Below are positions 1 through 64,000 of a stretch of 64,000 nt of DNA, piece by piece. The stretch's first letter is position 1. Each line of letters starts with the position of its first letter. The notes beneath the pieces are model-generated. The model made no database searches. It worked only from the letters and a program-made list of their open reading frames with translations, and had not been told where the DNA came from. The position numbers and the translations under genes are program-made. Source of the stretch: Pseudanabaena sp. PCC 6802 (lineage in GTDB: Bacteria > Cyanobacteriota > Cyanobacteriia > Pseudanabaenales > Pseudanabaenaceae); NCBI RefSeq assembly GCF_000332175.1, contig NZ_KB235914.1:999966-1063965 (forward strand). The letters run 5' to 3'.

Positions 1-116
1 CGATCGCCACTATCCCAGTATTGGCTGCGCTCCTTGTACGAGAGCGATCGCGCCGGGCGAAGACCTCCGAGCCGGACGCTGGTGGTGGGAGCAAAATAAC
101 CAGGAATGCGGTTTGC

Positions 117-2129
117 ATGTCAATGCTGAGGGCAAACTCGTTCGTGCTAAGGGGTAATCCTCCCATTCCTTGGCACCATTGGGAGATCGAGCAGGTGTTG
201 TCCCATCTGCAATCGCAGCGAGAAGGATTGACCTACGTGGTGGCACGGCAAAGACTGCGGCGCTATGGTCGGAATCAAGTGCCGACCCAGCGCCGTATAG
301 TGCAGATTGTCAGACAACCCTTGACTACTCCTTTCACATATCTGCTGCTGGCGATCGCTGCTGTAGCACAATATGTAAGTGGTGAAGGTTGGTACGTGCT
401 GGGGTTGGGTATATTTCATGCGTGTATTGGCATGTGGTTGACTGCTAGAGCCATTCGCGCGCGCGAGGCTGCGCTACTGGGAACTCCAGATCGAGATCGT
501 TCTCCTGCTATAGAAGAAGCCAGGGTAAGGCGCGATGGTCAGGTCGTATCGATTTCTGCCCGCGATCTGGTGGTGGGGGATATCGTAGAAATTCAAGCGG
601 GCGATCGCCCCAGTGTCGATCTGCGCTTGTTTGAATCTGAAGATTTGCAAACCGATCGGACTGGCATTACTAGTAATGCCAGGAATGGCAGCATGTCTAT
701 TGTAGATAAGCAGGGGCAAACGGCACTACCTCTATCTACACCTGCCGTGGAACGCAGTAATATCGTCTACGCTGGCACTACAGTGACCTCTGGAAGAGGC
801 GTGGGTGTAGCGATCGCCACGGGTAGCAGTGTGTACGGCTACAAAATCTGGCGGTGCGAGCAGCCCGTGTCGATGATGCACGATACGCTGCGTCGCCTGC
901 GCCAAATTTGGTTTGTAGGAATTAGTATCGCGATCGCAATTCTGGTCAGGATATTCATCGATCGCGGCGAAACCGACTGGTATGAGATTAGTTTTCTCTG
1001 CCTGGCGATCGCGATCGGTACCTATCCGCAAAATCTGCTCCGCATCGCAACATTGATGCAATGGGTGGGAATTCAGAACCTGGCGCAAAAAGGTCTGTGG
1101 GTGAAGTTTCCATCTGCGATCGACGCGCTGTCACATCTATCCATAATTACTCCTATCCTTGACTCCAATCTAGAGCTTAGCATAGATAATCTCGATCGAG
1201 CGGGGATTAAATGGCATGGCTTAATTCGCGCTTCCCAAACTGATGCTGATGCTTTAGGGAAAGTGCTGGGTATTGAAGTTAGTAGCTACTTCGATCGCCC
1301 CCTGGAAACGATCCGGTTGTGGCAGTCAGGAGAGCGCATAGAGAATCAAAATGTTCGTCACAGCCGCCGTGCATCTGTTGCTGTAGTTGCTGAAGCAAAC
1401 GACGATATTCCGTTGCTGCGACAGGCCGATGTCGGTATTTGCGCCCGTACTGCACCTCAATTAGTGCAAAATAGCGCGGGATTGATTTTGCCTGAGGCGC
1501 ACTTTCACTATATTCCTCTCGCGATCGCGGCAGGGAGAAGCGTTGTCGATCCTCTGCAACGCATTGTCTGGCAGATCGCGATCTCTGCTGTGGCGCTTGT
1601 ACTCCTGGCGATCGCGGCTGTCTATATTAAGGCTGCGATCGTGCCGTTGCAGATCGTTTGGGTTGGTGCGATCGCTACTCCTCTACTAGCGTTGGTATTG
1701 ATGCTCGACCTCACGCCAACCAATATCATGACCAGACACTCAAAACAGTTTCAGTCGATATGGCGTAGCAACTATCTACATGTAGGCATTGCGATCGCCA
1801 CGATTGCGATGACCGTGGGTGCAGTATTCTGGTTTAAGTACCAACAGAGTGCTTCAGGCATGTTGCAAGAAGCCCGCACTATGGCGTTTACCACCCTGGT
1901 ATTCAGCCAGATCTTTTATACCTGTAGCTTGGTGCGCTCTAGCGTATTCTCTAACATCCCTCTCATGGCGATCGCCGCATTTTTAGCGATCGCTCAAGTT
2001 GCCATTATTAATCTGCCCGAAATGGGAGAATTATTTGCCACAACCCCTTTAAGTTGGACGGAATGGGCGATCGCTTCTCTAGCCGCTACCTCTATCTTTT
2101 GGGTGGAGGAAATTTTGACCTCGAATTAG
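117..2129 (+). CDS. Degenerate P2-type cation ATPase-like membrane protein (probable pseudoenzyme)
   Basis: The protein follows the P-type cation pump plan: an N-terminal cation-ATPase domain ([10 protein letters not shown] near residue 19), a TM pair, an actuator region with [14 protein letters not shown], two more TM segments and a C-terminal TM bundle containing [18 protein letters not shown]. The parts that make a pump work are missing. The DKTGT phosphorylation motif is replaced by ITPIL, the PEGLP helix reads YPQNLL, the whole nucleotide-binding domain (roughly 300 residues) is absent, and TGDGxND has become [10 protein letters not shown]. The reading frame is nonetheless open for about 670 residues, so this is not simple decay. 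I chose ATG 117 because upstream residues do not look like the family and a TTG at 21 would be the alternative. Transport activity is very unlikely; a binding or regulatory role is speculation. Confidence 0.8.
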
Positions 2130-2199
2130 AGCTATGACCTGTTTGATGCAGGGTAATGCGCCTTATGTGCGAACACGGTTGAGATGTATCGATCGAATG

Positions 2200-2304
2200 T
2201 ATAGCTGTAGACAGATCTGTTAGGACAGGAGGTGTGGGGGCTGCGCCCCCACGCAGGGGTGGAACCCCTGCACCCCGTCCTAAGCCTATTGGCTATAGCT
2301 ATAA
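2200..2304. repeat. MITE-like inverted-repeat element, copy 1
   Basis: About 105 bp bounded by TATAGCT and AGCTATA, with inner arms TTAGGAC (2220-2226) and GTCCTAA (2277-2283) and GC-rich small hairpins between them. A related terminal sequence occurs in the gap at about 41146-41290. There is no coding capacity. It fills most of the gap between the ATPase-like gene and the next ORF. Confidence 0.6.
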
Positions 2305-2348
2305 TTGTATAAAGTTTTAGGTTGAAGTCTTACACAGGAATATCTTAA

Positions 2349-2690
2349 ATGTCATCGTTTATCGGTCACAGTTTGGCAGGGTTGACAACCTATGCCATGG
2401 CTCATCAGTTCCAAGCTGACCGTTCCAACCAGAGTAACCAGATTGATTGGAAATGGATACTTTGGCTGCTTGTGATTGATATATCTTTTAGGGCTGATGG
2501 CAAAATGTTGGCTAGTGCTGGGGATGACGGCTCTATAAGACCTTGGGATATTAGTAAAGATCGAAATCAAAATGGTCAGTTACTTTCAGGACATAGCAAA
2601 CCTGTAATGTCTGTCAGCTTTATCCCTAACGGAAAACTACTGGCTAGTGGCAGCAAAGGTAAAACTGTTAGAATATGGCAACTTAGCTAG
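2349..2690 (+). pseudogene. Chimeric fragment: YdjM-like hydrolase N-terminus joined to WD40 repeats
   Basis: The first ~43 residues (MSSFIGHSLAGLTTYAMAHQ, later WKWILWLLVI) resemble the start of cyanobacterial YdjM-like metal-dependent membrane hydrolases, which should continue into an APDIDY-type metal motif. Instead the frame runs directly into one and a half WD40 blades (ISFRADGKMLASAGDDGSI, later GKLLASGSKGKTVRIWQLS) and stops. At 113 residues it is too short for either family. The simplest reading is a deletion or recombination that fused two gene remnants; it may be expressed but is unlikely to do either parental job. Confidence 0.6.
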
Positions 2691-2706
2691 GTGAAAACAA
2701 AACATT

Positions 2707-3018
2707 ATGTTAACCCTCAGTTATCCGCATATCGAAAAAAGCGATGGTCAGTCCGCACGGTTGCAACGCTTGCCGCGTATTAGAATTGCCCAAATTGTCA
2801 TGGACTATATTGCCTATGGTTGGTCGGTAGAGGAGATCTGTCGTCAACACCTTTACTTAACCCTAGCCGAGGCCCATGCAGCAATGGGATACTATTTCGA
2901 TCATCAAGAAGAAATTGACCAAGAAATTAGACAGGAATTACAGCAAGTACAAGAAAATACGGCTCAAGCATCCAAGTCACCTTTCTACATTCGTATGAAA
3001 GCTAAAGGACTGCTGTAA
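2707..3018 (+). CDS. DUF433 family protein, putative antitoxin
   Basis: A 103-residue protein with the DUF433 winged-helix pattern: RIRIAQIVMDYIAYGWSVEEI followed by LTLAEAHAAMGYYFDHQEEID. In cyanobacteria this family usually lies directly upstream of a DUF5615 PIN-like gene, as here, where the next ATG follows the stop codon with no spacer. By family context it would be the DNA-binding antitoxin that also represses its own operon. The C-terminal acidic and Gln-rich tail is the likely toxin-binding part. Function is inferred from the pair. Confidence 0.75.
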   Translation: MLTLSYPHIEKSDGQSARLQRLPRIRIAQIVMDYIAYGWSVEEICRQHLYLTLAEAHAAMGYYFDHQEEIDQEIRQELQQVQENTAQASKSPFYIRMKAKGLL

Positions 3019-3387
3019 ATGGCTATTGCTTTGTACATGGATGTTCATGTGCCTCAAGCGATTACTGAGCAGTTGCGTCGCCGAGGCATAGACGTATTGA
3101 CAGCATTTGAGGACGGAACTGTAGAAATGCCTGACGATCGGCTTTTAGTAAGAGTGACGGAGCTTAAGCGTGTTCTCTTTACCCAAGATATTCGCTTTAG
3201 AGTTTTAGCCGAAACTTGGCAGATAGAAGGAAAACCGTTTTCAGGATTAATCTTTGGTCATCAACTTGGAGGCACGATTGGTCAATTTGTTAATGATTTA
3301 GAATTGATTGCTAATGCCTCTGAACCTGATGAATGGATAAATTCAGTTGAGTATATTCCCTTCAAGTCTCCCCAGATAAGAACGTGA
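3019..3387 (+). CDS. DUF5615 PIN-like protein, putative toxin
   Basis: A 122-residue protein with the DUF5615 layout: N-terminal MDVHVPQAITEQLRRRGIDV, a central PDDRLLVRVTELKRVLFTQD, and a C-terminal helical half. The acidic residues in MDVHVP, PDD and TQD match the positions that form the metal site in PIN nucleases. The start codon abuts the DUF433 stop, so the two are translationally coupled. It is somewhat longer at the C-terminus than minimal members. An RNase toxin role follows from the family and the pairing and is not shown by the sequence. Confidence 0.72.
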   Translation: MAIALYMDVHVPQAITEQLRRRGIDVLTAFEDGTVEMPDDRLLVRVTELKRVLFTQDIRFRVLAETWQIEGKPFSGLIFGHQLGGTIGQFVNDLELIANASEPDEWINSVEYIPFKSPQIRT

Positions 3388-3414
3388 ACTATCCCTGCAA
3401 AACTGCGCCAGCCG

Positions 3415-3861
3415 TTAAAATGGGATGTTGTCGTATCCTGGCTCGTCGTCTGCTGCGGGTGGAGTGGCTTTGGGAACTGATGCGCTTGATGCCCTGGTAG
3501 ATTTACTGCTGCGTGCGGTAGTACTTGCAGTAGCCGCACTGGCTGTACTCGCCGACAGTGCGCCGCTAAGCATGTGGATGCGCGAAGCGGTCATTTCGGC
3601 TCGCTTCTCTTTGTAGTTGCCGCGATCGATTACATTCATCCCCAAACGACCTTCGATGACAACGGCATCACCTTTGTGATATTTCTCCATAATTTCATCC
3701 GCCAAGCGGTTCCAACCGACTACCTTTAACCGCGAGGGAGCATCCTCTTCTCTAGAGCTAGAAAACTGTACCAGAAAAGAAGCGATTGAGTTCTGGTTGT
3801 CAGGTGTATAGCGCAGTTCCGGGTCGGAGACGATTTCGGCGAGGAGCGTAAACGAGTTCAT
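3415..3861 (-). CDS. ssb: Single-stranded DNA-binding protein
   Basis: The N-terminal ~100 residues form an OB fold typical of SSB: MNSFTLLAEIVSDPELRYTP, a central LKVVGWNRLADEIMEKYHKGD and VVIEGRLGMNVIDR. A low-complexity Ser/Ala/Thr linker follows, and the protein ends in an acidic tip, DDEPGYDNIPF, close to the DDDIPF peptide that binds partner repair and replication proteins. At 148 residues it fits the short cyanobacterial Ssb form. It lies convergent to the toxin-antitoxin pair with 27 bp between the stop codons. Confidence 0.85.
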   Translation of the reverse strand: MNSFTLLAEIVSDPELRYTPDNQNSIASFLVQFSSSREEDAPSRLKVVGWNRLADEIMEKYHKGDAVVIEGRLGMNVIDRGNYKEKRAEMTASRIHMLSGALSASTASAATASTTARSSKSTRASSASVPKATPPAADDEPGYDNIPF

Positions 3862-3946
3862 GGCAACAAATTGAGAAACAGGTTCTTATAGCTTAGCGAA
3901 TTGTTACTAAAGTCGCTCAGACAACAGTAATTAATTTAAGAAAACT

Positions 3947-4513
3947 TTAATTTCGCCGCTGGGTAACTAGATCGGCGCATTCAATTAAGCTGGCAGGCAT
4001 GTGAGGGCCAGTTAAAATTACTTCGACCTGGTGGGGGCGCGATTGCAATACTTTGAGCACCTCTGTCTCTGCAACTAGGTCTAGCTCGATCGCTAAACTT
4101 AGCTCGTCCAGGACAAAGACATCATAGTGACCCATTGCGATCGCATCTTTAGCGTACTGCCACAGATCCAATACTGCTTGCGTCTCAGCCTCAGTAAGGT
4201 CAGGGGATTGCGGATCGATCTGGCGCTCCAGATTGCAGCGCACCCAATCGAGATTTTGCACGAGCCGTCGGGGATAGTTTGCACCTTGTCGAATACCGCC
4301 CTGAAAGAATTGCGCGACTAATGTGGGCTTGCCCTGTCCCGCTACCCTGAGTGCCTGTGCCATAACATCCGCATAAAACCCCCGTGTTGGCGATGTCACT
4401 ACTTGCATCAATCCTCGCGAAGGCGTTACTGGTAAAGTCATCTTGGCGGCTGGGGAACTGGGCTTAGCGGTCTTGGCAGATTTTATTTGGGCAACCATAT
4501 AGTTAGCGTACAT
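3947..4513 (-). CDS. CobO/BtuR-like P-loop family protein with degenerate nucleotide site
   Basis: The C-terminal half carries signatures of corrinoid adenosyltransferases: YDVFVLDELSLAIELDLV (Walker B-like strand) and VEVILTGPHMPASLIECADLV. The N-terminal position where BtuR has GNGKGKTTAALG reads SPTRGFYADVMAQALR, so the Walker A lysine and threonine are gone. The protein is 188 residues, the family's usual size. It may be a non-ATP-binding paralogue; cobalamin adenosylation is doubtful. ATG 4498 is an alternative start. Confidence 0.65.
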   Translation of the reverse strand: MYANYMVAQIKSAKTAKPSSPAAKMTLPVTPSRGLMQVVTSPTRGFYADVMAQALRVAGQGKPTLVAQFFQGGIRQGANYPRRLVQNLDWVRCNLERQIDPQSPDLTEAETQAVLDLWQYAKDAIAMGHYDVFVLDELSLAIELDLVAETEVLKVLQSRPHQVEVILTGPHMPASLIECADLVTQRRN

Positions 4514-4646
4514 ACTGGGCTATTGCACCTATATAAACACTAGATATGGTTAGTCGTCAATAGTTATTAGTAGCTAGCGTTTTTAGTAGTCAGTATTCAG
4601 CGATTGGCTTTCAGAAAGACTTAAATTCTTCAAGTGCTTGGCAGAG

Positions 4647-5163
4647 CTACTCGTTCAGCCAGTCGAATATCTGACCTACGGTGATGCTAAAGGATGTGGC
4701 AAAGGAGGGGACGGGCAGGCGATCGCTTTTTTCCTCAAACACGGCTATGGTGCGATCTGCAAAATAAACAAACGCCAATTCCTCGGAGGATATTCCGCAC
4801 GACTTTTGTTTGGCTTTGCTCGGGGGAGAGGATCTCAATCGTCCAATCCGGTGCAAGTGAAAAAACATTAGCAACTTTACCATCGCGATCGCGAGGAATA
4901 CGATCCCAGGTAAAAATCGTAATATCCGGGACGATCGATTTGCCCCCAAACGTACAGCGCAGTTCTGAATAAGCACGGGCTATATGCTGGGGCTTGAGTG
5001 CGGTATTGATGGCGGGGACGAGATCGCTTTGGATCGTGCTGTGTTTTCCCTGTGGCATAGGCTTTTGGATAACCTGACCGTCAATAAATTCCGAAGCAGG
5101 CTTAGTTTCTGGAAGCTTTAGAAACTCATCGAGCGTTAAGGGTTTAGTAGGCGTTTGAACCAT
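4647..5163 (-). pseudogene. Uma2 family endonuclease, frameshifted with internal deletion
   Basis: From ATG 5163 the frame encodes a good Uma2 (DUF820) start: LTLDEFLKLPETKPASEFIDG, then VPDITIFTWDRIPRDRDG and DWTIEILSPEQSQTKVVRN. After about residue 122 the frame is lost. The C-terminal part (FVYFADRTIAVFEEKSDRL to GQIFDWLNE) continues in another frame down to 4647. About 15-20 residues normally between RNIL and FVY are missing, so a deletion with frame change inactivated the gene. It sits next to a second damaged Uma2 gene. Confidence 0.8.
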
Positions 5164-5191
5164 AGCATTTAGAGGTTAAGTACTCAAGTTC

Positions 5192-5536
5192 CTAGCGGGG
5201 CAGTACGTCATCTAAGCGAAGCTGAATCTGGGGTAGCAGCGGTGAAGTAATTGGCTGACCGAGGCGATACTGTTGCTGGCTGTAAACTTCGGCATTCAGT
5301 TGACAAACGGTAAATGTGGGTTGCTTGGGTTTGCCAATAAAGGCAATGCCACCCAAACCGCGATAATCGACAATCCAATATTCGGGGATGCCTAATAGCT
5401 TGCCACTCACAGTTTCATGAGGTCCTGTGGGTTCCATGTCAATTAGTTCTCCGTTGGCTAGCTCGTAACGGGGATTGCGGCAGTATTTGCCCAGGAATTC
5501 ATCAAAGCTGAGGAGTTTGGACAGTGTGTAAGACAT
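5192..5536 (-). pseudogene. Uma2 family protein with a large in-frame internal deletion
   Basis: The start (MSYTLSKLLSFDEFLGKYCR, RYELANGELIDMEPTGPHE) and end (GIPEYWIVDYRGLGGIAFIG to PQIQLRLDDVLPR) are both clear Uma2. The middle ~80 residues, which carry the PD-(D/E)XK-like acidic core, are missing: HETVSGKL runs straight into LGIPEYWIVDY. The remaining 114 codons are open. ATG 5536 is the family start; upstream codons to 5584 do not fit. Nuclease function is very unlikely. Confidence 0.75.
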
Positions 5537-5687
5537 GTTTATACCTTTTGATGCCAGGCTAAATATATCGTAACCCCAACACATGCATTCACTGGCTCGG
5601 TAAATGCAGCATAATCTACAGAGGCGGAACCAGATTAGCCGCTACAGTAATTAGAAGATTTCTCGTAAATACAGTAATCCTAGCCCC

Positions 5688-7073
5688 ATGAGTCAATCAC
5701 CACAGCCCTGGAGTCAACGCTTTGAAACCGCGCTGCACCCTGCGATCGCCCAGTTTAATGCCAGTATTGGTTTTGATATTAATTTAATCGAGTACGACAT
5801 TACGGGCTCGCAAGCACACGCGCAGATGCTGGCTAAGGTCGGGATTATCAGCGCCGAGGAAGGCGATGCCCTGGTGAAGGGACTGGAGCAAATCCGGCAG
5901 GAATATCGCCAGGGGCAGTTCAATCCCGGATTAGATGACGAAGACGTGCATTTTGCCGTGGAGCGGCGCTTGACGGAATCGATCGGCGATATCGGCAAGA
6001 AGCTGCATACGGCGCGATCGCGTAACGATCAGGTGGCAACGGACGTGCGTTTGTATCTGCGCGATCGCATCCGCCAGATTCAAGTCGATCTCAAAGCCTG
6101 GCAAGCAGCATTAATCGCTCAGGCGGAAAGGCATATCGACACGCTCATTCCGGGCTACACGCACCTGCAACGCGCTCAGCCACTCAGTCTGGCGCATCAC
6201 CTCCTCGCCTATTTTGAGATGGCGCAGCGAGATTGGCAGCGCCTGGATGAAATCTATCACCGCGTCAATATCTGTCCCCTCGGTTCGGGCGCGTTGGCGG
6301 GCACGCCTTTCCCCATCGATCGCCATTTCACGGCTGAATTATTGCAGTTTGAAGCGGTGGGCAAAAATAGTCTCGATGGCGTTTCCGATCGCGATTTTGC
6401 GGTGGAATTTCTCTGCGCTGCTAGCCTGATTGTGATGCATCTCAGTCGCTTTTCTGAGGAGGTAATTTTATGGTCATCCCAGGAGTTTAGTTTTGTGACG
6501 CTGAGCGATCGCATCAGTACTGGCTCCAGCATCATGCCGCAAAAGAAAAACCCCGACGTGCCGGAATTGGTGCGCGGCAAGACAGGGCGGGTATTCGGGC
6601 ATTTGCAAGCGATGCTGACACTTCTGAAGGGTTTGCCGCTAGCGTACAACAAAGACATGCAAGAAGATAAGGAATGTCTGTTCGATGCCGTAATTACGGT
6701 GAGAGCTTGTTTGGAGGCGATGACTATTCTACTCGCAGAAGGCATAGAATTTCAGCCGCAACGCCTTAGTGCTGCTGTGGCAGAAGATTTCTCTAATGCT
6801 ACCGATGTCGCCGATTACCTCGCATCTAAGGGAGTTCCTTTCCGCGAAGCGTATAACTTAGTAGGTAAGCTGGTTAAAACCTGCGTCAGTGAGGGAATTT
6901 TACTCAAGGATTTATCCCTAGAACGCTGGCGATCGTTCCATCCTTTATTTGAGATGGATATTTTTGAGGCGATCGCTCCGGCTCAGGTAGTAGCGGTACG
7001 CAATAGCTACGGCGGCACGGGATTCGAGCAAGTACGCCAGCAAGTCATAGCAGCCAAAAATCTTCTTGTTTAA
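5688..7073 (+). CDS. argH: Argininosuccinate lyase
   Basis: Splits argininosuccinate into arginine and fumarate, the last step of arginine synthesis, in the cytoplasm. The 461-residue length is normal. The fumarase/aspartase superfamily signature [16 protein letters not shown] lies near residue 280, the catalytic His loop [16 protein letters not shown] near residue 157, and the early [14 protein letters not shown] is typical of ArgH. It is a single gene on the plus strand, convergent with purD across a 51-bp gap, with no other arginine gene nearby. Confidence 0.96.
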
Positions 7074-7124
7074 CGTTTATAAAATCTTATGACTCACAAT
7101 TTTAAGCTTGACAGGCCACTAGGG

Positions 7125-8441
7125 TTAAGTTAGCGTAGCTCGCCAACCGATATCGCGACGATAAATTAAGTCGCCACCATCTATGTGACTGACGGCTTCA
7201 TAGACGCGGGCGATCGCGTCTTTGAGCGTATCTCCTGTTGCAGTTACACCTAATACCCGACCGCCAGAGGTGACAAGGCTATTGTTTTGCAGCTTTGTCC
7301 CGGCATGGAAAACTAACGCTCCTGCCTCTTCCGCTTTGCCAATGCCAGTGATGAATTCCCCCGTGCGGGACTTTTCGGGGTAGCCGTCCGCTGCCATCAC
7401 TACGCATACCGATGCCCCAGATTTCCAGGCAACAGGCGGTATTTCATGCAAGCGCCTTTCCACGCAAGCCAGCATTAATTCATCCAGGGGTGACTCCAGT
7501 AAAGGCAGGATTGCTTGCGTTTCCGGATCGCCAAACCGGCAGTTAAATTCAATTACTTTTGGCTCGCCTGTAGGTGTAATCATCAAACCTGCATAGAGAC
7601 AGCCGCGATAGTCAATGCCTTGCTTTTGTAAAGCAGCGATCGCTGGCTCCAACACCGCAGTCTGAATCTTCTCCATCAGCTCTGGCGTTCCCAAGGGGGC
7701 AGGGGCGTAGGCTCCCATCCCACCTGTATTTGGCCCTGTATCGCCATCGCCCAAGCGCTTGTGATCCTGAGCGGGCAGTAATGGCCGGATGGTTTGCCCG
7801 TCCGTAATCGCGAGGACTGACAATTCCTGACCTTCTAGATATTCTTCGATTAATACCGTTTCGCCTGCTGCGCCAAACTGACCGCTAAAGCAGCGATCGA
7901 TCGCTATCTGGGCTTCTTCTAGTGTCATGGCCACGGTCACACCTTTGCCACTGGCGAGACCATCTGCCTTAATGACAATGGGCGCGCCCTGTTGCTTAAC
8001 GTAGTCTTTGGCAACAGCAGGATCTGTAAATGCTTGACTGGCGGCGGTGGGAATTTTAGCCAACCGCATCAGCGACTTTGCCCAGGATTTACTGGACTCA
8101 ATTTGGGCACCAGCCTTAGTAGGGCCAAAGATCGGTAGACCTTCTGCCTGAAAGTTATCGACTATACCCATTGCTAGCGGTACTTCTGGCCCCACTACGG
8201 TCAAGCCAACCCCTTGCACGCCAGCAAACCTTTGAATGCCATCCAAGTCATCGACAAACAGCGATACGTTACGGCATTTGGGCAAGGTAGCCGTACCACC
8301 ATTGCCGGGAATGCAAAAAATTTGACTGACATTGGGTGACTGAGCCATCTGCCAGGCTATGGCGTGTTCTCTACCACCGCTACCTACAATTAATGCCTTC
8401 AATCTCGCACCTTCTCTAAATTCCACCTGTAAATTTTCCAT
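7125..8441 (-). CDS. purD: Phosphoribosylamine--glycine ligase
   Basis: ATP-grasp enzyme joining glycine to 5-phosphoribosylamine, step two of purine synthesis. It shows the PurD N-domain (LKALIVGSGGREHAIAWQ), the ATP-grasp core (APIVIKADGLASGKGVTVA), the metal-binding end FNCRFGDPETQAILPLL, and a C-terminal RDIGWRAT. I chose ATG 8441. An ATG at 8462 would add seven codons lying inside a GC-rich repeat common in cyanobacterial spacers, and the family starts near KALIVG. About 438 residues, within the family norm. Confidence 0.95.
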   Translation of the reverse strand: MENLQVEFREGARLKALIVGSGGREHAIAWQMAQSPNVSQIFCIPGNGGTATLPKCRNVSLFVDDLDGIQRFAGVQGVGLTVVGPEVPLAMGIVDNFQAEGLPIFGPTKAGAQIESSKSWAKSLMRLAKIPTAASQAFTDPAVAKDYVKQQGAPIVIKADGLASGKGVTVAMTLEEAQIAIDRCFSGQFGAAGETVLIEEYLEGQELSVLAITDGQTIRPLLPAQDHKRLGDGDTGPNTGGMGAYAPAPLGTPELMEKIQTAVLEPAIAALQKQGIDYRGCLYAGLMITPTGEPKVIEFNCRFGDPETQAILPLLESPLDELMLACVERRLHEIPPVAWKSGASVCVVMAADGYPEKSRTGEFITGIGKAEEAGALVFHAGTKLQNNSLVTSGGRVLGVTATGDTLKDAIARVYEAVSHIDGGDLIYRRDIGWRATLT

Positions 8442-8442
8442 T

Positions 8443-8496
8443 GACCCCTCCGCCTCCGGCACCTCCCCTTGCCAAGGGGAGGATGGGTGGGGTTAT
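8443..8496. repeat. GC-rich interspersed spacer repeat
   Basis: A short G/C-rich block containing CTCCCCTTGCCAAGGGGAG, a near-perfect hairpin, with flanking CCTCCGCC and GGGTGGGG tracts. Sequences of this kind are scattered in cyanobacterial spacers. It lies between purD and the end of the cpcT-like gene and may act as an RNA hairpin. A related motif (CTTCTCCCAAGACGGGAGAAGG) occurs near 34653. Confidence 0.45.
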
Positions 8497-9122
8497 GAAT
8501 TCGATACCATCTCTACCGCAAAACTATCTTTCTTTTCAAACTCAAATGGACCGGCGATCGATCCCCATACCCTTTCATCTGTAACCGGATCGTAACCGCG
8601 TTCCAGGCTAATAAATCTAGTTTCACTGATTTCAAACTCGCTGTTAAGGTAAGTTTCTTGCCCATCGCGAACTACGCAACACTTTTTACCTGGCTCGACC
8701 TTGACTTTAAAAATATTCTCAGGCGTGTGTTGCACTAACATATTGCAACCATCCAATAAGACGACATCATCCAGGCTTAACTGGGTTAACCGCTCGGGAT
8801 TAACGCTAGCACCATAGTATTTGGGTTCGTCTTTGATTTTGTAGGTGACGATTTTGAGGCGCGGGTCGTCGGTTTCATCATCCCCGTCGGGCAGAATATG
8901 TAAAATTGCCGTGCGATAGGGTCTATGCATTGCATAATCGTAGGCTTGTTCGGAATACAGCCAGATGCCGCGATCGCTTAGCGGCTGTGGAAATTGTCTG
9001 ATCCGGAGGCGAATATGGGCGAAAAAAGGAGGATTTTCGATCGCCTGCTCCCAGTTGCTAAACTCGCCTGACATCCAGGATGCCAGGGTTAGCATTTCTG
9101 ATTGATGTGTTTTTAAAGCCAT
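8493..9122 (-). CDS. cpcT: Phycobiliprotein lyase of the CpcT/CpeT family
   Basis: A 209-residue protein of the CpeT/CpcT chromophore lyase family (formerly DUF1001). Diagnostic parts are LASWMSGEFSNWEQA at the N-terminus, IRLRIRQFPQPLSDRGIWLYSEQAYDY, PYRTAILHILPDG and the C-terminal YDPVTDERVWGSIAGPFEF. The family attaches phycocyanobilin to a beta-subunit cysteine of phycocyanin (CpcT) or handles related bilin sites (CpeT). No phycobilisome structural gene lies nearby, so CpcT rather than CpeT is a best guess. The gene begins 133 bp downstream of the Tic20-like gene on the same strand. Confidence 0.82.
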   Translation of the reverse strand: MALKTHQSEMLTLASWMSGEFSNWEQAIENPPFFAHIRLRIRQFPQPLSDRGIWLYSEQAYDYAMHRPYRTAILHILPDGDDETDDPRLKIVTYKIKDEPKYYGASVNPERLTQLSLDDVVLLDGCNMLVQHTPENIFKVKVEPGKKCCVVRDGQETYLNSEFEISETRFISLERGYDPVTDERVWGSIAGPFEFEKKDSFAVEMVSNS

Positions 9123-9255
9123 GTATTAAGGAAATTTCTCGTACGATAAGATTCTGTAGGGGCAATCCCCCTGCGAGCGCCCCGGTTTATTCAGGGCCAT
9201 TAAAAAAAGATAGCCGATTTATATCCCCAAAATGAGGCGCGATCGCTAATATCTT

Positions 9256-9762
9256 CTAATATCTCGTGTAGTGGTACGCAATATCTGACAGCATCGGCAT
9301 TTCCGGGTAAAGCCCTCGCACAATTTGGACGATCGCGTATATAAACGCTACGTTCACCGCTATGAAAGTAGCCGTAAAAATGGTTTGGGCAAACTCCACA
9401 AAGAAGGGAAGTCCAGCCATAATTTGCGCGATCAGGGACATGAGGAGTGAAACCAGGACAATGCAGATATCGATCATTAATGCCTGCATAGTATTAAAGC
9501 GAACGAAGTGCTTAATACGTCCGTTCCTAACCACAAGCAAAAATAGAACGAGCCAGACCACAAACCTGAGATCGAATAGGGGGGGAATAATTCCAAACGA
9601 CAAAATTTGACCGATCTGAAAAAACAGAATGTAGCTGATTGCCAGTCCAGGGATTTGACTGAATAAGAATGCTCCCATGCCAATTACTGCTGACATGGGT
9701 AAAGCGTAGGGTAGACAGCTATACAGCCTTTCTATGGGACTCGTTCCTCCACGCCATGCCAT
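9256..9762 (-). CDS. Tic20-like integral membrane protein (Ycf60 family)
   Basis: 168 residues with about four hydrophobic segments and a typical start, RLYSCLPYALPMSAVIGMG. The internal VRNGRIKHFVRFNTMQALMIDI matches the conserved RFN(A/T)MQA stretch of Tic20/Ycf60 proteins. In chloroplasts Tic20 is part of the inner-envelope import channel; the role of the cyanobacterial homologue is unsettled. It is a single gene between cpcT and proB. Confidence 0.8.
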   Translation of the reverse strand: MAWRGGTSPIERLYSCLPYALPMSAVIGMGAFLFSQIPGLAISYILFFQIGQILSFGIIPPLFDLRFVVWLVLFLLVVRNGRIKHFVRFNTMQALMIDICIVLVSLLMSLIAQIMAGLPFFVEFAQTIFTATFIAVNVAFIYAIVQIVRGLYPEMPMLSDIAYHYTRY

Positions 9763-9823
9763 AAATCGCGACCTTTTGCTAACTGGAGCTAAACTAGCAT
9801 AATAGTTAATTTTAGACAGTTTT

Positions 9824-10954
9824 TCACAACTCTTGCCGATCTAAGATCGCTAGGTTATCGCGATGTACTACGTTTGCTTCCGTAACTTCGCCTTCTAAAC
9901 CCAGCAAGCGCGGAATATCTTCTGACTTGCAGCCGAGAATTTTTCTAATTTCCGTACTGCCATAGTTAGTAATACCTCGGGCGAATTCTTTGCCAGTACG
10001 ATCGCACAAACTCACTGCCTCTTGAGCGTCAAATTCACCCTCAACTGCGACGATACCTGCGGGTAAGAGCGATCGCCCTAACTTGGCTAGAGCTTTAACA
10101 GCTCCATCGTCGAGTAAGAGCTTGCCCATCGGTACCATGCCGTAGGCAATCCAGCGCTTGCGGGCATTAACGGTGCGGGGTTGCGGCTCAAATTGGGTAC
10201 CGAGCGGCTCGCCCCGCAAAATCTGCCAGATCCGCTCTGGGGCATCGCCTTTAGTAATAGCGGTACGGACACCCGCTGCCGATGCGATGCGAGCCGCTGT
10301 TAGTTTGGTCACCATACCACCCGTGCCCCATTGACTCCCTACACCTGCCTCTACATCCAGGGTGGTCAGGCGATCGTGCGGTACGGTAACGATCGGTTTG
10401 GCATCAGGGTGCTGGCGGGGGTCGGCGGAATAGAGGCGATCCACATCTGTAAGCAGAAATAACCAATTTGCCTCCAACAAGCTCGCCACTAAAGCCGACA
10501 GCGTATCGTTATCGCCGAACTTGAGTTCGTCCACGGCGACCGTATCGTTTTCGTTTACGATCGGCACTACGCCCAGTGACAATAACTCTTGGAACGTAGC
10601 ATTTACGTTAATGTAATGCTGCCGCTGGATCAGATTGGCACGGGTCAACAAAACCTGGGCGACGGGCTGGTGTAGGGCTGCAAAAAAATCATCGTAAATG
10701 CGCATCAAGCGGCTCTGCCCCACGGCAGCGATCGCCTGCTTCATTGCTATCTGTCGCGGTCTTTCTGTCAAACCCAGTCTGGCGCAACCCACGCCCACCG
10801 CCCCCGACGATACCAATACGACGCGATGCCCCTGACGTTGCAGATACACGACTGCTTCGACTAATTTCGCGATCGCCGATAGATGCAAATCGCCGGATTC
10901 CGGCTTGGTTAAGCTCGACGTACCAATTTTGATCACTATTGTTTGCGACTGCAT
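9824..10954 (-). CDS. proB: Glutamate 5-kinase with PUA domain
   Basis: Phosphorylates glutamate to start proline synthesis. The amino-acid kinase fold is clear from [49 protein letters not shown] and [19 protein letters not shown] domain occupies roughly residues 275-365 ([20 protein letters not shown]). The 376-residue length is standard for the two-domain form, which is feedback-inhibited by proline in characterised bacteria. proA is not in the window. Confidence 0.95.
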
Positions 10955-11097
10955 AACAGCTTAAACGCGCTTTCTCCTGTCGTTGAGGTTCTCTCTACCT
11001 TTAGTTATCCTATAGTTAGACCGATATACTTTCCATGGGGATCTTTGTCACTTTTAATTTGACTATACATTCATAAGAATTTCTAGGAGAAATTATA

Positions 11098-11442
11098 GTG
11101 ACAGACCAACAAAGTCAAAATATTTATGTTGCTGTGCTTATCTATGAGTCATCCTCAGAATCACCGCAATATAAAATGCTCTTTGAAGAAAGCTTCATGA
11201 TTATAAAGGCTAGTTCTCTAGAGGAAGCAAAACAGAAAACTCATCAATATGCTAACGATCGTACATCCACGTTCAAAAATGAATCGGGTGTTTCAATAAC
11301 ATGGAGTCTAAAGCATGTTGTTGATGTCAATCAGGTTTTGTACGACGTTAATACTGATGGGGCAGAAATTTATGCTAGACACTTTCGTAACTATCAAGCA
11401 TATTCAGAGTTTGAGCCGCTTCTGTCGGGAGAAGACCTGTAG
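11098..11442 (+). CDS. DUF4288-like small protein
   Basis: 114 residues opening with NIYVAVLIYESSSES and containing FEESFMIIKASSLEEAKQKTHQYAN, the pattern of DUF4288, a small fold of unknown function often found near polymorphic or conflict loci. Translation begins at GTG 11098, supported by TAGGAGA eight bases upstream. It stands alone, convergent with a truncated CHAT gene. No catalytic residues can be named. Confidence 0.6.
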   Translation: MTDQQSQNIYVAVLIYESSSESPQYKMLFEESFMIIKASSLEEAKQKTHQYANDRTSTFKNESGVSITWSLKHVVDVNQVLYDVNTDGAEIYARHFRNYQAYSEFEPLLSGEDL

Positions 11443-11589
11443 CTTTACGCTTTGCTAGAAGGCTCGTCTCCCCATAAACACCGACCACATAGAAATTATT
11501 TGTGAATGCTTTAGATTTTTGGCGGCGGGTGATGGGCAACGTTATCCTACTCTCGCGATCGCCTCTTCTATCCCTTTCCTCGCGAAGAT

Positions 11590-12339
11590 TTAAAATCCGT
11601 TGCCAATTAGAACGAATGGTGCCCAATAGTGGGGATATGAGAAATCGGTACTGCTGCCTTTGGATTTGCGATGGAGCAGGCTGAGTTGGGCTTGACGTAT
11701 GGCAGCGGCTTTAGTTATCGGCGCTTGGGGCGTACTTTTAGCAAGTTGGGTGTAAAACTCTTCCATCAGCAAGCGCGTACTGGCATCATCCACTGCCCAC
11801 AGGGAAGCGATCACGGCTTTGGCGCCGCCATTGAGAAAGTAGTAGCTGATACCGGCAATTTCCGTACCATCCTGTGTGGCTGTACCGAGGGCGGTTTCGC
11901 AGGCGGATAACACGACGAGATGGACTTTGGTGAGGTCTTGCAGCGCCGTTGGAATTTCTGGAATCGGCAATTTGTTGCCATCACCCAGCATCAAGTAAGA
12001 AGCATCGGCGCTACCGGGTTCAAATTTGCCATGCGTGGCGATATGCAAAATGCGATGACCGGAAATATTGTCGCGCAATGCCTTGCGGTTAAATGCCCGA
12101 TCCAATAACTTGATACCGTTAAAAATCCCTTTAGTATCGCTAGCTGAGGAACGCACGATCGCATCGAGTTCGGCGGGTACGTTGGGTAGGGCGCTAAATC
12201 CAGGTACGGGTTGGGAGAGGCCAGCAGCGAATACGTTGGTGTTTTGCGTGCCCGTTGGTAAGCGATCGCTGGTATCAGTGAGGTCGGCGGAGACAACTGT
12301 GGAAATCGCGTATTTCTCGATAATTTCACGTTTACGCAA
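11590..12339 (-). pseudogene. N-terminally truncated CHAT (caspase-like) peptidase domain
   Basis: The open frame encodes a complete CHAT domain. The catalytic His is in HIATHGKF (about residue 103), the catalytic Cys in LVVLSACETALG (about 147), and GAKAVIASLWAVDD and YPHYWAPFVLIGNG are at the end. Cyanobacterial CHAT proteins normally carry long TPR arrays in front. Here the frame has only a TTG at 12339 and an in-frame stop about ten codons further upstream, so the TPR part is gone. Protease chemistry could remain, but regulation and translation signals appear lost. Confidence 0.65.
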
Positions 12340-12595
12340 TGAGATTGACTCGATATTGATAAGTTAAGTTGAAGTTGGAAAGCTATGCTGTTAAAAAGCA
12401 GAAGTTTTAAATTTATTTTCTAGATCCTTGCTAAGTACATGTTAGAAAGTCTGTTGGAGTTAAGATCGAGATACCTCGAAATGGATGAAGAATCAGCAGG
12501 TCTCGATAACAAACTTTGGCTCACTCATCCGCTTTGTCCAACTGTACAACTTGGTTGGTGATGGGTAGAACGGGCTAAATTTAGTCGTCCCTGGA
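12340..12595. other. Spacer between CHAT remnant and pseudokinase
   Basis: 256 bp, AT-richer than its flanks. An open stretch of about 40 codons on the plus strand begins at ATG 12439 but matches nothing I recognise. The missing TPR region of the CHAT gene is not visible here, so the truncation came with loss of DNA. Confidence 0.4.
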
Positions 12596-13480
12596 CTACC
12601 GGAGGGCTGCGATCCCGAGCGGACCGATCGCAAATTCGAGGCACGAGGAAAATTGGCGGTCGGGGTTCAGCCCCAGGGCTTGCGCGATCGCGGCGCGTTC
12701 TCCAGGATTGGACAATTCGCTCAGATCGATCTCTCCATCCCTAAGCTTGACATAGTTTTCGGCTATTTCTTGCTGCTGTTCGAGGCGATTTTTTGCTTCC
12801 CAGCCGCGACTCGTCAGGAGGGGATGCCCCGTCCGAACGTGGAAATATACCGCTGCCAGCCAGGACAGAACCGTTTCTACTCTTCCACTCCCAAATTTTA
12901 ACCAGTCATAGGGACTCACGCGAACTGGCCGGGGGCCGTCGTAGCTTTGTTCGATGATGTCGTGCAGTTCTTCCAGTCCGTAGTCTGCGAGGACTGCTTG
13001 TTCGCCATCCATGAATATATTGTTTGGCGTAATCGCGGGATAGTAGTGTCCACCCAGGCGATCGCTCAGATAGTCTAAACCGCTAGCTAGGGATTGAAAT
13101 GCCGTTACCAAATCGAGACCGGGAAGGGGATCGGGTACTTCCTGCTCGGGTCGGAAGCGATCGATCGCTCTTTCAGGGTAATACCTGCGACATATAATAA
13201 AGCAGCGCTGGCGATGCAGGTTATGATACCGCAACCAGGGAGCCACACCAGGAGTAGGAGGCATTGCTACTAGGGAGTCAAAATAGGGACAAAGCCGATC
13301 GACGCGATCGCGCAAATCGCTACCCGTCCAGAGATCGCGTTCTCCTTGCACGAAAGTAGAGTGAAGCTTGACAACCACTTCAGCCTTGGCATATTTTGCT
13401 CGACTAGTCTGGATATAATTACCCTGACTGCCAAGCTCGGCAATGAGTTGGTACCCCCCTGGAATTCTCTTCCCAAGCAT
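12596..13480 (-). CDS. Protein kinase-like protein, probable pseudokinase
   Basis: 294 residues in kinase order. An N-lobe start IPGGYQLIAELGSQGNYIQT is followed by VVVKLHSTF, which supplies the beta-3 lysine. The catalytic loop HRDLKPxN is replaced by HYYPAITPNNIFMDG and DFG by ADYGLEE, so both catalytic acidic positions are changed or displaced. The C-terminal FSSCLEFAIGPL resembles the segment after Ser/Thr kinase domains in cyanobacteria. There is no TM or TPR part. It probably acts as a scaffold, if at all; a link with the adjacent CHAT fragment is conjecture. Confidence 0.6.
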   Translation of the reverse strand: MLGKRIPGGYQLIAELGSQGNYIQTSRAKYAKAEVVVKLHSTFVQGERDLWTGSDLRDRVDRLCPYFDSLVAMPPTPGVAPWLRYHNLHRQRCFIICRRYYPERAIDRFRPEQEVPDPLPGLDLVTAFQSLASGLDYLSDRLGGHYYPAITPNNIFMDGEQAVLADYGLEELHDIIEQSYDGPRPVRVSPYDWLKFGSGRVETVLSWLAAVYFHVRTGHPLLTSRGWEAKNRLEQQQEIAENYVKLRDGEIDLSELSNPGERAAIAQALGLNPDRQFSSCLEFAIGPLGIAALR

Positions 13481-13580
13481 GCAAGTTTTTCCCTTCGTTC
13501 GCTCTCATAACTAGAATGCCCAGATATGTAAATTTGCGATCTCGATCTGGAAAAAGCTACACCTGGTGTCCAGGAGGGCT

Positions 13581-13952
13581 TTAACTTGCGAACACGGGAC
13601 CCATATCAATGTAAATCCTCATTTCTTGAAATAGTCCGTCCTTAAAGCGAATTACTTCGGAGCAGGGTACGGTAACTACCTTGTCATCCAGCCGCGTGTA
13701 GATTACTTCCATTTGGCATATAACATTATCTCCAGTCTCCCAAAGATTTTTGATGTCGTGCCTTACGGATTTCACTCGCGATCGAAAGCCAATCGATGAT
13801 TCTCTAATTGCCGATCTACCATGTATGGGTGGGAAGTTACCAAATCGGTAGAAGGCATCTTCGGCAAAGAAAGCCGCAAAATCATCAGGCGATCTGACTT
13901 CTGTGAGAAACCGCCTGACAGTATCTGCATTTGTGGGTGCTGGCTCGGACAT
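13581..13952 (-). CDS. NTF2/SnoaL-like protein, paralogue 1
   Basis: 123 residues of the NTF2-like cone fold. It shares the block GNFPPIHGR, then VICQMEVIYTRLDDKVVTVP and MRIYIDMGPVF with three genes directly upstream on the same strand. The family covers limonene-epoxide hydrolase, SnoaL cyclases and many proteins without known chemistry. It ends the four-gene array, 14 bp after paralogue 2, so co-transcription is likely. The conserved Tyr, Asn and C-terminal Y-x-D could line the pocket, but the substrate is unknown. Confidence 0.72.
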   Translation of the reverse strand: MSEPAPTNADTVRRFLTEVRSPDDFAAFFAEDAFYRFGNFPPIHGRSAIRESSIGFRSRVKSVRHDIKNLWETGDNVICQMEVIYTRLDDKVVTVPCSEVIRFKDGLFQEMRIYIDMGPVFAS

Positions 13953-13966
13953 GATGATTCCTTAAA

Positions 13967-14332
13967 TTATGTAAAAGCAGGAGTAGTATCGATATAAGCC
14001 TTCAACTCGCGCACCTTGCCATTGGCAAAATGAATCACGTCAACGCAGGGCAGCGTAGCAACTTTTCCATCCTTGCGGTTGTAAGTAACATTCATCTCGC
14101 ACACAACCGTATCGCCAAATTCCCATATATTCAGAACATCATGGGTAACGGAATCAAACATATCCACTAAAGGTGTTGCCAGAGCGCGAATACCTTCAGG
14201 CCCAATTACTGGATCGAAGTTGCCCACCTTATAGATGGCATCATCGGTAAAGTATGAAACGTACTCATCCACGTTATTGACTTCCACTGCGGCATATGCG
14301 CGGTTAACTAAATCGATATTAGTTGTTGACAT
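13967..14332 (-). CDS. NTF2/SnoaL-like protein, paralogue 2
   Basis: 121 residues. It keeps the array's signature positions: YKVGNFDPVIGPEGI, VVCEMNVTYNRKDGKVATLP and LKAYIDTTPAF. It differs from its sisters in the central helix (LATPLVDMFDSVTHDVLNI), which normally shapes the ligand cavity, so ligand preference may differ. It lies between paralogues 1 and 3, 66 bp from the latter. Confidence 0.72.
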   Translation of the reverse strand: MSTTNIDLVNRAYAAVEVNNVDEYVSYFTDDAIYKVGNFDPVIGPEGIRALATPLVDMFDSVTHDVLNIWEFGDTVVCEMNVTYNRKDGKVATLPCVDVIHFANGKVRELKAYIDTTPAFT

Positions 14333-14398
14333 AAAATTTTTTCAGGTTTGCGATCTTCTACAAATTTTCTACAAATGATAGCTCTACGGATGTAGAGG

Positions 14399-14764
14399 TT
14401 ATGCGGCGAACAAGGGTGAAGCATCCATGTAAACAAGCATTGCTCGCACTTTATCACCCGTCATGCGGAATACATCTAAACAAGGTAATACCAGAGTGGA
14501 ATCATCAAGGCGAGTATAGGTGATTTCCAACTCGCAGACCACTGCATCGTCTATTTCCCAGATATTTTTAATACCAAAAGCAATGCCCTTAATATGGTCG
14601 AGATGGCTAGCTTTAATTGTAGCCTCAACTGCGGCTTTACCAACTGCGGCTGGGTAGTTGCCAAACCGATATTCGGCATCATCAGTTAGATAAGTTAAAA
14701 ACTCATCCACATTCATTACTTCAAACAGCCCGATTAGATGTTTGACAATATCAATTTTTGACAT
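14399..14764 (-). CDS. NTF2/SnoaL-like protein, paralogue 3
   Basis: 121 residues with YRFGNYPAAVGKAAVEATI, VVCELEITYTRLDDSTLVLP and MLVYMDASPLF. The arginine seen in RIYMD of paralogue 4 is replaced by Leu/Val here, and the Asp is kept. A purine-rich stretch with AGAGGCA lies upstream of the ATG. Same strand and likely same transcript as the other three. Confidence 0.72.
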   Translation of the reverse strand: MSKIDIVKHLIGLFEVMNVDEFLTYLTDDAEYRFGNYPAAVGKAAVEATIKASHLDHIKGIAFGIKNIWEIDDAVVCELEITYTRLDDSTLVLPCLDVFRMTGDKVRAMLVYMDASPLFAA

Positions 14765-14857
14765 GACTGCCTCTGAAAATTATTAATCGTGTAGTTTTTT
14801 TTTCTTCTTTGTAAATCTCTGCAAAGACTCGCTCAGAGATTAGCAAAATCAACTCAA

Positions 14858-15274
14858 TTAACTAAATAGGGGATTGATATCCATGTATATCCGCAATTCT
14901 TTGACCTTATCACCTTCGAATTTGATGGTGTCGCAACAGGGCAAGGTATGTACTCTACCGTCATGACCGACGTAGGTAACTTCCATTTCGCAGATCATCG
15001 TGCCGTCGCTGGCTTCCCAAATGTTTTTAATGCTGTGGTGCAATCCTTCACATTTTTCGAGAAACCCCGACGATGAATCGGCAATTTCCTGAGGAGTACG
15101 AGCAGGTGGGAAGTTGCCAAACTGATAATAACAATCATCGGTATAAAACTTAATGAAGTTATTAACATTCATTGCTTCCCCGGCCAGAAACATCTTTTTG
15201 ATAATATCTACCTTTTCTCCCGAAAACTTGGGCCACTTTTTAGTATGCGGCCACTCCCATGTTTCCCCTGCCAT
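14858..15274 (-). CDS. NTF2/SnoaL-like protein, paralogue 4 (promoter-proximal)
   Basis: 138 residues, the longest of the four because of an extra N-terminal segment rich in Trp and Lys (MAGETWEWPHTKKWPKFSGE). The core has YYQFGNFPPARTPQEIADSS, MICEMEVTYVGHDGRVHTLP and LRIYMDINPLF. AAGGAG lies about ten bases before ATG 15274, supporting this start. It leads the array and faces a divergent VOC enzyme across a 331-bp spacer, so the two units may share regulation. Confidence 0.74.
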   Translation of the reverse strand: MAGETWEWPHTKKWPKFSGEKVDIIKKMFLAGEAMNVNNFIKFYTDDCYYQFGNFPPARTPQEIADSSSGFLEKCEGLHHSIKNIWEASDGTMICEMEVTYVGHDGRVHTLPCCDTIKFEGDKVKELRIYMDINPLFS

Positions 15275-15299
15275 AGCCTCATTTCTCCTTAAAGTAATA

Positions 15300-15314
15300 C
15301 ATTATTTAATAATG
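15300..15314. promoter_or_regulatory. Palindrome upstream of the NTF2-like array
   Basis: CATTATTTAATAATG is a perfect 15-bp dyad, 26 bp ahead of the first NTF2-like start codon, in the spacer shared with the divergent VOC gene. Its place suits an operator, but AT-rich palindromes arise by chance, so this is a candidate only. Confidence 0.35.
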
Positions 15315-15605
15315 TTGTAATGCGATTGAGATTGCGGTTGCGATCGCACATGCCTATTGTCATTCTAAACCTCCCCATATAGCCTAGCTTCTTAAGAAAA
15401 TCTTTAGACAATCAGAGTAAATAAGCTGGAATATCTCCTGAAGATGTTGATTCATCGCGATCGCCAGGATTTATTCACAAATTTGACTGGTTAGCGATTT
15501 AATCTTTATAGATAATTAATGCAAATGTGGCATTGTCGTCCAAATTGCGTGACAGAAAAACTAATATAATGCTGAGAACATTTGCGAACAATTTCACGAG
15601 GAAAT

Positions 15606-16355
15606 ATGGCAAACGGTGAAGGGAAGAGAGAACTGACTGAGATCGCACGGATGTTGAAAGGCATTCATCACGTCGGTATTACAGTGGACAACATGGAGCA
15701 ATCTCTTGAGTTTTACGTGGATCTTCTAGGAGGAGAGATTGCTGTTGGGGGTGAGGGGTTTGCAGGTGAGGCACTCCACCATAACCTGTTTCAAATCGAA
15801 GATTTAGAGGCAATGGAAAAGGGATTTCACCCCAAGACTATTGGCGTGCCTAACCTCAGAACTGGACAGGAAGAAGCACTCGACGTTAAGTTCATTACAT
15901 TTGGCAATGTTTGCTTAGAGCTAATTTACTATCGAGATGCTAAAGCCAAGCCTCAAGAGTCGAGACCCTTTGCGCCCAGCCATCCTACCAGTACGGCCTA
16001 TGTAATTTCCAGTCACCTCTCTTTCTTTGTCAGAGATGACATCGATCTCAGCGAATTTGCCGTGAAACTGGAGGAGGAAAGCCACAAGCGCGGCATGCAT
16101 AAGGTGCGTTGCAATCGTATCGTCCACGTCAATTCTGAGGAAGAACGCAAGAAGACCGAGCTTAAATACAATTCCTATAAGTTCTGGCACGATCCCGATG
16201 TATCGGGTGAAGACTTTGGCGATTTCTACGGCTGGGGGCTAATTTATGCTAAAGGGCCGAGCGGCGAGCAATTAGAATTCAACCAGGTTACTCGTCGTAT
16301 TAAGGGGCTGTATCAAGCAGCAGAAGAACGATACAGGCAAGCCAGATTGCCTTAG
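15606..16355 (+). CDS. VOC-superfamily (glyoxalase/dioxygenase-type) metalloprotein
   Basis: 249 residues with paired beta-alpha-beta-beta-beta modules. MLKGIHHVGITVDNMEQSLEF supplies the first metal His, NVCLELIYY a Glu, ISSHLSFFVRDDIDL the second His, and GPSGEQLEFNQV the last Glu. This H/E/H/E set is what glyoxalase I-like and other VOC metalloenzymes need. A long insert (about residues 60-110 and 155-200) separates it from plain glyoxalase I. ATG 15606 is preceded by GAGGA. It is divergent from the NTF2-like array and may act on the same small molecule. Confidence 0.75.
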   Translation: MANGEGKRELTEIARMLKGIHHVGITVDNMEQSLEFYVDLLGGEIAVGGEGFAGEALHHNLFQIEDLEAMEKGFHPKTIGVPNLRTGQEEALDVKFITFGNVCLELIYYRDAKAKPQESRPFAPSHPTSTAYVISSHLSFFVRDDIDLSEFAVKLEEESHKRGMHKVRCNRIVHVNSEEERKKTELKYNSYKFWHDPDVSGEDFGDFYGWGLIYAKGPSGEQLEFNQVTRRIKGLYQAAEERYRQARLP

Positions 16356-16699
16356 TCCAGTAATAGCTCGCGGTAGGGTGCAGTTAGCGGCAGCGTAACG
16401 CACGATAGCAGGGCTTATTCACCCATTCATAAGTCCTTCAATACTTTTCTCGGGGTAGTGCTGTATGCCTACCCCAATATTTTGGGATGGCATTGATAAA
16501 GCATCAAAATGCTCTCGCGATCGACAGTTCGCGATTTTTAACCCTTGATTAATCTATGAAAAATTCAAAAACCATAGATATTTTTCTTGTCATACCCACG
16601 AACAAATTTTATTCAGTTATCTTTATATTTCCTTAATAACCTTAATAAATGTTAGTAAAATGAAATACATCGAAATACATTTACTAAGTATTTTTTCTC
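16356..16699. other. Spacer upstream of ndhD
   Basis: 344 bp. The 3' half is strongly AT-rich and must contain the ndhD promoter; no clear -35/-10 pair can be assigned. No small ORF, RNA or repeat was recognised. Confidence 0.4.
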
Positions 16700-18406
16700 A
16701 TGACAGCCGAACAATTTCCCTGGCTTACCGCGATTGTTTTGTTCCCACTGGTTGCTTCGTTAGCGATTCCCGTGTTGCCTGATAAAAATGGCACGCGAGT
16801 ACGCTGGTATGCCATGGGTGTAGCGATCGCTGACTTTGTCTTAATGTGCTACGCCTTCTGGAAACACTACGATGCCAACAGTGCGACTTTTCAACTCGCA
16901 GAGAAATATGCCTGGGTGCCTCAGTTAGGTCTCAGCTGGGCGGTTTCAGTTGATGGCATCTCCGTCCCCCTCGTACTCCTCGCGGGATTTGTGACGACAC
17001 TTTCAATCTATTCGGCGTGGCAAGTTAACCTTAAGCCTCGCCTTTTTTATTTTTTGATGCTGGTGCTGTATTCAGCCCAGATCGGAGTTTTCGTAGCGCA
17101 GGATCTAATGCTCCTATTTATTGTGTGGGAGTTAGAGTTAATCCCGGTTTACCTGCTTGTCTCCATTTGGGGCGGGCAAAAGCGCCAATATGCAGCTACG
17201 AAATTTTTACTCTACACCGCTGCTGCTTCCATATTTATCCTGGTAGCTGCTCTAGCCATGGCTTTTTATGGCGGCGGCAACATGACCTTTGATATGGTGG
17301 AACTGGGCTTAAAGGATTACCCGCTAGCCTTAGAACTATTCCTATACGCGGGTTTACTAGTTGCGTTTGGTTTGAAGTTAGCTATTTTCCCGCTACATAC
17401 CTGGTTGCCCGACGCGCACGGTGAGGCTTCTTCCCCTGTATCGATGATTTTGGCAGGCGTACTGCTGAAGATGGGCGGTTATGGCTTAATTCGCCTGAAT
17501 CTAGAACTTCTACCAGACGCACATGTTTACTTTGCCCCAGTTTTAGTAATGTTGGGCGTAATTAACGTTGTCTACGGTGGATTTACCTCGTTTGCGCAAT
17601 CCAATTTAAAGCGCCGTCTAGCCTACTCATCGGTTTCCCACATGGGATTTGTGTTAATCGGCATTGCCTCTTTCACCGATTTGGGTATCAATGGCGCGAT
17701 GCTCCAGATGATCTCCCACGGCTTGATTGCTTCGGTATTGTTCTTCCTGGCCGGTATCACCTACGATCGCACGCATACGATGTCCATGAAGGAGATGGGC
17801 AGTCTCGGTCATTCTATGCCTAAAGTATTCGCCCTATTCACGATTGGCGCGATGGCATCGTTAGCCCTACCTGGCATGAGCGGCTTTGCTGGCGAGCTTT
17901 CTGTCTTTTTGGGCGTAACCACCAGCGACATCTACAGCTCTCCGTTCCGGACGGCTACAGTCTTTTTGTCGGCGATCGGGTTGATTTTGACACCCATCTA
18001 TCTGCTGTCCATGCTGCGTCAGATTTTTTACAACTCCGGCTCCTTACCTACATGTGATGTGGCACCTGTATGCGACCTATCGGATCTGGAACTAAAGAGT
18101 CAGGGAGATCAAGAAGCGGTTTGCTTTGGCACGAGTTGTGTCCTCCCCACCGAAGCAGTCTATCAGGATGCCAAACCGAGGGAATTGTTCATCGCTGCTT
18201 CCTTCCTGGTGCCGATTATTTGTATTGGTCTTTACCCCAAACTGGCAATGCAAGTATATGACGCAAAAACGGTAGCTGTGAACGCACAAGTGCGTCAGTC
18301 GTACGCTCAAATTGCGCAAACAAACCCGCAAATTTATGCCAAAGGCTGGCGATCGGCACCAATCCTCGATCCCGAACTGGCAATCGTACCAGCAGCAGTC
18401 AGATAA
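16700..18406 (+). CDS. ndhD: NAD(P)H-quinone oxidoreductase subunit 4 (NdhD), copy with Cys-rich insertion
   Basis: Proton-pumping membrane subunit of the cyanobacterial NDH-1 complex (respiration and cyclic electron flow). About 14 TM helices are expected; the antiporter-like core shows [40 protein letters not shown] and [20 protein letters not shown]. At 568 residues it is longer than the paralogue at 42637. A loop near residues 450-490 contains four cysteines ([13 protein letters not shown] and [15 protein letters not shown]) that the paralogue lacks. It stands alone, with no ndhF or cup genes alongside, so the D1 or D2 class cannot be assigned from context. Confidence 0.94.
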
Positions 18407-18451
18407 AAGATCGGGTCAACAACTATAGCTATAGCAAGCTAGTTTTCGCTC

Positions 18452-18486
18452 GAAAGCGATCGCCGTTTTAAATGGCGATCGCTTTC
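18452..18486. terminator. Bidirectional terminator hairpin between ndhD and fabI
   Basis: Arms GAAAGCGATCGCC (18452-18464) and GGCGATCGCTTTC (18474-18486) pair perfectly around a 9-base A/T-rich loop. T-rich sequence follows on the plus side. It lies between convergent genes, and each arm contains a HIP1 core. Confidence 0.75.
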
Positions 18487-18520
18487 TCTTTCTGTTAATA
18501 AAATTACCTGCTGAAAGCTC

Positions 18521-19306
18521 TTAGGCTCCCATAATCTCGTAGCCGCAGTCCGCGTAGAGAATCTGACCCGTAATGGCGCTAGAGAGATCGCTGGCAAGAA
18601 ATGCTGCCACATTGCCCACTTCAGTTTGGCTGACCAAGCGGCGGAGTGGCGATACTTCCTCAACGTGGTGCAGCATTTTGTGAATATCGCCGATCGCCGC
18701 AGAAGCAAGCGTCCGAATTGGTCCGGCGGATATGCCATTGACACGAATATTTGAGGGGCCGAGATCGGCGGCGAGGTAGCGCACGTTCATCTCCAGTGCT
18801 GATTTAGCAATGCCCATGACATTGTAATTGGGTACCACTTTCACACCGCCAATATAGGTGAGGGTAATGACACTGCCGCCTGCTGTCATCAAAGGCTTGG
18901 CACCACGACAAAGTTGAATTAACGAGTAAGCACTGACATCCAGCGCCAATCTAAAGCCTTCACGGGAAATAGCGGTAAATTCGCCGGAGAGATCTTCTTT
19001 ATTGGCAAACGCTAGGCAGTGAATCAGAATATCTAACTTTTCAAACGATTGCCCGATAGCAGCAAACATTTCATCCACCTGAGCGTCGTTTTGCACGTCG
19101 CAGGGCAGAAATAAAGCTGGAGACAACGGTTCTACTAGCTCAGCTACTTTGCCCTTGTTACGATCGCGATCGTCGGGTAGGTAGGTAATCGCGAGTTTTG
19201 CACCTGCGGCATGTAACTGTTGGGCAATACCCCAAGCGATCGAGCGATTATTGGCAATACCTGTCACTAAAGCGGTTTTGCCACTCAAATCCAACAAATT
19301 ATTCAT
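18521..19306 (-). CDS. fabI: Enoyl-[acyl-carrier-protein] reductase (NADH)
   Basis: Final reduction of each fatty-acid elongation round. It is a short-chain dehydrogenase of 261 residues with the FabI-type start LSGKTALVTGIANNRSIAWG, the NN at the cofactor site, and YIGGVKVVPNYNVMGIAKSA, which carries the Tyr and Lys of the Y-x6-K catalytic pair. The C-terminal DLSSAITGQILYADCGYEIMG is typical. It follows a YggT-family gene by 13 bp on the same strand, so the two are probably co-transcribed. Confidence 0.94.
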   Translation of the reverse strand: MNNLLDLSGKTALVTGIANNRSIAWGIAQQLHAAGAKLAITYLPDDRDRNKGKVAELVEPLSPALFLPCDVQNDAQVDEMFAAIGQSFEKLDILIHCLAFANKEDLSGEFTAISREGFRLALDVSAYSLIQLCRGAKPLMTAGGSVITLTYIGGVKVVPNYNVMGIAKSALEMNVRYLAADLGPSNIRVNGISAGPIRTLASAAIGDIHKMLHHVEEVSPLRRLVSQTEVGNVAAFLASDLSSAITGQILYADCGYEIMGA

Positions 19307-19319
19307 TAAAACTTAAATC

Positions 19320-19604
19320 CTAGAGAAAAGATCCGCCCAGACTGGGGGCAATAACACTGGCGATCGCCCTTTGCAGGATGGTAAGGACGAGGAACCCGAG
19401 CATAGGTGAAAAGTCTATGCCGCCCATCGGTGGAATCAGCGACCGAAACAGGTTGAGGTAGGGATCGGTAACCTGGCTGAGTGCGGCAAACGGTTGATTG
19501 TACCAATTAATATTGGGAAACCAGGTCAAAATAACGCGGATGAACAACAGTAGCAAATATATGCTTATGAATGATAAAACTGTGCGCAGGATAATTATTT
19601 CCAT
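19320..19604 (-). CDS. YggT family membrane protein (Ycf19-like)
   Basis: 94 residues with two hydrophobic segments around the family core: LLLFIRVILTWFPNINWYNQP and DPYLNLFRSLIPPMGGIDFS. YggT/Ycf19 proteins in chloroplasts and cyanobacteria have been linked to thylakoid organisation or complex assembly, but no reaction is known. It lies directly upstream of fabI. Confidence 0.85.
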   Translation of the reverse strand: MEIIILRTVLSFISIYLLLLFIRVILTWFPNINWYNQPFAALSQVTDPYLNLFRSLIPPMGGIDFSPMLGFLVLTILQRAIASVIAPSLGGSFL

Positions 19605-19695
19605 AATTCAACCTTTGGTAATACTAATTTTGCGTTTAGCTTAAACTCTGCCTACTTTATAGATTTTACAAAATCTTGAGGCTAACCTAAAACCT

Positions 19696-20025
19696 TTAAT
19701 CGTCGTTGTCTACTTCAGTGTTGGAATTATTCACCAAGGATTTTTTTCTGCCATTACCAGTTGAAATCGATAGCTCGTTACTAACGGCATCGATCGCGGC
19801 ATTTAACTGGGCGATTTTCTGCTCTAGACCTCGCTTAGCGCGATCGATGGGTTCTTCATCCAGCAAGCTGTTTTCGTCATCATCTATATCTTCGTCATCT
19901 TCAAGCTGACCGATCTCTTTATATTTAGGGTCGCTCAGCTTTGAGGCAATCAGCGCGCCCACTACGCCACCAGCGATCGCGCCTAAGATAAATCCACCAA
20001 AGAAGTTATCCGATTTGTCCGACAT
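19696..20025 (-). CDS. YtxH-like membrane-anchored acidic protein
   Basis: 109 residues. A glycine-rich N-terminal segment, FFGGFILGAIAGGVVGALIA, is the YtxH-type single membrane helix. It is followed by a very acidic run (LEDDEDIDDDENSLLDEE), a predicted coiled coil (about 65-88) and an Asn/Asp tail. The family has no assigned biochemical role. It is 41 bp downstream of the DUF928 gene, likely one transcript. Confidence 0.65.
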   Translation of the reverse strand: MSDKSDNFFGGFILGAIAGGVVGALIASKLSDPKYKEIGQLEDDEDIDDDENSLLDEEPIDRAKRGLEQKIAQLNAAIDAVSNELSISTGNGRKKSLVNNSNTEVDNDD

Positions 20026-20065
20026 AGAAATTGCCTCGAAAGTCTTAAAAATTCATACTTGGGGG

Positions 20066-20938
20066 TTAGGGTCTGTTTTCTACGGTATGGGGTGCAAGAT
20101 CCGTTGCTACCGAAGCGTCAATCTTAGCTTGTAGTTCGCTTAAGAGCTTGAGATTGGGCTGCCCGTCACCGCGAAAATCGCGATTATCTTTTAACCCTAC
20201 CTCTATCATATTGGCTCGCTCGCGTCGAGCTACTTTGTCATGAGGATTGACCTCTAACCATTTGGTATATGCATCAAATGCATCATACCAGTAACCGTAG
20301 CGTTCGTAGATTCTGGCTTTTTCTAAATCTGTTTTTGCCTTGCTCAGCTCGGCGATCGCCGCAGGCTTATTTTCCATCCGAACTACCACATCAGGGAGCT
20401 GAACGAGATCGGGTGGTACTTGAATTCTCCATCCCCGATCTTTACCAAACTCTAGTTCAGGGGCTGTTATAGGTAAGGTATACCTATACAGTCCCGTTTT
20501 TGTAGAAGTTGCACTTGCATTGAAGATAGTCTTAGCTGCACCTACACCTTTGATGGGCGTTTTGTGCGGATCTTTGCGCAGCATGAATTCTTGATCGAAA
20601 GTAATAGCTTCTATCGCAGAATTACTGGAGAACGAAGTATTGGTAATTGCTGTATCTCTGGGGATTGAAGCAATGAACCAGTAAAAAGTGGGTTGTGCAG
20701 AGAGTGTAAGTGCTCCATCATCAGGTGCAAGAAATATTATCTTAGGTAATTCCCCATGAACAGGACGAGTACCTCCACTAGTCTTACCAGATTCTGGTAG
20801 AGAACCCAGGCCGTATTTACTGCGGCGATTTTGGGCAAGTGCCATATCGTTAGTTACTAATGCCATTGTCGCTGTTAGGCAAGCAGTAGCTATGGCGATC
20901 GCTGAGCGAGTTTGCAGTGAATATCTAAGTGCGAACAT
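20066..20938 (-). CDS. DUF928 family exported protein
   Basis: 290 residues with an N-terminal signal peptide (hydrophobic stretch about residues 12-35 ending near ALAQ). The DUF928 core follows: LPKIIFLAPDDGALTLSAQP, TFYWFI, LYRYTLPITAPELEFGKDRG and ARIYERYGYWYDAFDAYTKW. The family is cyanobacterial, expected in the periplasm, and commonly found near CHAT/TPR or hemolysin-type proteins. Its function is unknown. The next genes downstream are the YtxH-like protein and YggT. Confidence 0.8.
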   Translation of the reverse strand: MFALRYSLQTRSAIAIATACLTATMALVTNDMALAQNRRSKYGLGSLPESGKTSGGTRPVHGELPKIIFLAPDDGALTLSAQPTFYWFIASIPRDTAITNTSFSSNSAIEAITFDQEFMLRKDPHKTPIKGVGAAKTIFNASATSTKTGLYRYTLPITAPELEFGKDRGWRIQVPPDLVQLPDVVVRMENKPAAIAELSKAKTDLEKARIYERYGYWYDAFDAYTKWLEVNPHDKVARRERANMIEVGLKDNRDFRGDGQPNLKLLSELQAKIDASVATDLAPHTVENRP

Positions 20939-21692
20939 AACTGTACCTTGTATATCTACATTGTATTTGCGCGTTTACAGTTATTTATTGGGTTACTAAG
21001 AGGGTGTCGAAATAGCGTGCAGATGGGTTCCCAGCACTTCAACTATTGAATTTCATTGGCTATGAGCGGCTCCACGCCAGCTAAAGCTCGTACCATCCTC
21101 TGCTGACCAAAAGGCGTAGTCCGGCGGGGGCAAGATCGGAGAAACCTGTTTGGCTTCGACCGTAGGTATCGTCAAACTCACATATATGACGACACCAGAT
21201 CGCTACGGTTTAGTTCAGTTGGAGCAGCCAGAATCCTTAAATCTTGTGCTGCATCTATGTATTTATAACCGTTTGGATGATGTCATAAATATAGTTTTTT
21301 GGGCAACATAAGAGTGTGAGCTGTGTCACTTGCAGGAGCGATCGGAAAGGATATTCTGCTACTACTCTTAAATATTCCTTACAGGCAACAAGTCTAAGTT
21401 GAAATACTCAGAGAATGTATCTAAATCAGCTCATCAATATCATGAAGATTTCTACTTTAACTTTTTGAATAAATCTGTAATAATATTTAATCCAGCAAGA
21501 ATGTTCGCAAAAAGCCAATCCTTCATCTTAAATGATTAGTGTATGTCGATTAACAAATTCAATTGTTTGGTTTACAAAACTTAATCTTAATTTCTAAAAG
21601 ATAAGCCTAAAAAGCAAAAAGTTTGGTACTGCTTCCAGCCTTCTGGATATTTAGAGATCGACAGATCGGGACCTCAGTCAAGAGTCAAAATT
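20939..21692. other. Long non-coding gap upstream of the sigma factor
   Basis: 754 bp. About 21001-21240 is GC-richer and looks structured (GCGGCTCCACGCCAGC, GGCGTAGTCCGGCGGG), while the remaining ~450 bp is AT-rich. I could not match the GC-rich block to tmRNA, RNase P RNA, SRP RNA or 6S RNA. It could be an uncharacterised RNA or the eroded end of a mobile element. The AT-rich part presumably holds the sigma gene promoter and a long leader. Confidence 0.4.
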
Positions 21693-22700
21693 ATGTCTAA
21701 GCAAACGACCCACACGACCGGCAAGACTACTGTTAGACAACCTGGTAAGCACGCAAGCATATCGGCAGATATGGTGCGTACCTATTTGCATGAAATTGGC
21801 AGGATTCCTTTGCTAACCAGTGAGGAGGAAATTATCTTTGGCAAACAGGTTAAACAATTAATGGATCTAGTCGAAATCCAGGAAAATTTCTCGGAAAAAC
21901 ACGATCGCCTGCCAAATAAGCAGGAATGGTCAGACGCTGCTAGCATGACTCCTGCTGCATTAGATGAAGCGATCAGGCAAGGAACTAGAGCAAAGCGCAA
22001 AATGATTGAGGCAAACTTGCGCCTGGTAGTGTCAGTAGCGAAGAAATACCAAAAGCGCAATCTTGAGTTGCTAGACCTGGTACAGGAAGGCACTCTAGGC
22101 TTAGAGCGGGCTGTAGATAAATTCGATCCGACCAAAGGGTTTAAGTTCTCTACTTATGCTTACTGGTGGATTCGTCAGGCAATTACCAGAGCGATCGCTC
22201 AACAAGCTCGTACGATCAGATTGCCAGTACATATTACAGAGAAGTTAAACAAGATTAAAAAAGCCCAACGCCAATTAGCGCAATCGCTAGGCAGGGTAGC
22301 TACAGCAGCAGAGGTAGCCGAAGCCCTCGATATTAAAACCGAGCAGGTACGAGAATGTCTATCTTTATCCCGACAGCCCGTCTCGTTAGATCTGCGCATT
22401 GGCGATAACCAGGATACTGAGTTAGCCGACCTCTTAGAAGATCAGGGTCATTCGCCGGAGCACTTTACTTTGAATGAGTCTCTGCGCGATGATATCGCCA
22501 ATTTACTATCTGAGTTGCCACCCAAGCAACGGCAGGTAATGGTGATGCGTTATGGTCTGGAAAACGGACAAGAAATGTCGCTGGCAAGTATCAGCAAGCA
22601 CATGGATCTAAGCCGCGAGCAAGTACGCCAGCTAGAACGGCAAGCTATGGACAGTCTCCGCAAGCGCAGAGCTAGAATGCAAGAATATATTGCGAGTTAG
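21693..22700 (+). CDS. RNA polymerase sigma factor, sigma-70 group 2
   Basis: 335 residues. Region 1.2 is DMVRTYLHEIGRIPLLTSEEE. Region 2 is intact, with LRLVVSVAKKYQKRNLELLDL and FSTYAYWWIRQAITRAIAQQ, the -10 recognition and melting surface. Region 4 has a helix-turn-helix near SLASISKHMDLSREQVRQLE. It lacks region 1.1 and the long spacer of the primary sigma factor, so it belongs to the alternative group 2 set that cyanobacteria use for carbon, nitrogen or stress responses. The family letter cannot be assigned safely. The long upstream gap suggests elaborate regulation. Confidence 0.92.
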   Translation: MSKQTTHTTGKTTVRQPGKHASISADMVRTYLHEIGRIPLLTSEEEIIFGKQVKQLMDLVEIQENFSEKHDRLPNKQEWSDAASMTPAALDEAIRQGTRAKRKMIEANLRLVVSVAKKYQKRNLELLDLVQEGTLGLERAVDKFDPTKGFKFSTYAYWWIRQAITRAIAQQARTIRLPVHITEKLNKIKKAQRQLAQSLGRVATAAEVAEALDIKTEQVRECLSLSRQPVSLDLRIGDNQDTELADLLEDQGHSPEHFTLNESLRDDIANLLSELPPKQRQVMVMRYGLENGQEMSLASISKHMDLSREQVRQLERQAMDSLRKRRARMQEYIAS

Positions 22701-22761
22701 GCAATTTCCACAAACAATTTACCGATAGTTGTGGGGGCAGGGGTTCTGTTCCTACCCCGTG

Positions 22762-22804
22762 AAGGTCGTGATGATTTCCTATTTTCAAGGAGATTCACGA
22801 CCTT
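22762..22804. terminator. Terminator-like hairpin between sigma factor and hisF
   Basis: AAGGTCGTGA (22762-22771) pairs with TCACGACCTT (22795-22804), and the inner TTTCCT/AGGAGA bases extend the stem imperfectly. The far arm overlaps the end of hisF. It separates two convergent genes. Confidence 0.5.
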
Positions 22805-23574
22805 ATTTGCCGTGTAGGGATTTGATGGTTGGAGAGGTAATCCTTAATTTCGGCGATGCTGAGTTGACCGTAATGCAGCAACGAAGCCAGCAAAGCGGCT
22901 TCGGCTTTACCCTCGGTGAGGGCCTGCCGAATGTGCTCGCAGTTACCTGCCCCTCCAGAGGCAATTACTGGCACTTCCACCCGCTCTGCTACTTGCCGCG
23001 TTAGTTCTAGATCGTAGCCCGCCTGCGTGCCGTCCGCATCCATGCTGGTGAGTAAAATTTCGCCCGCACCCCGTTTTACCACTTCCTCAACCCATTCCAG
23101 AGCATCAATTCCAGTATTTTCGCGCCCGCCACGCACGTACACGTCCCAACCTGGTCGGGCAGGATCGTTGCGCCGACGGGCATCGATCGCTACGACAATG
23201 CACTGGTTGCCGAAGCGATCGCTACTGCGATCGATCAGGGTAGGATCTTGAACGGCAGCGGAATTAAGACTGACTTTATCGGCTCCCGCCCGCAATAGGT
23301 CGCGAATTGTCGCCGTATCCCTGATGCCACCGCCAACGGTAAGCGGAATAAATACTTGTTCTGCCGTGCGGTATACGACATCCAGGATAATATTGCGGTC
23401 TTCATGGGTAGCTGTAATGTCAAGGAAAACCAGTTCGTCGGCTCCGGCTTGATTGTAAGCTTGAGCCAGTTCGACTGGATCGCCTGCGTCTTTGAGATCG
23501 ACGAAGTTGATCCCTTTGACCACTCGACCGGCTTTGACATCTAAACAGGGCAAGATACGTTTTGCTAACATCAA
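22795..23574 (-). CDS. hisF: Imidazole glycerol phosphate synthase, cyclase subunit
   Basis: A (beta/alpha)8 barrel of about 258 residues that uses ammonia from HisH to close the imidazole ring and release AICAR. It has [19 protein letters not shown] with the catalytic Asp, the second phosphate-binding half [15 protein letters not shown], and [18 protein letters not shown] with the other Asp. ATG 23571 is an equally good start. hisA, its barrel relative and preceding pathway enzyme, is at 55654; hisH is not in the window. Confidence 0.95.
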
Positions 23575-23600
23575 TTAGAACTCACTCAGGTGGATATAAA

Positions 23601-24335
23601 GTGCAGATAAAATTGCGAAGCTATAAATTCAAGCAAGCTTTACAACAATTTTTAGCGACGATTGGCTTTTCTATTGTTACATCTCTGGGAGCGTTGCCAG
23701 TATTTCCCGCGCCAGCAGGGACGACATGGCAAGTTGGAGGGCAGCCCACATTGATATTTGCATATCCCGATGCCCAGTCTAATACGCGCATCGACCAACT
23801 CAACCGCCGACTAGCCGAAATTGTGGCAAACCTGAATCCCAGCCAGGTTTGGACGGTCGATACTTTCCCTGCACTAACTAAACTTCCCACCAAAGCACAA
23901 ACACCCAGCCCCGTACTTAGATCGGTGACGATTCGGGTACAGGGGCAACCCTTACTAGAGGTAACGGAAGCCGATGCACAAGTTCACAATGCTGCCTCGG
24001 TAAACGAGCTAGCTACTACGTGGGTGCAGGCTCTATCCTACGCGCTCAACCAAACGACAGTGAAGCAGCGCCTGGTCGGTACGATTGGGATGCCCAACCA
24101 GATCGTCTATAAAGGCAAGACCTACTACCTGAACTCCGAGGCAGTGGGCGATCGCGGCTGGTTTCGCACGGACGGTCAGCGCGTTGCAGGCAAAGTCATC
24201 TTTTGGGAACTCCCACCCGACAAGAGATTGAGTACTGCCAGCAATCCCAATCGCAGTTTCACTGCCCCAGAATCTCCATCCAAGATCTACATCCTGAATC
24301 GCTACATGCAGTTTGTGCCGTACTCCAAGCTATAG
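23601..24335 (+). CDS. Exported cyanobacterial protein of unknown function
   Basis: About 244 residues starting from GTG 23601, supported by AGGTGG upstream. Earlier start codons overlap hisF and are not needed. The N-terminus is a signal peptide (hydrophobic about 12-32, cleavage near APA). The mature part has TTWQVGGQPTLIFAYPDAQ, VTIRVQGQPLLEVTEADAQ and KTYYLNSEAVGDRGWFRTDG, which looks like a conserved periplasmic protein without a named domain I can place. It is divergent from hisF and convergent with the pilin-domain gene. Confidence 0.6.
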   Translation: MQIKLRSYKFKQALQQFLATIGFSIVTSLGALPVFPAPAGTTWQVGGQPTLIFAYPDAQSNTRIDQLNRRLAEIVANLNPSQVWTVDTFPALTKLPTKAQTPSPVLRSVTIRVQGQPLLEVTEADAQVHNAASVNELATTWVQALSYALNQTTVKQRLVGTIGMPNQIVYKGKTYYLNSEAVGDRGWFRTDGQRVAGKVIFWELPPDKRLSTASNPNRSFTAPESPSKIYILNRYMQFVPYSKL

Positions 24336-24348
24336 TTAAAGTCTTACT

Positions 24349-26019
24349 CTATCTATCCACCTGCGTGTAACCAGGCGGGCATTTTAGCCGTGCGTCGGTA
24401 TATTCGCTAGAAGCTGTGGGAGTGGGTGGGATGGCTTTTGTGGGGCGATTGCTCTCACACAGAATAGTAACACTTATAACATCAGATATATTTCTTGATT
24501 TCAGCACAAACACGGCACCAGTATAGCTTCTCAAACCATCTTTCTTGGCAATTCCCATTGTCTGCACCCGTTTATTATCCAATACTCTCACCCTGTAGGA
24601 ATAATCATAGGTTTCTGATTTAATATCAAGCTGTAAATCTTCAATGCTAGATGAGAAACGATTTTTTCCTAAGAAGAAAACTTGCTGGCCTCTATTCAGC
24701 ATACTAACTGAGTTCATTGCACTGGGAGACTGTCTGAGATCTGTGTAGCCAACTGGGCAGTTCAGTAGCGCATCGGTATATTCGCTAGAAGCTGTGGGAA
24801 TGGGTGGGATAGCTTTGGTAGGGCGATCGCTCTCGCACAAAATAGAAATAGTTCCAATATCCTGTGTGTTTCTTATTTTCAATACAAACACGGCACCTGT
24901 GTAGCTTCTTAAGCCATTCTTCTTTGCAATCCCCATTGTTTGCACCCGTTTATTATCAGATAATCTAACCTTATAGGAATAATCGTCAGTTTCAGTATTT
25001 ATGTGTATTTCCAAATCTTCAATACTGGATGAGAAACGATTTTTTTCCAAGAAGAAAGCTTGCTGACCTCTATTCAGAATGCTAACTGAGGTCACTGCAC
25101 TGGGAGATTGCTTGGGAGCTGTGTAGCCAACGGGGCAATTCAGTTTGGCATCGGTATATTCGCTAGAAGCTGTGGGAATGGGTGGGATAGCTTTTGTGAG
25201 GCGATCGCTCTCGCACAGAATATCAACACTTGTAACATCCGATGTATTTCTTTCTCTCAAAACAAACACTGCACCTGTATAGCTTCTTAGACCATCTTTC
25301 TTGGCAATCCCCATGGTCTGCACCCGTTTATTATCAAATACTCTCACCCTATAGGAATAGTTATTGGTTTCCGATTTAATGCCAACTCCTAAATCGTCAA
25401 TACTGGATGAGAAACGATTTTTCTCTACGAAGAAAGCCTGCTGCCCTTTATTTAGAGAGCTAGTGTAGCTTCTTGCCTCTGACTGTCTAGCTTGAGATCT
25501 TATCAGGTTAACTTCTTGTTCGCTGAGTCGGGAATCAGGAGAGAGAGTTGTACGATCGGATACTCTCTCTAATGAGAATAATGAGATTGAGAAATTTTCC
25601 CTGTTAAAGGAAGTTGGTCTAGGTTCGCCAGGTCCACTAATAGCCAAACGCAATTTGCCATCATTCGTCAATTCAAAAATTCCTAATTGAGTTTCTCCAT
25701 ACAAAGATAGATCGATGTAGTTATCATTCTGTTTTTGAAGTTGATATTTGAAGGGTATAGCCACACCAGTTTTGTGTTGTATCAGCATTTCGCCTTCGGG
25801 GGTAAAAATTATGTTTCGACCGTTTCCTTGCCATGTACCCAACAGCTTTTTACTGGAGGGGTTAGTTAATTCGTTGGAGTAAGCAACAGTGTTGCCGGGC
25901 GATCGCAAGATCGAACCCCATAAGCCAAAGCCAGCTAAAGCCGCCAGCAAACTCGAACCAGATACAATAAATGCCCACTGCCAAAGCCCGCGACGAGGAT
26001 TGCTTTGAGGATGTGTCAT
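24349..26019 (-). CDS. Membrane-anchored protein with three tandem type IV pilin-like (Pilin_GH) domains
   Basis: 556 residues. One N-terminal TM (about 13-36) is followed by a beta-rich domain (residues 55-150, starting KKLLGTWQGNGRNIIFTPEG). Three near-identical ~116-residue repeats then occur at 185-300, 311-426 and 437-552. Each starts with an N-K/R-GQQAFF element and contains NRFSSSI, then K-x-GLRSYTGAVFVL, then ILCES, then a second Cys before GYT. These match the globular part of cyanobacterial pilin-like G/H minor pilins, but there is no prepilin cleavage motif or pilin helix, so it cannot enter a pilus in the normal way. Each repeat keeps its Cys pair, probably a disulfide. Confidence 0.72.
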   Translation of the reverse strand: MTHPQSNPRRGLWQWAFIVSGSSLLAALAGFGLWGSILRSPGNTVAYSNELTNPSSKKLLGTWQGNGRNIIFTPEGEMLIQHKTGVAIPFKYQLQKQNDNYIDLSLYGETQLGIFELTNDGKLRLAISGPGEPRPTSFNRENFSISLFSLERVSDRTTLSPDSRLSEQEVNLIRSQARQSEARSYTSSLNKGQQAFFVEKNRFSSSIDDLGVGIKSETNNYSYRVRVFDNKRVQTMGIAKKDGLRSYTGAVFVLRERNTSDVTSVDILCESDRLTKAIPPIPTASSEYTDAKLNCPVGYTAPKQSPSAVTSVSILNRGQQAFFLEKNRFSSSIEDLEIHINTETDDYSYKVRLSDNKRVQTMGIAKKNGLRSYTGAVFVLKIRNTQDIGTISILCESDRPTKAIPPIPTASSEYTDALLNCPVGYTDLRQSPSAMNSVSMLNRGQQVFFLGKNRFSSSIEDLQLDIKSETYDYSYRVRVLDNKRVQTMGIAKKDGLRSYTGAVFVLKSRNISDVISVTILCESNRPTKAIPPTPTASSEYTDARLKCPPGYTQVDR

Positions 26020-26260
26020 AAATTAAAGCCCTAGGTACAGAACAAAAAGTTGCAAAGTATGCAGGAAGGGGGGCATGGAAATAAGCACATAACGCTGACA
26101 CCCCACAAGAGCAATTATCCTACGCAAAGAAGCATTACGTCCACGCCTAATCGTCAGGCAGAAATTTTGTCGCGCTATCTGACTTGTCCCTTGCCTTTCA
26201 GGCGAATGCGGCTGCCCGATTTGGCTCCTGGCGGTATGCGAACTGTAACTGTTTCGTGCA

Positions 26261-27052
26261 TTAGGGATTGCCAAAGCCACCGAGAGCGGATTGGCTAAAG
26301 CTGTTTGCACTCTGGCTCACTCGCACCGCTGACTGCGAGAAAACCTGAAAGGCTTTGCGAATCTCGGTATCTGAATTACCAGGCGTGAGAATCCAGCGAT
26401 CGCGAATTCCCATTTCCTTAAATACCTGACGGAAATCTGTGTGTCCGCCATCATCAATGCCCATAGCCGCTACGATGTGGTTTTCAGCCATCAACATATC
26501 CTGCACGATCGCCGCAACTGTTTTAGCACTGGCTCGCGCGGAACCAGCATCGGCACCGTCAGTAATAATCAACGTCACGGTGCGGACGGGTACGCCATTA
26601 TCGGCAAACTCCTGCGCTTTAGCCAGAACTGTTCCTAACAGCACGACAGTTTGGTCGTAGAGGGGCGTTCCCTGGTTGGGATTGTAGTTTTTCGTATCCA
26701 TGCGTACCGCCTGGGACAGGGGGCAGTAGGGATAGAGAACGTGTCCGTTGAGATAGCGATTGTGCACTAGAATGCTATCCTTTTGATTCGATGCCGCAAG
26801 GGCATCGAGGACGGAATTATGACCGCCGCGTACAGCCTGCACGTTGCCGCCAAACTGAATCGACCCCGAATCGTCGGGCATAATCGTGACGAGCACGACT
26901 TCGCTCGCCATCACATCATCGACATGGATGCCCAATCCAGCCTGGATTTGAGCGCCAATGTCGATAACGTTGAGCGCTTGCATGGATTCATGGGAAAGCA
27001 GACCGTCTTCGTGGGCTGTTTGGAACAAATCGTTGATATTGGGTGCGTTCAT
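26261..27052 (-). CDS. vWA-domain protein (TerY/YegL-like)
   Basis: 263 residues with a von Willebrand A fold. The MIDAS metal site is visible as MPDDSGSI (about residues 59-65), the Thr in NQGTPLYDQTV, and the Asp in TLIITDGADAG. The C-terminal ~30 residues are Ser/Gln-rich (FSQSAVRVSQSANSFSQSAL), a plausible phosphorylation target. It is last in an operon with a PP2C phosphatase and a YegI-like kinase, the partners that define the TerY-P or YegKLI triads. In that frame the vWA protein would be the phosphorylated, protein-binding output. Confidence 0.75.
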   Translation of the reverse strand: MNAPNINDLFQTAHEDGLLSHESMQALNVIDIGAQIQAGLGIHVDDVMASEVVLVTIMPDDSGSIQFGGNVQAVRGGHNSVLDALAASNQKDSILVHNRYLNGHVLYPYCPLSQAVRMDTKNYNPNQGTPLYDQTVVLLGTVLAKAQEFADNGVPVRTVTLIITDGADAGSARASAKTVAAIVQDMLMAENHIVAAMGIDDGGHTDFRQVFKEMGIRDRWILTPGNSDTEIRKAFQVFSQSAVRVSQSANSFSQSALGGFGNP

Positions 27053-27088
27053 AGTAGTAATTGGTAATTGGTAATTGGTGGTTGATAG

Positions 27089-27859
27089 TTAGTAGCTGTA
27101 TTTCGCCATGAATCTTTCCGTAACGAATCGGAGAGATTCGTCCAGTCGTTCTAAGGTTTGTCTGGCGATCAATTCGGGTACCCCGCCGTAAAAAGCTTGG
27201 GCAATGCCACCTGTAATGCAGGTCAGCGTATCGGTGTCTCCACCGAGGGATACGGCGTTGCGAATGGCATCTTCAAAGTCGGTAGATTCTAGAAAGGCTC
27301 TAATTGCTTGCGGCACTGTCTCTTGACACGATTCGTTGAATCGGTAACTCGGTCTAATTTCATCGAGAGACTGGCTCAGATCGTAGCTAAAGGTAGCTTC
27401 TATGTAGGATTGAATGTCCTTCTGTTCGCTGCCAGTGCGGGCTAAGAAGATGGCTGCTGCGGTGGCTTGCGCGCCCTTGATACCTTCGGGATGGTCGTGC
27501 GTGACTTCTGCACTGCGTTTGGATTCTTGCAATACGGTTTCTAGATCGTCAAAGGCGAATCCCACAGCGCTGACGCGCATGGCCGAGCCGTTACCCCAAC
27601 TGTTATAGGCCGTAGAACTATCAGATGAAGCCCAACGATGGAACATGCCTCCATAACCCGCACCGGGATATTTGCGGTAGTAGTCTTTGAATTTTTTGAC
27701 GTATTGACCGCCATTGAGAATGGTGTCGGCAACTGCTACTGTCAGTACCGTATCGTCCGTAAAGAAGCACTTCGAGCCAAACAATGGGAATTCCTTCGTT
27801 TTGATATTGTGGAATTCGTAAATGGAGCCGATGATGTCACCGGCGATCGCGCCCAGCAT
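27089..27859 (-). CDS. ADP-ribosylglycohydrolase family protein
   Basis: 256 residues of the ARH/DraG fold, which removes ADP-ribose from proteins or hydrolyses related ADP-ribose derivatives. The two halves of the dinuclear Mg site are intact: KCFFTDDTVLTVAVADTIL near residue 35 and AVSLGGDTDTLTCITGGIA near residue 207. NSWGNGSAMRVSAVGF is also typical. It lies 36 bp upstream of the vWA gene and 29 bp downstream of a nicotinamidase-like gene, so it belongs to the same operon. Confidence 0.85.
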   Translation of the reverse strand: MLGAIAGDIIGSIYEFHNIKTKEFPLFGSKCFFTDDTVLTVAVADTILNGGQYVKKFKDYYRKYPGAGYGGMFHRWASSDSSTAYNSWGNGSAMRVSAVGFAFDDLETVLQESKRSAEVTHDHPEGIKGAQATAAAIFLARTGSEQKDIQSYIEATFSYDLSQSLDEIRPSYRFNESCQETVPQAIRAFLESTDFEDAIRNAVSLGGDTDTLTCITGGIAQAFYGGVPELIARQTLERLDESLRFVTERFMAKYSY

Positions 27860-27888
27860 AATTTTCTCCTTTATCTTCTAATTTCAAT

Positions 27889-28938
27889 TTACAAACTCAA
27901 ATCTGCCCAAGCGTCCAGAGCGTCGGTAGACTTCACCAGATGCATACCCGCATCGGCAAAGCGCTGGAATGCTGCATCGGCTTGCGGCGTGAAATCGACG
28001 ATCCCAGGCACGACTACGGGCGAAGTACAGTCTTCTAATAGGTAAACTTTTTTCGCCAGTTTCGGATCTTGCGTCAGAATTTCCGTCAGCAGGTCGTCGA
28101 TCGTCCAGGCGACGCAGTGGCTCTTGGCCTGACCTGCGATAATGACGGCATCGAATTCCAACAACTTCTGTAAAAAGCGGGTATTTTTCTGGGCGATCGG
28201 TCTGCCATCAGAGCCTTCGAGTACTTCAGGACGCAGTACCGAATAATTTTCCGTGAGTGGATTCCCTCCTTTAATTTCAAAGTTGGTCTGGCTGTTACGC
28301 GCCATATTATGAAAGAACATCGCTTCTTCTACGGCAGACACCAGCGCGTGTCCGATTCCTCCCAGCATGGAGTGATAGGGCCAGATCATCAGGGGATATT
28401 TCCCCTCATCGCTGAGCTTCTGGACGTAGTGCAATGCGTGCTTTTGCAATGCCAGGTAATTGCCTTTAGCAAGGCTGTAGGCAACAGCGGGATTGACTTT
28501 CCATTTCCCTTGCTTGACATCATCTAAGGAGATGACGGTAGCGGCGGGGATGGGATGCTCGCCTGCATCGTTAATCCAGAAAATGGGATGGAAAATCTGC
28601 ATGGAGGTATGCGTATCCATCGTGGGAGCAATTTCCGTAATGGTGCCCAAATTGCGATAGATGAACTCGCACAGCCGTACGTTGTCTTCGACCGCACCCA
28701 TGCCCGATCGCCCGCCCACAAACAATTCAAAATTGGGAATGCAGAAGGTATTTTGCACGTCGATCGCCATCAGGCAAATGCGAGTTTTATCCTTGGCCGC
28801 AGGCTGGATATTGTGTTGTTTTGCCCAGATTTTCGCTTCGGCAGCGCGATCTTGATAGGGCACTCGCCAGACTTCGCCGACTTTGGCGCGATCGAAGCGA
28901 TCGGGAATGGGGAGTTGAGTGTTAGTTTGAGTATTCAT
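27889..28938 (-). CDS. Nicotinamidase-like cysteine hydrolase (isochorismatase superfamily)
   Basis: 349 residues, longer than PncA because of an N-terminal arm and an insert. The catalytic set is present: Asp60 in LMAIDVQNTFC, a Lys near residue 223 in NFEIKGGNP, and Cys275 in AGQAKSHCVAWTIDDL. The metal ligands fit TMDTHTSMQIFHPIF (Asp108, His110), and MIWPYHSMLGG matches the conserved PH segment. The family hydrolyses nicotinamide or related amides. Placed beside an ADP-ribosylglycohydrolase, it may handle nicotinamide released by NAD-consuming reactions; substrate is inferred. Confidence 0.78.
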   Translation of the reverse strand: MNTQTNTQLPIPDRFDRAKVGEVWRVPYQDRAAEAKIWAKQHNIQPAAKDKTRICLMAIDVQNTFCIPNFELFVGGRSGMGAVEDNVRLCEFIYRNLGTITEIAPTMDTHTSMQIFHPIFWINDAGEHPIPAATVISLDDVKQGKWKVNPAVAYSLAKGNYLALQKHALHYVQKLSDEGKYPLMIWPYHSMLGGIGHALVSAVEEAMFFHNMARNSQTNFEIKGGNPLTENYSVLRPEVLEGSDGRPIAQKNTRFLQKLLEFDAVIIAGQAKSHCVAWTIDDLLTEILTQDPKLAKKVYLLEDCTSPVVVPGIVDFTPQADAAFQRFADAGMHLVKSTDALDAWADLSL

Positions 28939-28960
28939 AGTTCTAATGAAGTGGTAGTTA

Positions 28961-30091
28961 TTGCCTTGGCAATAAAATAGAATGCAATCTATAGAGCAGC
29001 ATAAATAATAGATGGATGCTTAAAGTAACTCCTAATGTGGGCAGGCAATCTCTGCAATTTCTGCAGTTGAGATAGCAATCTATGTTTTAATTGACCCAGG
29101 TTTCGCGTCAGAGGTTTGGCGTGAACTCCCTGTTTCACATCACCATTGAAATACTCTACTGGATTCAACTGCGGCGCATAGGAAGGCAAATAAAATAACT
29201 CGATCTCCTGGGAGTGCTGTTCTAACCATTGCTGCACGGGGCGCTCTCGATGGACGGGATGGCGATCCACGATCCAAAACAGTTTGCTTGAACGCTTGTC
29301 AATCAACCGTTGCAGAAATTCAATAAATACTGGGGCTGTCAAGGTACAGGTGTAAAGCATAAATTGAATCGTGCCTTGATTACTGATGCTAGCAATGAAA
29401 TTCAACCGTGTCCGCTCGCGTTTACTAGGACGAATTTCAGGGGGATGTCCCTTGGGTGCATAACCTCGCCCTCCATACTCATCAGAACTGAGTCCCGATT
29501 CATCTCCCCACTCGATTTCGGCACCTTCTGCTTGTGCCCGTTGCTCAATCGCGGGATATTCTTCCTGTAACCAGTGTTTCACGGCAGCGGGGTCTTGCTC
29601 ATAGGCACGTTCGATCGGCTTCTGGGGGCTGTAGCCCCATCGTTTGAGATATTCCCCCACTGTGCGTATCGGCATCTCCACTCCTAATTCTTGCTCGATT
29701 AGTATTTGCACGGCTTGTCTAGTCCACAAGGCGCTCTCGATCTGGTAATCCTCCGGGCTGTGTCCCCGCAGCATTGCTTCAATCGTTGTTTCCTCTGAGG
29801 CACTTAAACTGCGCCCTTCCCCTACCTCTCGTCCTCGTCGCTGCTGAAACAGGGCTGCTTCTCCGTAATCTTGATACGCCCACCACCACTCCGTAATCGT
29901 GTTACGATGAATCCCCAGGTACTCACTAATATCACATACTCGTTTCCCTTGTTCTCGCAACCGGATCGCTTGCTGTCGAAGGTAATTTTGCGTTTCTATC
30001 GATAGGTGTCGGCCATCTGGTTTATCCATGTCAAACCTCCTTGTGCCTTTACTTCTATTATCCTATGCTTTCTTTTTCATTGCCGGAGCAA
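28961..30091 (-). mobile_element. IS630-family insertion sequence, intact copy
   Basis: 1,131 bp, bounded by imperfect inverted repeats beginning TTGCCTTGGCAAT on the left and, read inward, TTGCTCCGGCAAT on the right. The TA dinucleotides at 28959-28960 and 30092-30093 are the target duplication expected of IS630/Tc1-mariner elements. A second copy at 60186-61317 fixes the ends. It sits in the spacer between the YegI-like kinase and the nicotinamidase gene. Confidence 0.92.
28989..30029 (-). CDS. IS630-family transposase (complete)
   Basis: 346 residues. The N-terminal helix-turn-helix pair (ISEYLGIHRNTITEWWWAYQ and RTVGEYLKRWGYSPQKP) binds the element ends. The DDE catalytic domain shows Asp176 in EIEWGDESGL, Asp255 in FWIVDRHPVH and Glu292 in LNPVEYFNGD. 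The spacing of 36 residues between the last two suits IS630. The reading frame is uninterrupted, so this copy is the likely source of activity. Confidence 0.93.
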   Translation of the reverse strand: MDKPDGRHLSIETQNYLRQQAIRLREQGKRVCDISEYLGIHRNTITEWWWAYQDYGEAALFQQRRGREVGEGRSLSASEETTIEAMLRGHSPEDYQIESALWTRQAVQILIEQELGVEMPIRTVGEYLKRWGYSPQKPIERAYEQDPAAVKHWLQEEYPAIEQRAQAEGAEIEWGDESGLSSDEYGGRGYAPKGHPPEIRPSKRERTRLNFIASISNQGTIQFMLYTCTLTAPVFIEFLQRLIDKRSSKLFWIVDRHPVHRERPVQQWLEQHSQEIELFYLPSYAPQLNPVEYFNGDVKQGVHAKPLTRNLGQLKHRLLSQLQKLQRLPAHIRSYFKHPSIIYAAL

Positions 30092-30178
30092 TAGTTGTGG
30101 AATGGATAGTAATAGAGTTACTATCGAGATCGTCTCAGATCTGTAATTTCATAGTGCCTTCCTCTAGGAAACTAAAAT

Positions 30179-32062
30179 TCAAGCTATTTTGAGCAAGTGA
30201 ATATCGCTGCGATTAACTACATATAATCCCTGCGACGATCCATACAGATGACAACTAGAATCGACAAATGATTCTGTATTCGGAAATTCTTTCACCCTCA
30301 CGATTTTCCCTCCTTGCGGCTCCAGGCGCACGATGCCTTCGTCAGTGGCAGCGAGGAGAAAATTGCCCGCCGCAAACTTGCCGCGAATATTTGCCAGCCA
30401 GGAGGACTCGCTACCATCTATCTCCGCCGAGGCGATCGCTTCGCCATTGGTGCGAATAACATGTGCGCGGTGGTAAATTCTACCCTGCACCTGAATTGCC
30501 AGGAACAACCAGCAGAGATCGTCGCTAAAGACGCAATCCGCATCTACTAACTGTCCTTGCCAAATTGGCAGCTTGACCCTGTCATTTATACTATGTCCTC
30601 TGGTATCGAATACGAAAGCAACATGGAGATCCATCGCCTGATAGAATCCAAAACCAAAGCGAGAACCCACCCAGAATTGAGTTCGATTTGCCAGCACGTC
30701 CCCAATATACTCGGAACCTATGGAGCCTTCGCGCAAGAGCTGACCGTTATGCAACCAGTAGCAGCCGATCTCGTTGCAATCGCAGGCAGGCAAACCGCGA
30801 TCGCGATCGACTGCTAATTTCAAAGGCTTTGCCCTCGATCCCAAAGAGATGACCTGACCGTGCTTGCCAACTAGCGTCGATTTCCCTTGCAACCAGAATC
30901 GCATTTCAGCGTCTAGATCTCCTGCAAGTACGGCACTACCATCTTCTCGTTGGAAGACACCGCGATCGTAGTAGAGCCAGTTCAACTCATCCCTATGTAA
31001 CGCTGCCTCCAGGATTACGCCCGTAGTTTGGAAAATCCGCGTAGCAGTGACGGAATCTCTCACAATCTGGACTTGAAGTTCCCTATAGTTCCGCGCCACC
31101 AACTGACTGCCATGACAGACAGGACAGCGATCGCGAGCGCTTTCTATACCGCAGTTAGCACACTTATTCCAATGCAGATCCTCAAGCAAGGCGATTGGGA
31201 ATGCACCTCGGCGATCGCGCTCGAAGCAGAGATGGAAGTAGTGCAGGAGATCGTCGGAGAAAACTCCGTAAGGAATGGCAGGTTTGGGATACTTGACCTC
31301 GGAATTAAAGATTGTAATTCTTTTCAGCGGGCGAGTCTCGTGCGGAATTTTATGCCCATCGTCTTTGGGCTTGTAAACGCCGCCGTAGGGATCGACAAAC
31401 AACAGGCACTGCATTAACATGACTGTAAAGGCATACCAATCGGAATCGGGATTGTACGCTTCCTGCAAAACTGGCCTGCTTTCAGCGGGATCGCACAGTA
31501 AAGGATCGACAAATCGAGAGGTAAACATCTGACAGAGAAAGCGATCGTACTGAAACGAATCGACATCGATGAGATAAGCCCTATCTCGCAGCACCAACAC
31601 GTTCAGATCGTTAAAGTCCCCAATCGTTACTTTAACAGCGTGGAGCTTCGACACCGTATCGTGTAAATCTTGAAAGATAGACATCACGGTTTCGTTCGCG
31701 ATGCCGCTGGCGGTGCGGAAGTTGCGATTGCTATATTGCAGCAAAGGAGTTGCCCCTTTTAGCAAAGGCATCGTATAACCGATAATATTCTTTCCCTGTT
31801 TGTCCGTGGCGAGTTGCTCGGGCGCGATCGCTCGCTCGGGGAGATGCGATGGAAAAGATCGCAGCTTGGTCTGATGAGTGACTAAGCGATCGCGGGCGGC
31901 TTGTTGCTCGGCGGGCAACCCTTGATAGTCCGGGCAATCTGGTTGCTTAAAGACCTTCAGTGCCTTATTCCCCCCCATATCAAATACTTCTGCTTCTCCA
32001 CCCTTCCCAATCGCTCGATTGGGACTCAACTTAATTCTTTTGCCATTGACATATACGTCCAT
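30179..32062 (-). CDS. YegI/TerY-P-type protein kinase with zinc ribbon and C-terminal beta-rich domain
   Basis: About 627 residues. The N-lobe has AIGKGGEAEVF and a Lys in NKALKVFK (about 36). The catalytic loop is TIGDFNDLNVLV (Asp149, Asn154) and the metal-binding motif is LIDVDSFQY (Asp166) in place of DFG, the pattern of the YegI kinase group. A zinc ribbon, CANCGIESARDRCPVCHG (Cys301, 304, 313, 316), follows, then ~300 residues of repetitive beta structure that could be a sensor. I chose ATG 32062, with a G-rich ribosome site, over 32092. It comes after a PP2C gene and before an IS element that separates it from the rest of its operon. Confidence 0.75.
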   Translation of the reverse strand: MDVYVNGKRIKLSPNRAIGKGGEAEVFDMGGNKALKVFKQPDCPDYQGLPAEQQAARDRLVTHQTKLRSFPSHLPERAIAPEQLATDKQGKNIIGYTMPLLKGATPLLQYSNRNFRTASGIANETVMSIFQDLHDTVSKLHAVKVTIGDFNDLNVLVLRDRAYLIDVDSFQYDRFLCQMFTSRFVDPLLCDPAESRPVLQEAYNPDSDWYAFTVMLMQCLLFVDPYGGVYKPKDDGHKIPHETRPLKRITIFNSEVKYPKPAIPYGVFSDDLLHYFHLCFERDRRGAFPIALLEDLHWNKCANCGIESARDRCPVCHGSQLVARNYRELQVQIVRDSVTATRIFQTTGVILEAALHRDELNWLYYDRGVFQREDGSAVLAGDLDAEMRFWLQGKSTLVGKHGQVISLGSRAKPLKLAVDRDRGLPACDCNEIGCYWLHNGQLLREGSIGSEYIGDVLANRTQFWVGSRFGFGFYQAMDLHVAFVFDTRGHSINDRVKLPIWQGQLVDADCVFSDDLCWLFLAIQVQGRIYHRAHVIRTNGEAIASAEIDGSESSWLANIRGKFAAGNFLLAATDEGIVRLEPQGGKIVRVKEFPNTESFVDSSCHLYGSSQGLYVVNRSDIHLLKIA

Positions 32063-32205
32063 TTCACGCACCCCCTTGTCATCAATTCTCAATTTTTAGC
32101 TATCGCTTGCCAACTTTACGCTGAATATCCGGTAACTCTCACCCCTACCCTGAGGGAGGGAGGAATAGAACCCTGTCGGGGGCTGCGCCCCTGCGATCTC
32201 AGTTT

Positions 32206-33030
32206 TTACTCTTTATCTTGCATTTTCCGCTTTCTAATCGCTATCAGTGTTGTATCGTCGGGTAAAAGACCGACTGCTTTAATCGAGCGGCGACCCTGCC
32301 AATCGATTTTGGTCGCTTCGCGGTTCATGCGCGATAACTTGCGGCGGATTGCGTCTTGATTGGCGAAATATCGATCTTCCAACCAAAACTGCGAAATCTC
32401 TCCCACTTTTTCCTGTTTGCCGGGTAAATTCATCGACTCAGCCGCACTAAAATCCTCCACGCCATCTGTTCCGATCAGAATCGATCGCACCTCCTCTGTG
32501 GGCAGGCGATCGCAAATCTGAAAGCCAATGGCATCGGGGCAGTACAGCCCGTAGGCCAAATACGGAGGAGCATTGTCGGGAAATGGGCCGATTGGGTCGA
32601 TCTTCCCATTTACGGCAATTAGACCATCTCCGAGCGAGAACGTAACTGTTTCCATTGGTGTCACGATCGCGCCGACAATCGTGAATAAAAGATAATTGTT
32701 GACAACGCGATCGGTATTGCGATCGCGACCTCCCAGAGATTTTGCTAAATCGCGCAGTTGCCCTAGTAGATCTAGCTTAATCTTCTCCCAAAATTCCGCA
32801 TCGACGCGATCGCAGAGATTATTGACAATCGCTTCGACTGCCAGCCGTGCGCCCAATTTTGCCCCTACTTCGCTATGCTCCCCACTACCACAACCATCGC
32901 AAACCACCGCAATCGTTGCTTTCTCTGTAGAAGTGCAGAAATAAGCATCCTGATTGTTCTTACCGACCGATCTGTGATGGTTACCCGCGATCGAGCCACT
33001 TGCTACTTCAAACAACGCTTGCATTGTCAT
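32206..33030 (-). CDS. PP2C-family protein phosphatase
   Basis: 274 residues of the PP2C_2 type. Metal-binding segments are visible: KNNQDAYF, AVVCDGCGSGEHSEVGAKLG, ILIGTDGVEDFSA and LPDDTTLIAIRKR. It would remove phosphates placed by the neighbouring kinase. It is the first gene of the operon. ATG 33030 has no obvious Shine-Dalgarno sequence because the 19-bp dyad at 33032-33050 abuts it; ATG 33024 is an alternative. Confidence 0.82.
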   Translation of the reverse strand: MTMQALFEVASGSIAGNHHRSVGKNNQDAYFCTSTEKATIAVVCDGCGSGEHSEVGAKLGARLAVEAIVNNLCDRVDAEFWEKIKLDLLGQLRDLAKSLGGRDRNTDRVVNNYLLFTIVGAIVTPMETVTFSLGDGLIAVNGKIDPIGPFPDNAPPYLAYGLYCPDAIGFQICDRLPTEEVRSILIGTDGVEDFSAAESMNLPGKQEKVGEISQFWLEDRYFANQDAIRRKLSRMNREATKIDWQGRRSIKAVGLLPDDTTLIAIRKRKMQDKE

Positions 33031-33031
33031 A

Positions 33032-33076
33032 TAGTGTAGGAATTACACTAATTAATATAGTGTGCTTTTAACACTA
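33032..33076 (-). promoter_or_regulatory. Two 19-bp dyads at the head of the phosphatase/kinase operon
   Basis: TAGTGTAGGAATTACACTA (33032-33050) and TAGTGTGCTTTTAACACTA (33058-33076) share arms TAGTGT/ACACTA with a seven-base centre. They start 26 bp apart, about 2.5 helical turns, directly before the PP2C start codon. On the minus strand a TATATT-like -10 lies between them. Position, symmetry and repetition suggest a repressor site overlapping promoter and leader. The regulator is unknown. Confidence 0.6.
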
Positions 33077-33333
33077 AGTCAAGTATTTTTTATTTATTTT
33101 TTCAAATTGCCTGCTGTTAATGTTTTGTAGAGATCGCTAGATAAAATTGCAGTAAGATCGTCCATTGCACGGCGATGCCACTGGCGATCGCCAGCAGCCC
33201 CCCGAGAAGCACCGATTAGGCAGACATGACTAACTGGCTACGTTGCTAAGTCCCGATAGCGGATCGGTAAATCGCGCAGAGTAAGCAATTTGAGGTTAGT
33301 TAGGGTGCGTCACCCGTAGCAGACGCACTACCG
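33077..33333. other. Spacer upstream of the phosphatase/kinase operon
   Basis: No coding potential or known RNA. The part next to the dyads is very AT-rich; further out there are HIP1 sites and a 24-bp near-palindrome (GTGCGTCACCCGTAGCAGAC, about 33304-33328) whose inverted form recurs near 34425. Confidence 0.4.
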
Positions 33334-33438
33334 ATGACCGATCGCAGTCATACCTAGATATCCCAGAGAACCGAGCGATCGCCCTTAGTTCGGTCTCCTT
33401 AAAGTTACAGTATGGGCGATGCAGACAGGGCGATCGCC
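33334..33438 (+). repeat. HIP1-rich direct repeat, copy A (flanks the HigBA-like locus)
   Basis: Contains GACCGATCGCAGTCATAC and, after a variable part, a ~65-bp block from GCGATCGCCCTTAGTTCGG to CAGACAGGGCGATCGCC that recurs almost exactly at 34482-34547. It is non-coding. The two copies frame the toxin-antitoxin locus. Confidence 0.75.
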
Positions 33439-33554
33439 CTAATCGCTCAATTCCTCGTTGTTTCTATCGCTCTTGAGGCTTAGAACTGATTGTCGATACC
33501 CCATAGAGAGAAGGGAATAGCGATCGCATTATAAACTATCTGCTCGAACCCTGT

Positions 33555-33884
33555 TTATATTGAAATAACACGTGTTTCAGCTTGGACATTCGATTCTAAG
33601 TTGGGAGTAACGCGAATTTCTACATTTCTGCCTAATGCATTAAGAAATCGAAAGAGGCGTTCTGTAGAAAAACCTGATAACTTACCACGCACTAGTGCTG
33701 ATACTTTTGGTTGATCTATCCCTAAAAGTTTTGCTGCCTCAATTTGGGTAAGCTCTCTTTCTGAGATTAGTTCACTAATTTGATGGGCAAGTTCCGCCTT
33801 GATTAACAGTTCATCAGCATTAGGTAGTCCTAAGTCAGCAAATACATTCCCACTGCTTGAGTATACCTGTATTTCTTCAGCCAT
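33555..33884 (-). CDS. XRE-family antitoxin (HigA-like), now without a functional toxin
   Basis: 109 residues with a helix-turn-helix: LTQIEAAKLLGIDQPKVSAL, then VRGKLSGFSTERLFRFLNAL. This is the XRE type that pairs with Gp49/HigB-like toxins. The order (toxin first, antitoxin 10 bp behind) is the HigBA arrangement. The toxin gene is disrupted, so this is probably an orphan antitoxin that may still autoregulate or neutralise related toxins elsewhere. Confidence 0.8.
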   Translation of the reverse strand: MAEEIQVYSSSGNVFADLGLPNADELLIKAELAHQISELISERELTQIEAAKLLGIDQPKVSALVRGKLSGFSTERLFRFLNALGRNVEIRVTPNLESNVQAETRVISI

Positions 33885-33894
33885 TTCGCTTCTC

Positions 33895-34372
33895 CTAGTT
33901 ATTTTGCTTCAAGTATGCCTCGTAGCGATCCTTGGCACGTTTAAGACGAGTTTCAATCAGGTCTATATCTTGCTTAGGGGTAGCAATACCACTCTTTGAC
34001 TTTTTTTGAAAGGCATGAAGAACATAGACGATTTCTTCAAATTTCACTGTATAGACTGCTCGGTAGGTATAGCGGTTTTCACTTGAGAACAGGTTTTATT
34101 TTTGGGGTGAAGGGGTTCAACCCCTTCTTGGGGGCAACGCCCCCCCCTTCTCGTTTTCATCTGAAAACCGCTATATCTCCATCATAGTCCTCAATAATTT
34201 CGAGAACGCTAGAACCCTTAAAGCCTTTGAGAAGTTTAGCATCAGGATGCTTTTTACCTAATTGAGCGCGGTACAAGGCAAAGCCCATCATTTGTTGAAC
34301 TTCGCCAGGAAATTTCCGTAAGTCCTCAAGGGATCTGCTTATCCACTCAACAGGTTTTAATGAAGGATTCAT
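33895..34372 (-). pseudogene. Gp49/HigB-like toxin gene interrupted by a MITE
   Basis: The first part from ATG 34372 (MNPSLKPVEWISRSLEDLRK to SSVLEIIEDYDGD) and the last part (TYRAVYTVKFEEIVYVLHAF to KQNN, ending at 33895) together make a complete phage Gp49-like RelE-fold toxin. Between DGD and TYR lies a 104-bp inverted-repeat element plus a duplicated TA. It adds the codons I-A-V-F-R and a stop. Removing the insert restores the frame exactly, so the insertion is the only visible lesion and probably recent. Confidence 0.9.
34070..34173. mobile_element. 104-bp MITE inside the toxin gene
   Basis: Ends TAGCGGTTTTCA and TGAAAACCGCTA are perfect inverted repeats, flanked by a duplicated TA (34068-34069, 34174-34175). 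The inside has an AAGGGGTTCAACCCCTT hairpin and G/C tracts, with no ORF. TA targeting suggests mobilisation by an IS630/Tc1-mariner-type transposase, but its ends differ from the IS630 copies in this window. Confidence 0.88.
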
Positions 34373-34449
34373 AATGCTTTATTATGCCATTTTTAGCATA
34401 TTATGTCGAATTAGATTAGGTAGTGTGCGTCTGCTACGCGTGACGCACC

Positions 34450-34547
34450 ATGACCGATCGCAGTCATACTTTAGGAGAACTGAGCGATCGCCCTTAGTTC
34501 GGTCTCCTTAAAGTTACAGTATGGGCAATGCAGACAGGGCGATCGCC
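34450..34547 (+). repeat. HIP1-rich direct repeat, copy B
   Basis: Same block as 33334-33438, with few differences. The neighbouring 24-bp near-palindrome (about 34425-34449, GTGCGTCTGCTACGCGTGAC) is in opposite orientation relative to copy A. About 1.1 kb separates the copies, with the toxin-antitoxin locus between. Confidence 0.75.
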
Positions 34548-34724
34548 AATTCTATATCAGCAACATTGTTATTGACGTGTGTGGGCTTATCCAAAAAGTT
34601 TTGGTGGGCATTGCCCATCCTACTAGCTAGCTAGCTTTGAACCTGGCTCTCCTTCTCCCAAGACGGGAGAAGGGGGTGGGGGATGAGGGCTATCTTGCAA
34701 AACTGGGATGCACCCCAATAGAAC
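34548..34724. other. Spacer with short interspersed repeats
   Basis: Contains GTGGGCATTGCCCATCCTAC and CTTCTCCCAAGACGGGAGAAGG, hairpin-forming repeats of the sort common in cyanobacterial spacers, and a TAGC microrepeat (CTAGCTAGCTAGC) at about 34622. No gene was seen. The hairpins may terminate transcription. Confidence 0.4.
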
Positions 34725-35834
34725 TTAATTCACCATTGCTGCTCCTGGAATCAGAAGATTAACAATCAAAAAGCCTGTTGCAATTGTCACAAAAGAGACG
34801 CGATCGAAAAGACGAGAAAGTCCTACTCGATCTAGATTGGCATAAATATGAAGAGAAATTGTAGATTGCACCAGGGTCAAGAAAATCGTAATCATTCCTA
34901 TCCCATTGACCATATCGAGTAAAGTTAGCGTTCCACTGTCGGTTACGAGGGAAGCAGATAACAAAGTATTAGCGACTGCTCCAAAGAAACCACCAACCCC
35001 CAAACCAAAGCGTGGATCGACCTCTGTGGGCGTTATAAAAAGAGCCAGCATTGAAATCATCACTGCGGCAAAGAGCCCGAGAAAGATTTTTAAGTAGGTG
35101 CCTAAACCAGGACGACTATTCCAAACGCCATAGATCAACTGGGAATAGGTTTTGCGAGTGTTGGATGGCAATCTAGGATCGCCAAAGTTTGATTTGTAAG
35201 TGTGGGGTTTCATGACGATACCCGTTTTATATACCTGATATCCTGGCATCTTGACCCGCGAACTAATCTGAGTATTCTCGGTATCGGGTACATATTCCAA
35301 ATTTTGCCACTGCAAGTTACTCTCTTCTATAGCTACCGTTAAGAGATGATCGTCGATGGGAAAACGGGTGCTGTCAAAAAATTTGGCGATCTGCGCTCTA
35401 ACCAGGTAAACCGCATAGTGTTCTCCCTTGATGACCTTATCTTGTAATTTCTGTTTGGATAAAATTTCCCCTTCCACGATATTGAAGGTTTCTCCGGGGT
35501 TAATGTCATCGCCCGTCCATCTAAACCAGATATAAAAAACAGGGGACCACTTAGAATCTAGAACTGAAATTGAGAAGATGCCATCTAGATATATGCCGAC
35601 TTTGACTTTACGAGGATTTGCTCCGGCAGGTAGTGCATCAGCAGCAGTACGCCCCGGCTCAACTGCGCTGGCATCGATGCGGGCGTTGTGTCGGGCAATT
35701 GCAGCTTGTCTCAGTCCGGAGAGGGTATTGACACTAAAGAAGCTTAGGGCAATGAAAATAGCGATCAGAAGACCAGTCCAAAGGATAATAAACCGACGAC
35801 CCGAAGTGGTGACAGCGCGATCGGACAATTTCAT
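34725..35834 (-). CDS. Putative pentameric ligand-gated ion channel-like membrane protein
   Basis: 369 residues from ATG 35834, chosen because AGGAG lies about ten bases upstream (a GTG at 35861 is the alternative). An N-terminal hydrophobic segment (15-35) precedes a ~190-residue beta-rich outer domain with VKVGIYLDGIFSIS, FYIWFRWTGDD and TRFPIDDHLLTVAIEE. Four hydrophobic segments follow, with DPRFGLGVGGFFGAVANTLL and LLDMVNGIGMITIFLTLVQS between them. This order, and an FPxD-type motif in the outer domain, fit prokaryotic Cys-loop channels. I cannot confirm pore or ligand residues; a general membrane sensor is the alternative. Confidence 0.5.
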   Translation of the reverse strand: MKLSDRAVTTSGRRFIILWTGLLIAIFIALSFFSVNTLSGLRQAAIARHNARIDASAVEPGRTAADALPAGANPRKVKVGIYLDGIFSISVLDSKWSPVFYIWFRWTGDDINPGETFNIVEGEILSKQKLQDKVIKGEHYAVYLVRAQIAKFFDSTRFPIDDHLLTVAIEESNLQWQNLEYVPDTENTQISSRVKMPGYQVYKTGIVMKPHTYKSNFGDPRLPSNTRKTYSQLIYGVWNSRPGLGTYLKIFLGLFAAVMISMLALFITPTEVDPRFGLGVGGFFGAVANTLLSASLVTDSGTLTLLDMVNGIGMITIFLTLVQSTISLHIYANLDRVGLSRLFDRVSFVTIATGFLIVNLLIPGAAMVN

Positions 35835-35947
35835 GAATGATTTACTCCTGTAGGGGTTCACTCTGCTAACATTTTAACTGGGGATAACCAACTTATCTAG
35901 TCTCTCACGATCCTCTAGATCCCTACTGTCTCTTAAATAATATTGAT

Positions 35948-36526
35948 TTGAATCCAGCACAACATAAGCAACAACTACGAAAGCAGCTAATTAACGCAAG
36001 ACAGAGCTTGCCATCGCACCTATGGCAGCAGAAGAGCGAGGCGATCTGTCACTACCTATCCGAGTGGGAACCCATCCATGCAGCGCAGGTAATTCTGGCA
36101 TTTATGAGCCTCTATCAGGAACCAGATCTAACCTGCCTTTGGCAAGCATTCCCGCATAAAATCTGGGGCTTACCTCGCTGTCAGGGTAAAGAGCTGATCT
36201 GGCACCTGGTTAATGCCATCTATCTATCCCAAGAAACTGAAGTAGGAGCTTACGGTATTCCCGAGCCATTGCCTACTCTGCCGCTTGTAGATTTGACAAA
36301 AGTGGATGTAGTGTTGGTACCATCTGTAGCCTGCGATCGCCAGGGATATCGTCTGGGCTACGGGGGCGGTTTTTACGATCGCTTCCTCGCCCGTAAAGAT
36401 ATCTCTCCAACCCTTAAAACAGTCGGCATTACGTTCGCAAACTCTCATTTGGAGGGTCTACCTACCGAATCTTGGGATATCCCATTGAATGCAGTTTGCA
36501 CGGAAGCTGGCATACAGATATTTTAA
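35948..36526 (+). CDS. 5-formyltetrahydrofolate cyclo-ligase
   Basis: 192 residues. The family start (KQQLRKQLINARQSLPSHLW), the substrate-side FMSLYQEPDL, and the ATP-binding signature DVVLVPSVACDRQGYRLGYG with GGGFYDRFLA are all present. It converts 5-formyl-THF to 5,10-methenyl-THF, salvaging an inhibitor of folate enzymes. A TTG start at 35948 is the only in-frame choice matching family length. Its stop codon overlaps that of the convergent peptidase gene by four bases. Confidence 0.9.
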   Translation: MNPAQHKQQLRKQLINARQSLPSHLWQQKSEAICHYLSEWEPIHAAQVILAFMSLYQEPDLTCLWQAFPHKIWGLPRCQGKELIWHLVNAIYLSQETEVGAYGIPEPLPTLPLVDLTKVDVVLVPSVACDRQGYRLGYGGGFYDRFLARKDISPTLKTVGITFANSHLEGLPTESWDIPLNAVCTEAGIQIF

Positions 36527-38634
36527 GCAGATGCCTCGCAATTCAGCACCTTCGCTAAAAATGCGAAGCGATCGCTTGCTTCTTCAATCAACTTTGTTGT
36601 CGGTTTACCCGCACCGTGTCCGGCTTTGGTTTCAATGCGAATTAAAACTGGCGCGTCTCCACTATGGGCGGCTTGCAGGGCGGCGGCAAATTTGAAACTG
36701 TGGGCTGGTACTACGCGATCGTCGCGCTCGGCAGTAGCGATTAATGTAGCGGGATAGACCGTGCCAGGTTTGAGATTATGGAGTGGAGAATAGGCATAGA
36801 GGGCGGGAAATTCCTCGGCATTGTCGGGAGAGCCGTATTCTGCCGTCCAGGCCCAACCAATCGTGAACTTGTGGAAGCGCAACATATCCATTACCCCAAC
36901 AGATGGCAACGCTGCTCCAAACAAATCAGGACGCTGAGTCATGCACGCTCCTACCAGCAAGCCGCCATTACTGCCACCCGCGATCGCCAGTTTCGGCGTA
37001 CTGGTGTAACGATTCCCAATTAACCACTCTGCGGCGGCAATGAAATCATCAAATACATTTTGCTTTTTGGCCTTTGTTCCAGCCTGATGCCAATCTTCAC
37101 CATACTCGCCGCCGCCGCGTAGATTTGGCACGGCATAGATTCCACCCATTTCCATCCATACTAAGTTGCTAATTGAAAAGGCAGGGGTGAGCGATACGCC
37201 AAAGCCGCCGTAGGCGTATAACAAAGTTGGATTTTGCCCATCTAATTCGATTCCCTGTTTATGGGTGATAAACATGGGAACTTTGGTGCCATCTTTACTG
37301 TGATAAAAAACTTGCTCGGTCGTGTATTGAGTGGGATCGAAGTCAACTTGGGGGCGACGGAAGACCGTGCTTTCATCTGTTTGGAGATCGTAGCGATAAA
37401 TAGTAGGTGGCGTGGTAAAGCCAGTGAAGCTGTAGAAAGTTTCCGTATCGTAGCGCTTACCGCCAAACCCTCCTGCCGAACCGATACCAGGTAATTTCAC
37501 CTCGCGGATAAATTTACCGTCGAGATCGAAAATTTTGACCTGAGTCGCCGCATCTTTTAAATAAAATGCTACCAACTGATTGTTAATTAAGCTTACGCCT
37601 TCAAGGGTTTCCTCCGCTTGTGGGATGATTTCCCGCACCTGTTGGGGCGAGTTGATATCGATCGCGATCGCCCGACCGCGCGGTGCGTTCAAATCGGTGC
37701 GGAACCAGAAGACCGAGCCGTCATTGCCAATAAAACTATATTCGGCTTCAAATTGAGTAATCAATTCTACTACTTTACTCGGCTGAGTATCGGCCAGGGA
37801 TGGACGCGCCTGGATATCCAGATAGAAAATTAGATTCTTCGGCTCGCTACCTTGCCAAACTGAGACGATCAGATAGCGCCCATCCTCTGTCACGCCACTA
37901 TCAAAGCCCCATTCCTTTTGGTCGGGACGATGGTAGATGAGGATATCCTCCACCTGTGGCGTGCCCAGACGGTGATAGTAGAGTTTTTGGAAGTAATTAA
38001 TAGTTTGCAGTTCGGCACTTTCAGGCCGATCGTAGCGACTGTAAAAGAATCCCTGGCTGTCATGCGTCCAGGATGCCCCCGAGAATTTACTCCACTCTAC
38101 AAGATCTGCTAAATCCTCACCTGTCTCTACCGATCTAACTCGCCATTCTTTCCAATCCGATCCCCCGGTGGATAGAGCATACGCCATCAGCTTGCCGTCG
38201 TCGCTAATTGCTATGCCAGATAGAGCGATCGTACCATCGGGAGAAAGCTGATTCGGATCGAGCAGGATAGTAGGTTCTCCATCTAAGGACGTAAGCGTAT
38301 AGAGGACACTCTGATTCTGCAAGCCATCATTTTTAAAATAAAAATAGCGATCGCCTTCTTTAAAGGGAATCCCATACTTCTCATAATCCCATAGTTGTGT
38401 TAGACGTTCCTGCAGGCGATTTCTGCTCGAAATGCCCTCCAGAAACCCAAACGTTACTTGGTTTTGTGCTTCTACCCATGCTTGCGTTGCCTCCGAATCC
38501 GCATCTTCTAGCCAGCGGTAGGGATCTTTAACTTCCATACCATGGTAGCGATCGACTACATCTACAGTTTGACTGGGAGGGTAATTAAAAGTTGGATTGA
38601 GAGATGACTGGGCGGGTTGCTCGGAGTTTGACAT
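36523..38634 (-). CDS. Prolyl oligopeptidase family serine peptidase (S9A)
   Basis: 703 residues: an N-terminal strand-rich propeller (about 80-420) that gates access, then an alpha/beta hydrolase domain. The catalytic triad is readable: Ser in AIAGGSNGGLLVGACMT, Asp in AERDDRVVPAHSFKF, and His in ETKAGHGAGKPTTK. The N-terminus (DPYRWLEDADSEATQAWVEA) is typical of prolyl endopeptidases. No signal peptide was seen, so it is cytoplasmic, cutting short peptides after proline. The convergent neighbour's stop codon overlaps its own. Confidence 0.95.
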   Translation of the reverse strand: MSNSEQPAQSSLNPTFNYPPSQTVDVVDRYHGMEVKDPYRWLEDADSEATQAWVEAQNQVTFGFLEGISSRNRLQERLTQLWDYEKYGIPFKEGDRYFYFKNDGLQNQSVLYTLTSLDGEPTILLDPNQLSPDGTIALSGIAISDDGKLMAYALSTGGSDWKEWRVRSVETGEDLADLVEWSKFSGASWTHDSQGFFYSRYDRPESAELQTINYFQKLYYHRLGTPQVEDILIYHRPDQKEWGFDSGVTEDGRYLIVSVWQGSEPKNLIFYLDIQARPSLADTQPSKVVELITQFEAEYSFIGNDGSVFWFRTDLNAPRGRAIAIDINSPQQVREIIPQAEETLEGVSLINNQLVAFYLKDAATQVKIFDLDGKFIREVKLPGIGSAGGFGGKRYDTETFYSFTGFTTPPTIYRYDLQTDESTVFRRPQVDFDPTQYTTEQVFYHSKDGTKVPMFITHKQGIELDGQNPTLLYAYGGFGVSLTPAFSISNLVWMEMGGIYAVPNLRGGGEYGEDWHQAGTKAKKQNVFDDFIAAAEWLIGNRYTSTPKLAIAGGSNGGLLVGACMTQRPDLFGAALPSVGVMDMLRFHKFTIGWAWTAEYGSPDNAEEFPALYAYSPLHNLKPGTVYPATLIATAERDDRVVPAHSFKFAAALQAAHSGDAPVLIRIETKAGHGAGKPTTKLIEEASDRFAFLAKVLNCEASA

Positions 38635-38664
38635 AGATATTCTCTTGGAACTGATTCTCGCAAA

Positions 38665-39708
38665 CTATAACTCTTCTAATTCTTCTTCAGGCTTTCTTTG
38701 CTTCTGGCGATCGGGGATTCTGGCTTCATCAGACCACGCATTTTGAATCTCGCGCTTGCTGTCTTCATAATACTTGCTGTCTTCGTCATCCTCCTCATAT
38801 CTGTAATCGTCCTCGCGCTTGTAATTCTCGCGCGGCGGGGGAGAGATAGGCTGTTGTTGCGCTCTTGCTTGGCGGCGAGGTGGAGGAGACACTGGCACTC
38901 TTTCGTCTGCCCAGTTGTCTTCTTCTTCTTCCCACATTTCTTCGCGTCTGTAGAGCGGACGTTGCTCCGATCGCGGTTCGGGGCGATATTCCCGCTTTTC
39001 GCGATAATCTTCGCGATAGTCTTCACGGTAATCTTGACGGGGCTGGGCGGGTGGATAATAACTGCTACGCTGTCCGGGGCCTAGAGCATTGCCTGAGATT
39101 GTGGGAGGTGGCAGATAGTCATCCTCGAACTCCTGTTCCCAAGGAGGCTTGCCTAAGCCAATGCGCTCTAATACTCCCTTAGTAAGCTGAGTCAGGCGTT
39201 CTTCCATGCCTTCCGTGACGATGATGCGATCGCGTCCCACGGCAATAATCTCGTTCACATCCAACTCATAGGTACTGATCAAGGTAGAAGGAATCAGCGG
39301 CGCTCCTACCGATGACAAAATTAGATAAAACAGATCGCCACTAGCAGGGTCAAATTTGAAGTCTCGAACTTTGCCCAGTAGCTCGCCCGATTCAGTCACT
39401 ACCTGATTGCCAATTAGACTAGTGTAGCGATCGTCAACTTGTTCGTCTTCTAGAACCGATTCATTTTCGACCAGGATGGCATCCGGCCCTAAGAGGGCAA
39501 CGTTATCTAACGCCATATAATAGGTTTCACCAATCCCTATGGGCGTACCGGGCACAAACCGATCGGCGACGCTGACCCCCATGACCTGCCTCCGATCGAC
39601 ATCCAGCCATATCTGCGTCACAATACCTAGCCGTTTAGCGGTAGATTTACTAATAACCTGGGTTCCTAAAATAGAACCGCGTTGGCAGATCGTTTCAGAT
39701 GTCATCAT
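38665..39708 (-). CDS. PRC-barrel domain protein with charged C-terminal tail
   Basis: 347 residues. Two PRC-barrel modules lie at about 10-80 (GTQVISKSTAKRLGIVTQIW) and 90-165 (GNQVVTESGELLGKVRDFKF). The ~150-residue tail is disordered, extremely rich in Arg, Glu, Asp, Tyr and Pro, with an imperfect DYREDYRE repeat. PRC barrels anchor photosynthetic or RNA-related complexes; the partner here is unknown. The start could be either of two adjacent ATGs. Confidence 0.82.
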   Translation of the reverse strand: MMTSETICQRGSILGTQVISKSTAKRLGIVTQIWLDVDRRQVMGVSVADRFVPGTPIGIGETYYMALDNVALLGPDAILVENESVLEDEQVDDRYTSLIGNQVVTESGELLGKVRDFKFDPASGDLFYLILSSVGAPLIPSTLISTYELDVNEIIAVGRDRIIVTEGMEERLTQLTKGVLERIGLGKPPWEQEFEDDYLPPPTISGNALGPGQRSSYYPPAQPRQDYREDYREDYREKREYRPEPRSEQRPLYRREEMWEEEEDNWADERVPVSPPPRRQARAQQQPISPPPRENYKREDDYRYEEDDEDSKYYEDSKREIQNAWSDEARIPDRQKQRKPEEELEEL

Positions 39709-39782
39709 GGCTTTCTATGATTCTTAAACTATCCCTAATGGGAAGATCGTATGGCTTGATTCTAGCAGACTGACGATCGCGA

Positions 39783-40919
39783 TTATCTGTGCGCAAGTGG
39801 TGTATACGAAACTTCGTGCTCGCCTGTATAAACCTGGGTAGGGCGGAAGAGTCGATTGTCCGCCAATTGCTCTTTCCAGTGGGCTAGCCAACCGGGAACG
39901 CGGGCGATCGCAAATATAGGAGTAAACAAGTCCATCGGAATACCTAGTTTTTTATAGACTAATCCTGAGTAAAAGTCCACGTTTGGGTATATACCTCTTT
40001 CTGAAAGTTTTTCCATACCAACGTTTTCCATCTCCACCGCAATGTCATAGTAAGGATCGTGCCCAAATTTGTCGAACAGGATCTTGACTTGCTCCTGCAG
40101 GATTGTAGCCCTAGGATCTTTAACCTTGTATACCCTATGCCCAAACCCCATAATTTTTTCTTTGCGTTCTAGCTTGCGCTCCATATAGGGTCTGACATTT
40201 TCCACGGAACCAATTTCTTCTAGCATCCGCATCACCTGCTCGTTGGCTCCGCCGTGTAAAGGCCCGCTCAAAGTTCCGATCGCAGACGACAAGACCGTAT
40301 AGGCATCGGTTAAAGTCGATGCCGTTACCAATGCTGAAAAGGTCGAAGCATTGACCGTATGTTCCGCGTGTAAAATCAAGCAAATATCAAATACACGAGC
40401 AGCGATCGGATCTGGTTCCACCTCATTGAGCATATAGAGGAAGTTGGCCGCATAGCTGAGGTCGTCCCTTGGTATCACTGGATCGTTGCCCAGCCGCATC
40501 ATGTTAAAAGCGGCGACCATTGTCGGAATTTTGGCTAGCAATCTAGTGGAAGCACCATAGATAAAGTCCGCATCCTGCAAATCTGCTAACGGGTAAAACA
40601 TACCTAATGCCGCTACACATGCCTGGAGCGCATCCATTGGGTGCCCGTTATCGGGGAAGCACTTAATCATGTCGCGAATGCGGTACTTAATACGCCGCCG
40701 ATGCAGAACGTCGTACTCGAACTTAGTTATTTCGGTCTCTTTCGGCAGCTCGCCAAAAATTAGTAAATAACTAGTTTCCAAAAAGTTACTGTACTGGCAT
40801 AGTTCCTTAACGTCGATGCCGCGATACTCCAATAAACCACGTTGCCCATCGACGTAGCTAATATTCGACTGTGTCGCGGGCACTCCTTCCAGACCTGGCT
40901 TATACTCACCAACAGCCAT
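39783..40919 (-). CDS. gltA: Citrate synthase
   Basis: About 378 residues; condenses acetyl-CoA and oxaloacetate. The active-site His is in LILHAEHTVNASTFSALV, the oxaloacetate-binding segment is SGPLHGGANEQVMRML, and the catalytic loop is IMGFGHRVYKVKDPRA. ATG 40919 is chosen over an upstream TTG because it has an AAGG ribosome site and matches the usual MAVGEYKPGLEGVPA start. Its length fits the short type I or methylcitrate-like class usual in cyanobacteria. Confidence 0.95.
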   Translation of the reverse strand: MAVGEYKPGLEGVPATQSNISYVDGQRGLLEYRGIDVKELCQYSNFLETSYLLIFGELPKETEITKFEYDVLHRRRIKYRIRDMIKCFPDNGHPMDALQACVAALGMFYPLADLQDADFIYGASTRLLAKIPTMVAAFNMMRLGNDPVIPRDDLSYAANFLYMLNEVEPDPIAARVFDICLILHAEHTVNASTFSALVTASTLTDAYTVLSSAIGTLSGPLHGGANEQVMRMLEEIGSVENVRPYMERKLERKEKIMGFGHRVYKVKDPRATILQEQVKILFDKFGHDPYYDIAVEMENVGMEKLSERGIYPNVDFYSGLVYKKLGIPMDLFTPIFAIARVPGWLAHWKEQLADNRLFRPTQVYTGEHEVSYTPLAHR

Positions 40920-41014
40920 AATTTGCAACCTTATGCTAAAGATTCGATCTTAAATCTATCACCCGAGCGATCTCAGCTTAAAATGCTCGATCTAGGGCCA
41001 TTAACTTAACTATT

Positions 41015-41135
41015 GTAGGACTTACGCATTGAATGCTGAAATTCAAGACCCCTCTAGCCCCCCTTTTTAAGGGGGAAATCTCAAAGCCCCCTTTTTAAGG
41101 GGGTTGGGGGATCTGTTTTGCGTAAGTCCTGTATT
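41015..41135. repeat. MITE-like element with AGGACTTACGCA ends
   Basis: AGGACTTACGCA (41017-41028) and TGCGTAAGTCCT (41121-41132) are perfect 12-bp inverted repeats around ~90 bp containing two CCCCCTTTTTAAGGGGG hairpins. It is non-coding. Repeats with these ends are frequent in cyanobacterial spacers. Confidence 0.75.
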
Positions 41136-41145
41136 GTATAGCTTA

Positions 41146-41290
41146 GCTAACAGGCTCAGGGCGGGGTACAGGGTTAGAACGCAGCAGTGGCTCTAGCGGG
41201 GAACCCCCAAGACTGGTGCTTCACCTGCGTAGGGGTGCAGCTTCTACGCCCTCTGCCCTAACAGAGCTGTCCACGGCTATATATACGGCA
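41146..41290. repeat. MITE-like element related to the one at 2200
   Basis: Read on the minus strand, the right end TATAGCCGTGGACAGCTCTG matches the left end of the 2200-2304 element (TATAGCTGTAGACAGATCTG), and both continue GTTAGG. The left end (TATAGCTTAGCTAACAGGCTC) is its imperfect inverse. The internal sequence differs and carries G/C hairpins. This suggests a family of small mobile repeats. Confidence 0.6.
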
Positions 41291-41457
41291 AATTAACCTT
41301 AGTACTATGTAAAACAAGACACAGAGTCAAGGTTTTCCACGACTCTGTGCTCGTTGACTCTGTATTTTTTGTTAAAAAGTAACTTCTTAACTGGGTATCA
41401 AATCTAATCGCCAGTAATCTAGTCTTCGATAAGCTTTATGGGCTTAATTCTAGAGAT
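41291..41457. other. Spacer downstream of the PsbY-like gene
   Basis: Contains ACAGAGTCAAGGTTTTCC and GACTCTGTGCTCG, forming a hairpin with ACAGAGTC/GACTCTGT arms followed by a T-run (about 41321-41375). It is a plausible terminator for the psbY-like gene transcribed leftward. No other signal was seen. Confidence 0.45.
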
Positions 41458-41589
41458 TTACCAGAATTTATTACCACGGCTGCCGAATAGGCTAGCTTCG
41501 CCATTAGCTACTGCCTTTGACATATTAATAAAAGCCCAGACGACTACTAAAGCGAGTGGTGCAAGTACAACTAATAGTCTGAAGTCCAT
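41458..41589 (-). CDS. psbY: Small photosystem II PsbY-like membrane peptide
   Basis: 43 codons: one hydrophobic span after MDFRLLVVLAPLALVVVWAF, then INMSKAVANGEAS and a short basic C-terminus ending KFW. PsbY peptides share the MDxRxLxVLxPxxLxxxWAxFNI start and a single TM helix at the edge of photosystem II. The C-terminal dozen residues are not typical, so the name is provisional. AAGAGGT lies upstream of ATG 41589. It is a real gene by start, ribosome site, composition and isolation. Confidence 0.6.
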   Translation of the reverse strand: MDFRLLVVLAPLALVVVWAFINMSKAVANGEASLFGSRGNKFW

Positions 41590-41691
41590 ATGTAACTAAC
41601 CTCTTAAAGGAGTATATGATTTTTCTTTAATTATGGCAGTTTCTGCCCGCGATCGCGCAATGCTGTTTACGACCACATAAAATTTTAGTCT

Positions 41692-42513
41692 ATGGAATAT
41701 TTACAGGCACTTGTCCTGGGACTAGTGCAAGGAATCACTGAGTTTTTGCCCATCAGCAGTACGGCACATCTAATCATCTTTACAGATATGCTGGGCTGGA
41801 AGACCCTGTGGACTAAACCTGCAATTGATGCCATCCAGTTTGGGAGTGTAATTGCAGTGATCTGGTACTTTCGCCAGGATATTCGCCAAATTCTAGGCGG
41901 TGGCTGGCTGGCGTTTCGCCAAAAAGACTGGGAGCGCGAGGAGTGGAAAATTCTGGCTGGAATTGCGATCGGAACTGTGCCAGTTTTAATTGGCGGTTTT
42001 TTTAAAAAGCGCCTCCCAGAGAGTACCCAAGCGATCCTGGATGGCGCGATCGTAATTGCGATCGCCTCCATTGTGATGGCACTGCTATTAGGTTTAGCAG
42101 AGCGGATTGGCACCCGCAAACGTCGTTTTAGTCAACTCCAAATTGTTGATGGTCTGCTTGTCGGGCTGGGGCAAGCTGTAGCGCTAATTCCTGGCGTGTC
42201 GCGCTCTGGTGCCACCTTGACCACAGCATTATTTCTGGGCTTAGAGCGCCAAACTGCTGCCCGTTTCTCTTTTTTATTGGGGATACCAGCTTTAGCGATC
42301 GCTACCTTAGTGCAGGCAAAAGATGCCGTGGGTAATTCCCAGCTATTCATGCCCCTGATTGTTGGAATTATTTCTGCGGCTATTTTTTCTTACATTTTTA
42401 TCGCTTGGTTATTGCGCTATCTGCAAACCCAAAGTACGTGGGTGTTTGTCTGGTACAGGCTAGCCCTGGGTTCGTGCCTATTGCTGAGTATTGCTCTGGG
42501 ACAGCTTAAGTAA
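41692..42513 (+). CDS. uppP: Undecaprenyl-diphosphatase
   Basis: 273 residues, about eight TM helices. Dephosphorylates undecaprenyl diphosphate to recycle the cell-wall lipid carrier. Both family motifs are exact: LVQGITEFLPISSTAHLII with the catalytic Glu and His near residues 17-27, and LIPGVSRSGATLTTALFLGL with the Arg. It starts 102 bp from the divergent psbY-like gene and precedes ndhD by about 120 bp. Confidence 0.95.
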   Translation: MEYLQALVLGLVQGITEFLPISSTAHLIIFTDMLGWKTLWTKPAIDAIQFGSVIAVIWYFRQDIRQILGGGWLAFRQKDWEREEWKILAGIAIGTVPVLIGGFFKKRLPESTQAILDGAIVIAIASIVMALLLGLAERIGTRKRRFSQLQIVDGLLVGLGQAVALIPGVSRSGATLTTALFLGLERQTAARFSFLLGIPALAIATLVQAKDAVGNSQLFMPLIVGIISAAIFSYIFIAWLLRYLQTQSTWVFVWYRLALGSCLLLSIALGQLK

Positions 42514-42636
42514 TCCTTAAGCTGTTTGTTTAGCGATCGCCGCTACACTGTAGTTGCTAACTGTAATGCTAATCGTAAGTGCTAGAGCGAATTAATTACT
42601 CTACTTCTTCATGCTGAAGTCGTTTTTTTGTGCCAT

Positions 42637-44238
42637 ATGCTAAATCTTGAGAATTTTCCCTGGCTCACCTTCAGTATTATTTTTCCAGTAATCATGGCAC
42701 TGCCAATTGCCTTTATCCCTGACAAAGGTGATGGTAAGACCATAAGGTGGTATGCCTTAATCGTTGGACTAATAGACTTTGTTGCTATAGTCTATGCCTT
42801 CTGTACTAAATACGACTTTGCCACACCGGGACTCCAACTTGTGGAGAATTATGCCTGGGTACCGCAAATCGGTTTGAACTGGTCGGCAGGAGTTGATGGC
42901 TTATCGATGCCATTAGTCTTACTAACCGGCTTCATCACGACGCTGGCAATCTTGGCATCGTGGCCGGTATCGCTTAAACCGCGTTTGTTCTACTTTTTGA
43001 TGCTAGCCATGTATGGCGGACAGATTGGCGTATTTGTCGTACAGGATATGCTGCTGTTCTTCCTGATGTGGGAGCTGGAACTGATTCCGGTTTACCTACT
43101 GCTCTCAATTTGGGGGGGATACAAACGCCAGTACGCTGCTACTAAGTTCATTCTCTACACGGCTGGCGGCTCGCTATTTATTCTAGTAGCAGGGCTAGCG
43201 ATGGCTTTCTATGGCGGCACCACTACTTTTGACATGACTGCTCTGGCGGGGAAGAATTACCCATTAACCTTCCAACTTATAGCCTATGGTGCGTTTTTGA
43301 TCGCCTATGGCGTGAAGTTACCTATTTTTCCATTGCATACCTGGTTGCCGGACGCGCATGGGGAGGCCACCGCTCCCGTACACATGCTCCTGGCGGGCAT
43401 TCTTCTAAAAATGGGGGGCTATGCTCTTCTGCGCATGAACGCGGGGATGCTGCCCGACGCTCACGCTTATTTCGCCCCAGTTCTGGTGATTTTAGGCGTA
43501 GTCAACATTATCTACGCCGCTCTCACTTCCTTTGCCCAGCGCAGTCTCAAGCGCAAGATTGCCTATTCATCCATTTCGCACATGGGCTTTGTCTTGATTG
43601 GCATTGCTTCTTTTACGGACTTAGGGACGAGCGGCGCAGTCTTGCAAATGATTTCCCACGGTTTGATTGGAGCTAGCCTCTTCTTTTTAGTAGGTGCTAC
43701 CTACGATCGCACCCATACCCTCATCCTGGATGAAATGGGTGGAGTGGGGCAGAAGATGCCAAAGATTTTTGCTATGTTCACGGCTTGCTCGCTGGCATCT
43801 CTGGCCTTGCCTGGAATGAGTGGCTTTGTGGCGGAGGTGATGGTGTTTGTTGGCTTTGCTACCAGCGATGCTTACAGCACTACGTTCAAGATCGTGACTG
43901 TAATCCTGGCAGCAGTTGGTGTAATTCTGACGCCCGTTTACCTGCTGTCAATGCTGCGCGAGATCTTCTACGGGGCTGAAAATAAAGAGCTAGTCGCCCA
44001 TGAAGAATTAGTAGATGCCGAGCCCCGCGAGGTATTTATTATTGCTTGCCTATTGATCCCAGTTATTGGAATTGGTCTCTATCCGAAGTTAATGACCCAG
44101 GTCTATGACGCTACAACCACAAGTTTAGTAGCTGCCCTCCGCCAGTCAGTACCAACCTTAACTGGTAAAACCGACAAGCCACTGGCATTTCACAGCGACT
44201 TTAAATCTGCGCCAGTCATAACTGGGAAACAATCGTAG
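42637..44238 (+). CDS. ndhD: NAD(P)H-quinone oxidoreductase subunit 4 (NdhD), second copy
   Basis: 533 residues from ATG 42637 (a TTG nine bases earlier is unnecessary). Same core as the copy at 16700: [40 protein letters not shown] and [20 protein letters not shown]. It lacks that copy's Cys-containing loop, having [20 protein letters not shown] instead. Cyanobacteria carry several NdhD forms that define NDH-1L, MS and MS' complexes; with no ndhF beside it this is more likely a D1/D2 respiratory or cyclic form than D3/D4. Confidence 0.94.
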
Positions 44239-44305
44239 ACGAGAGAACAACTAAATTGCTGGGAGCCTATATTATTTAAGGTGGCTCCCAGGATTAATCT
44301 AAACT

Positions 44306-44896
44306 GTGCGCGACATTCACTTAAAAAACTCGCTCTTCGACGTTAGGTTAGCTCAGCTTAAAGATGTTGCTTGCCTTGCTGATATCTTGACAACTAGTTT
44401 TTACTGCGATGACAAAGGTAGGTTTGCTCGCCTTAAACAGTGGCTTCAACCACTGATTCGTTGGGGCATTTCTTTAGATTTAAATCATCGTTTAACTGAT
44501 GACAGCACCAGATACGCCTGTCTGGTTGCCGATCGCTTAGATCGGCCTGCGAGAGCGATCGCCACCGTAGAAATGGGTATGCGGTACGTTCCCCAGATAG
44601 GGCGCGGTATTTCTTTGCTGGACTGGCAGGCATCCCAGTTTCCCTACTTGTTTAACCTGGCCGTGCATCCGCAATGGCGACGACAAGGAGCTGCTATGCA
44701 GCTTTTAAGCTCTGCCGAACAAATGGCGGCGCGCTGGGGATTTCAGCAATTGTATTTACACGTACTGGAGAATAACTTACCAGCAAGGCAGCTTTATCAG
44801 GAATTTGGCTACCAGTTTTACAAAGTAGAACCCGGGCTAAGATTTTGGCTGGACTCAAAACCTCGCCGACTTTTGTTAAGAAAAGTAATTAATTAA
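44306..44896 (+). CDS. GNAT family N-acetyltransferase
   Basis: 196 residues from GTG 44306. The acetyl-CoA-binding motif A is FNLAVHPQWRRQGAAMQLLS and motif B is LYLHVLENNLPARQLYQEFG with YQFYKVEPG, a pattern close to ribosomal-protein acetyltransferases (RimI-like). The N-terminal half is variable and would set the substrate, which cannot be inferred. It is 68 bp downstream of ndhD. Confidence 0.85.
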   Translation: MRDIHLKNSLFDVRLAQLKDVACLADILTTSFYCDDKGRFARLKQWLQPLIRWGISLDLNHRLTDDSTRYACLVADRLDRPARAIATVEMGMRYVPQIGRGISLLDWQASQFPYLFNLAVHPQWRRQGAAMQLLSSAEQMAARWGFQQLYLHVLENNLPARQLYQEFGYQFYKVEPGLRFWLDSKPRRLLLRKVIN

Positions 44897-45046
44897 TTAT
44901 TTCTGTAAAGTTACGTACAGTATACGCATAGCACAATTAGCTACCCTTGTATTCGTTACTTAAATATTCGTATACAATTTTTTGCGCTACAATGAGCGCT
45001 GACGGTTAAATGTTGTGGTGTGACATTACAGAGTCTATAAATAGTT

Positions 45047-45229
45047 ATGAGTAAACCATTGAATTCATTATCAACAGAGGCAGAAAGCCTTACAAATCTT
45101 AAGAAAAGTCTTTATAACGACAGCCTTCAAAGTGAGTTTTTAGAATTACAGTCTGATATCGATACGCTTCTTCAACAACTGCAAAGCTTAAGCCGTCAGC
45201 GCCTCGCCCAATCTGGGAGTGTTCAATAA
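45047..45229 (+). CDS. Small coiled-coil protein upstream of desA
   Basis: 60 residues, Ser/Leu-rich with a helical amphipathic stretch (LQSEFLELQSDIDTLLQQLQ). It resembles no named domain. Its TAA stop overlaps the ATG of the desaturase gene (TAATG), so the two are translationally coupled. It may be a conserved partner or a leader peptide setting desaturase translation. Confidence 0.6.
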   Translation: MSKPLNSLSTEAESLTNLKKSLYNDSLQSEFLELQSDIDTLLQQLQSLSRQRLAQSGSVQ

Positions 45230-46296
45230 TGACAATCGCATCAAGCGAATTTGTGGGCGAGATTACGGCTAAGGTTGAATCTAAATCGAATACTCCTACA
45301 CTGCCACCCGGCACTACTCTTAGAGACATTATTAAAACCCTCCCACCCGAAGTATTTGTCAAAAATACGCCTAGGGCATGGTTGGGTGTGGCTTTTAGCT
45401 TGCTGGCAGTGGGCTTAGGCTATGCCAGTATTGCTTTTGCACCCTGGTATCTCTTACCCTTAGCATGGATATTTACGGGCACTGCCCTCACGGGCTTCTT
45501 TGTTTTGGGGCATGACTGCGGCCATCGCTCTTTCTCTCCAAAACTTTGGGTCAACGATTTGGTGGGGCACGTGTTGTTTTTGCCACTCCTTTACCCATTT
45601 CACCCCTGGCGGATCATGCACGATCGCCATCACAATCACACCAATAAGCTCGGTGAGGATAATGCTTGGTACCCATTCACCGCTCGGGAGTACGCCGAAA
45701 TTAAGCCCTACGAGAGATTTTTCTACCGTTTAATTCGCGGTCGCTTTTGGTGGATTGGTTCGATTATTCACTGGGCAGTGCTGCATTTCGATGCCAGCAT
45801 TTATCCAGAACGCCAGAGATCTCAGGTAAGATTCTCTGCTGGTTTGGTAATCGCTTATGCCGCGATCGCTTTTCCATTAATCATTGCGTTCGGTGGCATT
45901 GCTGGCTGGGTTAATTTCTTCTTAATGCCCTGGCTGGTTTACCATTTCTGGATGAGTACGTTTACAATCGTGCATCACACTATGCCCGACATTCAGTTTA
46001 AGGAAGGCGATCGTTGGAATGCGGCTCAGGATCAACTAACCGGCACCGTACATTGCGATTATCCTGCTTGGGTAGAGTGGCTTTGTCATGATATCAACGT
46101 ACATATTCCTCACCATATTTCTACCGCTATCCCTTTTTACAATCTGCGTAAAGCACATAAATCCTTGCAGGAAAACTGGGGCGAGTATCTCTATACCACC
46201 AAGTTTTCATGGGAACTAATGAAGCAGATTGGGGACAAATGCCATATATATGACGAGCAAGACTGCTACCGTAGTTTTAAACAAGCAGGGTTTTGA
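45229..46296 (+). CDS. desA: Acyl-lipid fatty acid desaturase, DesA (delta-12) type
   Basis: 355 residues, membrane-bound di-iron desaturase that puts a second double bond into lipid-linked acyl chains. The three histidine boxes are present: HDCGH at about 95-99, HDRHH at 131-135, and HIPHH near residue 292 (NVHIPHHIST). Hydrophobic pairs flank them. This box spelling and the C-terminal EYLYTTKFSWELMKQIGDKC fit omega-6/delta-12 enzymes; omega-3 DesB is the alternative. A strong terminator follows. Confidence 0.88.
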   Translation: MTIASSEFVGEITAKVESKSNTPTLPPGTTLRDIIKTLPPEVFVKNTPRAWLGVAFSLLAVGLGYASIAFAPWYLLPLAWIFTGTALTGFFVLGHDCGHRSFSPKLWVNDLVGHVLFLPLLYPFHPWRIMHDRHHNHTNKLGEDNAWYPFTAREYAEIKPYERFFYRLIRGRFWWIGSIIHWAVLHFDASIYPERQRSQVRFSAGLVIAYAAIAFPLIIAFGGIAGWVNFFLMPWLVYHFWMSTFTIVHHTMPDIQFKEGDRWNAAQDQLTGTVHCDYPAWVEWLCHDINVHIPHHISTAIPFYNLRKAHKSLQENWGEYLYTTKFSWELMKQIGDKCHIYDEQDCYRSFKQAGF

Positions 46297-46324
46297 TCGG
46301 CAAATAATACTAATTTGATTAGCA

Positions 46325-46360
46325 AATAAAAAAGTTAGGCACGCGCCTAACTTTTTTATT
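46325..46360 (+). terminator. Rho-independent terminator after desA
   Basis: Sixteen-base perfect arms (AATAAAAAAGTTAGGC, 46325-46340, and GCCTAACTTTTTTATT, 46345-46360) around a 4-base loop ACGC. The A/T ends let it work in both directions, also serving the convergent Hpt gene. Confidence 0.92.
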
Positions 46361-46398
46361 TGAATATTATTTGAATATTTGCTAAGGCTAACCGCTCT

Positions 46399-47523
46399 CT
46401 AGCAATCTCCCAATTTCTGCATAAATGCACGAAGCTGCTCGCGAAATTCATCGGCATTGCTATCCTTTGATTTGTCCCAGGCTGACAACCATATGGGCGC
46501 AGGTAGATGCCCGACTGGAGCCGAACGATCGAAGTTGATGCCAGCCGTGCGAATCCAGGCATTGTCTATCCGCCAGGCCACGCGATCGCCAAACTCGCGC
46601 CACTGCTCTACGGACTTATCTTCCTCAACAATGGCACCAAATACACTACTGATATCATCTTCCTGCTGCAGTGCAGTTACGAGATCCGGTGGTGGCAGCA
46701 GGCTTTGCAACTGCGATGAAACGACGATCTCTTCGGTGCGATGCGCCAGAACTAGTTCCTGAGCTTGCTTCACTTCGCGAATTACCACAGGTGCCAGTAC
46801 GCGAAAAGAGTTGTTGGGATTGCCAACTGCAGATTTTACAACTTCCAGCATGTCGCACCAAGGTTTGAGATCGAATTGATCGCCAGCTTGATACAGGCGA
46901 TCGCAGATTAACTGTAGGTTTTGGCGGCTAGTGGGGCGATCTGGTTCCTTAAAGACCTGCAGCATATCTCGCAGTTTGGCTGGGATATCCTCTTGGAAGA
47001 CCAAAGTCATCGCTCTTTCTTCCCCAGAGGTTCTGCCCACAGTGATCGGCTCGATTACCTGCCTTGCAGGAGGCGTTGTAACTTCTACAGTTGCCTTGCC
47101 ATCCACCAGGTTGTTGAGATGGTCTTTGAGCTGAGCAAATAGCGGCTCAACATCAGACATAATTGCGTCGGCATCTTCTTTTCCCAGTCCAAATGGACCG
47201 CTCAAATGCTCTAACAGGTCTTTTAGCTTGTCAAAGCTTTGGAGAAATAATGTCTGTAATTGCTGATCGACATTAAGACCGTTGTTGTCTTTTATAACCT
47301 TGAAATAGTCTTCCAGGCGGTGAGAAATATGCTGCACGCTAGAAATACCAAGCATAGCTGCTCCACCTTTAATGGAATGGGCAGCTCTAAATACCTCATT
47401 TACCATCTCAGGATCGGTAACCATAGATTCCAAGTTAAGCAGTCCATTCTCTATGGTAGTTAAGTGTTCTAGGGCTTCTTCGATAAAATAGCCCATGATT
47501 TGATTTTGCTTTGCTGGATCCAT
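46399..47523 (-). CDS. Hpt-domain phosphotransfer protein
   Basis: 374 residues from ATG 47523. The N-terminal Hpt domain (about 1-110) has YFIEEALEHLTTIENGLLNL and the phospho-acceptor histidine in FRAAHSIKGGAAMLGI (His49). A second alpha-helical region (150-300) and a C-terminal Trp-containing segment have no domain I know. It lacks the kinase and CheW parts of CheA, so it is probably a freestanding phosphorelay component, possibly for motility or chemotaxis. No chemotaxis gene lies nearby. Confidence 0.8.
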   Translation of the reverse strand: MDPAKQNQIMGYFIEEALEHLTTIENGLLNLESMVTDPEMVNEVFRAAHSIKGGAAMLGISSVQHISHRLEDYFKVIKDNNGLNVDQQLQTLFLQSFDKLKDLLEHLSGPFGLGKEDADAIMSDVEPLFAQLKDHLNNLVDGKATVEVTTPPARQVIEPITVGRTSGEERAMTLVFQEDIPAKLRDMLQVFKEPDRPTSRQNLQLICDRLYQAGDQFDLKPWCDMLEVVKSAVGNPNNSFRVLAPVVIREVKQAQELVLAHRTEEIVVSSQLQSLLPPPDLVTALQQEDDISSVFGAIVEEDKSVEQWREFGDRVAWRIDNAWIRTAGINFDRSAPVGHLPAPIWLSAWDKSKDSNADEFREQLRAFMQKLGDC

Positions 47524-47586
47524 AACGGCAAGCACCCTACGAGTAAATACAAGTGAAAATAACGTGTCAAACTTAACTATTAGTAG

Positions 47587-48189
47587 CTATTTAGTAATGG
47601 AAGCCGTATAGGCTTGCTTTTGCACGCTAAAACCAAAGCGTCCCAAACTGTGTTTTTGCCATAGCCGATCGATCGTTTGCAGATCTTGGCAAGGCAGTCG
47701 ATTAATTTCCTCAACAGATAAATAACTGCCCTTATTCTTACTTAAAGCCTGACAGAGCAGGTCCCAGGTTTCCTGGTTGGCTTGTTGCCAATGCCCTCCT
47801 GACAACAATTGATTTAGCCTCGTATAATCTATACCTACAGCGGAGCTAAAAGTTTCCTGCTGCATCTGGCTAGCTGTATCGGATAGATTGGCCGTTGACT
47901 TAGAGCGTCTAAATTTAAGCACGAGCGCGCTATTACTACTGCTAGGGCTACCATTAAGCAGAATAACCTCACCCGTCTCCGAAATCTTAATCGCAATATC
48001 AACTTCGTCAAGCGTTAACCCACCCCGATCGCTCAGGTCAAAATGCTGAACTAGATCGATCAACTTATTGACATTTGCCGCGATTGCTTTGCCATCAACC
48101 GCTCTCACAACGGATTGACGATTGTAGCCGTCATTACTTTCCGTTCCCGTGTTATTAACAATCTCAATCAAAAATTCTTCACTACTCAT
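47587..48189 (-). CDS. Two-domain protein with a C-terminal GUN4-like module
   Basis: 200 residues. The N-terminal ~95 residues contain GGLTLDEVDIAIKISETGEV and end with a short strand before KFRRSK, recalling small domains that precede effector modules in cyanobacteria. Residues ~120-196 match GUN4: YTRLNQLLSGGHWQQANQET, LSVEEINRLPCQDLQTIDRL and SLGRFGFSVQKQAY. The protein stops soon after the FGFSVQ motif, so the last third of a normal GUN4 domain is missing. GUN4 binds porphyrins and stimulates Mg-chelatase; whether this short form does is unknown. Confidence 0.72.
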   Translation of the reverse strand: MSSEEFLIEIVNNTGTESNDGYNRQSVVRAVDGKAIAANVNKLIDLVQHFDLSDRGGLTLDEVDIAIKISETGEVILLNGSPSSSNSALVLKFRRSKSTANLSDTASQMQQETFSSAVGIDYTRLNQLLSGGHWQQANQETWDLLCQALSKNKGSYLSVEEINRLPCQDLQTIDRLWQKHSLGRFGFSVQKQAYTASITK

Positions 48190-48218
48190 AGCATTTAGTG
48201 ACTAGTTGGGTAGATGGC

Positions 48219-50144
48219 TTACAGAATTCGCTCTCCACTAAGAGCTTCTGAGCGTGGCTCGTCCGACCTAATTTCACTGGGCGCAACGCTATCCAGTTCC
48301 TTAGGCTCAATTATATTGGGTATACTTAAAAGCTCTGCCTTATTAGAAGCAATTTTATCAGCGATCGCTTGTTTTGTAAGCGCATTAGTATAGGCAGCAA
48401 CTATTGCCTGTCGATCTACCATACCAACCACACGGCTAGTAGAGTTGCGATCGACAACTGGTAGTTGTTGTAAGTCTCGCGTTGCCATACGTCTGATCGC
48501 ATCGGCGAGAGACTCATCTGCAAAAGTATGCAACACCTCTTTAGTACAGATTTCTTGCACTGTTAGTAGTTTGTTGATTTGATGGCTCGAGTTAGGCATG
48601 GATAACGCCCTCTCAATGTCCCGTGTTGTAAGAATACCCAAAAGATGATGAGAGTCATCAACGATTAAGGCACTATGGAAATAACCGCTAGTAAATACCT
48701 GTGCTGCTTGTAGCATAGGCATAGAGTATTTAAATGTCAAAGGTTGTACGGTCATCACCTCTGCAATCTTAATTTGACGGAGAATGTCATCCTCTTCGGG
48801 CTGAGAGGACTTTTTCCCCCCTGAGCCTGCAATCTGGCGGGACTGTAACTGCTCTACTAGCCAGGCACAGAGACCCACTGCTGCCATTAGAGGTAGCACG
48901 ATGCGGTAATCTCGTGTCATCTCAAACAAAAGCAGGACGGCAGTTAAAGGTGCCCTGACCGTACCTGCCAGTACTGCCGCCATCCCAACTAGGGCATAAG
49001 CAGGCGGCGCTGCAATAGGGATTGCATGTGGGAGAATCAATGCTAATGCCTGAGCGTAGGTGCTACCAAGGATCGCCCCCAGAAATATAGCAGGTGCAAA
49101 TATACCGCCAACAAAACCACTGCCTAAGCTGATCGCCGTTAGCGCTAGCTTTGTAAATAGCAAAATTACCAATAGCCCCACCCCAAAATGAGCATCTTGC
49201 AGTAGCGATTCTACAGTTTCGTAGCCTATGCCCATAACTTCAGGAAACACTAGTGCTGTTGCGCCAATGCAGCCACCACCGATCGCCAGTTTTAGGGGTA
49301 TAGATAGGTCTGCCATCCAAGCAAATCCGAGCGCTTTGCCAGCAAATACTTCCTGCGCCAGTTGCAGTGCTCGGGAAAATGCGATCGCCACCAAACTTGC
49401 TAGTAAACCCAGCCCCAAATAGAGCGGCAACTCCCAATAGCTGCGCACTTCATAAGCAGGTAAATTAAAAGCTGGCTGCCCCCCAAACCCAATTTGCGCT
49501 ACCAGAGCAGAAACAACGGCGGCAATTACAACAACGCTGACACTGGAGTTAAAGCTAGACTTAGTATTACCAAAGGTATCGCCTAGCAATACCTCCAAGG
49601 CAAAAAACACACCAGCAATAGGAGCATTGAAACCTGCTGCCAGACCGGCTGCAGCGCCTGCACCTACTAAGAGCCGGGTTCGCTCTGTGGAAAACCGCAG
49701 TAACTGACCTAGCAAAGAACCAATATTACTCCCCAACTCTACGCTAGGACCTTCTGGACCTAGGGATGCCCCCGCTCCTAGGGATAAAGCTGCCGCTATT
49801 GTTTTGAGTGGAATTTGGCTGTAGGGCAATCGCCCCCCTTCCTTGGCAACTGCATATGATAGGCTCCCAAATCCTGCTTCGCTTTGTTGCAGGCGCAATC
49901 GCAGACTGCTAACTACCAAACCCCCAATAATTGGGATCGATACAATCAGCCAACTTCCGTAACTGGCAAGCCCAACTGCTAAATAATGCCAATAGAACTC
50001 CTGTGCCGCATCTATCAGCCATCGAAACAGTAAAACCCCAGTTCCGCTGCCCAGCCCCACCAAAATCGCCAGCACTAACATAATCGTGGCAGCAGAGGGC
50101 TGGAGACGGTTTAACAGTACTACTAAAGGACGCGAGAGCTGCAT
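48219..50144 (-). CDS. ClC-family chloride channel/transporter with two CBS domains
   Basis: 641 residues with about ten TM helices. The anion-selectivity stretches are visible: LGAGASLGPEGPSVELGSNI, whose GPEGP holds the gating glutamate, and SGFVGGIFAPAIFLGAILG. Two CBS domains follow at about 450-590 (VMTVQPLTFKYSMPMLQAAQ, LLGILTTRDIERA, LQQLPVVDRN), likely nucleotide-sensing. A ~55-residue charged tail ends the protein. It is 29 bp upstream of the GUN4-like gene on the same strand, so co-transcription is possible. Confidence 0.92.
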   Translation of the reverse strand: MQLSRPLVVLLNRLQPSAATIMLVLAILVGLGSGTGVLLFRWLIDAAQEFYWHYLAVGLASYGSWLIVSIPIIGGLVVSSLRLRLQQSEAGFGSLSYAVAKEGGRLPYSQIPLKTIAAALSLGAGASLGPEGPSVELGSNIGSLLGQLLRFSTERTRLLVGAGAAAGLAAGFNAPIAGVFFALEVLLGDTFGNTKSSFNSSVSVVVIAAVVSALVAQIGFGGQPAFNLPAYEVRSYWELPLYLGLGLLASLVAIAFSRALQLAQEVFAGKALGFAWMADLSIPLKLAIGGGCIGATALVFPEVMGIGYETVESLLQDAHFGVGLLVILLFTKLALTAISLGSGFVGGIFAPAIFLGAILGSTYAQALALILPHAIPIAAPPAYALVGMAAVLAGTVRAPLTAVLLLFEMTRDYRIVLPLMAAVGLCAWLVEQLQSRQIAGSGGKKSSQPEEDDILRQIKIAEVMTVQPLTFKYSMPMLQAAQVFTSGYFHSALIVDDSHHLLGILTTRDIERALSMPNSSHQINKLLTVQEICTKEVLHTFADESLADAIRRMATRDLQQLPVVDRNSTSRVVGMVDRQAIVAAYTNALTKQAIADKIASNKAELLSIPNIIEPKELDSVAPSEIRSDEPRSEALSGERIL

Positions 50145-50320
50145 GACGGCTTCAGATTTAAGGGGGTAAGTTGTACGTTAGCAAAAAAATACAGTTGGGG
50201 TTTATCTCTAACATTTATGTTGCATCTCTTGGGTACATCCCCCGCCGCTTGCGGCGAACTAACTGCCGAGGCTAGCCTCAGGGGTTCGTACCTTTGATTG
50301 ACTAACGACACCAAACCTCT

Positions 50321-52633
50321 CTACTCGTCAGGGAAACGATCCATATCCAGGTCCGGATCGATCTCAGTCGGTAGAACAACCTGCTCGCCGGGTTCGAGAT
50401 TGGCGGCAGCGTCAATACTGGCTAAAGCTACTAGATCGATTTGCTGGCGATAGTAGTCAACGCTTTTGACCTGGACTTCAATGCGATCGCCCAAACTATA
50501 TTGACGTTCGCTACGGCGACCGATCAGAACTGTTTGCGCCCGTCCGCCCTTGCTCTTGCCATTAGTTTGGGGAAATTCGTACCAGTCGTCTTTGAGCGAA
50601 CTGACATGCACTAGACCTTCAACCAGTAAAGATTCGATCTCGACAAAAAAACCATAGGATTGAACTCCCGTGATAATCCCAAAGAAATTTTGTCCGGTTC
50701 TCGCTTGCATGATCTCGGCTTTGCGCAAACCTTCGAGATCTGTTTTAGCCTTGTGAACCAGGTTGTCTTGCTGGTTGAGCTTTGGCAAGATTAACTCTAG
50801 CTCGGAGACCACTTGACGTTCTCTTTCAGGTGGCAGCACGCTCCAACTAATCTGACCGTGACAGCTAGAGCTATGCAAATCTACGCTCTCTTTGCTGCGA
50901 GTATTGCGACGATCGCGTCCTTCTTGAAACACCAGATGTAGCAGACGTTGAATTAGCAAATCGACATAGCGATGTTGGGGAGCGATCGCGTGCACGTAGG
51001 GAAACTCCGGTGCTAGAGCAAGACCGAAGTGAGAACCAGGCTGCAAACTGTACTCTCCGATCTTTAACAATGACATCAACAGGTATTTCAAGATATCGCA
51101 ACTGCTTTGCCTGTCTACCTGGGTCACCTGTGCTAAAAAGTTTTGGAAATCCTGAGATTGCAGGTGTTCCGGTTCCGCTAAACCGACAGATACGCCCATA
51201 CTCTCGCAAAGCTTGAGCCAATCTGCTACCTTGCTCAATTCCGGCGGTGATTGAGTGCGAAATAGAGCCGGTACGCCCAAAGCTACCAAGTGCGTAGCGA
51301 TCGCCCGATTCGCTAAGATAGACATCTCAGATACCATGCCGTAAATATAATTAGCCTCAGGTACGATTGGCACTCCTAAAATGCCCTCATCAGCTTCCTG
51401 CATAGGTGCATTGGGCAGAGTGATATGGAATGAGCCAAGACGATGTTGCTTGATCGATGTACCCAAATGCACGATATTACCGAGCAGATCGGCTAATTCC
51501 GCTTGCTTCGATTTAGCAGTGCCTTTTTGGGCGCGATCGTCGATAATTTCTTGTGCCTCGGCAAAACTCAATCTGGCATGAGTAGCGATCGCAGACGGGT
51601 AGATCTCAAACTCAGTTAAAACTCCATTACTATCTAGCTCGAACAACACCGACATGGTGAGATGCTCTGGCTGCTGCAGCACGCCAAGATCTGGGAGCAT
51701 GGGGATAACTGAATCGTCTAGGAAAGAGGTTCGCACTCGAAGCCGAGCAGCTTCATCTAAAACAGAGCCAACCGCAATATAGGCCGCATAGTCAGGAATA
51801 TGTACTCCCAGTCGCCAACCACCAGCCTGAGTTGACTCTAACGAAATCGCTGGTGCATTACCGATGGCGACAGTCATATTTTGACGCAGATCGAGCCTTT
51901 TCTTGAGATCGACTTTCCGCACCGCTTTGGGTAGGCTGTTGACCGCAGTCAAGACCTGACTGCTAAACTTGCGAGGCAAGTTATGCTTGCAGCAGACTAA
52001 ATCTACATCAGGCGTAGATTCTGCATCATCGCCCAGCACCTGCAAGATCTTGCCTATGGGCAAGTGACTGCCTAAAGGAAACCTCGTCATCTCAAGATGA
52101 ACCAATTTGTTCAATGCCACGCTTAGATCGGGATATTGTCTATCGGGCGCGAGATCGATCTCGAACAGCAAGCGATCGTCCAATGGTATGGCACGATACC
52201 CAGATTCAAAAGCCTTTACCTTAGCCAGAAGTGTAGGATTAGAACGCTCTACAATCAGTCGCACTTCACCCTCTGGACTGCGACGGCGCATTCCATCCTT
52301 AGTTACTTTCACCAGGACGCGATCGCCATTCCATGCAGTACTCAGCTTACTCTCTCGAATGTAAATATCCCCTGCACCCTCAACATCTTGGATCGCAAAG
52401 CAAAATCCTTTACTAGAACAACGCAATCGCCCCTCTACTAGGCCATCTTCTGCCAGACGGCGATAGCGACCCTTATCTTTTTCTAAGATGCCTACCCTTT
52501 CTAAGGCATCGAGTGCTACCTGGAGTTTGCGTATACTACCGTCATCGCCGATACCTAGTTTTTTTTCGATGACCTTAGGAGCGACAAATTTATCTGAGAG
52601 GCTATCTAGCAGTTGAGAGATCGAAAATTCCAT
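50321..52633 (-). CDS. RNB-family (RNase II/R-like) protein lacking the catalytic aspartate cluster
   Basis: 770 residues: N-terminal winged-helix/cold-shock region (VEGRLRCSSKGFCFAIQDVE), RNB domain (about 235-570) and C-terminal S1 domain (FFGIITGVQSYGFFVEIESL, about 655-735). RNB landmarks such as GWRLGVHIPDYAAYIAVGS and SVIPMLPDLGV are clear. The segment before them, where active enzymes have D-x(5)-D-x-DDA, reads NMTVAIGNAPAISLE at 252-266: all four metal-binding aspartates are absent. RNA binding is likely kept; exonuclease activity is doubtful. Its distance from relatives could also mean a shifted active site. Confidence 0.82.
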   Translation of the reverse strand: MEFSISQLLDSLSDKFVAPKVIEKKLGIGDDGSIRKLQVALDALERVGILEKDKGRYRRLAEDGLVEGRLRCSSKGFCFAIQDVEGAGDIYIRESKLSTAWNGDRVLVKVTKDGMRRRSPEGEVRLIVERSNPTLLAKVKAFESGYRAIPLDDRLLFEIDLAPDRQYPDLSVALNKLVHLEMTRFPLGSHLPIGKILQVLGDDAESTPDVDLVCCKHNLPRKFSSQVLTAVNSLPKAVRKVDLKKRLDLRQNMTVAIGNAPAISLESTQAGGWRLGVHIPDYAAYIAVGSVLDEAARLRVRTSFLDDSVIPMLPDLGVLQQPEHLTMSVLFELDSNGVLTEFEIYPSAIATHARLSFAEAQEIIDDRAQKGTAKSKQAELADLLGNIVHLGTSIKQHRLGSFHITLPNAPMQEADEGILGVPIVPEANYIYGMVSEMSILANRAIATHLVALGVPALFRTQSPPELSKVADWLKLCESMGVSVGLAEPEHLQSQDFQNFLAQVTQVDRQSSCDILKYLLMSLLKIGEYSLQPGSHFGLALAPEFPYVHAIAPQHRYVDLLIQRLLHLVFQEGRDRRNTRSKESVDLHSSSCHGQISWSVLPPERERQVVSELELILPKLNQQDNLVHKAKTDLEGLRKAEIMQARTGQNFFGIITGVQSYGFFVEIESLLVEGLVHVSSLKDDWYEFPQTNGKSKGGRAQTVLIGRRSERQYSLGDRIEVQVKSVDYYRQQIDLVALASIDAAANLEPGEQVVLPTEIDPDLDMDRFPDE

Positions 52634-53230
52634 GAGGTGTAAACTTGAAAGTAAAGTAACAGAACTTGAATGGCTTAATGACTTTAACGAGCTACAAAGT
52701 AATTACATAGTTAAATTACATAGTTACCAGGGATGCAACTCAAATCCCAATCGCTGTGTTTCTAACAGGTAACAACTTATATCCTTGAGAGTGCACAACA
52801 CACACCATGCAGTAGCGATCGAGCTGATATTCAATTCTCAAGCATGCTGAGATTGTTATTACAAACACGCGAGCATACAACATGATATGACGAAAGCGAA
52901 CAAAGAGGTGCCAGATTGCCACAGGAAAGCTTGTGAGGATAGCTCGTGCAAAGATCCCTAGGTGCTCGAGCATTTAAGTCTGGACGGATCTCTATGGTTT
53001 ATGCCCGCTATTACTGCTATTACTCAGGTTGTACCTACTTAAAATCATAATCTAAAGGTTGCAGTGCTAAGTGGCAAACCTTAAACATATCTTTAACTAG
53101 AACCCTACTATCTTAAAAATATTCGGTTCTATAATGTTGATATGACCTTAGCTAACCGTTTGCCTATGCAAAATCTCAGTTGTTTCCTTAGTGTTGTTTC
53201 CTTAGTGTTATCAAGAAATAGGTTTTAAAA
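52634..53230. other. AT-rich spacer
   Basis: About 600 bp between the RNB gene and the small IS-like element upstream of the porin. A 77-codon open frame on the minus strand (52740-52973) is hydrophobic but has no family resemblance and is probably chance. No RNA gene was recognised. Confidence 0.4.
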
Positions 53231-53546
53231 CCCCGTACTTCTAGCACGGCTTTTTAAGGATCTTATGCTACGATACAACCACTCTAAATGCATAAGCAAC
53301 ACCGTAAAATCTAAACCGGGTGGTTTGGAGCGGAAGCAAGCTTAGCAGCTGAGCAGTTGTGAAAGCGTTTGTTAGTCCATCTTTATACCAATGAGTACGG
53401 TAGAGCATACCGGAACTTTCGGACTAGGTTAGAGTAAAGCTTGGGGAGAGGTGACCGCTACTTTTGGTTAGAGCAATCTTAATCAAAGCAATAAGTTGCC
53501 TCCTAGAACCAAGAATCCCAGCGCGTTTGAGCTGGGGAGTGTCAAG
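53231..53546 (+). mobile_element. Small IS200/IS605-like non-autonomous element with guide-RNA-like right end
   Basis: The left part has a hairpin CCGTACTTCTAGCACGG (53233-53249) followed by TTTTTAAGGA and TATGCTACGAT, the arrangement seen ahead of cyanobacterial tnpB genes. The right part, from CTAAACCGGG at about 53312, is a ~230-bp GC-richer stretch ending in AGAATCCCAGC, then GCTGGGGAGTGTCAA, a hairpin (53517-53536) followed by GTCAA. That ending recalls tnpB right ends, where the omega RNA scaffold stops and the flanking DNA acts as guide. There is no transposase or TnpB frame. Structure is seen; family and RNA role are inferred from memory. Confidence 0.5.
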
Positions 53547-53660
53547 CGGTAAGTTAAAGGCCAGATTTTGGGTAAAACCAGAGTTACTTCTATAGACTTA
53601 TTGAAGTAATGTGTTATATATGCTAAAAGTATCTACGGTGTGAGAGTTTGGGTAAAAATT

Positions 53661-55370
53661 ATGTCTAAATTCAGTAAATTATCGCTTAGTTCAGTTTTAT
53701 TTGTTTCAGCAGTCGCAGCATCATCCATGGTGCCAGGTGTAGTTAAAGCGCAAACTGTTGACAATACAGCTACCGTGCCAGCTACAACTGTGCCAGCTCC
53801 TGACTCAACAGTTAATGAGTCCAGCCTGATTCGTTCCATTGGTAAAGATCCAATGGTAAATCGCACGGCTCAGAACGCTGCTCCAGAAACTCAAGCTCAA
53901 AACGTGACCTCCGTGTCTCAGTTGAGCGATGTTAAGCCGACCGACTGGGCATTTACAGCCTTGCAATCTCTGGTAGAGCGCTACGGTTGTATTGCTGGTT
54001 ATCCGGATCGGACCTATCGCGGTCAGAGAGCCATGACCCGCTTCGAGTTTGCTGCTGGTTTGAACGCTTGCTTGGACAAGATCAACGAAATTATCACCGC
54101 TGGTCTAGCTGATAAAGTCAGCAAAGAAGACCTGGCAGCGGTGCAAAAGCTACAAGAAGAATTTGCGGCTGAATTGGCAGCTCTGCGCGGTCGGGTAGAT
54201 GCTTTAGAGTCAAAGACTGCTCAGCTTGAAGCTCAGCAATTTTCTACCACTACCAAGTTAAACGCCACAGCGATTATTGCTCCGTCCTTTGCGACAGATA
54301 GCAACGTCACTCTCAGCGGTCGCGTACGCTTAAACTTCGACACCAGCTTTACCGGTAAGGATTTATTGCGTACTCGCCTGCAAGCTGGTAACGTAACTCG
54401 TTTCGATCGCGTACCTGGTATCCTTTCCTCGACAGTTGCTGGTACGACAGCTACTGCTCGTTTGGGCTTTGATACTAACACCGACAACCAGTTCGAGCTA
54501 GACAAGTTGTTCTATCGTTTCCCGGTTGGCAACCAGGTCACGGCTTTTGTTGGTACCCGAGGTGTGGATTGGGATACCGTATTCGATACAGTTAATCCAT
54601 ATTTCGCTGATAGCGACAACGGCGCAATTTCCAGATTTGGTCGTTACGAGCCATTCATCTTCCGCGCTCCCCAGGGTGCTGGTGCAGCGATTAACTTCAA
54701 GTTCAACGATCAATTCGGTCTGAACCTGGCTTATCTAGCTAACCAACAGTTTGCTGGTAATGCGGTCGGTCAGTCTGGCTTGACCAATGGTGGCTACGGT
54801 GCAGGTGCTCAAATTGTCTTCTCGCCCAACAAAGACTTGAAGATCGGTTTAGCTTACATCCGCAGTTTCGAGCCTGGTTTTGAGATTGGTAGCAATACTG
54901 CCACTCTAGTTGATGTATCGGGTTCTACCGGTAGCGTGAATTCTAGAAGACCATTTGGTGCAGTTGATACCTCTACCGATCGCTATGGCGCTCAGTTAAG
55001 CTGGAAAGTTGCTAAGGGATTTGCCTTTGGTGGCTGGGTAGGCTTTGCCAACATGCGTCAAGAGTCTGGGATTGGTCGTAACAATGCTGATGCCTTTAAC
55101 TGGGCAGTTAGCTTGGCTTTCCCCGACCTGTTCGGTGAAGGCAACGTGGCTGGTATTATCTTCGGTCAGCCACCTAAGCTGACATCCAACTCGATCGTTG
55201 CTCGCAGAGACGATGGCAGCACCACCTATCACTTGGAAGCACTTTACAGATGGAGACTTTCTAAGAATATCTCTATTACTCCGGGTGTATTCTTTATCTT
55301 CAATCCTGAAAACAACAGTGCTAACAACACCATCGTGGTTGGTACTATCCGTACAACCTTCTCCTTCTAA
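53661..55370 (+). CDS. SLH-domain OprB-type major porin
   Basis: 569 residues from ATG 53661. Signal peptide (residues 1-30, ending VVKA), then an S-layer homology domain (about 85-150: VSQLSDVKPTDWAFTALQSL, CIAGYPDRTYRG, MTRFEFAAGLN), a short coiled coil (LAALRGRVDALESKTAQLEA) and a ~350-residue beta-barrel ending in phenylalanine (TIRTTFSF), as outer-membrane proteins do. It probably moves small solutes or inorganic ions across the outer membrane, anchored to peptidoglycan by the SLH part. The long upstream region carries a small IS-like element. Codon use looks favourable for high expression. Confidence 0.92.
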   Translation: MSKFSKLSLSSVLFVSAVAASSMVPGVVKAQTVDNTATVPATTVPAPDSTVNESSLIRSIGKDPMVNRTAQNAAPETQAQNVTSVSQLSDVKPTDWAFTALQSLVERYGCIAGYPDRTYRGQRAMTRFEFAAGLNACLDKINEIITAGLADKVSKEDLAAVQKLQEEFAAELAALRGRVDALESKTAQLEAQQFSTTTKLNATAIIAPSFATDSNVTLSGRVRLNFDTSFTGKDLLRTRLQAGNVTRFDRVPGILSSTVAGTTATARLGFDTNTDNQFELDKLFYRFPVGNQVTAFVGTRGVDWDTVFDTVNPYFADSDNGAISRFGRYEPFIFRAPQGAGAAINFKFNDQFGLNLAYLANQQFAGNAVGQSGLTNGGYGAGAQIVFSPNKDLKIGLAYIRSFEPGFEIGSNTATLVDVSGSTGSVNSRRPFGAVDTSTDRYGAQLSWKVAKGFAFGGWVGFANMRQESGIGRNNADAFNWAVSLAFPDLFGEGNVAGIIFGQPPKLTSNSIVARRDDGSTTYHLEALYRWRLSKNISITPGVFFIFNPENNSANNTIVVGTIRTTFSF

Positions 55371-55426
55371 GGACAGTAGTTATCTGAGTTAGGTTAAGGT
55401 TTAACCACTAACACAGCTAATCCTTT

Positions 55427-55462
55427 AAACCCACCCTCTTAGCTATATAAGAGGGTGGGTTT
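55427..55462 (+). terminator. Rho-independent terminator after the porin gene
   Basis: AAACCCACCCTCTT (55427-55440) and AAGAGGGTGGGTTT (55449-55462) are perfect 14-base arms around AGCTATAT, followed by GTTATT. A strong hairpin suited to a highly expressed gene. Confidence 0.93.
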
Positions 55463-55653
55463 GTTATTGCAGCAATCTAGATTTTTAAGGTGGGCAACCC
55501 CCACTACTAGAGCTTAGCATGGGCTTTTAAAAAGGCTAAAAGCCGACCGCCGATCGCTCTGTATTTAAAGTTTTATATTTTATGCCGTAAAGATAGTTCC
55601 TCTATACAGGCCAAAATCGATAAAATAAGCTACTGCATTCGGGAATGTAAAAC

Positions 55654-56424
55654 ATGGATGTGATTCCGGCACTTGATATTTTAGATGGACGTTGCGTAAG
55701 GTTGTATCAGGGGAATTACGATCGATCGGAGGTATTTGGGGAAGATCCGGTTGCGATCGCCCAGCGTTGGTACGATGAGGGCACAAAGTATTTACACGTA
55801 GTCGATCTCAATGGTGCGAAAGAGGGATCGCCGAAAAATCTACAGGTAATTGAGGCGATCGCTCGGTCTTTGCCGATTCACGTACAAGTAGGTGGTGGTT
55901 TGCGCGATCGCTCTAGTGTCAGTGCGGTTTTAGCAACGGGTGTGAGTAAGGCTATTTTGGGCACGATCGCGGTAGAGCAACCGCAGCTAGTTGCCGATTT
56001 GTGTGCGGAATTTCCCGGACAAATTCTGGTGGGCATTGATGCCAGAGACGGGAAGGTAGCAACGAGGGGATGGCTTACTACATCCGAGACGATCGCGTCT
56101 GATTTAGCTCAGCGCATGGCGCAAGTTGGGGTAGCTGGCATTATCTACACGGATATTTATCGCGATGGCACATTGCAGGGGCCAAATCTGGAGGCGCTCA
56201 AGCAATTGGTGCAGAGCATTGATATTCCTGTGATCGCTTCCGGTGGTATAAGCTCTATTACAGATTTACTCAGTCTGTTGGCTTTGGAGCCATTAGGTGT
56301 AACTGGTGCGATTGTGGGCAAGGCAATATATACGGGCAACATCGATTTAAAGGAAGCAAATCGAGCCGTTGGCAGCGGGCGTTGGCAGGACGTGCCACCG
56401 GATATGGGCACGGCGATCGCGTAA
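55654..56424 (+). CDS. hisA: Phosphoribosylformimino-AICAR ribotide isomerase
   Basis: 256-residue (beta/alpha)8 barrel for the fourth histidine step. [20 protein letters not shown] carries the catalytic Asp, [20 protein letters not shown] the first phosphate site, [20 protein letters not shown] the second Asp, and [16 protein letters not shown] the second phosphate site. It is a single gene, far from hisF (22795), as usual in cyanobacteria where the his operon is dispersed. Confidence 0.95.
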
Positions 56425-56541
56425 CTGGATTGGCAAAAGCAACTGTTAAACACGCCGAGCCTGCGTAGAGAATTTCTGGAAAATCTGGCATATTTGTACT
56501 TAGTCCTTGCTTTTAGCCAACTAATTAAATAAGAGGTTGCC

Positions 56542-57484
56542 TTGTTCATTCCTTTAGCCCTGCTCCTTATGCTTGGGGTTGCCTTCGAGCAGCCTGCGAT
56601 CGATGTTAACCCTGCTGTCAAACCTAATGTCAATAGGGAAACTTCTATACAAGCAGATCGGGGCGATCGCAAGCGCAATCCGATCTTTGCCCAGGCTCTA
56701 GCGCCAAAAGCAGTCAGCATGCCAAAAGCCGCTGAAATTTTACCAGCGGAGACGATCGCTGTCGGTTTTCTGAATTTTGATGCCGAAGCGTGGGCTAATT
56801 TAAAACTATTTAATCCCTTTTCAGAGAATCCACTGGGGATATTAGACCAAATTCTGGCATTGCCCAAGGGTAAAACATTTGTCAAAGACATCCAGCCCTG
56901 GATTAGCGATCGCATTGCCATTGCTCTGCCCCTACATCGTTAATTTCGGCATTACCCTGTTAATTCAGACATCCAATCGCAAAGCGGCGACGGCAGCGCT
57001 GGATAAGTTTGCGAAATGTGCAGATAAGACATCAAAAGGTGCGATTAAGGTATCGTCGCGGCGGGTTGTTAATTGGCCAGTTACTAGCTGGGAGGTAGCT
57101 GATTCGGACAACAAATCAGCATCGTTGAGCGTCATGGCTTATACATGGCTGGACGATCGGACGCTAATTATGACGACGGGCATGGGGCCGATGGCCGAGC
57201 TTCTGCCTCAGCCCAAAAATACACTCGATCGCGATCCTACGTTCAAAGCAGCGATCGCGGAGATGCCAAAGCCAAATTTTGGATATTTCTATATCAATGC
57301 CAAGTCAATCATTAAGCTAGTTGACGATGCCCTCACCCTCCGAGAAGAATCGAGGAATGAGATTCCCCAACCCATCGATCGCCTCTTGGGAATAATTCAG
57401 GGAATGGCGATCGTCTATTCCGCTACACCAGAGAAATTGCAATCGGATTTCTTCTTGGGGCTATCGCCACTCGAGCAGCGTTAG
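56542..57484 (+). pseudogene. DUF3352-like exported protein, frameshifted
   Basis: Two overlapping frames together resemble a DUF3352 protein. The first (TTG 56542) has a hydrophobic start, PAETIAVGFLNFDAEAW and TFVKDIQPWISDRIAIALPL, then stops at 56943. The second resumes about 56950 with FGITLLIQTSNRKAATAALD and runs to FFLGLSPLEQR. About 20-30 residues expected between these parts are absent, so a small deletion changed frame. It lies between hisA and a kinase gene. Confidence 0.65.
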
Positions 57485-57633
57485 CAAGCGATCCCATCCG
57501 TTAAAGCGATAGTATTGAAGCTTAGAAGTGAGATCTATGATACAGATCGCAGTTGGAGGCGATCGCGATCGCAGACACAGTTCGGAAATTCTCTCTAAAG
57601 TAAAAGCAGTCCTCACATATCCCCCGAAGACCT

Positions 57634-60051
57634 ATGCTTTTACAATCTACACTGTGCTGCCTCAATCCCGACTGTCCATCTCCGATTAACCCTGCTGGTA
57701 ATGTTCACTGCCAGAATTGTGGGGTACTCTTAGTGGGCTTGTTGTATAATCGCTTCAAGATTGTCAAGCCAATCGGTAGGGGTGGATTTGGCAAAACTTA
57801 CCTTGCTGAAGATGTCGATAATCTCAACAGTCGTTGTGTGGTTAAGCAACTGGCGTATCAGGGACAAAGCAGTTGGGCGACTAAAAAAGCAGTAGAGTTG
57901 TTCGAGCAAGAGGCGAAACAACTGGCTTTGTTGAGTGAGAATCATCAAATACCGAAGTTACTAGCTTATTTCCAGGATAGTAACCATTTGTATCTGGTAC
58001 AGCAATTTATCGAGGGAGAAGATTTACTAAGACAACTAGAGCATCAAGGTCAGTATAGCGAAGTGCAAATCAAACAGTTGATGCTTGAATTGTTGCCAGT
58101 TCTGCAATTCATTCACGATCGCGATGTGATTCACCGTGATATCAAGCCCGAGAATATCATGCGTCAGGCTAAAGATGGTAAGTTATTCCTGATTGATTTT
58201 GGCGTATCAAAACTGATATCACCAACCATAACCGGAACAGGGAGCATTCTCGGTTCCCACGGTTATTCTCCATTGGAGCAAATCCAACAGGGTAAAGTAG
58301 TCTATGCCAGCGACCTTTTCGCTTTGGGCGTAACTTGTTTTCATCTATTGAGCGGCATTCATCCCCAGCACCTATGGGCAGAACGAGGCTACGACTGGAC
58401 GAACGATTGGCAAAGATATTTGCCATTTCCCGTTACTGCCCCATTGGATTCCGTGCTGAATAAGTTGCTAAACAAGGACGTTCAGAGTCGCTATCAATCG
58501 GCAAATGAAGTCTTGAAAGATTTGAGATCGCCAGCATCGTCAACCTTACCAACTTCACCACTGCCGCCCAAAGCTCCTACAACCGTACTTAATCTCCCAT
58601 CTCCGCCTCCTGCTACCTCTGTCAGCACATCTGCTGCGAGTGGGAAAAGATGGTTCAAGAAGCCAGCGATCCCGATCGGCATGGGAGTCGCAGCTATTGC
58701 TGCGGTTGGTCTGGCAATTGGCATTCCCAGGCTATTGCCAAATCGACATGCCACCACACCTGAAGTAGTGGAAATCTACAAACTTGCGAGTGAAAAATCC
58801 AGTCAAGGTAAAAAACAAGAAGCACTTGAGGATTTCAATAAAGTACTCGCACTCGATCCTAACTTTGCCAATGGCTATATCGATCGGGGTAACGCTCGCA
58901 ATGACTTGGGCGACAAGCAAGGAGCGATCGCCGATTACTCCAAAGCAATCGAACTCGATTCGAGGTATGCCGATGCTTACATCAATCGAGGAAATATTCG
59001 CAGCGAATTAGGCGATAAACAAGGAGCAAATACCGATTACTCCAAAGCGATTGAATCAGATCCGAATTATGCTCTTGCCTATTACAATCGAGGCATTGTT
59101 CGCAGTGAGTTGGGCGATACTCAAGGAGCGATCGTCGATTACACCAAAACGATCGAACTCGATCCTAACTATGTCAACGCATACTATAACCGGGGCTTTG
59201 TGCGCGATGGTTTGAATGATAAGCAAGGAGCGATCGCCGATTACTCTAAAGCGATCGAACGCGATCCGAAGTTTAGCAATGCCTACCTCAATCGTGGCAA
59301 TGCCCGCTCTATTTTGGGCGATTTACAGGGAGCGATCGCCGATTGTAATAAAGCGATCGAGGTCAATCCCAAGAATGTATCTGCCTACAATGCTCGGGCT
59401 GGGGTTCGCCTTAGTTTGAGAGACACTAAAGGTGCTGTTGACGATTTCAATAAAGCGATCAAACTCGACCCTAAAAATGTTTTCGCCTATATCTCAAGAG
59501 CTGACATCCGCATTTTCTATCTAAGCGATTTTCAAGGTGCCATTGATGATTCTAACAAAATACTCGAAATCGATAGAAATAATGCCCCTGCCTATATCGA
59601 TCGAGGTAATGCATATTACAGATTAGGTAAATTGGATAAAGCGCTGGAAGATCTCAACCAAGCAATCGTCCTCAAGCCAGATCTGTATCTGGGATACCAG
59701 AATCGAAGTCTCATTCGCCTTGCTTTAGAGGATTTTCACGGCGCGCTTGAGGATAGCAACAAAGTAATCGAACTCAATCCTAAATTGCCTGTAGGCTATC
59801 TCAATCGGGGTGTCAGCCACTTTGCTTTAGGCGAACACAAAGCTGCAATAGAAGACTACACTAAAGCAATTGAACTTAAACCTGACCTGAACCAAGCCTA
59901 CACCGGTAGAGGTGCGGCGCGTGCTGCCTTGGGCGATAAGAAAGGTGCGATCGAAGATTATCAAAAATCCGCTGGTCTTTATCTCAATGCGGGCAGGACA
60001 AAAGATTACCAGGATGCTCTCAATCGGGTTAAACAACTTAAGCAGTCGTAA
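57634..60051 (+). CDS. Ser/Thr protein kinase with zinc ribbon and TPR repeats
   Basis: 805 residues. An N-terminal zinc ribbon (CCLNPDCPSPINPAGNVHCQ with CxNC, residues 8-29) is followed by a complete kinase domain: GRGGFGKTYLAED, Lys71 in VVKQL, VIHRDIKPENIM (167-176) and LIDFGVSK (DFG 188-190). A Pro-rich linker, one TM helix (about 345-362) and about twelve TPR units (376-795) complete it. Most TPRs have the form A-x-Y-x-N-R-G followed by DLQGAIADYSKAIELDP. The TPR part is probably periplasmic and binds the signal or partner. All catalytic residues are present, unlike the pseudokinase at 12596. Confidence 0.94.
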   Translation: MLLQSTLCCLNPDCPSPINPAGNVHCQNCGVLLVGLLYNRFKIVKPIGRGGFGKTYLAEDVDNLNSRCVVKQLAYQGQSSWATKKAVELFEQEAKQLALLSENHQIPKLLAYFQDSNHLYLVQQFIEGEDLLRQLEHQGQYSEVQIKQLMLELLPVLQFIHDRDVIHRDIKPENIMRQAKDGKLFLIDFGVSKLISPTITGTGSILGSHGYSPLEQIQQGKVVYASDLFALGVTCFHLLSGIHPQHLWAERGYDWTNDWQRYLPFPVTAPLDSVLNKLLNKDVQSRYQSANEVLKDLRSPASSTLPTSPLPPKAPTTVLNLPSPPPATSVSTSAASGKRWFKKPAIPIGMGVAAIAAVGLAIGIPRLLPNRHATTPEVVEIYKLASEKSSQGKKQEALEDFNKVLALDPNFANGYIDRGNARNDLGDKQGAIADYSKAIELDSRYADAYINRGNIRSELGDKQGANTDYSKAIESDPNYALAYYNRGIVRSELGDTQGAIVDYTKTIELDPNYVNAYYNRGFVRDGLNDKQGAIADYSKAIERDPKFSNAYLNRGNARSILGDLQGAIADCNKAIEVNPKNVSAYNARAGVRLSLRDTKGAVDDFNKAIKLDPKNVFAYISRADIRIFYLSDFQGAIDDSNKILEIDRNNAPAYIDRGNAYYRLGKLDKALEDLNQAIVLKPDLYLGYQNRSLIRLALEDFHGALEDSNKVIELNPKLPVGYLNRGVSHFALGEHKAAIEDYTKAIELKPDLNQAYTGRGAARAALGDKKGAIEDYQKSAGLYLNAGRTKDYQDALNRVKQLKQS

Positions 60052-60185
60052 TGCCAGAAGTCGCGATCGCAATTCAAAATACTGTACTATATTCTCATTT
60101 CCAACTGGAGCGATCGCATTCTGGGAGATGCCAAGAAGCTTCTCGACGATCCCAAACTCAGCGTTTTGATATCGAGGTGATTTTA

Positions 60186-61317
60186 TTGCCTTGGCAATAA
60201 AATAGAATGCAATCTATAGAGCAGCATAAATAATAGATGGATGCTTAAAGTAACTCCTAATGTGGGCAGGCAATCTCTGCAATTTCTGCAGTTGAGATAG
60301 CAATCTATGTTTTAATTGACCCAGGTTTCGCGTCAGAGGTTTGGCGTGAACTCCCTGTTTCACATCACCATTGAAATACTCTACTGGATTCAACTGCGGC
60401 GCATAGGAAGGCAAATAAAATAACTCGATCTCCTGGGAGTGCTGTTCTAACCATTGCTGCACGGGGCGCTCTCGATGGACGGGATGGCGATCCACGATCC
60501 AAAACAGTTTGCTTGAACGCTTGTCAATCAACCGTTGCAGAAATTCAATAAATACTGGGGCTGTCAAGGTACAGGTGTAAAGCATAAATTGAATCGTGCC
60601 TTGATTACTGATGCTAGCAATGAAATTCAACCGTGTCCGCTCGCGTTTACTAGGACGAATTTCAGGGGGATGTCCCTTGGGTGCATAACCTCGCCCTCCA
60701 TACTCATCAGAACTGAGTCCCGATTCATCTCCCCACTCGATTTCGGCACCTTCTGCTTGTGCCCGTTGCTCAATCGCGGGATATTCTTCCTGTAACCAGT
60801 GTTTCACGGCAGCGGGGTCTTGCTCATAGGCACGTTCGATCGGCTTCTGGGGGCTGTAGCCCCATCGTTTGAGATATTCCCCCACTGTGCGTATCGGCAT
60901 CTCCACTCCTAATTCTTGCTCGATTAGTATTTGCACGGCTTGTCTAGTCCACAAGGCGCTCTCGGATCTGGTAATCCTCCGGGCTGTGTCCCCGCAGCAT
61001 TGCTTCAATCGTTGTTTCCTCTGAGGCACTTAAACTGCGCCCTTCCCCTACCTCTCGTCCTCGTCGCTGCTGAAACAGGGCTGCTTCTCCGTAATCTTGA
61101 TACGCCCACCACCACTCCGTAATCGTGTTACGATGAATCCCCAGGTACTCACTAATATCACATACTCGTTTCCCTTGTTCTCGCAACCGGATCGCTTGCT
61201 GTCGAAGGTAATTTTGCGTTTCTATCGATAGGTGTCGGCCATCTGGTTTATCCATGTCAAACCTCCTTGTGCCTTTACTTCTATTATCCTATGCTTTCTT
61301 TTTCATTGCCGGAGCAA
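60186..61317 (-). mobile_element. IS630-family insertion sequence, second copy (frameshifted)
   Basis: 1,132 bp, identical in the stretches I compared to 28961-30091 except for one added G near 60964. TA flanks at 60184-60185 and 61318-61319 mark the target duplication. It is inserted between the kinase-TPR gene and psb28 and does not break a recognisable gene. Confidence 0.92.
60214..61255 (-). pseudogene. IS630 transposase with single-base insertion
   Basis: The frame from ATG 61255 reads as the intact copy for about 96 residues, then one extra G (CTCGGATCTGG instead of CTCGATCTGG) shifts it to RERLVD and a stop. The DDE domain continues in another frame to 60214 with Asp and Glu motifs intact. 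IS630 relatives sometimes use programmed frameshifting, but no slippery run is present and the sister copy needs none, so mutation is more likely. Confidence 0.88.
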
Positions 61318-61381
61318 TATCTATCAATGGGGCGAGCATCGCGCAATTAATCCTATGGGAGTAGGATGCAAGGTTACATAA

Positions 61382-61732
61382 TTAGCTCGGAGTGCTAAAC
61401 TCAAGGTTGTGGTCTTCAGCATAGCGGTGGAAGAATCGCATCACGCGATCCCATTCTCCATCGGAATCCACCTCAAACGAGCACTCTGCTTGAACCAGTT
61501 CGTCATCGTCAAACTTAAATTTCATACTGCGAGGGCTAACTTGAATATCCCCCTCTTCGTCACGTAGGAGTACCATTTCTATGTTGTTGGTAAAGCTACG
61601 TCCCTTCTCTAATGCAGCTAAACGGTTGAAAAACAAGACTACAATTTTTGCATTAGAACTACGCCGTTTGCGCAAGCTGATACTGGAAATTTCTTCGTTC
61701 AACCCATCAATAAACTGGACTGATGTAGACAT
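61382..61732 (-). CDS. psb28: Photosystem II assembly factor Psb28
   Basis: 116 residues from ATG 61732, chosen because AGGAGGAG lies upstream; earlier in-frame codons do not resemble the family. VQFIDGLNEEISSISLRKRR, MVLLRDEEGDIQVSPRSMKF, FDDDELVQAECSFEV and DGEWDRVMRFFHRYAEDHNL are Psb28 hallmarks. The protein binds the cytoplasmic side of CP47 in assembly intermediates and protects the immature reaction centre. Confidence 0.93.
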   Translation of the reverse strand: MSTSVQFIDGLNEEISSISLRKRRSSNAKIVVLFFNRLAALEKGRSFTNNIEMVLLRDEEGDIQVSPRSMKFKFDDDELVQAECSFEVDSDGEWDRVMRFFHRYAEDHNLEFSTPS

Positions 61733-61865
61733 ATGCCCTCCTCCTAGCATGACTGTACTAGTCAGGCTATCTACTATTAGATTAGCAAAGAGTGCGGCCT
61801 CAGATGATGAGGAATTGTTAAGGCGATCGAGAGCGGTTTTGCTTAATTCTCTATCTCCCCCTATG

Positions 61866-62555
61866 CTAATCGATCGCAGGTAATTCTTTCGTCTCAATTA
61901 CCTTCTTTTGGGCTAAATCTATCTCGGAGACAAAATTCTTGCCGCTCGCCTCGTAGATCGTCAATATACTTGTCTCGCTAATTCGGAAAGTATTGAGCAG
62001 CCGATCTATATTTGGGATGACTTCGGTATAGTTTGCCCCCGAAACATCAGAAACAGCAATGATTTTACGATCTTCCTCGGTCAAGCGGCGATCGCTATTT
62101 GTATCGGCTTTGACCGCAACATACCAAAGCCCTAAGGCTTGGACTAATTTACCATCCCGATCGTTTTTGCCAAACTTCTCAGCCCGAATAAAAAGGGAAT
62201 TATTCTTGGGAACGAGACGAATCGCCGATTTATCCTTGACATTCAGAATCAAGTAATTGGTCGTCGAAGATGCACCCTTGGTATAGTAGCCGCGATCGCT
62301 TTCCTGTGCCAGTACTATGGCTCCTAAAAGATAGGGGGTACCCTCAATATTTTCAAACGCACCCAAACCTAACTTATTACTCTTGAGCGATGAATTATTA
62401 GAATCGGTAAGAATAACGTTACTAATACTGCGATCGCGAGTCGAGTACTTATAAATCTGATAGGCAACATACCCCATCAAACCGATCAGCAGAATGCCTC
62501 CCACAAAAACAATAAGCTTATTCACTACATGGATTGGGTCGGGACGATGGCTCAT
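61866..62555 (-). CDS. Membrane-anchored protein of unknown function upstream of psb28
   Basis: 229 residues from ATG 62555. A short polar start is followed by one TM helix (about 13-35: LIVFVGGILLIGLMGYVAYQ) and a beta-rich outer part (NYLILNVKDKSAIRLVP, LVQALGLWYVAVKADTNSDR, IIAVSDVSGANYTEVIPNID). A DTNSDRRLTEED segment looks like a calcium-binding loop of the EF-hand/dockerin type (D-x-N-x-D). No family name can be given. psb28 lies 133 bp downstream on the same strand. Confidence 0.65.
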   Translation of the reverse strand: MSHRPDPIHVVNKLIVFVGGILLIGLMGYVAYQIYKYSTRDRSISNVILTDSNNSSLKSNKLGLGAFENIEGTPYLLGAIVLAQESDRGYYTKGASSTTNYLILNVKDKSAIRLVPKNNSLFIRAEKFGKNDRDGKLVQALGLWYVAVKADTNSDRRLTEEDRKIIAVSDVSGANYTEVIPNIDRLLNTFRISETSILTIYEASGKNFVSEIDLAQKKVIETKELPAID

Positions 62556-62639
62556 ACTGAGAAGTATTTGTAAATTTTGTTTTCGATTATAGTCTAGTAG
62601 TTGAAGTCGATATAACGAGTTCGTCGCGATCGCGCTTAA

Positions 62640-62844
62640 ATATTTACAAAGCGATGGGCTTACCAGAAATCTGGCGTTACAATCACCAGGGCTTGAAGAT
62701 TTTGCAGTTATCTCTGGGGAATATGTAGAGTGCGAAGGTAGCTTGACATTCCCATTTCTTTCCACTGAAACTCTTGAAAGACTCCTCGAACGAGGCAAGC
62801 AATCGAAAAATCACAACAATCTAATTCAAGAGTTACGCACTTGA
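62640..62844 (+). pseudogene. C-terminal remnant of a Uma2 family gene
   Basis: In one frame, KAMGLPEIWRYNHQGLKILQ matches the GxPEIWRY segment of Uma2 proteins. After a one-base shift the next frame reads GEYVECEGSLTFPFLSTETL to ELRT and a stop at 62844, matching the usual Uma2 ending. No N-terminal part exists upstream, so only the last ~65 residues survive. It is the third damaged Uma2 gene in this window. Confidence 0.7.
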
Positions 62845-63008
62845 TTGCAAAATCAGAAGAACCCACATAAGGCTTACCCTCAATAACTACCCAAGCCGCC
62901 CCATCAAGGCGATCGCCTTGATGGGGATGACAGATTAGGGATTTGCTCAGAAATAAAATACCAGCGCCTACGGTTGGGACATTATTTGTTGGCAATTCCC
63001 TTAGCATT

Positions 63009-63362
63009 TTAATGCTCGTTCGCAAAGAATTGAATTGCGTTGGTAACCGAACCGAGATATTCTTCATCCTCTAAGGTCTGAGCAGGTAGTTTGTTCTCAT
63101 TTACTGCTGCTTGTACGAGGCTTTTAGCTGTAACTTTGCCAGACCGCAAATCGCTGGTAAACTGCCCAGAACTGGCAATTCCACTTTTTTCAAAGTACCC
63201 TTGATAGGCAAGGAAAACAAGATTGAAGGGCTTTAACTCAGGGCTAGACATTGCCACGTACCGAATAGATGGATTCGCCCCGATCGTTTGGGCATTGACG
63301 GTTGGAACTGCTGATGCAAGTAGTACTAAAACTGAAAGACTGCTAAGAAGAAGGCGTTGCAT
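63009..63362 (-). CDS. Small exported protein of unknown function
   Basis: 117 residues with a clear signal peptide (MQRLLLSSLSVLVLLASAVP, cleavage after VNA). The mature ~93 residues contain PFNLVFLAYQGYFEKSGIAS and VTAKSLVQAAVNENKLPAQT, mostly helical, with no cysteines. No family was recognised. A GGGAG ribosome site lies close to the start. It is a single gene between the Uma2 remnant and the CCA-like gene. Confidence 0.65.
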   Translation of the reverse strand: MQRLLLSSLSVLVLLASAVPTVNAQTIGANPSIRYVAMSSPELKPFNLVFLAYQGYFEKSGIASSGQFTSDLRSGKVTAKSLVQAAVNENKLPAQTLEDEEYLGSVTNAIQFFANEH

Positions 63363-63510
63363 AGTATAAACTCCCTGTGTTGCTGGTTGTTTAGTAAATT
63401 CGATGGCTACTAGAATGCATTAACAAACTGAGTTAACCCCGATCGCTATATGAGAGTTCGTTCAGAATTTGCTAAGAAACCCGATCGCGATCGTTTCCGG
63501 TTTGAAAGGC

Positions 63511-64000
63511 TTAAGGTAGAGGAAACTGCTGTGTTATAAATGACTCAGCTTCAGTTACAGTCGCGATCTTCCCATCCAGTACTTGCTCTCGCAGCGCATT
63601 GAGCATGGTTTGGTAATGCCGTCCTGGTTTATAGCCCATGCGCTTCAGGTCTTGACCGCCAAGGGGCATTTTCATCAAATTCCATTCTCTCAAATAACGA
63701 TATAGCAACCTGCAACTGACAGGCGTAGCAACTATTGCTAACATAACCACCTCGGTCGCGCTCGCTCGCTCCAGCAATCTCACCACTTGACTGGGTGATA
63801 AATTAGGCGTGAGTTGAGGTAAGAGGCGATCGCTCAAGTTGCGGAAATTTGCCAATCGATGTAACCCTGCTTGATTGAGATGTAGCCGCTTGGCGATCTC
63901 TACTGGGTCTGGATGAGGAGCGCTTGGCTGCGCCCCGCAAGCTAATGCAAATTCCAAGCGAACTTGCCAAATACTATGACGTTCTATCTCGCTATAGAAA
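63511..64000 (-). CDS. C-terminal part of a CCA-adding/poly(A) polymerase-like nucleotidyltransferase (partial)
   Basis: The frame runs off the right end: codons upstream of 63957 (SEIERHSIWQVR) are open to 63999, so the N-terminal catalytic half lies outside. The visible ~163 residues are helical. They include the body/tail segment MKMPLGGQDLKRMGYKPGRH and MLNALREQVLDGKIATVTEA, the C-terminal signature of tRNA nucleotidyltransferases. The role (adding CCA to tRNA, or A only, since some cyanobacteria split this) cannot be settled without the head domain. Confidence 0.75.
   Translation of the reverse strand, partial: FYSEIERHSIWQVRLEFALACGAQPSAPHPDPVEIAKRLHLNQAGLHRLANFRNLSDRLLPQLTPNLSPSQVVRLLERASATEVVMLAIVATPVSCRLLYRYLREWNLMKMPLGGQDLKRMGYKPGRHYQTMLNALREQVLDGKIATVTEAESFITQQFPLP

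Follow-up and report, generated by a model that had tools for sequence, protein, structure and literature searches.

A window of 64 kb (the whole stretch of DNA that was analyzed, located on contig C5 of the 5.6-Mb host genome, G000, which its TnpB and porin relatives mark as cyanobacterial) carries a 334-bp non-autonomous element of the IS200/IS605 type at 53212-53545 on the + strand. We put the probability at about 0.88 that this is a real PATE-type deletion derivative of an IS200/IS605 transposon, moved by TnpA in trans; a resident TnpB could plausibly make use of its omega RNA. Its source would be an IS1341-like, tnpB-carrying IS200/IS605 transposon from which nearly all of tnpB has been deleted, the retained parts being the left end, a remnant of the tnpB promoter and the complete omega-RNA/right end.

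Extent and anatomy of the element

The features of the element and its immediate flanks are as follows.

53208..53211, +: TTAT target site and transposon-adjacent motif (TAM), read from the empty sites of two sister elements at ten loci
53230..53253, +: left-end hairpin CCCCGTACTTCTAGCACGG, 80-93% identical to other left ends
53264..53291, +: putative remnant of a tnpB promoter/leader, CTTATGCTACGATACA...GCATAAG, resembling the leaders of L041 and L042
53389..53545, +: omega-RNA (reRNA) scaffold with relict TnpB C-terminal codons, recovered by nhmmer, covariance model and alignment
53517..53545, +: terminal right-end hairpin CCCAGC..GCTGGG followed by GAGTGTCAA, conserved in the alignment
53546..53561, +: would-be 16-nt guide GCGGTAAGTTAAAGGC, the flanking DNA directly after TCAA

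The limits of such elements were read from G033, a sister genome of the same family, in which a ~199-bp element composed solely of the left end and the omega RNA occurs at least ten times. TTAT precedes nearly all of these copies, and each has a different right flank.

L232, L233 and L235-L242 (G033), L249 and L251 (G018): ~199-bp elements consisting of a left end plus a complete omega RNA

The flanks of several G033 elements were joined and then sought across the genus. Uninterrupted sites were found for two elements, and at all ten of the loci examined the right flank follows TTAT with nothing between them, indicating that the element extends from C to TCAA, that the target is TTAT and that insertion produces no target duplication. 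These empty sites demonstrate that protein-less omega-RNA elements have transposed and spread as families. TTAT and TCAA are both among the recurrent cleavage sites in a survey of IS605 elements (PMC9956272).

The boundaries of the window copy follow from homology to these sister elements, empty sites having been read for the two G033 elements only. By this homology the window copy begins at C 53212 and ends with TCAA at 53542-53545. The original prediction had placed a ~315-bp element at 53231-53546; its right end proves near-exact, and the start moves out to 53212, since the left tip and the TAM precede the hairpin. The predicted start of the guide, immediately after TCAA at 53546, stands unchanged.

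Most of the left ends examined are likewise directly preceded by TTAT, and 53207-53255 shares 80-93% identity with other left ends, both those of this genome (L002-L005, L022 and L025-L027) and those of relatives. The left hairpin and the right hairpin form near-terminal palindromes homologous to those of IS605/tnpB elements in this genome and in relatives. The left stem contains one A.C mismatch, a position at which the stem is perfect in the other copies. Downstream, the counterparts of CTTATGCTACGATACA...GCATAAG, namely TTGTGCTAGAATACATAGCATAAG and CTATGCTACAATATACAGCATAAG, sit just 5' of tnpB in L041 and L042. Within 53264-53291, TGCTACGAT is a possible extended -10 candidate that may have served as a promoter; a sigma-70 scan returned no match inside the element. 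No relatives were found for the ~110 nt (53278-53388) that separate the leader remnant from the scaffold. A perfect 14-bp tandem repeat (TTGTTTCCTTAGTG, two copies, 53180-53207) abuts the TTAT target on its outer side.

The element encodes no transposase or other protein, as had been proposed, its longest stop-free stretch being 51 codons. A frame for the relict TnpB C-terminus (...STVEHTGTFGLG-stop-SKAWGEVTATFG-stop) is still readable and is interrupted by stops and frameshifts; set against STVGHTGTFARDASNAWGEDTATLAGAIL of L033, the window sequence contains stop codons and five inserted bases.

The omega-RNA scaffold and its state of preservation

Two models identify the right part of the element, both built from right ends of tnpB elements alone, with the window sequence excluded to avoid circularity. 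An nhmmer profile of six tnpB right ends matched 53392-53545 over its full length (E=9.6e-29), and a covariance model of 36 right ends of tnpB elements matched 53389-53546 (about 53545), likewise over the full length, with 119 bits (E=7.9e-32), its sole match in the window. These scores exclude chance. The same segment is 70-76% identical, over ~150 bp and with a constant end point, to the DNA found where tnpB genes of other cyanobacteria end (3'), which is where relatives of a TnpB guide RNA had been expected. Since both ends are homologous to those of tnpB/IS605 elements, the proposal of a TnpB-less IS200/IS605-like element is confirmed. Rfam at gathering thresholds matched nothing in the window, and the folding energy alone is unremarkable (z = -1.26), so the evidence consists of homology and covariation.

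Conservation and pairing were compared across 45 aligned right ends, the window sequence and 44 tnpB-linked relatives. The AATC-hairpin-GAGTGTCAA block is invariant or nearly so throughout this alignment. Of 63 highly conserved columns, 7 are changed in the window sequence, the highest count in the alignment, indicating that its scaffold has in part diverged freely. Among columns invariant in the other 44, only two are changed in the window, and these are the two partners of a single pair, G82-C91, which has become A-U; the adjacent pair C80-G93 reads U-A. In the old TnpB frame, G82A converts a Gly codon to Arg at a first base that is invariant in 44 of 44 other sequences, and so this change probably arose after loss of the protein. 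The two compensated stem changes hint at, and do not prove, retention of the RNA structure after coding function had gone.

Overall, 39 of 47 omega-RNA pairs (83%) are kept in the window and eight are broken. Random substitutions of the same number and kind retained on average 63-69% of pairs and equalled the observed retention in between 0 and 31 of 5000 trials, according to the sequence from which they started; this comparison is biased toward structure because part of the divergence accrued while tnpB was still present.

These data bear directly on the strongest alternative, to which we assign a little under an even chance: that an old IS605 copy lost its tnpB by deletion in place, has been immobile since and makes no functional RNA. 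This reading shares the IS200/IS605 assignment and differs from ours solely on present activity. It draws on the single-copy status of the exact window-type structure in the genome, the largest number of conserved-column changes in the alignment, the mismatched left stem and the middle segment without relatives. Against it stand the excess of retained pairs over the simulated mean and the two compensated stem changes, although part of this may pre-date the loss of tnpB. The window copy, which is probably of some age and in partial decay, may be inert, given its conserved-column departures, its broken pairs and the mismatch in its left hairpin.

The porin locus and the would-be guide

The element lies between two divergent genes.

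50321..52633, -: RNase R/II-like gene, transcribed away from the porin; found by tblastn beside porin orthologs
53661..55370, +: porin with signal peptide, 569 aa; 57 of the 58 searched genomes contain relatives

As the original prediction stated, the element ends about 115 bp before the porin start; the ATG is at 53661 and the two share one orientation. The porin itself, whose best matches within the family are 60-65% identical, shows no indication of anything unusual. The RNase R-porin pair is conserved in five relatives, where tblastn locates the RNase gene beside the porin orthologs (L155, L167, L168, L176 and L179) and the two genes lie 155, 169, 225, 634 and 895 bp apart, as against 1027 bp here. 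The element is absent from this spacer in all five, which identifies it as an insertion and leads us to reject an ordinary conserved porin leader. The rest of the spacer (52634-53225) has no second copy in the genome, and the length of the intergenic region is therefore not explained by another repeat family. A GTAAGTTAAA string common to the guide region and the relatives' porin promoters was considered and set aside: because its distance from the gene varies, chance can account for it.

An insertion in this position might supply or alter transcription of the porin, either because transcripts from the kept tnpB promoter would run on into it or because the element would provide a new 5' leader. 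The shared orientation, the 115-bp distance and the lack of any terminator found on the + strand beyond the element agree with such an effect, which we nevertheless consider improbable: the ~115 bp before the ATG leave space for the porin's own promoter, and the sigma-70 scan drew a blank within the element. Nothing found suggests that the element controls the porin, and its position is most likely incidental.

The original prediction also offered a domesticated guide RNA that could serve a TnpB, or a repressor derived from TnpB, encoded elsewhere. In this reading such a protein, TldR-like if a repressor, would use the RNA to regulate the porin or another gene. The retention of a scaffold whose tnpB is lost, the fall of the guide DNA within the porin promoter region and the precedent of TldR, which functions with guides down to 6 nt (PMC13418256), speak for this idea. 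A genome scan with the 16-nt guide found no second site at 0-1 mismatch and one at 2 mismatches, preceded by TTAC. With up to 3 mismatches allowed, the guide gave 18+19 near matches, its own site included, compared with 25+27 for a reversed control. When the TAM was required as well, 3+2 sites were found at 2-3 mismatches, the own locus among them, compared with 2+4 for the control, and no site other than the own locus had fewer than 3 mismatches; one earlier TAM-plus-guide scan used TTATC, before the empty sites set the TAM to TTAT. A target of seed length (6 nt) is indistinguishable from chance by sequence search. At its own locus the guide sequence is preceded by TCAA rather than TTAT, so the window RNA should not target itself. 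The three resident TnpBs of the matching RNA subfamily all keep the D/E/D residues, and no nuclease-dead TnpB is present among them. With no target above the control level with or without the TAM, a TAM-less own site, intact catalytic residues and no conservation at the porin site in relatives, domestication is very unlikely; of the two readings originally offered, the PATE-type non-autonomous element is the one strongly supported.

Proposed mobility in trans and related systems

The genome contains six Y1 TnpA loci, some of which have left ends of this type beside them, and 17 TnpB loci, a search for TnpB proteins having been suggested with the original prediction. A Y1 TnpA supplied in trans would move the element by acting on its hairpins. 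The covariance model gave 17 matches in the genome, and comparison of their coordinates with the TnpB loci placed 11 beside tnpB and left six TnpB-less, namely the window element and five others. Three of the latter, L002, L003 and L004 (G000:C3:11062, C5:2304438 and C5:3604664), are near-identical short elements distributed over the chromosome and the 47-kb contig C3; they retain relict C-terminal codons, and their source is the TnpB lineage L025-L027.

TnpB with its omega RNA cleaves the donor joint after excision and may thereby aid restoration of the element (PMC8612924), and the 5' end of the omega RNA is processed by TnpB itself (PMC10278001). If the window RNA were made, it could be loaded by a resident TnpB belonging to the same subfamily, which could then cut the excised donor joint (TTAT + guide), with the result that the element would be restored from the sister chromosome. 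L018, L021 and L024 encode TnpBs that have right ends of the window's RNA type and intact RuvC D/E/D residues. Whether they would recognize the window RNA is uncertain, because the nearest right end is located in another genome and those of the resident TnpBs align with the window scaffold at 72-82% identity and about 40 gap columns.

The element appears to share most of the testable features of the PATEs of Haloquadratum walsbyi, notably HqIRS71 (PMC3119063), which have IS605-related ends and near-terminal palindromes, lack terminal inverted repeats and target duplications and are too short to encode a transposase. The absence of duplication at a fixed target was seen in the two G033 sister elements and extends to the window copy by homology only. 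HqIRS71 was already known to resemble the non-coding terminal segment and part of the TnpB C-terminal region (PMC3119063). Unlike those elements, the present one is cyanobacterial, and covariance identifies its right segment as a complete omega-RNA scaffold, a view unavailable in 2011. With ISDra2-type (IS1341-like) IS200/IS605 elements it has in common a right end that forms a guide-RNA scaffold, flanking DNA that forms the guide and a TAM equal to the insertion target (PMC8612924), and its TCAA end recurs in many IS605 elements (PMC9956272). It differs from ISDra2 in lacking tnpA and tnpB, in its TAM (TTAT, not TTGAT) and in being known from sequence alone (PMC8612924). TldR-type systems also keep a TnpB-type guide RNA outside an active transposon, whereas the window element lacks an adjacent TldR protein, a recognizable genomic target and a conserved genetic association.

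What is new here is the finding that a PATE-like element has kept an omega-RNA scaffold in full length and that elements of this kind can spread as families: covariance and empty sites together establish that TnpB-less IS605 elements of cyanobacteria keep intact omega-RNA scaffolds and that some have spread in this form. More speculatively, and with the odds against it, protein-less IS605 elements with a complete omega RNA could be miniature elements maintained by TnpB acting in trans and homing to empty sites. The guide RNA would then act in trans as a selfish signal for retention, with the window element as one case and the ~199-bp family of G033 as the best example. Service by TnpB to non-autonomous elements in trans is now testable and would explain why the guide-RNA part is kept rather than the hairpins alone.

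Two further observations concern related sequences. L031 (G000:C5:2177120-2177356) is a TnpB homolog in which Phe replaces the RuvC-II Glu in the alignment, at the second RuvC position; it adjoins an omega-RNA-type right end, belongs to a different type from the three matching TnpBs and is possibly nuclease-dead, or its active site may be rearranged. Plasmid and phage records yielded partial right- or left-end matches only, most of those in plasmids at transposase genes. Among the phages, Nodularia phage vB_NspS-kac65v151 (MK605242.1:119940-119993) and its relatives carry a similar right end (80% identity over 54 bp) situated inside an annotated hypothetical protein of the cyanophage genome, which perhaps represents a phage-borne TnpB or omega-RNA element.
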